Below are positions 1 to 32,415 of a stretch of 32,415 bases of DNA, in pieces. Origin of the DNA: an uncultured Holophagaceae bacterium (lineage in GTDB: Bacteria > Acidobacteriota > Holophagae > Holophagales > Holophagaceae); contig CAIMBM010000223.1 in NCBI GenBank assembly GCA_903839205.1, positions 1 through 32,415 of the forward strand, in the 5' to 3' direction. The notes beneath the pieces were generated by a model, which was not told the DNA's origin, searched no databases, and worked only from the letters and a program-made list of their open reading frames with translations. Made by a program: the position numbers and the translations under genes. Within the stretch, counting starts at the first letter, position 1. Each line of letters starts with the position of its first letter.

Positions 1-51
1 ACCCGTTCGCAGGTGTCCAGACAAGGTTCCTGTCGGCTCCGGCCTCGGGCC

Positions 52-531
52 CTAGGGGATCGCCACGGACACCCGGTGCACCGTCAGAACCTGGTCCAGG
101 TCCTTCGGATCCAGCTCGACCAGGAAGCCCCGGCTGCCCCCGTTGAGGTAGATGCGGGGCAGGTCGAAGATGGTGGCCTCGGCATGGACGGGCAGGGCCT
201 TCCGGGTGCCCAGGGGGCTGGTGCCGCCCACGAGGTAGCCGCTGTGCCGGTTGGCCACCTCGGGCCTGCAGGGCTGCACGGACCGGGCGCCGATCTGCCG
301 GGCCAGTTCCTTGGTGCTGACCTCGCGGTCGCCGTGCATGAGGATGATGAGGGGCGAGGCCCCCTCGTCCTCCATCACCAGGGTCTTGATGACGGCATGC
401 TCGTCCACGGCCAGTTCCCGGGCGCACACTTTGGTGCCGCCGTGCTCCTCGTAGCGGTAGAGGCGCTCTACGAAGGGGATCCCCGCCTGCCGGAGCAGGC
501 GCGTGGCGTTGGTCGATGGCGCCTTGGACAT
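52..531 (-). CDS. ybaK: YbaK/EbsC-family Cys-tRNA(Pro)/aminoacyl-tRNA deacylase
   Basis: 159 aa ORF with typical YbaK text (STKELARQIGARSVQPCRPEVANRHSGYLVGGTSPLGTRKALPV). Confidence 0.9.
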   Translation of the reverse strand: MSKAPSTNATRLLRQAGIPFVERLYRYEEHGGTKVCARELAVDEHAVIKTLVMEDEGASPLIILMHGDREVSTKELARQIGARSVQPCRPEVANRHSGYLVGGTSPLGTRKALPVHAEATIFDLPRIYLNGGSRGFLVELDPKDLDQVLTVHRVSVAIP

Positions 532-560
532 CGCAGGCCCTTCCCTGGGATCATGGTCTC

Positions 561-1265
561 ATGACTCGGCACGTAGTGATCTCAGGGGGCACTGGCGAGG
601 TCGGCAAGCAGCTGCTGGCCCTGGTGGCGGACCGGCCCGACCTGTCCGTCCGGGCCCTGGTGCGCAGGCCCGGGTCCACCCGGGTCTCGCCCCAGATCCA
701 AGAGGTCCCCTTCGACTACGAGGACACGGCGGCCTACGGTCCCCTCTTCGGCCCGCCCTGCGACCTGCTGCTCATCGCCCTGGGCACCACCCGGGCCAAG
801 GCCGGCAGTGACGAGGCCTTTCTCCGGGTGGACCGGGACTACCCCCTGCGGCTGATCTCGGCCCTGGCTGCCACCCATCCGGAGGCCCGGGTGGGCCTGG
901 TGAGCAGCGTGGGCGCGGACCGTGCCCGCGGCCTCTACCTGGGCGCCAAGGCCGCCGTGGAGGAGGAACTGGCGGCCCAGGGCCTGGCCCACGTCATCGC
1001 CCGCCCATCCTTGCTGCGCAGCGACCGCGCCGAGTTCCGGCCCCTGGAGGCTACCCTCAACAACCTGGTCGCGCCCCTCTGGCTGGCCCTGGGGCAGAGC
1101 CTCTTCCCGCGCAGTTACGGGTGGTGGCGCTGGGCGCCCGTGCATGTGCGGGAGGTGGCCGCAGCCCTGCTCGAGACTGCCCTGGCCCTGGAACCTGGCC
1201 AGCGGCGCGTCCTGGAGGGGCTGGACCTGCATCCGGGGCCCATCGCCCGGTGGGGGAAGCCATGA
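561..1265 (+). CDS. NAD(P)H-binding oxidoreductase, HTATIP2/TIP30-like atypical SDR
   Basis: Internal ATG of ORF 516..1265; N-terminal MTRHVVISGGTGEVGKQLL (GxxGxxG Rossmann motif), SSVGAD and YLGAKAAVEEEL. Confidence 0.8.
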   Translation: MTRHVVISGGTGEVGKQLLALVADRPDLSVRALVRRPGSTRVSPQIQEVPFDYEDTAAYGPLFGPPCDLLLIALGTTRAKAGSDEAFLRVDRDYPLRLISALAATHPEARVGLVSSVGADRARGLYLGAKAAVEEELAAQGLAHVIARPSLLRSDRAEFRPLEATLNNLVAPLWLALGQSLFPRSYGWWRWAPVHVREVAAALLETALALEPGQRRVLEGLDLHPGPIARWGKP

Positions 1266-1933
1266 GCGCACCCCTCGCCCTGGTCACCGGCGCCTCCCGG
1301 GGCCTGGGCCGGGAAGTGTCCCGGCGGCTCGCGGCGGAAGGTTTCAGAGTCCTGGCGGGCGTCCGCACACCCGCGGCCATGAAGCCCCTTCCAGGCGTCG
1401 AGGTCCTCCCCCTGGATGTCGCAGATCCAGTGTCCATCGCCTCCGCCGCGGCCTTCGTGAAGACGCAATACGGCCACCTCGACGTGCTGGTGAACAACGC
1501 GGGCATCCTGCTGGACGAAGCCACCGGGCTCCTGGATCTGGGGGCCGACCTGCTCCGCCGCACCCTGGAGACGAACGCCCTCGGCCCCCTCCTCATGGCC
1601 CAGGCCTTCGCGCCCCTCATGGGCGGGGGTGGCCGCATCGTGAACGTGAGCAGTGCCGGCGCCCAGCTCAGCAGGGTCTCCACCTGGTCTCCCGCCTACT
1701 GCATCTCCAAGACCACCCTCAACGCCATCACGGTCCAGCTGGCCGCAGCCCTGAAGCCCCGTGGCATCACGGTAAATGCCGTGTGCCCCGGGTGGGTGCG
1801 CACGGACATGGGCGGCCCCGGGGCGCCCCGCAGCCTGCAGCAGGGCGCCGACAGCATCCTGTGGCCGGTCCTTCAGGCCGATTCCAGCATCACCGGTGGC
1901 TTCTGGCAGGACGGGAAGCGGATCGAATGGTAG
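1262..1933 (+). CDS. SDR family NAD(P)-dependent oxidoreductase
   Basis: MSAPLALVTGASRGLGREVSRRL; NNAG, YCISK and CPGWVRTDMGG motifs; ATG overlaps the preceding stop by 4 nt. Confidence 0.9.
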   Translation: MSAPLALVTGASRGLGREVSRRLAAEGFRVLAGVRTPAAMKPLPGVEVLPLDVADPVSIASAAAFVKTQYGHLDVLVNNAGILLDEATGLLDLGADLLRRTLETNALGPLLMAQAFAPLMGGGGRIVNVSSAGAQLSRVSTWSPAYCISKTTLNAITVQLAAALKPRGITVNAVCPGWVRTDMGGPGAPRSLQQGADSILWPVLQADSSITGGFWQDGKRIEW

Positions 1934-1936
1934 GGC

Positions 1937-2725
1937 TCAGTCCCCGAAGGCCCGGAATTTCGCGCCCTCCGGCACCTCGATCCTGAAGGCCTCCCGCAGA
2001 AGGGGGATCAGCTCCTCCGGCGCCACCTCCCGGCCCTCGGCCTGGTCCCCGCGCAGCTCGGCGTAGGCGCGGTTGCGGAGGATGCGGCGCACCTCGGGTC
2101 CCGGCAGCTGGGCCGTGAGGGTCTTCAGGAAGCGCGATTCCGGGTGGGTGCTGGTGTAGTGGTTGGCAAGCTCGAAATCGATGGGGAGGCGCGCTTCGGG
2201 CACGAAGGCGTAGAGGTCCTCCCAGGCGCCGTGGTGGTGGGACTGGAGGACCCGCAGGCCCCCTTCCTCGGACAGCCGGTAGGTGTTGAGGAACTGGCCG
2301 TGGGCCTCGCCGTCCATCCGCACCGGGTGCAGCAGCCCCTCCCCGCCGAACCCCACGTCGCAGAGCCAGGTGGCACCTTCGAGCCGCACCAGCAGGAGCA
2401 TGTGGGTGCGGGGCAGCACCTCCATCGCCCCCAGCCGCACCCGGGCCTCGCAGGGGATCGCGTCGAAGCCCAGGACCTTCAGGGCGGCCAGGAACAGGGT
2501 GTTGTGCTCGAAGCAGTAGCCGCCGCGGTGGCGCTGGATCAGCTTGGCCTGCAGCGAGGCCAGGTCCAGGCGGATGGGCAGGCCCATCTGGATGTCCAGG
2601 TTTTCGAAGGGGATGCTGGTGGCATGGGCCAGGTGCAGGCTCCGAAGCCCGGCCAGATCGGCTGCGGGCCGGGACCCCAGCCCGATGCGCCGCAGGTAGG
2701 CGCCCAGGTCCAGGTCAGCGGACAT
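1937..2725 (-). CDS. arylamine N-acetyltransferase family protein
   Basis: Internal ATG of ORF 1937..3430; IPFENLDIQMGLPIRLDLASLQAKLIQRHRGGYCFEHNTLF is the NAT catalytic Cys region; THMLLLV and WLCDVGFG follow. Confidence 0.92.
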   Translation of the reverse strand: MSADLDLGAYLRRIGLGSRPAADLAGLRSLHLAHATSIPFENLDIQMGLPIRLDLASLQAKLIQRHRGGYCFEHNTLFLAALKVLGFDAIPCEARVRLGAMEVLPRTHMLLLVRLEGATWLCDVGFGGEGLLHPVRMDGEAHGQFLNTYRLSEEGGLRVLQSHHHGAWEDLYAFVPEARLPIDFELANHYTSTHPESRFLKTLTAQLPGPEVRRILRNRAYAELRGDQAEGREVAPEELIPLLREAFRIEVPEGAKFRAFGD

Positions 2726-3242
2726 GGCGGACCTCCTGATGGCCGCCCGAGGCGGCCTCCCGGTTCTGCCAGCCCACCAGGTTCCGCCGGATCTGGGCCG
2801 CGTGGACCTCCAGATGCTCCGCGTAGATCCGCAGCCAGTCATCGGTGCCGTAGGGACCGCTCTGGCTGTGGCGGCCCATCCGCCCCCAGTATTCGCCTGG
2901 CAATCCCGCGAGCATGGCCGAGGTGTGGGCTCGCACCGCCTCCACCAGTCCGAGGGCCAAGTCGGGATCCGAGGCGTGGTAGCGGAAACGCCGGGCCCAC
3001 GCGTTCTCGTCGTAGCCCACGATGAGCGGCTCAGGCTCTGCCAGCAGCAGCCGGATGCGGATGGCTGCATAGATCTCAGAATCGGCGCAGTGGATGACCA
3101 CCTCGTGGGCACTCCACCGGTCTTCGCCGGGCCGCCAGGTGCGGGCCTCCGCAGGCACGGCCTCCCAGGCCTGGCGGAGCAGGAGGGGTCCCTTCGCGTA
3201 GCGCAGGAGGAAGGCTTCCCGGGCGGCAGCATCGAAGGGCAT
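2715..3242 (-). CDS. DinB-like (DinB_2) metalloenzyme-superfamily protein
   Basis: 175 aa; RWSAHEVVIHCADSE ... HLEVHAAQIRRN conserved His pattern; overlaps the NAT start by 11 nt. Confidence 0.8.
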   Translation of the reverse strand: MPFDAAAREAFLLRYAKGPLLLRQAWEAVPAEARTWRPGEDRWSAHEVVIHCADSEIYAAIRIRLLLAEPEPLIVGYDENAWARRFRYHASDPDLALGLVEAVRAHTSAMLAGLPGEYWGRMGRHSQSGPYGTDDWLRIYAEHLEVHAAQIRRNLVGWQNREAASGGHQEVRHVR

Positions 3243-3467
3243 GGGACACCTCGGCTCCAGTGTGCCTCGCCTGAAAGACCGGGTTCAATGCGGTCCGGTG
3301 CCATGGCCCATTCCCATTCGGGTAAAGCCTCCTCACGCCAAGGATCGGGTCGCAGAACCCGATCCGCCTGCCCGGGCCCGGGGGAGGGATCCGCAGGCAA
3401 GAATTTTTGAAGCCTCAACTTGCGAGGCAACTATGGTTTCATGGAGAAAATGCTTCCGGAGGCGTCC

Positions 3468-6065
3468 GTGAACCCACGATACGTGACCAGCCTGGCCTTG
3501 GCTCTCAGTGCAGGCCTGTTGCCTGCGCAACACCCCCTCCCGGCGTCCCATCCGGACCACGAGGCCGCCCCCGGCCCGGCCCGCTCGGCTTCGACGCCCG
3601 AGCCCGGTGAACCTAAGCCCTACGAGAAGGTCATCACCGCCGAGGCCAAGAGTCAGGACGGGCTGCTGAAGGTCCACCAGGTGAAGTCCAAGGTCTACTT
3701 CGAGATCCCCAAGGCCCTCCTCGGACAGGAGCTGCTCCTGGTAGTCTCGGCGAACCGGACCCCGGCCAACATCGACCATGCCGGGCGCGTGGTGGAAGAC
3801 AGCGTGGTGCGCTGGGTCCTCAAGGAGAACCGGGTGCTGCTGCAGCAGGTCTCCCACGCCATCGTGGCCGATCCCACCCAGCCCGTGGCCAGGGCCGTGG
3901 CAGCCTCCAATACCGACACCATCCTCATGAGCTTCCAGGTCGAGGCCTTCGCGAAGGACGGCTCCCCCGTCATCGAATCGGGTCGGCTCTTCACCTCGGA
4001 AGTCCCCGAGTTCAGCGCTCGCCATCTGCTGGGCGCCCAGAGCCTCGACTCCGCCCGGAGCTATGTGGATCGGGTCAAGGCCTTCCCGGGAAACCTCAAT
4101 GTGGAGGCGATCCAGACCTACAGCGTGCCCTACAGCCCCGCAGGCGCCATGAGCGTCCCGGCACCGGGCCCCTTCGGCACACCGTCGCTCCGCCCCGGCA
4201 CCAGCGGCACGGTCACCATGTTCTATTCCTTCGTCCGGCTTCCGGAAAAACCCATGCTCGCCCGGGTCTTCGACGAGCGCCTGGGGTTCTTCAGCATCCG
4301 GAACACGGACTACGGCCGCCACGAACACGAGGCCAGCCGCCGCACCTACATCACCCGCTGGCGCCTGGAGAAGAAGGATCCCACGGCGGCCCTGAGCGAG
4401 CCCGTGAAGCCCATCACCTTCTACATCGATCGCGCCACCCCTTCGCAGTGGGTGCCCTACGTGAAGAAGGGCGTGGAGGCCTGGCAGGTCGCCTTCGAAG
4501 CGGCGGGGTTCAGGCAGGCCATCGTGGCCAGACCCGCCCCCACGGCGGAGGAGGACCCGGACTTCGACCCGGCGGACGCCCGCTATTCGGTCATCCGCTG
4601 GGTGCCGTCCCCGGTGGCCAACGCCTATGGCCCCCACATCAGCGATCCCCGGACGGGCGAGATCCTGGAAGCCAACATCGTCATCTACCACAACATCCTC
4701 CAGCTGCAGCGGGACTGGTATTTCACACAGGTCGCACCGCTCGACCCGCGCGCCCAGACCCTGCCCCTGCCCGACGACCTGATGGGCGACCTGCTGGCCT
4801 ACGTGGTGACCCACGAGGTGGGCCACTCCCTCGGTTTCCCCCACAACTTCAAGGCCAGCTCGCTGTACCCTTTCGACAAGATCCGGGACAGGGCCTGGCT
4901 CAAGAAAATGGGCCATGTGTCCACCCTCATGGACTACAGCCGGTTCAACTATGTGGCCCAGCCCGAGGACGGCATCGACCCCGCGGACCTCATCCCGAAG
5001 GTGGGTCCCTACGACATCTTCGCCGTGAAGTGGGGCTACACCCCCATCCCCGGCGCCAAGACCCCCGATGATGAGAAGCCCGTGCTCAACGAGTGGCTCA
5101 GGGCCCAGGAGACCGAGCCCTGGCTGCGCTTCTCCACCGTCGGGGCCGCCGGCGTCGACCCGGGGGAGCTGACCGAGGCCGTGGGTGACGCGGACGCGGT
5201 GAAGGCCACCACCCTCGGCACGAAGAACCTCCAGCGCGTCCTGGGCATTCTGCCCCGCGCGGCACTGAAACCCGGCCAGGACTTCAGGGACTTCGCCCAC
5301 CTCTACGACGCGATCTGGGGCCAGTGGCGGCGGGAACTGGGCCATGTGGCGGCCCTCGTCGGCGGCTTCGATTCCGAGAACAAGCACGCCGGACAGGCCG
5401 GTGGCCGCTTCATCCCGGTGCCCAGGTCCCGGCAGGTCGAGGCCGTGAAGTACCTCGACGGGGCGGTCTTCAGGACCCCGGCCTGGCTGCTGGATCCCGC
5501 CCTGCTGGCCAAGTTGGAGCCTGACAGCGGGCAGGTGCGCCTGCTCGAGGCCCAGCGCGGCGTCCTGGGGGCCCTTCTCGATCGGGCCCGCCTGTCCCGC
5601 CTCGAAGAGCAGGAGGGGCTCCTGGGTGACAGGGCCTTCACCCCGAGCCAGCTGCTCGGGGAACTGCGTGGCGGAGTGTTCACCGAGCTCCTTTCCCCGG
5701 GGACGAGGGTGGACCCCTATCGCAGGAACCTGCAGCGGGCCTATGTCGAGCTGCTGGGCGGCCTGATCAACCGGGCGGCTACACCCAGCCCGGCGATGGG
5801 CGGCCTGGGCATGAGCCTGCTCCCGGTGAATCCCAGCGACGACACCCGAAGCGCGGTGCGGGCCGAACTGAAGGCGCTGCAGGCCCTCGTGGTCCGACCT
5901 TCCGGTGACAAGGCCACCCACGCCCACCTGGACGACCTGAAGGACCAGATCGCCCGCATCCTGGATCCCAGATTCCTTCCGGCCCCAGCCAATCCGGGCC
6001 TGGCCATCCCGATGCCCCGGGCCGCCGAAACCTGCTGGCCCGGCATCGAGGACATCCAGAACTGA
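3468..6065 (+). CDS. secreted zinc-dependent metalloprotease (DUF5117/DUF4953 type, metzincin motif)
   Basis: HEVGHSLGFPHNF (HExxHxxGxxH) followed by STLMDYSRFNY; GTG at 3468 preceded by CCGGAGG gives signal peptide MNPRYVTSLALALSAGLLPAQ. Upstream in-frame ATGs at 3420 and 3441 exist. Confidence 0.88.
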   Translation: MNPRYVTSLALALSAGLLPAQHPLPASHPDHEAAPGPARSASTPEPGEPKPYEKVITAEAKSQDGLLKVHQVKSKVYFEIPKALLGQELLLVVSANRTPANIDHAGRVVEDSVVRWVLKENRVLLQQVSHAIVADPTQPVARAVAASNTDTILMSFQVEAFAKDGSPVIESGRLFTSEVPEFSARHLLGAQSLDSARSYVDRVKAFPGNLNVEAIQTYSVPYSPAGAMSVPAPGPFGTPSLRPGTSGTVTMFYSFVRLPEKPMLARVFDERLGFFSIRNTDYGRHEHEASRRTYITRWRLEKKDPTAALSEPVKPITFYIDRATPSQWVPYVKKGVEAWQVAFEAAGFRQAIVARPAPTAEEDPDFDPADARYSVIRWVPSPVANAYGPHISDPRTGEILEANIVIYHNILQLQRDWYFTQVAPLDPRAQTLPLPDDLMGDLLAYVVTHEVGHSLGFPHNFKASSLYPFDKIRDRAWLKKMGHVSTLMDYSRFNYVAQPEDGIDPADLIPKVGPYDIFAVKWGYTPIPGAKTPDDEKPVLNEWLRAQETEPWLRFSTVGAAGVDPGELTEAVGDADAVKATTLGTKNLQRVLGILPRAALKPGQDFRDFAHLYDAIWGQWRRELGHVAALVGGFDSENKHAGQAGGRFIPVPRSRQVEAVKYLDGAVFRTPAWLLDPALLAKLEPDSGQVRLLEAQRGVLGALLDRARLSRLEEQEGLLGDRAFTPSQLLGELRGGVFTELLSPGTRVDPYRRNLQRAYVELLGGLINRAATPSPAMGGLGMSLLPVNPSDDTRSAVRAELKALQALVVRPSGDKATHAHLDDLKDQIARILDPRFLPAPANPGLAIPMPRAAETCWPGIEDIQN

Positions 6066-6080
6066 GCGAAAGGAGATTTC

Positions 6081-7793
6081 ATGCGGCCATCGATTCGCCG
6101 GGCCCTGCTTCCTGCCGCCCTGGGCCTCCTGCTGGCGGCCCCCGTTCAGGCCGGCGACCGGGTCACAGGCCGGGCCTTCGCCACCCGCTCGGAGGTGGCC
6201 GCCCAGCATGGCATGGCCTGCACCAGCCAAGCCCTGGTCACCCAGGTGGCCCTGGACATCCTGAAACAGGGGGGCTCGGCGGTGGACGCCGCCATCGCCG
6301 CGGACGCCGCCCTGGGCCTCATGGAGCCCACGGGGGCCGGGCTGGGGGGGGATCTCTTCGCCATGGTCTGGGACGCGAAGGCGAAGAAGCTGTGCGGTCT
6401 CAATGGCAGCGGCCGCTCACCGCAGTCCCTCACGCTGGACCACTTCAGGAAACTCGGGCTCAAGCACATTCCGCCCCAGGGACCGCTGCCCGTGAGCGTG
6501 CCCGGCTGCGTGGACGGCTGGTTCGAACTCCACAGGCGGTTCGGGAAGCTCCCCATGGCCCAGGTCCTGGCTCCGGCCATCAAGTATGCCCGGGAAGGCT
6601 TCCCGGTCTCCGAGCTCGTCGCCTACTACTGGGGCCGGAGCGTGCCCGCCCTGGGCAGGTTCCCTGGCTTCCTTGAAACCTTCACCGTGGATGGCAAGCG
6701 GGCACCCACGAGCGGCGAGGTCTTCCGCAATCCGCGCCTGGCCAGGACGCTGGAGGTCCTCGCGCTGGAGGGAAGGGACGCCTTCTACAAGGGGGAGATC
6801 GCCCGGAAGATCGACGCGTACATGAAGACCCAGGGCGGCTTCCTCAGCTACGGGGACCTGGCCGCGCACCACTCCGATTGGGTCGAGCCGGTCAGCGTGA
6901 ACTACCGCGGCTACGACGTCTGGGAGCTGCCCCCCAACGGCCAGGGCGTCGCGGCGCTCCAGATGCTGAACCTCCTCGAAGGCTACGACTTCGCGAAGAT
7001 CCCCTTCGGCAGCCCGCGCCACGTTCACCTCTTCACCGAGGCCAAGAAGCTGGCCTTCGAGGACCGGGCGAAGTTCTACGCCGATGCCGCCTTCATGAAG
7101 GTGCCGCTGCCCTGGCTTCTCTCCAAAGAATACGCGGCCCAGCGCCGGGCGCTCATTAGCGAGTCCCGCCCCGCACGCCGCCTGGAGGCGGGGCATCCGC
7201 CCCTGAAGGAGGGCGACACGGTCTACCTCACCACCGCCGATGGGGAGGGCAACATGGTGAGCCTCATCCAAAGCAACTACCGCGGCATGGGCAGTGGCAT
7301 GACGCCGGGGGACCTGGGCTTCTGCCTCCAGGACCGGGGCGAGCTGTTCAACCTGGAGGAGGGCAACGCCAATACCTACGCGCCGGGCAAGCGCCCCTTC
7401 CACACCATCATCCCCGGCTTCATCACCAAGGCTGGCGAGCCCTTCCTCAGCTTCGGCGTCATGGGAGGCGAGTTCCAGCCCATCGGGCACGTCCAGATCG
7501 TCATGGACCTCGTGGACTTCGGCATGAACGCCCAGGAGGCCGGCGATGCCCCCCGCATGAGCCATGACGGCTCCCCCGAGCCCACGGGCGAGGCCGGGAA
7601 GCTGCCCGGAACCATCCAGCTCGAGAGCGGCTTCCCCTACGAGACCGTGCGCGAGCTCATGAACCTCGGCCACGGCGTGGGCTGGATGCTGGGCGGGTAC
7701 GGAGGCTACCAGGCCATCCGCTGGGATCCCAGGCAGAAGGTCTATTTCGGCGCCTCCGAATCCCGGAAGGACGGCCAGGCGGCGGGGTACTAG
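6081..7793 (+). CDS. ggt: gamma-glutamyltransferase family protein, exported
   Basis: AAGGAG RBS; signal peptide MRPSIRRALLPAALGLLLAAPVQAG; MACTSQALVTQVALDILKQGGSAVDAAIA; candidate nucleophile Thr in DTVYLTTADGEGNMVSLIQS. Confidence 0.92.
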   Translation: MRPSIRRALLPAALGLLLAAPVQAGDRVTGRAFATRSEVAAQHGMACTSQALVTQVALDILKQGGSAVDAAIAADAALGLMEPTGAGLGGDLFAMVWDAKAKKLCGLNGSGRSPQSLTLDHFRKLGLKHIPPQGPLPVSVPGCVDGWFELHRRFGKLPMAQVLAPAIKYAREGFPVSELVAYYWGRSVPALGRFPGFLETFTVDGKRAPTSGEVFRNPRLARTLEVLALEGRDAFYKGEIARKIDAYMKTQGGFLSYGDLAAHHSDWVEPVSVNYRGYDVWELPPNGQGVAALQMLNLLEGYDFAKIPFGSPRHVHLFTEAKKLAFEDRAKFYADAAFMKVPLPWLLSKEYAAQRRALISESRPARRLEAGHPPLKEGDTVYLTTADGEGNMVSLIQSNYRGMGSGMTPGDLGFCLQDRGELFNLEEGNANTYAPGKRPFHTIIPGFITKAGEPFLSFGVMGGEFQPIGHVQIVMDLVDFGMNAQEAGDAPRMSHDGSPEPTGEAGKLPGTIQLESGFPYETVRELMNLGHGVGWMLGGYGGYQAIRWDPRQKVYFGASESRKDGQAAGY

Positions 7794-7850
7794 CCGGATT
7801 CAGCGCCGAAGTGCCAAGTCGCATGCCAGGCCAGCGGGCGCGACCGCCGG

Positions 7851-9053
7851 CTAGAGGTAGTCCATGGTGTTGAGGCCCCAGTTGGCCGGTTCCTCGAAGT
7901 CAAGGATCTCCTCGGAAGCGTGGGCCAGATGGAGATCCCGGGGCTGCAGGCGGAGCTTGCGTCCGGTGTCGAAGACCACCCGGACCACCGGTCTCAGGAG
8001 ATCCTCGCCCTGCTCCACCACGACCGCCAGACGCCCTCCGCTGAGCCGAACGAGGGAACCGACGGGATAGATGCCCAGGGCCCGGATGTACTGCTGGACC
8101 AGGTTTCCATCGAGGTGCGTCCCGCTCCATTCCAGCAGCTTCTTCAACACCTCCGTGGGCTCCATGCCCTTGTGGTAGACCCGATTCGAAGTCAGGGCAT
8201 CGTACACATCCACGATGGCGGTCATGCGTCCGATCTGGGAGATCTTGTCCCCGGCGATACCCGCCGGATATCCCCCGCCGTCCATCTTCTCGTGGTGTTC
8301 ACCGGCGATCTGGATGACCATCTCGGAGATCCCGGCCACCCCCCGCAGCAGGTCGCGGCTGAGGGCGGCATGGGACTTCATGATGCCGAATTCCTCATTG
8401 GTCAGCTTGCCCGGCTTGTTGAGGATCTCGTTGGGGATCTTCATCTTGCCGATGTCATGGAGCAGCCCTCCCAGCCCGGCCTCCTCCACCGTGGCGGCAT
8501 CCATGCCCAGCGCATGAGTGAAGGACACCAGCAGCGCACAGATGCTGACAGAGTGCTGGAAGGTATAGGTATCGGCCGCCTTGATCCGGGAGAGACTGAT
8601 GAGGGCCCCGGGATTCCGAAGCACGGATGCATGCATGGCCTTGACCAGGGGCCGGGCCTTGGTGGGTTCAAGCTGCTTCCCCAGCCGGACATCGTGGAGG
8701 AGTCCATCCACCACGTCCGAGGCATCGCCCAGGATGCGCTTGGCGGCGGCGGATTCCTCCCGCTGGGAGACCGGGGCCGACGGGAGGGCCGCACCGGTGG
8801 CGGCCGAGGCCTTCAGCTGCTGCTCCAGGCCCTCCTCGATTTCCGTCTGGGTCGGGGCGCCGACCACATCCCCCCCCTGGGCCGTGTCGATGTAGATCTC
8901 ATTCAGCCCCTGATCGACCATCTTCTGGATCTGGCCCGCATGCTTGATGAGGAACTTGGGGCGCAGGAAGCCGTGCTGAAGCCAGCCGCAGTTCAGGTCG
9001 TGGACGTACATCCCGGTCTTGAGTTGGTCCACGCGCACGCGCTTGATTGCCAT
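7851..9053 (-). CDS. HD-GYP domain protein with N-terminal DUF3391 (putative c-di-GMP phosphodiesterase)
   Basis: MAIKRVRVDQLKTGMYVHDLNCGWLQHGF; LLHDIGKMKIP, GEHHEKMDGGGYPAGI and ALTSNRVYHKGM. Confidence 0.93.
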   Translation of the reverse strand: MAIKRVRVDQLKTGMYVHDLNCGWLQHGFLRPKFLIKHAGQIQKMVDQGLNEIYIDTAQGGDVVGAPTQTEIEEGLEQQLKASAATGAALPSAPVSQREESAAAKRILGDASDVVDGLLHDVRLGKQLEPTKARPLVKAMHASVLRNPGALISLSRIKAADTYTFQHSVSICALLVSFTHALGMDAATVEEAGLGGLLHDIGKMKIPNEILNKPGKLTNEEFGIMKSHAALSRDLLRGVAGISEMVIQIAGEHHEKMDGGGYPAGIAGDKISQIGRMTAIVDVYDALTSNRVYHKGMEPTEVLKKLLEWSGTHLDGNLVQQYIRALGIYPVGSLVRLSGGRLAVVVEQGEDLLRPVVRVVFDTGRKLRLQPRDLHLAHASEEILDFEEPANWGLNTMDYL

Positions 9054-9250
9054 CCTGCCCCCGGCTTCCTCATACCCTTGGATCGGTCCGCCCCGCCCGG
9101 AGGATGAATCGTGGAAACCTCCCTGCGTCCGCTGGGCCTTCCTTGCCCACCCCCCCCTGCATCCCAGGATTCGAGCCATCCTTCCGTGCACCCGGGATGT
9201 AGAATGGGGGTTCGGACCGCGCCCGGGCGGCGCCATCAGGAGGGGTGTCC

Positions 9251-11827
9251 ATGCTGCAAGCCTATCGCCAACATGTCGCTGAACGAGCATCCCTGGGCAT
9301 CCCCCCCCTGCCGCTCACCGAGGCTCAGACCTCTGAATTGGCCACCCTGCTGGCCCATCCCCCCGCGGGTGAAGAGAAGGCGCTCGTGGAACTCCTGGTC
9401 CACCGGGTGCCCGCCGGCGTCGATGATGCAGCCCGCGTTAAGGCCGCCTTCCTGGCCAGCGTGGCCAAGGGGGCCGAAAAGGTCGCCCTGGTCTCCCGCG
9501 AAAAGGCCACGGAGCTGCTGGGCACCATGCTTGGCGGGTTCAACGTGAAGCCCCTCATCGACCTGCTGGACGACGCCACCGTGGGTGCCATCGCCGCTGA
9601 GGGCCTCAAGAAGACCCTGCTGGTCTTCGACGCCTTCGCCGATGTGAAGGCCAAGGCCGATGCGGGCAATGCCCATGCCCAGGCCGTGCTGAAGTCCTGG
9701 GCCGAGGCGGAATGGTTCACCAGCCGCCCCGAGGTGCCCCAGAGCCTCACCCTCACCGTCTTCAAGGTCACGGGCGAGACCAACACCGATGACCTGTCTC
9801 CCGCCCCCGACGCCTGGAGCCGCCCGGACATCCCGCTCCACGCCCTGGCCATGCTCAAGAACGCCCGCCCTGGCATCAACCCCGACGATCCCGGCAAGGT
9901 GGGCCCCCTTAAGCAGCTGGAAGCCCTCAAAGCCAAGGGCCACCTCATCGCCTACGTGGGCGACGTGGTCGGCACCGGCTCCTCACGGAAGTCCGCCACC
10001 AATTCCGTGCTCTGGTTCACCGGGGAGGACATTCCCTTCGTGCCCAACAAGCGCTTCGGGGGCGTCTGCCTCGGCGCCAAGATCGCGCCCATCTTCTTCA
10101 ACACCATGGAGGACTCCGGCGCCCTGCCCATCGAGTTGGACGTCAACGGCATGGACATGGGCGATGTCATCGAGCTGCGCCCCTACGAGGGCAAGGCCCT
10201 GAAGAACGGCCAGGTCGTCGCCGAGTTCAAGATCAAGTCCGAGGTGATCTTCGACGAGGTCCGCGCCGGCGGCCGCATCCCCCTCATCATCGGCCGGGGC
10301 CTCACCGCCAAGGCCCGGCTGGCCCTGGGGCTCCCCCCGTCCACGGCCTTCCGCCTGCCCGCCGTGCCCAAGGACACCGGCAAGGGCTTCTCCCTCGCCC
10401 AGAAGATGGTGGGCAAAGCCTGCGGCGTGGTGGGCATCCGCCCGGGCACCTACTGCGAGCCGAAGATGACCACGGTCGGCTCCCAGGACACCACGGGCCC
10501 CATGACCCGCGACGAGCTGAAGGACCTGGCCTGCCTGCAGTTCTCCGCCGACATGGTCATGCAGTCCTTCTGCCATACCGCGCCCTATCCCAAGCCCGTG
10601 GATGTGAAGAACCACCGCGAGCTGCCGCCCTTCATCACCAACCGCGGCGGGGTCTCGCTGGCCCCCGGGGACGGCATCATCCACTCCTGGCTGAACCGCC
10701 TGCTGCTGCCTGACACCGTGGGCACCGGCGGCGACTCCCACACCCGCTTCCCCATCGGCATCTCCTTCCCGGCGGGCTCGGGCCTGGTGGCCTTTGCCGC
10801 CGCCGCGGGCGTCATGCCCCTGGACATGCCCGAGTCCGTCCTGGTGCGCTTCAAGGGCGACCTGCAGCCCGGCGTCACCCTCCGCGACCTGGTGAACGCC
10901 ATCCCCCTCTACGCCATCAAGCAGGGCCTGCTCACCGTGGAGAAGAAGGGCAAGAAGAACGTGTTCTCGGGCCGCATCCTCGAGATCGAGGGGCTGCCCA
11001 AGCTCAAGGTGGAGCAGGCCTTCGAGCTGTCCGATGCCTCCGCCGAGCGCTCCGCCGCGGGCTGCACGGTGCGCCTGGACAAGGAACCGATCATCGAGTA
11101 CATGACCTCCAACATCACCTTGATGAAGTGGATGATCGCCAACGGCTACGAGCACCGCCAGACCCTGGAGCGGCGCATCAAGGCCATGGAGACCTGGATC
11201 GCCAAGCCCGAGCTGCTGGCCCCGGACGCCGATGCGGAATACGCCGCCGTGATCGAGATCAACCTGGCCGACATCAAGGAGCCCATCCTCGCCTGCCCCA
11301 ACGATCCCGACGATGTGAAGACCCTGGCCGAGGTGGCTGGCCAGAAGATCGACGAGGTCTTCATCGGCTCCTGCATGACCAACATCGGGCACTTCCGGGC
11401 CGCCGGGAAACTCCTCGACGGCAAGACGGACCTGAACACCCGGCTCTGGATCGCCCCCCCCACCAAGATGGACGAGTACATCCTCAAGCAGGAGGGCTAC
11501 TACGGCATCCTGGGCCGAACGGGCGCCCGCATGGAGATGCCCGGCTGCTCCCTCTGCATGGGCAACCAGGCGCAGATCCGCAAGGGCAGCACCGCCATCT
11601 CCACCTCCACTCGCAACTTCCCGAACCGCCTGGGCATCGACACGCAGGTCTACCTGGGCAGCGCAGAACTGTCCGCCGTCTGCGCCATTCTCGGCCGGAT
11701 CCCCACCATGGCCGAGTACATGGCCCAGGTGGGCATCGTGAGCGAAAAGTCCAAGGACATCTACCGCTACATGAACTTCGACCAGATCGCGGACTTCCGT
11801 GGCATTGCGGACACCGTGACAGTCTAG
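9251..11827 (+). CDS. acnB: aconitate hydratase B (bifunctional aconitase / 2-methylisocitrate dehydratase)
   Basis: About 858 aa; [43 protein letters not shown] and [12 protein letters not shown] Fe-S cysteine motifs; AGGAGG before ATG. Confidence 0.97.
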
Positions 11828-11836
11828 TTTCCTGCC

Positions 11837-11877
11837 CAGAAAACGGCCCGGGGGTGTCGCCCCCGGGCCGTTTTCTG
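11837..11877. terminator. Rho-independent bidirectional-type terminator
   Basis: Perfect 18-bp inverted repeat CAGAAAACGGCCCGGGGG-TGTCG-CCCCCGGGCCGTTTTCTG directly after the acnB stop. Confidence 0.93.
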
Positions 11878-11940
11878 AGTGCTCGATCGAACGGGGTATG
11901 CTAGTCTCATCAGTTCTTGACCACCTTTCGGGGGGTTCCC

Positions 11941-12426
11941 ATGGGGATCTTTGAGGGCCACATCCGCGTTCACGAGGGCGACCGCTTCGCCCTGGTGGCC
12001 TCGCGCTGGAACGACTTCATCGTGGAGCGCCTCATCGAAGGGGCCAAGGATTGCATCCTCCGCCACGGAGGCAGCGAGGACCAGATGGACCTCATCCGCG
12101 TCCCCGGGAGCTTCGAACTGCCCCAGGCGGCCAAGCTGGCCGCCCAGAGTGGCCGCTATGCCGGCGTCATCGTGCTGGGCGCCGTGATCCGCGGCGGGAC
12201 GCCGCATTTCGACATGATCGCCGCCGAGGTCACCAAGGGCGCCGCCCAGGTGGCCCTGGACACGGGCCTGCCCCTGGCCTTCGGAGTGCTCACCACGGAC
12301 AGCGTGGAGCAGGCCATTGACCGGGCCGGTGCCAAGATGGGGAACAAGGGCTGGGAGGCTGCCCAGAGCGTCATGGAGATGGTGGACCTGGCGCACACCC
12401 TCGGCGGGAAAAAGGGACGGAAATAG
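11941..12426 (+). CDS. ribH: 6,7-dimethyl-8-ribityllumazine synthase
   Basis: [51 protein letters not shown] and [15 protein letters not shown]. Confidence 0.96.
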
Positions 12427-12894
12427 ATGGGTGTTCGTCGCCGGGGGCGCGAGTATGCCCTCCAGATGCTGTACGCCATGGACCTGACCGGCTACGCGCC
12501 GGACCAGGTGTTTGCCGGGTTCTACGCCATCCAGGACCTGAACCGGGATGCCTTCTACTACGCCAGGCGGCTGGTGGACGGGGTCCACGGGCAGCTGGAG
12601 GAGATCGATGGCGTGCTGGCGAAGTACGCGGAGCACTGGAAGATCCACCGCATGGCCGCCGTGGACCGGAACCTGCTCCGGCTTGGGCTCTATGAGCTCA
12701 TGTACGTGAAAGAAGTGCCCTTCCCCATCGTCATCAACGAGGCCCTGGAAATTGTGAAGGAATTCAGTGACCAAGAAGGCACACAATTCCTGAATGGCAT
12801 CCTTGATGCGGCCCGCAAAGAGTTTCGCCCGGAAGAAACCGGCCCAAGGCTCAAGAAGAAGGTCTCCCTGGTGGAGCCCTCCGAAGATTCGTGA
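12427..12894 (+). CDS. nusB: transcription antitermination factor NusB
   Basis: RRRGREYALQMLYAMDL ... VPFPIVINEALEIVKEFSDQEGTQFLNGILDAARKE; start abuts the ribH stop. Confidence 0.95.
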   Translation: MGVRRRGREYALQMLYAMDLTGYAPDQVFAGFYAIQDLNRDAFYYARRLVDGVHGQLEEIDGVLAKYAEHWKIHRMAAVDRNLLRLGLYELMYVKEVPFPIVINEALEIVKEFSDQEGTQFLNGILDAARKEFRPEETGPRLKKKVSLVEPSEDS

Positions 12895-12965
12895 CCTAAC
12901 CATCCTCTCTCGATTTGATATGCTCGATCCCTTCCCCAGTCTGTGATCTGACCGTTGGAGCCCTG

Positions 12966-13571
<606 letters not shown>

Positions 13572-13573
13572 CC

Positions 13574-15001
13574 ATGGGCGCCATCAAGCGCAAGCCGTCC
13601 CAGGGCCTCGCGATCCCCATCGATGCACCGCCGTTCAAGAAGGTCCTCATCGCCAACCGGGGCGAGATCGCCCTCCGGGTGATCCTGGCCTGCAAGGAGA
13701 TGGGCATCCAGACCGTGGCGGTCTATTCCGAGGCCGACCGCAACGCCCTCCATGTCCGCTTCGCCGACGAGGAAGTCTGCATCGGCCCCGCGCCCTCGTC
13801 GAAGTCCTACCTGAACATTCCCCAAGTGATCGCAGCGGCCGAGGTCACCGGCGCCGAGGCCATCCATCCCGGCTACGGCTTCCTCAGCGAGAACGCCCAC
13901 TTCGTCGAGGTCTGCCTGGCCTGCGGCATCACCTTCATCGGGCCCAGCGCCGAGATCATCCGCAAGATGGGCAATAAGGCCCAGGCCAAGGCCACCATGC
14001 AGGCCGCGGGCGTGCCCCTCATGCCCGGGAGCGATGGCCTGGTCGAAACAGTGGAAGACGCCCTGGTAGTGGCTGAGCAGATCGGCTACCCCGTCATCGT
14101 CAAGGCCAGCGCAGGCGGAGGCGGGCGAGGCATGCGCATCGTCAACAGCGCCGAGGAGCTGCCAGACCTCTACAACACCGCCCGCAGCGAGGCGAAGAGC
14201 GCCTTCAGCGACGACAGCGTCTACATGGAGAAGTACCTCCTGGAGCCGCGCCACATCGAAGTCCAGATCATGGGCGACCTCTTCGGCAACGTAGTGCACC
14301 TGGGCGAGCGCGAGTGCTCCATCCAGCGCCGCCACCAGAAGCTCATCGAGGAGAGCCCCAGTGCCGTCCTGGATCCGGCCCTGCGGCAGCGCATCTGCGA
14401 TACCGCCGTGAGAGCCGCCAAGTCCGTCGGCTACTACAACGCGGGCACCATCGAGTTCCTGCTCGACAAGCGGGGCGACTTCTTCTTCATGGAGATGAAC
14501 ACCCGCGTGCAGGTGGAGCATCCGGTCACCGAACTGGTCACGGGCATCGACATCGTGAAGGAGCAGCTGCGGATCGCCGCCGGCCACAAGCTGAGCTTCA
14601 CCCAGGCGGACGTGGTCCAGAAGGGCCACGCCATCGAGTGCCGCATCAATGCCGAGGATCCCTACAAGTTCACGCCCAGTCCCGGCCGCATCACCGCCCT
14701 GCACTTCCCAGGCGGCCCCGGGATCCGCGTGGACACCGCCATGCACCAGGACGCCGTCATCCCGCCCCACTACGATTCCATGGTGGCCAAGCTCATCGCC
14801 TACGGCGCCAACCGCACCGAGGCCATCGCCCGCATGCGCAGGGCCCTGGACACCCTGGTGATCGAGGGCATCAAGACCACCTCTCCCCTGCACCGCCGCA
14901 TCATGGACCAGCCCGACTTCATCGCCGGCACCTTCTCCACCAAGTGGCTCGAGACCTTCCTGGAAGAGGTGAAGCTGGAAAAGGCGAGCGAACCGCGCTA
15001 G
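13574..15001 (+). CDS. accC: acetyl-CoA carboxylase biotin carboxylase subunit
   Basis: [50 protein letters not shown] and ECRINAEDP. Confidence 0.97.
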
Positions 15002-15029
15002 GGCTTGAATCCGATAGAATGGACATCGT

Positions 15030-15105
15030 GCCGCCTTAGCTCAGTTGGTAGAGCTCCAGCTTTGTAATCTGGAGGTCGCCGGTTCGATTCCGGCAGGCGG
15101 CTCCA
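15030..15105 (+). tRNA. tRNA-Thr (anticodon TGT), CCA encoded
   Basis: Cloverleaf: GCCGCCT/AGGCGGC acceptor, GCTC/GAGC D stem, anticodon loop TTTGTAA, GCCGG-TTCGATT-CCGGC T arm, TCCA 3' end. Confidence 0.96.
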
Positions 15106-15155
15106 GTCCTTCCGTCCCTGTATCCGCCCCGGGTTGCAGCTTTCCTCCCCTGCGA

Positions 15156-15602
15156 TCAGCGGAATCCGTGACTTTGCAGGCACTCGGCGTACTGGCGGTC
15201 CATCACCTGGATGTGGGGAATGAGCCAGGTCAGCAGGAAGCCGGGCATGGCCTGGGAGCTGATCTCGCCCCGCTGCACCTTCTGGACCATGTCCTTGGCC
15301 TGCTGGATCAGGGCCGCATGTTCAGCGGCATGGGCCTCTCGCCCCTCAAACCCTACTTCCGTCATCACCCGCTCTTCGTGATCGAAATGGACCCAGGTTT
15401 CGTAGATCAGGGCCCCCATGAGGTTCTGGGCCAGGGCCCGGTCCTGCTTGTCCCGCAGGGTGGCGTGCACCTGGCCTATCAGGGCGGCAAGCCGCTGGTG
15501 TTCCTGATCGAAGGCCGTGACGCCGATGGCATGCTCCGCGCCGGACCACTCGAAGCAGGGGGCGTCGGTTTCGAATCTCGGTGTAGCAGGCACCATGGTC
15601 AT
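15156..15602 (-). CDS. bacteriohemerythrin
   Basis: FDQEHQRLAAL ... HFDHEERVM ... HAAEHAALI ... WLIPHIQVMDRQY iron-ligand pattern. Confidence 0.92.
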   Translation of the reverse strand: MTMVPATPRFETDAPCFEWSGAEHAIGVTAFDQEHQRLAALIGQVHATLRDKQDRALAQNLMGALIYETWVHFDHEERVMTEVGFEGREAHAAEHAALIQQAKDMVQKVQRGEISSQAMPGFLLTWLIPHIQVMDRQYAECLQSHGFR

Positions 15603-15948
15603 CCGATGCCGACCATGGACTGCGGGTCCCTCCTGGAGGCCTCAGCCTGGGCCTTCTGTTCCTGGATCCAGGCCGGACCAGCGGGGCAGGCAAAGGCGGA
15701 AACGTGGAAGTCCAGAATCAGCAAGAGAACACTCCAGAGGATACTAGCCCTCTTTATCGTCTGAAGTTGACCCGGGGATGAGTTACAAGCTGGTACAAAT
15801 CGCGCAATTGGTTGATAGACAGGGGGCTAAAAGCCCAACCTTCGCCAGGGCTGGAAGGCACTTGGAAAAAAAGCAACTCTACTTGCGGGTCAACCCCACC
15901 ACCAGCCCGCCATGGCCTCCCCTGAGGGAACCGGGCCCGTCTCGGCCC

Positions 15949-16881
15949 TCAGGCCTCCCGTTCCAGTCCGAGGGTGGCAAACCGGTGGAAGGGAAGAAAG
16001 CCGAGGCTCCGATAGAGACCGATGGCCATCGTATTGTCCTGGTCGACCGCGAGATGCGTCTTCCCGCAACCCAGGTCCCGGAGGGCAGCCATGGCCCCGG
16101 TCATCAGGGTCCTCCCGATGCCCCGGCGGCGAGCGCCTGGGTCCACGGCCAGCTCGGACACGTGCCCCTGGTCCAGTCCCATCCTGGATGCCAGGACGAA
16201 GCCCAACAGTTCACCGGACCCGGGCGCCCGCGCCACAAAAGAGGCCGCCGGTTCGAATTTTCCCCGGGTCGGGAAGTCCAGGATCCGAGCCAGGGAACGG
16301 CTGATCCGCTCCGGGTCGTCGAAGGCCGGATCGAAGCCGCCCTGGGGTGCTCCGGCGTAGGCCTTTTGAAGTAGCCCGGAGGCTGGAACCAGGTGCTCCC
16401 CACGCCAAGGCTCCAGGGTGGTCCCAGTCCAGGTCGTCCCGGTACCAGTCAAGACCGCTTCCATGAGGAGGCGGGGGCGGGCCCGCCCTGGCCACCGCGA
16501 CAGCAGCCAATGCAGGGTCGCGGGTGTCGCCAAGAGAAGCTCCCCACAGACCCCCAGAATCCCGGGATCCGAGAAGGCGCCCTGGATGGCGGAGCCCAGG
16601 AGTTCTAATTCCACCGCTTCGGAAGGTCCGGACCGGGAGGCGAACAACCGTCCCAGGATCAGCGTCCGGGCCCGCACCTGGAGGGGCAGGTAGCCCAGGA
16701 CCCTCCCATCCCTGACCCAGGCCAGCCCTTCGAGGGGACCTTCCCAGGGCTCCACCTGCCAGCGCAGGCTCCCCCAGAGCTGCTCCGCCTCCTCGGCCAA
16801 CAGGGGCTGGAGGTCGGAGAAGGGCTGGGCGAGGAGGCTGGCCAGCCTACCCTCGCACGGAGGTCGATCCGGCGATTCCAT
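15949..16881 (-). CDS. GNAT family N-acetyltransferase (C-terminal GNAT, divergent N-terminal half)
   Basis: VSELAVDPGARRRGIGRTLMTGAMAALRDLGCGKTHLAVDQDNTMAIGLYRSLGF. Confidence 0.88.
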   Translation of the reverse strand: MESPDRPPCEGRLASLLAQPFSDLQPLLAEEAEQLWGSLRWQVEPWEGPLEGLAWVRDGRVLGYLPLQVRARTLILGRLFASRSGPSEAVELELLGSAIQGAFSDPGILGVCGELLLATPATLHWLLSRWPGRARPRLLMEAVLTGTGTTWTGTTLEPWRGEHLVPASGLLQKAYAGAPQGGFDPAFDDPERISRSLARILDFPTRGKFEPAASFVARAPGSGELLGFVLASRMGLDQGHVSELAVDPGARRRGIGRTLMTGAMAALRDLGCGKTHLAVDQDNTMAIGLYRSLGFLPFHRFATLGLEREA

Positions 16882-16896
16882 TCCAGGGATGGAGCC

Positions 16897-17172
16897 CTAC
16901 CTGGACCGCTCCTCGTTCCTCCGGCGGGTCTCCCGGGGCCAGTGGGACCTGGGCAACTCCCTCCGCTCGCCGTTTCTCGACGTGGCGTAGTACCAGCGCT
17001 CGTTGGCGTAGAAGTAGTGGTAGCCCCCGTGGGCCAAATAGGAATCCGGACCGATCTCGACGATGGCCGGAAGGACCGGGATCACCTCCAGACCGCCCCC
17101 CCGCCTTGGCGCCACCAGGCAGCCGGTCAGAAGGAGGGCCGAGGACATGAGGACCAGCATCCCGCGTTTCAT
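16897..17172 (-). CDS. small putative lipoprotein
   Basis: MKRGMLVLMSSALLLTGCLVAP lipobox; Tyr/Trp-rich mature part YHYFYANERWYYATSRNGE. Confidence 0.75.
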   Translation of the reverse strand: MKRGMLVLMSSALLLTGCLVAPRRGGGLEVIPVLPAIVEIGPDSYLAHGGYHYFYANERWYYATSRNGERRELPRSHWPRETRRRNEERSR

Positions 17173-17401
17173 GGGTTCTCTCTTTCCGGTGGGCGAGTCA
17201 CCTGAATGGGCTGGCTCTTTCACCCATAGAGGCCATGGCTGCCTTCAGGGTTGAAGCCCGGAATGAAACCTGGCGCTGCGCCCCATGGGTGGGGGGCTGC
17301 TGCCCGAGTCGGCGCCGGGGCGCCGGGCCCAGGCCTGACACCCCTGCTCGCTCGCGCTATCCTCGGTCCATGACCCTGCGCCTCCGCCCACTGCTCGCGG
17401 C

Positions 17402-18994
17402 ATGAACCCGGCTCCTCGCCCGCCCAGTCTGCTGCGCTCGGCGGCCGTGGTGTCCTTCATGACGCTGCTGAGCCGGATCACGGGGCTGGCCCAGACCTTC
17501 TTCCTGAGCCACGTGCTGGGGGCAGGTGCGGCGGCGGACGCCTTTGCCGTGGCCTTCCGCCTGCCCAACCTGCTGCGCCGTTTCACCGCTGAAGGCACCA
17601 TGACCGCCGCCTTCCTGCCCACCCTGTCCGAGGCCGAAGCTGCCGAGGGCGACGCGGCGGTGAAGGCCGTGGCCGCAAGGTTCCTGGGCACCCTGCTGGC
17701 CATCCTGCTCCTGGGCGTGGTCCTGGTGCTGCTGGGCATGGGGCCCCTGGCGGATCTGCTGACCCTGGGGCGCCCCGAGGTCCAGGGCCAGCTCACGGCC
17801 CGGCTGGGCCGGATCATGTTCCCCTACCTGGCCCTGGTGAGCCTCACGGCGGGGTTCACGGGCCTCCTGAACCTCCGCCACCGCTTCGCCCTGGCGGCCT
17901 CGGTGTCCATCTTCTGGAACTTCGCCTTCATCGCCTTCGGCTGGACCACCCTACGTGTCCTGGAGCGCCGGGGCCCGGCGACCTTTGAGACAGTCTCTGT
18001 CGTCTGTGCCCTCGCCGTGCTGGCGGGGGGCTTCGTCCAGTTGCTGGTGGTACTTCCCGCGGTACGGAAGGAGGGTTTCGGCCTGGCCTTCGGCCTCCAC
18101 CTGCGGGATCCCTGGGTACGCAAGATCCTCCGGCGAATGGGGCCGGGCCTGCTGGCGGCGGGCATCTATCCCATCAATGCCCTCATCAGTACGATGCTGG
18201 CCTCCAAGCTGCCCAACGGCGCCCAGATGATCCTCCTCAACAGCGGCATGATGGCCGAGATGGTCATGGGGCTCTTTGCCATGAGCCTCGCCACCGCGGG
18301 CCTGCCGACCCTGTCCCGCCAGGCGGAGGCCCGGGACTGGCCGGCGATGAACCGCAGCCTCACTCAGTCGATTTCCGCCTCGGCCCTGCTGGTGCTTCCG
18401 GCCTCCGTGGGCCTGGCGGTGCTGGCCCGGCCCATCTGCGCCCTGCTCTTCCGCACCGGCGCCTACACCCCCGCCGCCGCCGACTGGACCGCCGTCACCC
18501 TCGTGTTCCAGTCTGTGGGTCTCGTGTTCGTGGCGGCCCAGCGCCTGGGCAATCAGGCCCTCTACGCCCTCAAGGACTACCGGGGCCCCGCGGCCCTGGC
18601 GGGCGCCACCCTGGTCCTCAACGTGGCCCTCAGCCTGGTCCTCATGAAGCCCCTGGGCACCGGGGGCCTGGCCCTGGCCAACGGCCTCGCCAGCCTGGCG
18701 GGCATGGTGGGCGTCCTGCGGCGCCTGGACGTCCGCCTGCCGGAGCTGAACCTCCGCCCTCTCCTGAACAGCACCGTCCGTGCCCTGGCCGCCTGCACCC
18801 TCATGGGCCTGCTGGCCTGGGCGGGAACGAAGGCTGTCGCCCTGGACGCCCCCCACGCCTTCACGCGCCTGGCCCTCGCGGTCAGGCTACTGCCCCTGGT
18901 CTGCCTGTGCGCGGCGGCCTATGGGGCCATCGCGGCGGGACTCAGGCATCCCGAAGCCCGGGAAATGGCCGAAAAACTCCTGCGGAGGGGATAG
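17402..18994 (+). CDS. murJ: lipid II flippase MurJ/MviN family
   Basis: SLLRSAAVVSFMTLLSRITGLAQTFFLSHVLGAGAAADAFAVAFRLPNLLRRFTAEGTMTAAFLP; multi-TM to the C-terminus. Confidence 0.95.
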   Translation: MNPAPRPPSLLRSAAVVSFMTLLSRITGLAQTFFLSHVLGAGAAADAFAVAFRLPNLLRRFTAEGTMTAAFLPTLSEAEAAEGDAAVKAVAARFLGTLLAILLLGVVLVLLGMGPLADLLTLGRPEVQGQLTARLGRIMFPYLALVSLTAGFTGLLNLRHRFALAASVSIFWNFAFIAFGWTTLRVLERRGPATFETVSVVCALAVLAGGFVQLLVVLPAVRKEGFGLAFGLHLRDPWVRKILRRMGPGLLAAGIYPINALISTMLASKLPNGAQMILLNSGMMAEMVMGLFAMSLATAGLPTLSRQAEARDWPAMNRSLTQSISASALLVLPASVGLAVLARPICALLFRTGAYTPAAADWTAVTLVFQSVGLVFVAAQRLGNQALYALKDYRGPAALAGATLVLNVALSLVLMKPLGTGGLALANGLASLAGMVGVLRRLDVRLPELNLRPLLNSTVRALAACTLMGLLAWAGTKAVALDAPHAFTRLALAVRLLPLVCLCAAAYGAIAAGLRHPEAREMAEKLLRRG

Positions 18995-19047
18995 TATCCC
19001 CCTGTGGATCCTGTCTCCCGCGCCCTCCCCCCCTTCGGACCCCGCCC

Positions 19048-19464
19048 ATGTTCCTGCGACTGATCGCCCTCTCGGCCCTCTCCCTTTCCCTTGCGCAGGC
19101 GGGGGATCTCACCTTCATCGCCGAGGCCGTCAATTCCGGCAACGGGAAAAAGTACCGGGCCTACATCGACCAGTCCACCATCCATCGGGAAGGCGCCTAC
19201 GAATCCGTGAAGCTGGTGTCGATCTATGACCAACCCATCTCGGCGGCGGGCTTCGCCGGCGTGAAGTCCATGGTCAACTTCTTCCAGGTGGACTGCCATC
19301 GCCACGTGAAGCGGGTCACCTACATCGGATTCCTGGACGCCCAAGGACACGTGATCGTCGAAGAGAATTACCCCGATGCTCCCGACGAGCCCTTCGGGTC
19401 GAGCACCGTGGACCGGAAGGTCGAACCCTACCTGTGCATGCACCTGTCCGACCCCGTGAAGTAG
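19048..19464 (+). CDS. secreted small protein, surface-adhesin protein E-like
   Basis: Signal peptide MFLRLIALSALSLSLAQAG; YRAYIDQSTIHREGAYESVKLVSIYDQP pattern. Confidence 0.6.
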   Translation: MFLRLIALSALSLSLAQAGDLTFIAEAVNSGNGKKYRAYIDQSTIHREGAYESVKLVSIYDQPISAAGFAGVKSMVNFFQVDCHRHVKRVTYIGFLDAQGHVIVEENYPDAPDEPFGSSTVDRKVEPYLCMHLSDPVK

Positions 19465-19589
19465 GCGATCCGTCCAGGGAGAAGCGTTCCGTGGCTGCTC
19501 CAGGGACAAGGTGGGCGAGGCTTCGGAGAGCCTGTGCCGGCGCAGGTCTTTAGGACATGTGCCCGGAGTCACGAAAGACTACCTATTGA

Positions 19590-19619
19590 TCGTTAATATT
19601 AAAGCCTTCTAATTAACGA
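19590..19619. promoter_or_regulatory. AT-rich inverted repeat upstream of the octaheme cytochrome gene (candidate operator)
   Basis: TCGTTAAT-N14-ATTAACGA in an AT-rich island in otherwise GC-rich DNA. Confidence 0.45.
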
Positions 19620-19659
19620 CGCAATGATCATCTATTTAACGCCCCTCGAAATCCCGACC

Positions 19660-19682
19660 ACCCAGGGCCATCGCCCCTGGGT
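19660..19682 (+). promoter_or_regulatory. leader hairpin upstream of the octaheme cytochrome gene
   Basis: ACCCAGGG-CCATCGC-CCCTGGGT, 8-bp stem, 7-nt loop. Confidence 0.45.
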
Positions 19683-19793
19683 CCGGTCCGGACGCCCAGG
19701 CTCGTTCAATGGATGGAAGAGAAGGAGTTTATGACCTTCCCAACCACCCAAGGCCGGAGGTGAACTCCCGCCGATCCCACTAGGAGGTGAATC

Positions 19794-21857
19794 GTGCAAT
19801 GGAAATGGGGACGAATCGCAGCCATCGCCGGGGGTTTCGTCCTCCTGGTGGGGCTGCGGGCCACCGAGAAGGCCGCAGGGAGCCCACCTGCCGCACCGGT
19901 CCAGACCAGGACCGCCAAAGCCGAGGCGCCCCCCAAGACCACTCAGGCCAAGGCGGGATCCGTGGCGGAAGAGGAACTCAGCCCCCGGACGCTGGAGGGC
20001 TACGTGGAACAGGAGAAGGCCTTCTACGACTTCCTGAAGAAGAACCACCCGCTGTTCACCGACTACGAGAAGAATGGCCGGATCGTCGGCAAGTACCAGA
20101 TCAGCGACCGCGAGGAGGAATTCGTCGAGTTCGGTGGCGGCAAGGACTACGCGGCCCAGAACAACCGGCAGACCGCCATCACTTACCGGCTGGGGATGGA
20201 ATCCATCCTGGACCTTCCCAACAAGTTCGTGGGCGCCAAGAAGTGCGGGGAATGCCATCCGATGCAGTACGAGAAGTGGTCCCGCTCGCGGCACGCCATG
20301 GTGGTGCGTTTCCCTGACGAGATGGTGGAAATCCCGAACAGGGACCTCACCAAGGGCCTGTACGGCAGCCAGGCCGCCGTGCTGCCCCCCGGCATCACGG
20401 CGGATTCCGTGTTCGCCATCATCGGCACGCCCCGCACCAAGTACGGCTTCCTGGACAAGTGGCTCGTCCGCGGCACCTACCACATCGAGGGCGGCAACCT
20501 CAACGACCGGACGGGCACCCTCGTGGCCGGCGGCAACCAGTTCAGCCGGAGCTGGGCTGAATCCCTCACGCCCGAGGTCGCCAAGAAGATCGCGGCCTAT
20601 GTCCCGGGCTTTCCCACGACGCTGGCTGATTTCGGCGACCAGGGGTCCGGCGTCTGGGGGACCAACTCCTACGGGGCCAAGAACCGGAAGAACATGCTCT
20701 TCCAGCCCGCCAGTTCCTACTGCGAGGTCTGCCACTCCTTCAAGTTCGACTTCAAGAGCCAGGCGGAGCTCATGGCGGCCCTCGGCAAGCCCGAGGAACT
20801 GCGCAAACACACCATCAACAAGGGCATCACCTGCGAGGAATGCCACGGCGCCGGGGCTCACCTGATGGGCGCACGGGGGGCGGGCATGCCCTCCAACTGC
20901 GAGCGCTGCCACCAGCGCTTTGCCTGGAATGCAGATGAGGCCAAGAAGGATCCCAAACACGGTTTCTCTGCCTACTTCAAGGGCGGCTGCCCCTCCTGCG
21001 GCACCGAGGGCTCCCAGTCCTACTACACCAGCCACAAGGAGCACGGGATGAGCTGCGGGACCTGCCACGATCCCCATGAGGTGACCGCCAACGATTGGAA
21101 GGACCCCTATACGGTCCCGGCCCTGAAGAAACAGTGCGAGGACTGCCACAAGACCCAGGGCGAGTTCTTCGCCAACAACGAGATCCACGGCGGCAACCGC
21201 TGCACCAGCTGCCATATGCCGGTCATGGGCAGCTGCGAGAACTTTGTTGCCATCCAGTATCCGGACTACGGCGGCTTCGACACCCAGCGGGCCTCCCACA
21301 TCTGGAAGATCCTCGTCGACCCCGAGGCCAAGACCCTCAATCCCCCCGAGGGCAAGGACCGGAACTACAAGGGCGGCGCCTGGCGCCTCACGAAGAAGGA
21401 CGGGAAACCCTACATCGACCTGATGTGGTCCTGCGGCCGCACCAGCTGGGGCGATCCGGATCTCGCGCAGACGGGTGGATGCCACAGCCCCGCGCAGTCC
21501 TCCCAGCCCAAGGAACTGCTCTTCACGAGCCAGCGCATGATCTACGACAGGGTCATGACCTGGGAGAACCCGGTGAAGGCGGGGCTCGCCGAGGTGGAAA
21601 CCTCCCTCAAAAAGCTGGGCCCTATGCTCGCCAAGAGCCGGCTCGGGAAGGCCCAGAAGGCCCAGGTCCAGCTGATGGTCAACCAGGCCCGGGACATCGT
21701 GAAAGCCGTCAAGAAGGATGGCTCCTGGGGCGTCCACGCACCCACGTTCACGAAAGGGAAGCTGGATGAGGCGAAGGTGCTCGTCCAGGGCGCCCAGGCT
21801 ACTCTGCACGGGAACGTCAGGGCCTCCCTGCAGGCCGGGGGGGCGGACAAGGGATGA
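19794..21857 (+). CDS. mccA: MccA-like octaheme cytochrome c (putative heme-copper sulfite reductase)
   Basis: GTG start with perfect AGGAGGTGA SD. N-terminal signal/anchor. Seven CX2CH motifs (codons from 20244, 20722, 20832, 20898, 21054, 21135, 21201) plus CX15CH SCGRTSWGDPDLAQTGGCHS at 21432..21485. Confidence 0.85.
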   Translation: MQWKWGRIAAIAGGFVLLVGLRATEKAAGSPPAAPVQTRTAKAEAPPKTTQAKAGSVAEEELSPRTLEGYVEQEKAFYDFLKKNHPLFTDYEKNGRIVGKYQISDREEEFVEFGGGKDYAAQNNRQTAITYRLGMESILDLPNKFVGAKKCGECHPMQYEKWSRSRHAMVVRFPDEMVEIPNRDLTKGLYGSQAAVLPPGITADSVFAIIGTPRTKYGFLDKWLVRGTYHIEGGNLNDRTGTLVAGGNQFSRSWAESLTPEVAKKIAAYVPGFPTTLADFGDQGSGVWGTNSYGAKNRKNMLFQPASSYCEVCHSFKFDFKSQAELMAALGKPEELRKHTINKGITCEECHGAGAHLMGARGAGMPSNCERCHQRFAWNADEAKKDPKHGFSAYFKGGCPSCGTEGSQSYYTSHKEHGMSCGTCHDPHEVTANDWKDPYTVPALKKQCEDCHKTQGEFFANNEIHGGNRCTSCHMPVMGSCENFVAIQYPDYGGFDTQRASHIWKILVDPEAKTLNPPEGKDRNYKGGAWRLTKKDGKPYIDLMWSCGRTSWGDPDLAQTGGCHSPAQSSQPKELLFTSQRMIYDRVMTWENPVKAGLAEVETSLKKLGPMLAKSRLGKAQKAQVQLMVNQARDIVKAVKKDGSWGVHAPTFTKGKLDEAKVLVQGAQATLHGNVRASLQAGGADKG

Positions 21858-21885
21858 ACCTCTGTACCTGATCCATCTCGACCCG

Positions 21886-21912
21886 AAGCCCCCAGGTATC
21901 GCCTGGGGGCTT
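21886..21912 (+). terminator. Rho-independent terminator downstream of the octaheme cytochrome gene
   Basis: AAGCCCCCAGG-TATCG-CCTGGGGGCTT then T, 11-bp perfect stem. Confidence 0.75.
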
Positions 21913-22036
21913 TGCCGTCAGAGGATCGGTCCCAACCTTCCTGCAAGATAAATTCCAGGTCGGGAATATCCGCCATCGCGCCGAGGAAGCCCTGGACCGG
22001 ATCCGCTCGCTGCGGCCCGCTTACCAGGCATGGGCT

Positions 22037-22546
22037 TCAGAGGTAGATCAGCTTATCCGTGGCGAATCCCAGCGCCTTGGCGCGGCCGATCAGCATCTCC
22101 AGGGTCTTCGGATCCAGCTTGGGTTCCCGCGCCAGGATCCAGAAATAGGAGCGGTCCGGTCCGCAGATCATCGAGTAGCGGTCCGGGTCCAAGGCGATGA
22201 CGTTGTAGGCGCCGTAGAAAGGTCCGAAGAAGGACACCTTCAGTCGTCCCTCGTTGCTTGAACCGATGAAGACCGCCCTGCCCTCGGCCTCCTTCCACTG
22301 GGCCTTGGAGGCATCCCAGCCCCGGTTCAACACCTTGACGCTGCCATCCCCGCGCAGGCTGTAGGTCGCCGTGACCCTGGTCAGCCCTCGTTCGAACCGA
22401 TGGTCCATCCGGGCCACTTCGTGCCATTCGCCAAGGTAGCGCTTCAGCTCGAACCCCTGGACGGGATGGACGCCTTCGGGAAGGCGGGTACACGCTGCCA
22501 TTAGCAGGAGGCAGCCCAGGGCCAACGCGTGCAGTGTCCGGTTCAT
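22037..22546 (-). CDS. blc: lipocalin family lipoprotein (Blc-like)
   Basis: MNRTLHALALGCLLLMAACTRLP lipobox; FELKRYLGEWHEVARMDHRFERGLTRVTATY; GPFYGAYNVIALD; YFWILAREPKLD. Confidence 0.92.
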   Translation of the reverse strand: MNRTLHALALGCLLLMAACTRLPEGVHPVQGFELKRYLGEWHEVARMDHRFERGLTRVTATYSLRGDGSVKVLNRGWDASKAQWKEAEGRAVFIGSSNEGRLKVSFFGPFYGAYNVIALDPDRYSMICGPDRSYFWILAREPKLDPKTLEMLIGRAKALGFATDKLIYL

Positions 22547-22778
22547 GTGCGCCACCTCGCGAAGCCCCTTGGATCAGACCTTCCGTTCCGGCCCATGGTA
22601 ACTGCCCCTCGGCATCCCGGGCCCGCCTCGAAGGCCCCCAGGGCGATCAGGATCACCCTACGGCTTGGCCGGATCAGGGAAGGGAGGAGAGGACTTACCA
22701 TCAAGTCGCCAAGAATAAACCTGCTTGCTCCCTACTTGGCGTCTCGGCGGTGTTCTGTTGCTCTGGGAGCAGAGGCGG

Positions 22779-23300
22779 TCAAACCTTCGGCGCCTCGAGC
22801 CCGAACTGGGCCCAGCCTTCCTTGGTGGGACCGTAGATACCGGGGATGTGCAGGCCCGCCTGGCGCATGAGGACGGTCATCTGACCACGATGGTGGGTCT
22901 GGTGGCTGACCAGGACGTAGAGGGCGAAGGCGCCGGTCCAGCTCTCGCCATAGAGGCTGAAGGCGCGGCCAAGCTCGGTGTTGCTCCAGCTGCCGATGTG
23001 ATCCAGCAGCGAGTCGCTCACGGCGCGGTAGGTGGCCGCGATCTCGGCCATAGTGGGCGGTGGTGGCGTAGCGATGAAACCGTCGGCGCCCAGGCCCACG
23101 GGCCCCTTTACCTTGAGGCCGAGGTTCTGGGGCAGTTCCAGGACCGTCTCCACCAGGTGCCAGGCCAGGCGCCGCAGGTCCCGATGCTGAGGATCCACGG
23201 CCTGGTGGGCCGCCGCGTCGGGAATGGCCCCGAAGACCGCCAGGGTCTTGTCCGTTTCCTGCTGCCAGATGGTCCTGAAGTCGTCCACACGACGGAACAT
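22779..23300 (-). CDS. DinB family protein
   Basis: Internal ATG of ORF 22779..23438; RRLAWHLVETVLELP ... LVSHQTHHRGQMTVLMRQAG conserved His pattern. Confidence 0.88.
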   Translation of the reverse strand: MFRRVDDFRTIWQQETDKTLAVFGAIPDAAAHQAVDPQHRDLRRLAWHLVETVLELPQNLGLKVKGPVGLGADGFIATPPPPTMAEIAATYRAVSDSLLDHIGSWSNTELGRAFSLYGESWTGAFALYVLVSHQTHHRGQMTVLMRQAGLHIPGIYGPTKEGWAQFGLEAPKV

Positions 23301-23506
23301 GCCTGCCTCCGAAGCAATCCCGGGCAGCATAGCGCAAGGTTCAGGTGCGAAGGAAAAGGCCTGGGCTCCTCCGCCTTCAAGGATGGGCTCTCTCCACCCT
23401 CGGCGGGGAACACCAGGCATTCCCGGACTGGAATTCATGGAGGTCCCTGTGACTGCCGAACCGGCAACCAGTCACCTGAGGCGCTCGTTCTCAGCCAAGA
23501 GTCTTG

Positions 23507-25702
23507 ATGCCTACCCTAACCGACCTGGAACCAGGAGCTGATCGCTGCGCCGCGGCGGTGCCTCCGTCGGGTCGTTTGCGCAGGATCGGGGCTGCCTGCC
23601 TAAGTTGGTTGAGGAACATCCCACTCCAGGATGAGGCCCTCCGTGAGAGCGCGGTCCTGGTCCAAGTCATCGGAAGCCTGGGTGCAGTGGGTCTGGCGCT
23701 TGGCACCTACTTCAGGCTTGGCAACTCAGGCATGCCTCTGCTGGGAGGGACCCTCTCACTCTACGCCTGTGCCGCTCTGCTCGCCGCGGGAGTCGTCGCC
23801 GTCCGATTCGGCCACTACCGTACCTCCCTGTGGGTCATCAGCGCGGCCCTCTTCCTGAACGTTGCCTTCCCCATGGTCACGGGAGGCATCACCTATGGGT
23901 TCGGCTACACCCGGGAGATGGCCATCCCGCTGGCCATCGCAGCCTTGCTACTCAACCGGCGCACCCTTTGGTCGATGTTTGGGCTCATCGTACTCATCTC
24001 GACCCTGGGGGCCGCCCGAGAACTGGGGCTCCTGGGACCCGCCGTGGTGCGCCCCGTGGGGATCCCACCCTTCGGCCCCTTCGGCAGCACGGTGGTCATC
24101 TTCTTCTTCATCACCATCGTCCTGGACCGGCTCTCAAGCAAGATGCATGAATCCCTCTCGGAATCCCTGGCCCGCCTGCAGGCCCTGAAGGAACGTGAAT
24201 CGAATCTTCGCATGATGATCGACATGTTCCCGGATGCGGCCATCACCATGCGGCTTGATACCCAGTGTTTTGTGGCGGTGAGTGCGGGCTTCACCACCTA
24301 CACAGGTCTTGACCAGAGCCAGGTGCTCGGGCGGACTCCCATGGATTTCAACCTGTGGGTGGACCTCGAGGAACGCAGCCGTTTCCTCCAGGCCATCCTC
24401 CGGGATGGGAGTGTGAAAAATCTTGAGGCCCGTTTCCACATCAGGAATGGGGCGGTTGCCACGGCCCTCGTGCAGGGGAGGGTCTTCACGATCGATGGCG
24501 TCCCCCACCTGCTCACGGTCCTGCGGGACATCACCGAATGGAAAGGGGCCCAGCAGGAGCGGGAACGCATGCAGGAGCAGCTTCAGCAGGCCCAGCGCCT
24601 GGACTCCCTCGGCAGCCTGGCCGGTGGTGTCGCCCATGATTTCAACAACATGCTCGGCGGCATCATGGGCTTCACCGAGATGCTGCAAGAGGAGGAGCAG
24701 GATCCCACACGGAGGCGGTATCTGCAGTCCATCCTCATGGCCACCACCCGTTCCTCGGAACTCACCCGGAAACTGCTCGCCTTTGGACGGAAGGGCAAGA
24801 ACCTGGTCGAGTCCACGGACCTAAGGGTCATCCTGAATGACTGCCTGGCCATCGTCGGCCCCACCATGGATCCGAATCTACAGGTGACAGTCGACATGGG
24901 AGACTGTCCTAGCATTGATGCAGACCCTGCGCAGATCCATCAGCTGGTCCTGAACCTCTGCATCAACGCGCTGGAGGCCATGTCCGGCCCAGGTGTCCTG
25001 GCCATTGCTTCCAGTAGGAGGTTCCTGGACGAGCCCGAGGCTTCTGGATTGATGCTTCCGATAGGCAACTACGTGGAACTCCGGGTTGCCGATACCGGGA
25101 TGGGGATGTCGGAGGAGGTCAAACATCGCATCTTCGAACCGTTTTTCACCACCAAGAGCCGGGACTCCAAGTCCGGGACGGGGTTGGGGCTCTCCACGGT
25201 CTATGGCATCGTCCAATCCCACGGGGGAAGCATCGAGGTGACTTCCAGAATCGGAGAGGGTACGCAGTTCAGGGTTCTTTTCCCCGAGGGCAAACTGTCC
25301 ATTCCGGTCGAGGATCGGCCTCCGGCCCGGCCAAGGGGCCAGGGATGGATCCTGGTTGTGGAGGACGAGGACCTGCCCAGGGAAGCCGCCATCACCACCC
25401 TCGAATCTCTGGGATATTCCGTCCTCAGTGCGAAAAACGGTGCCGAAGGGGTGGATTGTTTCCGCGAACACCACGGCACCCTATTTGCGGTGCTCCTGGA
25501 CCTCAAGATGCCGATCCTGGGCGGGAAGGCCGCCTTCCAGGAGATGCATCGCCTCGATCCAGAGGTGCCGGTCCTGGTTTGCACGGGATATGGCGAGAAC
25601 GAGGAGGTCCAGGAGCTCCGTTCCCTGGGCGCCGTCGGCATGCTGTCGAAACCCTACCGGGTCGCCGACCTGGCAGAGGCCCTGCGCAGATTGACCGGTT
25701 AG
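23507..25702 (+). CDS. membrane PAS hybrid histidine kinase with C-terminal receiver domain
   Basis: Several N-terminal TM helices; PAS; LGSLAGGVAHDFNNMLGGIMGF H-box; TGLGLSTVYGIVQSHGG ATPase; LLDLKMP receiver Asp. Confidence 0.93.
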   Translation: MPTLTDLEPGADRCAAAVPPSGRLRRIGAACLSWLRNIPLQDEALRESAVLVQVIGSLGAVGLALGTYFRLGNSGMPLLGGTLSLYACAALLAAGVVAVRFGHYRTSLWVISAALFLNVAFPMVTGGITYGFGYTREMAIPLAIAALLLNRRTLWSMFGLIVLISTLGAARELGLLGPAVVRPVGIPPFGPFGSTVVIFFFITIVLDRLSSKMHESLSESLARLQALKERESNLRMMIDMFPDAAITMRLDTQCFVAVSAGFTTYTGLDQSQVLGRTPMDFNLWVDLEERSRFLQAILRDGSVKNLEARFHIRNGAVATALVQGRVFTIDGVPHLLTVLRDITEWKGAQQERERMQEQLQQAQRLDSLGSLAGGVAHDFNNMLGGIMGFTEMLQEEEQDPTRRRYLQSILMATTRSSELTRKLLAFGRKGKNLVESTDLRVILNDCLAIVGPTMDPNLQVTVDMGDCPSIDADPAQIHQLVLNLCINALEAMSGPGVLAIASSRRFLDEPEASGLMLPIGNYVELRVADTGMGMSEEVKHRIFEPFFTTKSRDSKSGTGLGLSTVYGIVQSHGGSIEVTSRIGEGTQFRVLFPEGKLSIPVEDRPPARPRGQGWILVVEDEDLPREAAITTLESLGYSVLSAKNGAEGVDCFREHHGTLFAVLLDLKMPILGGKAAFQEMHRLDPEVPVLVCTGYGENEEVQELRSLGAVGMLSKPYRVADLAEALRRLTG

Positions 25703-25745
25703 GAATGGACCCCCTTGTCACGGGGTGAGCCACGTTGCTGAGGCG

Positions 25746-27269
25746 TCAGACCGGTGTGACGCCTCGCCGCTTTGCGGGCCACATATCCCGGCGACGGGCC
25801 CGGGCCAGTCGGTTGATGAGTTCCTGGCGCAGATCCCCGGGCTCCACGATGGCGTCCACGTGGAGTTCGGCCCCCAGCTTCTTCAGGTTGATGTCCGCGT
25901 TGTACTCGTCCCGCAGCTGCTGGACGTAGGCCATGCGCTCCTCCTCGGGCTTCTCGGCGATCTTGTTGGCGAAGACCGCGTTCACGGCGGCCTCGGCCCC
26001 CATGACCGCGATGCTGGCGGTAGGCAGCGCCAGGGTGGCGTCCGGATCGAAGCCGGGCCCGCTCATGGCGTAGAGACCCGCCCCGTAGGCCTTGCGCACC
26101 ACCACGCAGACCCGCGGCGTGCTGCAGCCGGCCATGGCGCTGATCATCTTCGCGCCGTGGCGGATGATGCCCTGCTTCTCCACGGCGCTGCCGATCATGA
26201 AGCCCGGCACGTCGCTCAGGAACACCAGGGGGAGACCGAAGGCGTCGCAGAGGGTGATGAAGCGCGTGGCCTTGTCGGAACTGTCCACGAAGAGCACCCC
26301 GCCCTTCACCCGGGGCTGGTTGGCCAGGATGCCCACGGGCCTCCCTTCCAGCCTGGCCAACCCTGTGATGATCTCCCCGGCGAAGAGCTTCTTCACCTCC
26401 AGGAAACTGCCTTCGTCCACCAGCCCCTCGATGAAATCCTTCATCTGGAAGGGGGCCATTATGTCGGTGGGAACCAGGGAACCCAGGGCCTTCGCCTTGG
26501 GCGAGACCGCCTTCGGCGGAACCGTGGGCAGGGCGTCCTCGCAGTGCTGGGGGAAGTAGGCCAGGTACTGTTGACAGAGGGCGATGGCCTCGGTCTCGGT
26601 CTTGCACAGGAAGTCGCCGCAGCCGCTCACGGAACAGTGCATGCGGGCGCCGCCCAGGTCCTCCAGCGAGATCTTCTCGCCGATGACCATCTCCGCCATG
26701 CGGGGCGAGCCCAGGAACATGCTGGCGTTCCCCTCGACCATGATGACCACGTCGCAGAAGGCCGGGATGTAGGCACCCCCCGCGGCGGAGGGCCCGAAGA
26801 GGAGGCAGACCTGGGGCACCAGGCCCGAGAGCGCCACCTCCATGTGGAAGATGGTCCCGGCATGGCGCCGGCCCGGAAACATGTCCAGCTGGTCCGTGAT
26901 CCTGGCCCCGGCGCTGTCCACCAGGTAGAGCATGGGGACCTTCATGCGCATGGCCGCTTCCTGGATGCGGATGATCTTCTCCACCGTGCGGGCGCCCCAG
27001 CTGCCGGCCTTGATGGTGCTGTCGTTGGCCATCAGGGCCACGGCGCGGCCCGCCACCGTGGCCGTGCCCGTGATGACGCCGTCCGCGGGGAGGTCCTTGG
27101 CCAGGGCATTGGCGAAGAGGCCGTCCTCGACGAAGCTGCCCTCGTCCACCAGCAGCCGGATGCGTTCCCGGGCGAAGAGCTTGCCCGCCTCCGCATTCTT
27201 CTCGTGGGCCTTGGAAGCGCCGCCCTTCTTGATCCGTTCAACTTCGGAATGGAACTGCTCCGACTGCAT
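25746..27269 (-). CDS. acyl-CoA carboxylase beta (carboxyltransferase) subunit
   Basis: LFARERIRLLVDEGSFVEDG; GPSAAGGAYIPAFCDVVIMV; DVPGFMIGSAVEKQGIIRHGAKMISAM; VRKAYGAGLYAMSG. Confidence 0.93.
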   Translation of the reverse strand: MQSEQFHSEVERIKKGGASKAHEKNAEAGKLFARERIRLLVDEGSFVEDGLFANALAKDLPADGVITGTATVAGRAVALMANDSTIKAGSWGARTVEKIIRIQEAAMRMKVPMLYLVDSAGARITDQLDMFPGRRHAGTIFHMEVALSGLVPQVCLLFGPSAAGGAYIPAFCDVVIMVEGNASMFLGSPRMAEMVIGEKISLEDLGGARMHCSVSGCGDFLCKTETEAIALCQQYLAYFPQHCEDALPTVPPKAVSPKAKALGSLVPTDIMAPFQMKDFIEGLVDEGSFLEVKKLFAGEIITGLARLEGRPVGILANQPRVKGGVLFVDSSDKATRFITLCDAFGLPLVFLSDVPGFMIGSAVEKQGIIRHGAKMISAMAGCSTPRVCVVVRKAYGAGLYAMSGPGFDPDATLALPTASIAVMGAEAAVNAVFANKIAEKPEEERMAYVQQLRDEYNADINLKKLGAELHVDAIVEPGDLRQELINRLARARRRDMWPAKRRGVTPV

Positions 27270-27313
27270 GGGAACCTCGGGAAGGATGCTCCAGCATATG
27301 CGATCCTGAAAGG

Positions 27314-28516
27314 ATGACGGATGCGGAGGGAACGAGGCGCAGCGGGTTCCTGACGGTGCCCTTCGCCATCCTCTGCGCCTTCTACTTCCTGGTTTTCGCG
27401 GCGGGCTACCAGCTCTTCCCGGTGGTGCCCCTGCACCTGCGGGACCTGGGCGCGAGCCTCGCGGAGAGCGGCCGTTTCCAGACGGCCTTCATGCTGGGCT
27501 CAGGCCTCGGGTCGCTGTTCACGGGGCCCCTCGGCGACCGCCTGGGGCAGCGCCGGGTGCTGCGCATGGCCTCCCTGGTCCTGGTGGCGATCCTCGTGGC
27601 CTATGCCTTCCTGAAGGTGCGCTGGGTGTTCTACCTGCTGGCGCCCCTCCACGGCGTCCTCTGGTCGGCCCTCCGGACCGCCTCCATCGCCAAAGTGGGA
27701 AGCATCCTGCCCCTGGAGCACCGGGCCCAGGGCCTATCGCTCTTCGGTCTCACGGGGCCCGGCGGCGTGGCCGTGGGTCCACTGGTGGGCCTCTGGCTCA
27801 TGCCGCACCTGGGTTTCGCCTGGATGCTGATCCTGCTGGCGGGCGTCTTCGCGGTCCTGCATGGCCTCATCGGCGCCCTGCCCAAGGAAGCCCCCCGCGA
27901 GGTCGAAGTCGCGGTCCTGTTCCACTGGCCCGACCGGGCCGTGTGGGGGACGGTGGCCGTGATGACGCTCGTGGGCCTGGGCTTCGGCCCCATTCCCCCC
28001 TACAGCGCCCAGGAGGCGAAGGCACTGGGGATGGCCTGGCCTGCGGCTTTCCTCACCTGTTTCGCCCTGGGCATGATGGCCATCCGTGGCCTGCTGGCCC
28101 TGACGGGCATGGGACGGCGCCCGGTGAACCTGCTTCCATTCATGCTCTTCCTGGCCTCGGCAGGCTACGCCCTGCTGGCCTTCCTGCCCGGCGGCATGAG
28201 CCGTCACCTGCTGGCGGGGCTCATCTACGGCGCGGGCTACGGCATGGCGCACACCCTGCTCATCATGAACATCTTCGCCACCACGGCCCCCGATCGGGTC
28301 GGCGCCGCGGTGGGGGCCCTGTTCTTCGCCTTCGATGCGGCCACGGCCTTCGGGGCCCTGGGTCTGGGCTGGGCCATGGAGCACTTCGGGTTCCGCCGGG
28401 GCTGGGCCATCGGGGCTGTCCTCATGGCCTTTTCGATCCCCGTGGCACGCCGCATCGCCCGGAAGAGCACGGCCATAACCACCGGACCGGTCCCCTCTGG
28501 CATCCTCGAAGGATGA
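27314..28516 (+). CDS. MFS transporter (paralog 1)
   Basis: About 12 hydrophobic segments; FTGPLGDRLGQRR loop 2-3 motif. Confidence 0.88.
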   Translation: MTDAEGTRRSGFLTVPFAILCAFYFLVFAAGYQLFPVVPLHLRDLGASLAESGRFQTAFMLGSGLGSLFTGPLGDRLGQRRVLRMASLVLVAILVAYAFLKVRWVFYLLAPLHGVLWSALRTASIAKVGSILPLEHRAQGLSLFGLTGPGGVAVGPLVGLWLMPHLGFAWMLILLAGVFAVLHGLIGALPKEAPREVEVAVLFHWPDRAVWGTVAVMTLVGLGFGPIPPYSAQEAKALGMAWPAAFLTCFALGMMAIRGLLALTGMGRRPVNLLPFMLFLASAGYALLAFLPGGMSRHLLAGLIYGAGYGMAHTLLIMNIFATTAPDRVGAAVGALFFAFDAATAFGALGLGWAMEHFGFRRGWAIGAVLMAFSIPVARRIARKSTAITTGPVPSGILEG

Positions 28517-28541
28517 TTACGCAGCAGGAACGAAGTACCGC

Positions 28542-29687
28542 ATGAAGGAGCTTTCGATTCCCCGAGCCAGGCTCATGACGAAGCAGTTCGTGTTGGTGTG
28601 GTCACTCACCTTCGTCACCTTCTTCGCCGCGTTCCAACTTTTCCCCACGGTGCCCCTGCGCCTGCGGGAACTGGGCGCGAGCCTGGCGGAAAGCGGCCGT
28701 TTCATGAGCCTGTTCACCGCCGGCAGCGCCCTGGGGGCGCTCTTCACGGGCCCCCTGGGCGACCGGGTGGGACACCGCCGTCTGGTGGTCACAGCCGCGC
28801 TGCTCTATGCCCTCTTCCTGGGTGCCTACTCCCTGATGTCCCACCGCTGGGGATTCTACGTCCTGGCCATCCCCCACGGCATCGTCTGGTCGGGCCTGCT
28901 GACGGCCACCATGGCGTCACTGGCCCACGTACTGCCCGAGGACCGCCGCGCCGACGGCCTCAGCCTCTACGGCCTCGCCAGTCCCGGTGGCGTCATCGTG
29001 GGCCCGCTGCTGGGCCTATGGATCTTCGAGCGCTGGGGATTCGCTCCCATCGGCTGGTACCTGGCCCTGCTCTTCGTCCTGCTCGGAGCCCTGGCGACGA
29101 CGCTCCCCGTGGATCATCCCCATGGCCGGGCCGAGGGCTTCCGGTGGCCCGACGCCACGGTGGCCACGCCCTGTCTCATCCTGTTCTGCGTGGCCCTGGG
29201 CTACGGCGCCCTGGGCACCTACACGGCCCAGGAGGCCCTGGCCCTGGGGATGCGCCTGCCCTCGGCCTTCCTCTCCTCCATGGCCGTGGGCATGGTGATC
29301 ATGCGCCTGGCCATGCTGCGGCGCGGCTTCGGCCTGCGGCCCATCCGCAAGCTGCCGGGCATGCTGCTGGGAGCCGTCCTGGGCCTGGTCCTGCTGGCCG
29401 CCCTGCCCGGCGGCACCGTGCGCCACGTGGTGGCCGCCCTCCTCTACGGGGCTGGCTACAGCATGTTGCATACCCTCCTCAACGCGAAGCTCCTGGAATC
29501 CACGGATCCCAAGCGGCGCGGATCGGCCTTCGGCGCGCTGCTCTTCGCCTTCGACGCCGGCATCGGCCTCGGCAGCTTCAGCCTGGGCTGGGTCATCGGC
29601 CACCATGGCTACCGCCTGGGCTGGGCCCTGGGCGCCCTGGCCATGCTCGCGGCCCTGCCGCTGGCGTTGAGGCTGAGCCGGGACTGA
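28542..29687 (+). CDS. MFS transporter (paralog 2)
   Basis: FTGPLGDRVGHRR motif; strongly similar along its length to the preceding gene. Alternative ATG at 28575. Confidence 0.88.
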   Translation: MKELSIPRARLMTKQFVLVWSLTFVTFFAAFQLFPTVPLRLRELGASLAESGRFMSLFTAGSALGALFTGPLGDRVGHRRLVVTAALLYALFLGAYSLMSHRWGFYVLAIPHGIVWSGLLTATMASLAHVLPEDRRADGLSLYGLASPGGVIVGPLLGLWIFERWGFAPIGWYLALLFVLLGALATTLPVDHPHGRAEGFRWPDATVATPCLILFCVALGYGALGTYTAQEALALGMRLPSAFLSSMAVGMVIMRLAMLRRGFGLRPIRKLPGMLLGAVLGLVLLAALPGGTVRHVVAALLYGAGYSMLHTLLNAKLLESTDPKRRGSAFGALLFAFDAGIGLGSFSLGWVIGHHGYRLGWALGALAMLAALPLALRLSRD

Positions 29688-30455
29688 TCAGGCTCTGCGG
29701 TGCACTTTGTGCACGGAAGCCTGGTCCAGGCACTTCACGAGCATCTCGTCGATGTTCACGTGGTCGGGCAGCATGAGGCACCAGCGCACGCATTCCGCCA
29801 CATCGAGCGCCGTGAGGGGCTTCACGCCCTGGTAGACGGCCGCGGCCTTGGCATCGTCCTTCATGCGCACGTTGGAAAACTCGGTCTCGGCCATGCCCGG
29901 ATCCACCGAGGTCACGCGGATCTGCTCGCCGTTCAGTTCCAGGCGCAGGCTGTGGGCCATGGCCTTCACGCCGAACTTCGAGGCGCAGTAGACGCTGCCG
30001 CCCTCGTAGGGCTGATGGCCCGCCGTGGAGCCGATGAAGAAGATGTGGCCCCAGCCGGCCTTGCGGAGGTGGGGAAGCCCTGCGCGGACGGTCTTCACCA
30101 CGCCTTCCACGTTGGTGCGCATCATGGCTTCCAGATCCTCGTCCGGCGTCTCCCACATCTTGTAGGTGCCGCTGGCGAGGCCTGCGTTCGCCACCAGCAC
30201 GTGCAACCCGCCCAGGGCGCCTGCGGCGGCCGCCACAAAGGCGTTCACGCTGGCAGTGTCCCGGGTGTCCACGGCGCCGGCAAAGGCCTGGATGCCGTGG
30301 GCTTTCTTGAGTTCATCGGCCAGGGCCTGCACCCGCTCCACCCGGCGGGCCCCCAGCGCGAGATGGCAGCCCTGGGCGGCCAGCAGCCGTGCCATGGCTG
30401 CGCCGAAGCCGCTGGACGCGCCGGTGATGAGGACGATGGGATGCTCGGGACGCAT
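29688..30455 (-). CDS. SDR family oxidoreductase (YdfG-like NADP-dependent 3-hydroxy acid dehydrogenase)
   Basis: VLITGASSGFGAAMARLLA; LVANAGLASG; YCASKFGVKAMAHSLRLEL; VDPGMAETEFSNVR. Confidence 0.9.
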   Translation of the reverse strand: MRPEHPIVLITGASSGFGAAMARLLAAQGCHLALGARRVERVQALADELKKAHGIQAFAGAVDTRDTASVNAFVAAAAGALGGLHVLVANAGLASGTYKMWETPDEDLEAMMRTNVEGVVKTVRAGLPHLRKAGWGHIFFIGSTAGHQPYEGGSVYCASKFGVKAMAHSLRLELNGEQIRVTSVDPGMAETEFSNVRMKDDAKAAAVYQGVKPLTALDVAECVRWCLMLPDHVNIDEMLVKCLDQASVHKVHRRA

Positions 30456-30472
30456 GGGATCTCCGTGGTGGC

Positions 30473-31828
30473 CTACTTGTAGGACCGGTGGAACTCGCCC
30501 AGGGCTTCCACCACCTTCTGGAGCTTCGCCGTGGGCGGCAGGATGGTGGTGCGGAAGTGGGCGGTGCCCTCGGCCTGGCCGAAGCCCGAACCCGGCACGA
30601 CGCAGATGCCCGTCTGCTCCAGGAGGGCCAGGGAGTAATCGAAGTCCGTGCGGCCCGGCGGCAGGGTGATGCAAGGGAAGGCGTACATGGCGCCGGCGAT
30701 GACGTTGCAGGTGATGCCCTCGATGCGGTTCAGGCCCTCGGCCAGCAGGACGGCGCGCTGCCTCAGCGTGTCGAGGATGGCGCCCCTTTCCGCGACGTAG
30801 ACCGCGTGGGATGGCGCGCCCGGTTTCGGCGGGCGGACCATGGCGTAGGTGGAGACCTGGCCCGCCAGATTGGCGCAGAGGCTCACGCTCTGGAGCTTCA
30901 GGATCTGCGCTGCCACGTCGTCCGGAACGTTCCGGTACTCGAAGTAGCCGCCCCGCACCCCGCACTCGCCCAGGAAGCCCTTGGAACAGGAATGGAAGCT
31001 GAAGAGGGATACTGCTTCGGCCCCCGACTCGTGAAGCACCTTCGCGAAGGACACGAAGGTGTCGCCCCTCAGGTAGATGTTCTCCTGGTAGACCTCGTCC
31101 GCCAGGATGGAGAGCCCGTGGGCCTTCGCGAAGTCGATGATCATGGCGATGTTGGCCTCATCCAGCACGGCCCCCGTGGGGTTGCCTGGGTTGATCACGC
31201 AGATGGCCTTCACGTGCGTGCCTTCGGCTTTCGCCTGGACCAGCGATGCCTCCAGCATGGGGCGGCTCAGCTTCCAGCCGTTGGCCTCGTCCAGGAAATA
31301 GGGCACCATCCGCCCCTCGAAAAGGGTGATGCTGGCCGAGTAGAGCGGGTACTGGGGGATGGGGACCATGATGCCGTCCGCGGGGCCGCTGATGAGCAGG
31401 CGCAGGATGGTCTGGACGCCCTTGCTGGCGCCGTCCGTGAGGAAGATGGCGTCGGGATCCACGCCGATATGATCGCGCTCCAGGATGAACGCGGCCACGG
31501 CCTCGCGGATGAAGCGGACACCGCGGCTTTCGCTGTAGGCGCCAAGCCCGTGCTGCGTCCCGGTGAGGAGGCCCTTCGCGGCTTCGACCACGTCCGAAGG
31601 GAAGAAGCCGGGAGCCTGGTCCATGAGCTCCGGGTACTCGCAGAGGGCCAGGATCTGGCGGTTCCAGGTGAGCGCCTTCTGCCCCAGGGACTGGGGGTTG
31701 CCGATGTTGCAGTAGATGATCTCGCGGCCCTGCTTCTCCAGCTCGGCCGCGCGCGCCACGATGGGCCCCCGCACCGCGTACTCGGTTTCAAGGACGGTCT
31801 TCCCTAGGTCGGCTAATCGGATGGTCAT
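30473..31828 (-). CDS. alanine aminotransferase, eukaryotic (GPT/ALT)-like class I PLP enzyme
   Basis: IIYCNIGNPQSLGQKALTWNRQILALCEYPELM; GLGAYSESRGVRFIREAVAAFI; IPQYPLYSASIT; VINPGNPTGAVL; SFHSCSKGFLGECGVRGGY. Confidence 0.88.
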   Translation of the reverse strand: MTIRLADLGKTVLETEYAVRGPIVARAAELEKQGREIIYCNIGNPQSLGQKALTWNRQILALCEYPELMDQAPGFFPSDVVEAAKGLLTGTQHGLGAYSESRGVRFIREAVAAFILERDHIGVDPDAIFLTDGASKGVQTILRLLISGPADGIMVPIPQYPLYSASITLFEGRMVPYFLDEANGWKLSRPMLEASLVQAKAEGTHVKAICVINPGNPTGAVLDEANIAMIIDFAKAHGLSILADEVYQENIYLRGDTFVSFAKVLHESGAEAVSLFSFHSCSKGFLGECGVRGGYFEYRNVPDDVAAQILKLQSVSLCANLAGQVSTYAMVRPPKPGAPSHAVYVAERGAILDTLRQRAVLLAEGLNRIEGITCNVIAGAMYAFPCITLPPGRTDFDYSLALLEQTGICVVPGSGFGQAEGTAHFRTTILPPTAKLQKVVEALGEFHRSYK

Positions 31829-32065
31829 CGGACACCCCAACCTTCAAGTGTACCCTGAAGGCTTAGGGCGCATGACCACACCCGGCCATGCCGCCAGGCA
31901 CCCCTCGCGCGGTGACGTGGGGCGTGGCAATGGGCTCTTTGTGTGATCTTCGTCATCCTACCCGGCGTCAAGGGCCCCGGCTCTTGGTGCTGGACGGGGC
32001 GGCGATAGACTGGGTTTTCAGACCCCTGATCAAGCCACCCCTCCCTCCTTTTTGCAGAGGCATCC

Positions 32066-32415
32066 ATGCTCGGTTTCTCGCTCTCCCCGGAACAACTGGC
32101 CGAGAAGGATCGCGCCCACACCTTCGCCCAGAAGATCATGCGTCCCGTGGCCCGGAAGTACGATGAGACCGGCGAGTGGGCCGTGGATGTCTACAAGGCT
32201 GCCTGGGACTACGGGTACCTGCAGGCCCTCGTGCCTGAGGACTGCGGCGGGCCTGGAGCCAAGCAGGTCGAAGAGTCCATCGTCTGTGAGGAACTGGCCT
32301 GGGGCTGCGCCGGCCTCTACACCTCCATCATGGCCAATGGCCTTGCCATGACGCCCCTGCTGGTGGCGGGCAGCCCCGAGCAGAAGAAGAAGTGGCTGGG
32401 CATGCTGGCCGAGGA
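32066..32415 (+). CDS. acyl-CoA dehydrogenase, N-terminal part (truncated by window end)
   Basis: MLGFSLSPEQLAEKDRAHTFAQKIMRPVARKYDETGEW ... YGYLQALVPEDCGGPGAKQVEESIVCEELAWGCAG; no stop before the edge. Confidence 0.88.
   Translation, partial: MLGFSLSPEQLAEKDRAHTFAQKIMRPVARKYDETGEWAVDVYKAAWDYGYLQALVPEDCGGPGAKQVEESIVCEELAWGCAGLYTSIMANGLAMTPLLVAGSPEQKKKWLGMLAE

Follow-up and report, generated by a model that had tools for sequence, protein, structure and literature searches.

Does a multiheme cytochrome gene of an uncultured acidobacterium encode an octaheme sulfite reductase of the MccA type, and how could such an enzyme work in this host? The gene lies in what we call the window, the whole stretch of 32,415 nucleotides that was analysed (contig CAIMBM010000223.1), which belongs to a metagenome-assembled genome (MAG) of a Holophagaceae bacterium (Acidobacteriota; 85.5% complete), a soil or peat acidobacterium. 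An earlier note, made from the letters alone, had pointed to seven CX2CH motifs followed by C547-X15-C563-H564, had read these as a signature of MccA, and had held that coincidence was unlikely. The motifs are present as described in an open reading frame of 687 amino acids, and the features referred to below are the following, in coordinates of the window.

19782..19789, plus strand: ribosome-binding site AGGAGGTG, 5′ of the GTG start (read from the sequence)
19794..21857, plus strand: mccA, homologue of the octaheme heme-copper sulfite reductase, 687 aa, seven CX2CH and one CX15CH (phmmer, motifs, alignments)
20244..21215, plus strand: stretch holding all seven CX2CH motifs (motif search; invariant in 13 sequences)
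20244, 20721, 20832, 20898, 21054, 21135 and 21201, plus strand: codon starts of the CX2CH motifs (motif search)
20997..20999, plus strand: codon of C402 (position from the alignment; putative copper ligand)
21234..21236, plus strand: codon of C481 (position from the alignment; putative copper ligand)
21432..21485, plus strand: heme-8 attachment site CX15CH, CGRTSWGDPDLAQTGGCH (in register with CARTTWADKDQAEAKGCH of Wolinella succinogenes MccA)

The frame opens with GTG, preceded by AGGAGGTG, and has a GC3 of 0.89, which is typical of real genes in this host. Judged by eye, the N-terminus reads as an export signal. The CX2CH motifs begin at residues 151, 310, 347, 369, 421, 448 and 470, the sole CX15CH is C547-C563-H564 with the codon of C547 at 21432, and the protein has three more cysteines outside the heme motifs, C399, C402 and C481. 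When 13 MccA proteins of Holophagaceae and Campylobacterota are aligned, none of the 24 heme-attachment residues varies, and on this conservation the CX15CH is not a product of chance, which bears out what had been said about coincidence.

In a phmmer search of the PDB (E up to 1) the single match was MccA from W. succinogenes, present there in two entries (4rkm), with 649 bits and an E-value of 9.8e-194 over residues 64-673 at about 50% identity, and a profile built from 13 relatives again retrieved only the 4rkm sequence, with 1267 bits. The two CX15CH sites, CGRTSWGDPDLAQTGGCH in the window and CARTTWADKDQAEAKGCH in W. succinogenes, pair without a gap, so the proposed MccA-type signature holds. 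Pfam and NCBIfam yielded no match specific to MccA and assigned the protein to generic multiheme families only. An AlphaFold model from the 13-sequence alignment reached a pLDDT of 35, with the C-terminal helices alone confident; helices of this kind have been described in the NrfA and MccA families (PMC6703420). The earlier note had itself named placement in the OTR, ONR or other clades, with the CX15CH out of register, as an outcome that would speak against its reading. No OTR, ONR or HAO chain matched at E up to 1, and given the score and register of the MccA match it is extremely improbable that the protein belongs to one of these families and carries its CX15CH by coincidence. The gene is confirmed as a full-length MccA homologue and as truly belonging to an enzyme family that was already known.

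For the active site we relied on residues K208, Y285, R366, K393, C399, C495 and Y123 of W. succinogenes MccA, which were reportedly described by Hermann et al. 2015 (Nature 520:706); with the numbering shifted by a constant 12, all seven coincide with the expected residue type in the chain of 4rkm. C399 and C495 are reportedly the copper ligands, situated beside heme 2. The counterparts in the window protein are, in the same order, K216, Y293, R375, K396, C402, C481 and Y131, so that C402 aligns with C399 and C481 with C495 of W. succinogenes, and every one of them is invariant in the 13 MccA sequences. K216, Y293, R375 and K396 would, by this numbering, be the sulfite-pocket residues, and the two conserved cysteines suggest that the window protein may bind copper. 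The remaining cysteine, C399 of the window protein (20988-20990), lies three residues before C402 and occurs only in the host species and its closest relative; the other MccA sequences have H or G at this position.

The named records closest to the window protein come from Holophagaceae MAGs, the best of them, fen_302, at 93% identity. The gene was found in 6 of the 47 genomes of the host genus, and in a sample of 396 genomes from the phylum it was confined to this genus (E up to 1e-30). A genome scan with two N-terminal peptide patterns, which may miss other MccA hosts, gave further matches in Sulfurospirillum, in Campylobacter and in one MAG titled Proteobacteria; no plasmid record matched. 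Four other species of the genus have an intact frame with 77-93% identity, as expected of a gene that is being maintained. The literature searched, which was mainly open literature with subscription journals largely outside, yielded no report of MccA in Holophagaceae; what we found there treats siroheme enzymes, either Dsr or assimilatory. What is new is the host, a seldom described one, since the enzyme is already known, and a heme-copper sulfite reductase can now be placed in Holophagaceae.

The main unusual feature of the window gene is its solitary arrangement, with the usual helper genes missing. On its 5′ side are murJ and an Adhesin_E-like gene, on its 3′ side lipocalin and DinB genes on the opposite strand and then a hybrid histidine kinase gene, and a carboxyltransferase gene is also among the neighbors. 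Beside mccA we found neither mcc or sir partner genes (MccCD quinol dehydrogenase, CcsA1 or SirEFG) nor FKBP, 4Fe-4S, NrfD, ResB-CcsA, NosL, FtsX or ABC genes. Elsewhere in the window, a tRNA-Thr gene (anticodon TGT, 15030-15105) lies 3′ of accC, with a minus-strand gene for a hemerythrin-domain protein (15156-15602) after it, and two similar MFS transporter genes stand side by side at 27314-29687 in an apparent tandem duplication.

In four Holophagaceae species (L012, L013, L014 and L061) an SCO-like CxxxC protein adjoins mccA; Pfam identified it in L012 and L014, and a genome search did so in G032, G030, G017 and G243. The SCO-like protein retains its CxxxC, but the histidine with which SCO proteins commonly bind copper seems to be replaced by VP, and a role as a thiol-reductase is therefore possible. 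NosL lies near mccA in two of these four species (L012 and L014), but its standing as an mccA-specific partner is weakened by the presence of the NosL-FtsX module in the mccA-negative genomes G002 and G033 as well. Neither an SCO-like gene nor NosL was found beside mccA in the window genome or in its nearest relative, nor did either genome give a NosL match.

How would an enzyme encoded in this way obtain its hemes and its electrons? In W. succinogenes CcsA1 has been reported to be necessary for attachment of the CX15CH heme (PMC6976685). A search with CcsA1 of Sulfurospirillum diekertiae (L027) found ResB and CcsA as adjacent reading frames on contig C272 of the window genome, with no ResB-CcsA fusion of the CcsA1 kind, and a second CcsA-type frame (288 aa) lies on C261; at 85.5% completeness, absences from this MAG are provisional. 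As no dedicated CcsA1 was found, attachment of the CX15CH heme would probably fall to the general synthase of System II, ResB/CcsA. NrfD-type genes are present in the window genome away from mccA, one of them with a 4Fe-4S partner and Hmc/Hyb-like, and they also occur in mccA-negative genomes. Because no MccC or MccD genes adjoin mccA, the electron source would probably be periplasmic cytochromes or else a quinol dehydrogenase of the NrfD type encoded at an unlinked locus. We infer both the donor and the maturation route, and the full picture, namely a solitary MccA with neither a quinol dehydrogenase nor a CX15CH heme lyase of its own, which draws on general ResB/CcsA and a shared periplasmic cytochrome pool, we put forward tentatively, at rather less than even chances. 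If the window protein is active, it raises the question of whether attachment of a CX15CH heme needs a dedicated synthase at all, since the near-complete genome G243 carries mccA and only one ResB/CcsA pair in the CcsA1 search.

The earlier note had further suggested that the bacterium may reduce sulfite at a periplasmic multiheme enzyme instead of through siroheme Dsr. This stands in so far as no DsrAB match was found in the window genome (85.5% complete), but siroheme is not dispensed with: the sole PF01077 gene codes for the hemoprotein of an assimilatory siroheme sulfite reductase and has a uroporphyrinogen-III methyltransferase gene as its neighbor. MccA is hence the only candidate dissimilatory sulfite reductase of this genome and not its sole sulfite reductase. 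On G000:C108 (L062) the assimilatory sulfite reductase gene has a gene for siroheme synthesis and one for a YeiH-like transporter as neighbors. From homology and residue conservation, we consider it very probable that the product of the window gene is MccA proper, namely an exported octaheme sulfite reductase with a heme 2/copper site that receives its electrons from another donor. The protein would be a periplasmic cytochrome c in which sulfite binds at heme 2 (the second CX2CH motif), adjoining copper held by C402 and C481, and is reduced to sulfide with six electrons; activity and direction of the reaction are predicted from the relatives.

Another reading is that mccA is decaying in this lineage, and that for want of CcsA1 and copper chaperones its product fails to mature to an active octaheme enzyme. 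The absence, in the window genome and its nearest relative, of the adjacent SCO-like gene and NosL that other species have would fit, and in a relative (L012:11054, also L003) TGA stands instead of TGC as the codon for the second cysteine in heme motif 3 (CEE*H), the rest of the frame being open. Selenocysteine was considered for this TGA and set aside, as no tRNA-Sec match above the family cut-off was found in the L012 genome; a TGC-to-TGA mutation or an assembly error explains it equally well. The window gene itself, however, is free of stops, lies behind a strong ribosome-binding site and combines high GC3 with fully conserved catalytic residues, and its sister at 93% identity has an intact frame, for which reason we find decay unlikely. 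The protein could also be MccA by descent and yet serve mainly in detoxification or as an electron sink, for sulfite or also for nitrite or hydroxylamine, and not as an energy-conserving terminal reductase, a reading compatible with its identity that differs in physiological role only. No quinol dehydrogenase genes are linked to it, its distribution in the genus is patchy, and an mccA-like gene is present in Sulfurospirillum arcachonense and S. barnesii, two species that reportedly make no use of sulfite as an electron acceptor (PMC4794192), so that the gene alone is no proof of sulfite respiration. On the other hand, respiratory electrons could arrive through unlinked NrfD modules or the periplasmic cytochrome pool, and the full conservation of active-site residues argues for sulfite as a continuing substrate. 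We give this role a substantial minority chance, and hold a working sulfite reductase of the periplasm, supplied with electrons by another donor, to be the most likely reading of the sequence.

Among known systems, SirA of Shewanella oneidensis is described as belonging to the MccA family, with seven CX2CH and a CX12NKGCH, that is, C-X15-CH (PMC6976685); by this description it resembles the window protein in its motif set. Its maturation involves SirEFG and CcmI (System I), whereas the window genome has System II ResB/CcsA. The MccA proteins of Sulfurospirillum and Campylobacter (L015-L028) share the motifs at 44-50% identity. In S. diekertiae mccA is followed by genes for FKBP, 4Fe-4S, NrfD and the ResB-CcsA fusion (CcsA1), and further by NosL, FtsX and ABC genes, a cluster that the window does not have. 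Compared with W. succinogenes MccA (PDB 4rkm/4rkn), the window gene has no mccBCD or ccsA1 alongside, and the protein has a loop after heme 5 that is shorter by 17 residues (alignment columns 454-470) and an extra cysteine near the first copper ligand. The two are nonetheless homologous over their full length, with the seven CX2CH and the CX15CH in the same order, and both copper-ligand cysteines and the presumed sulfite-pocket residues are kept.
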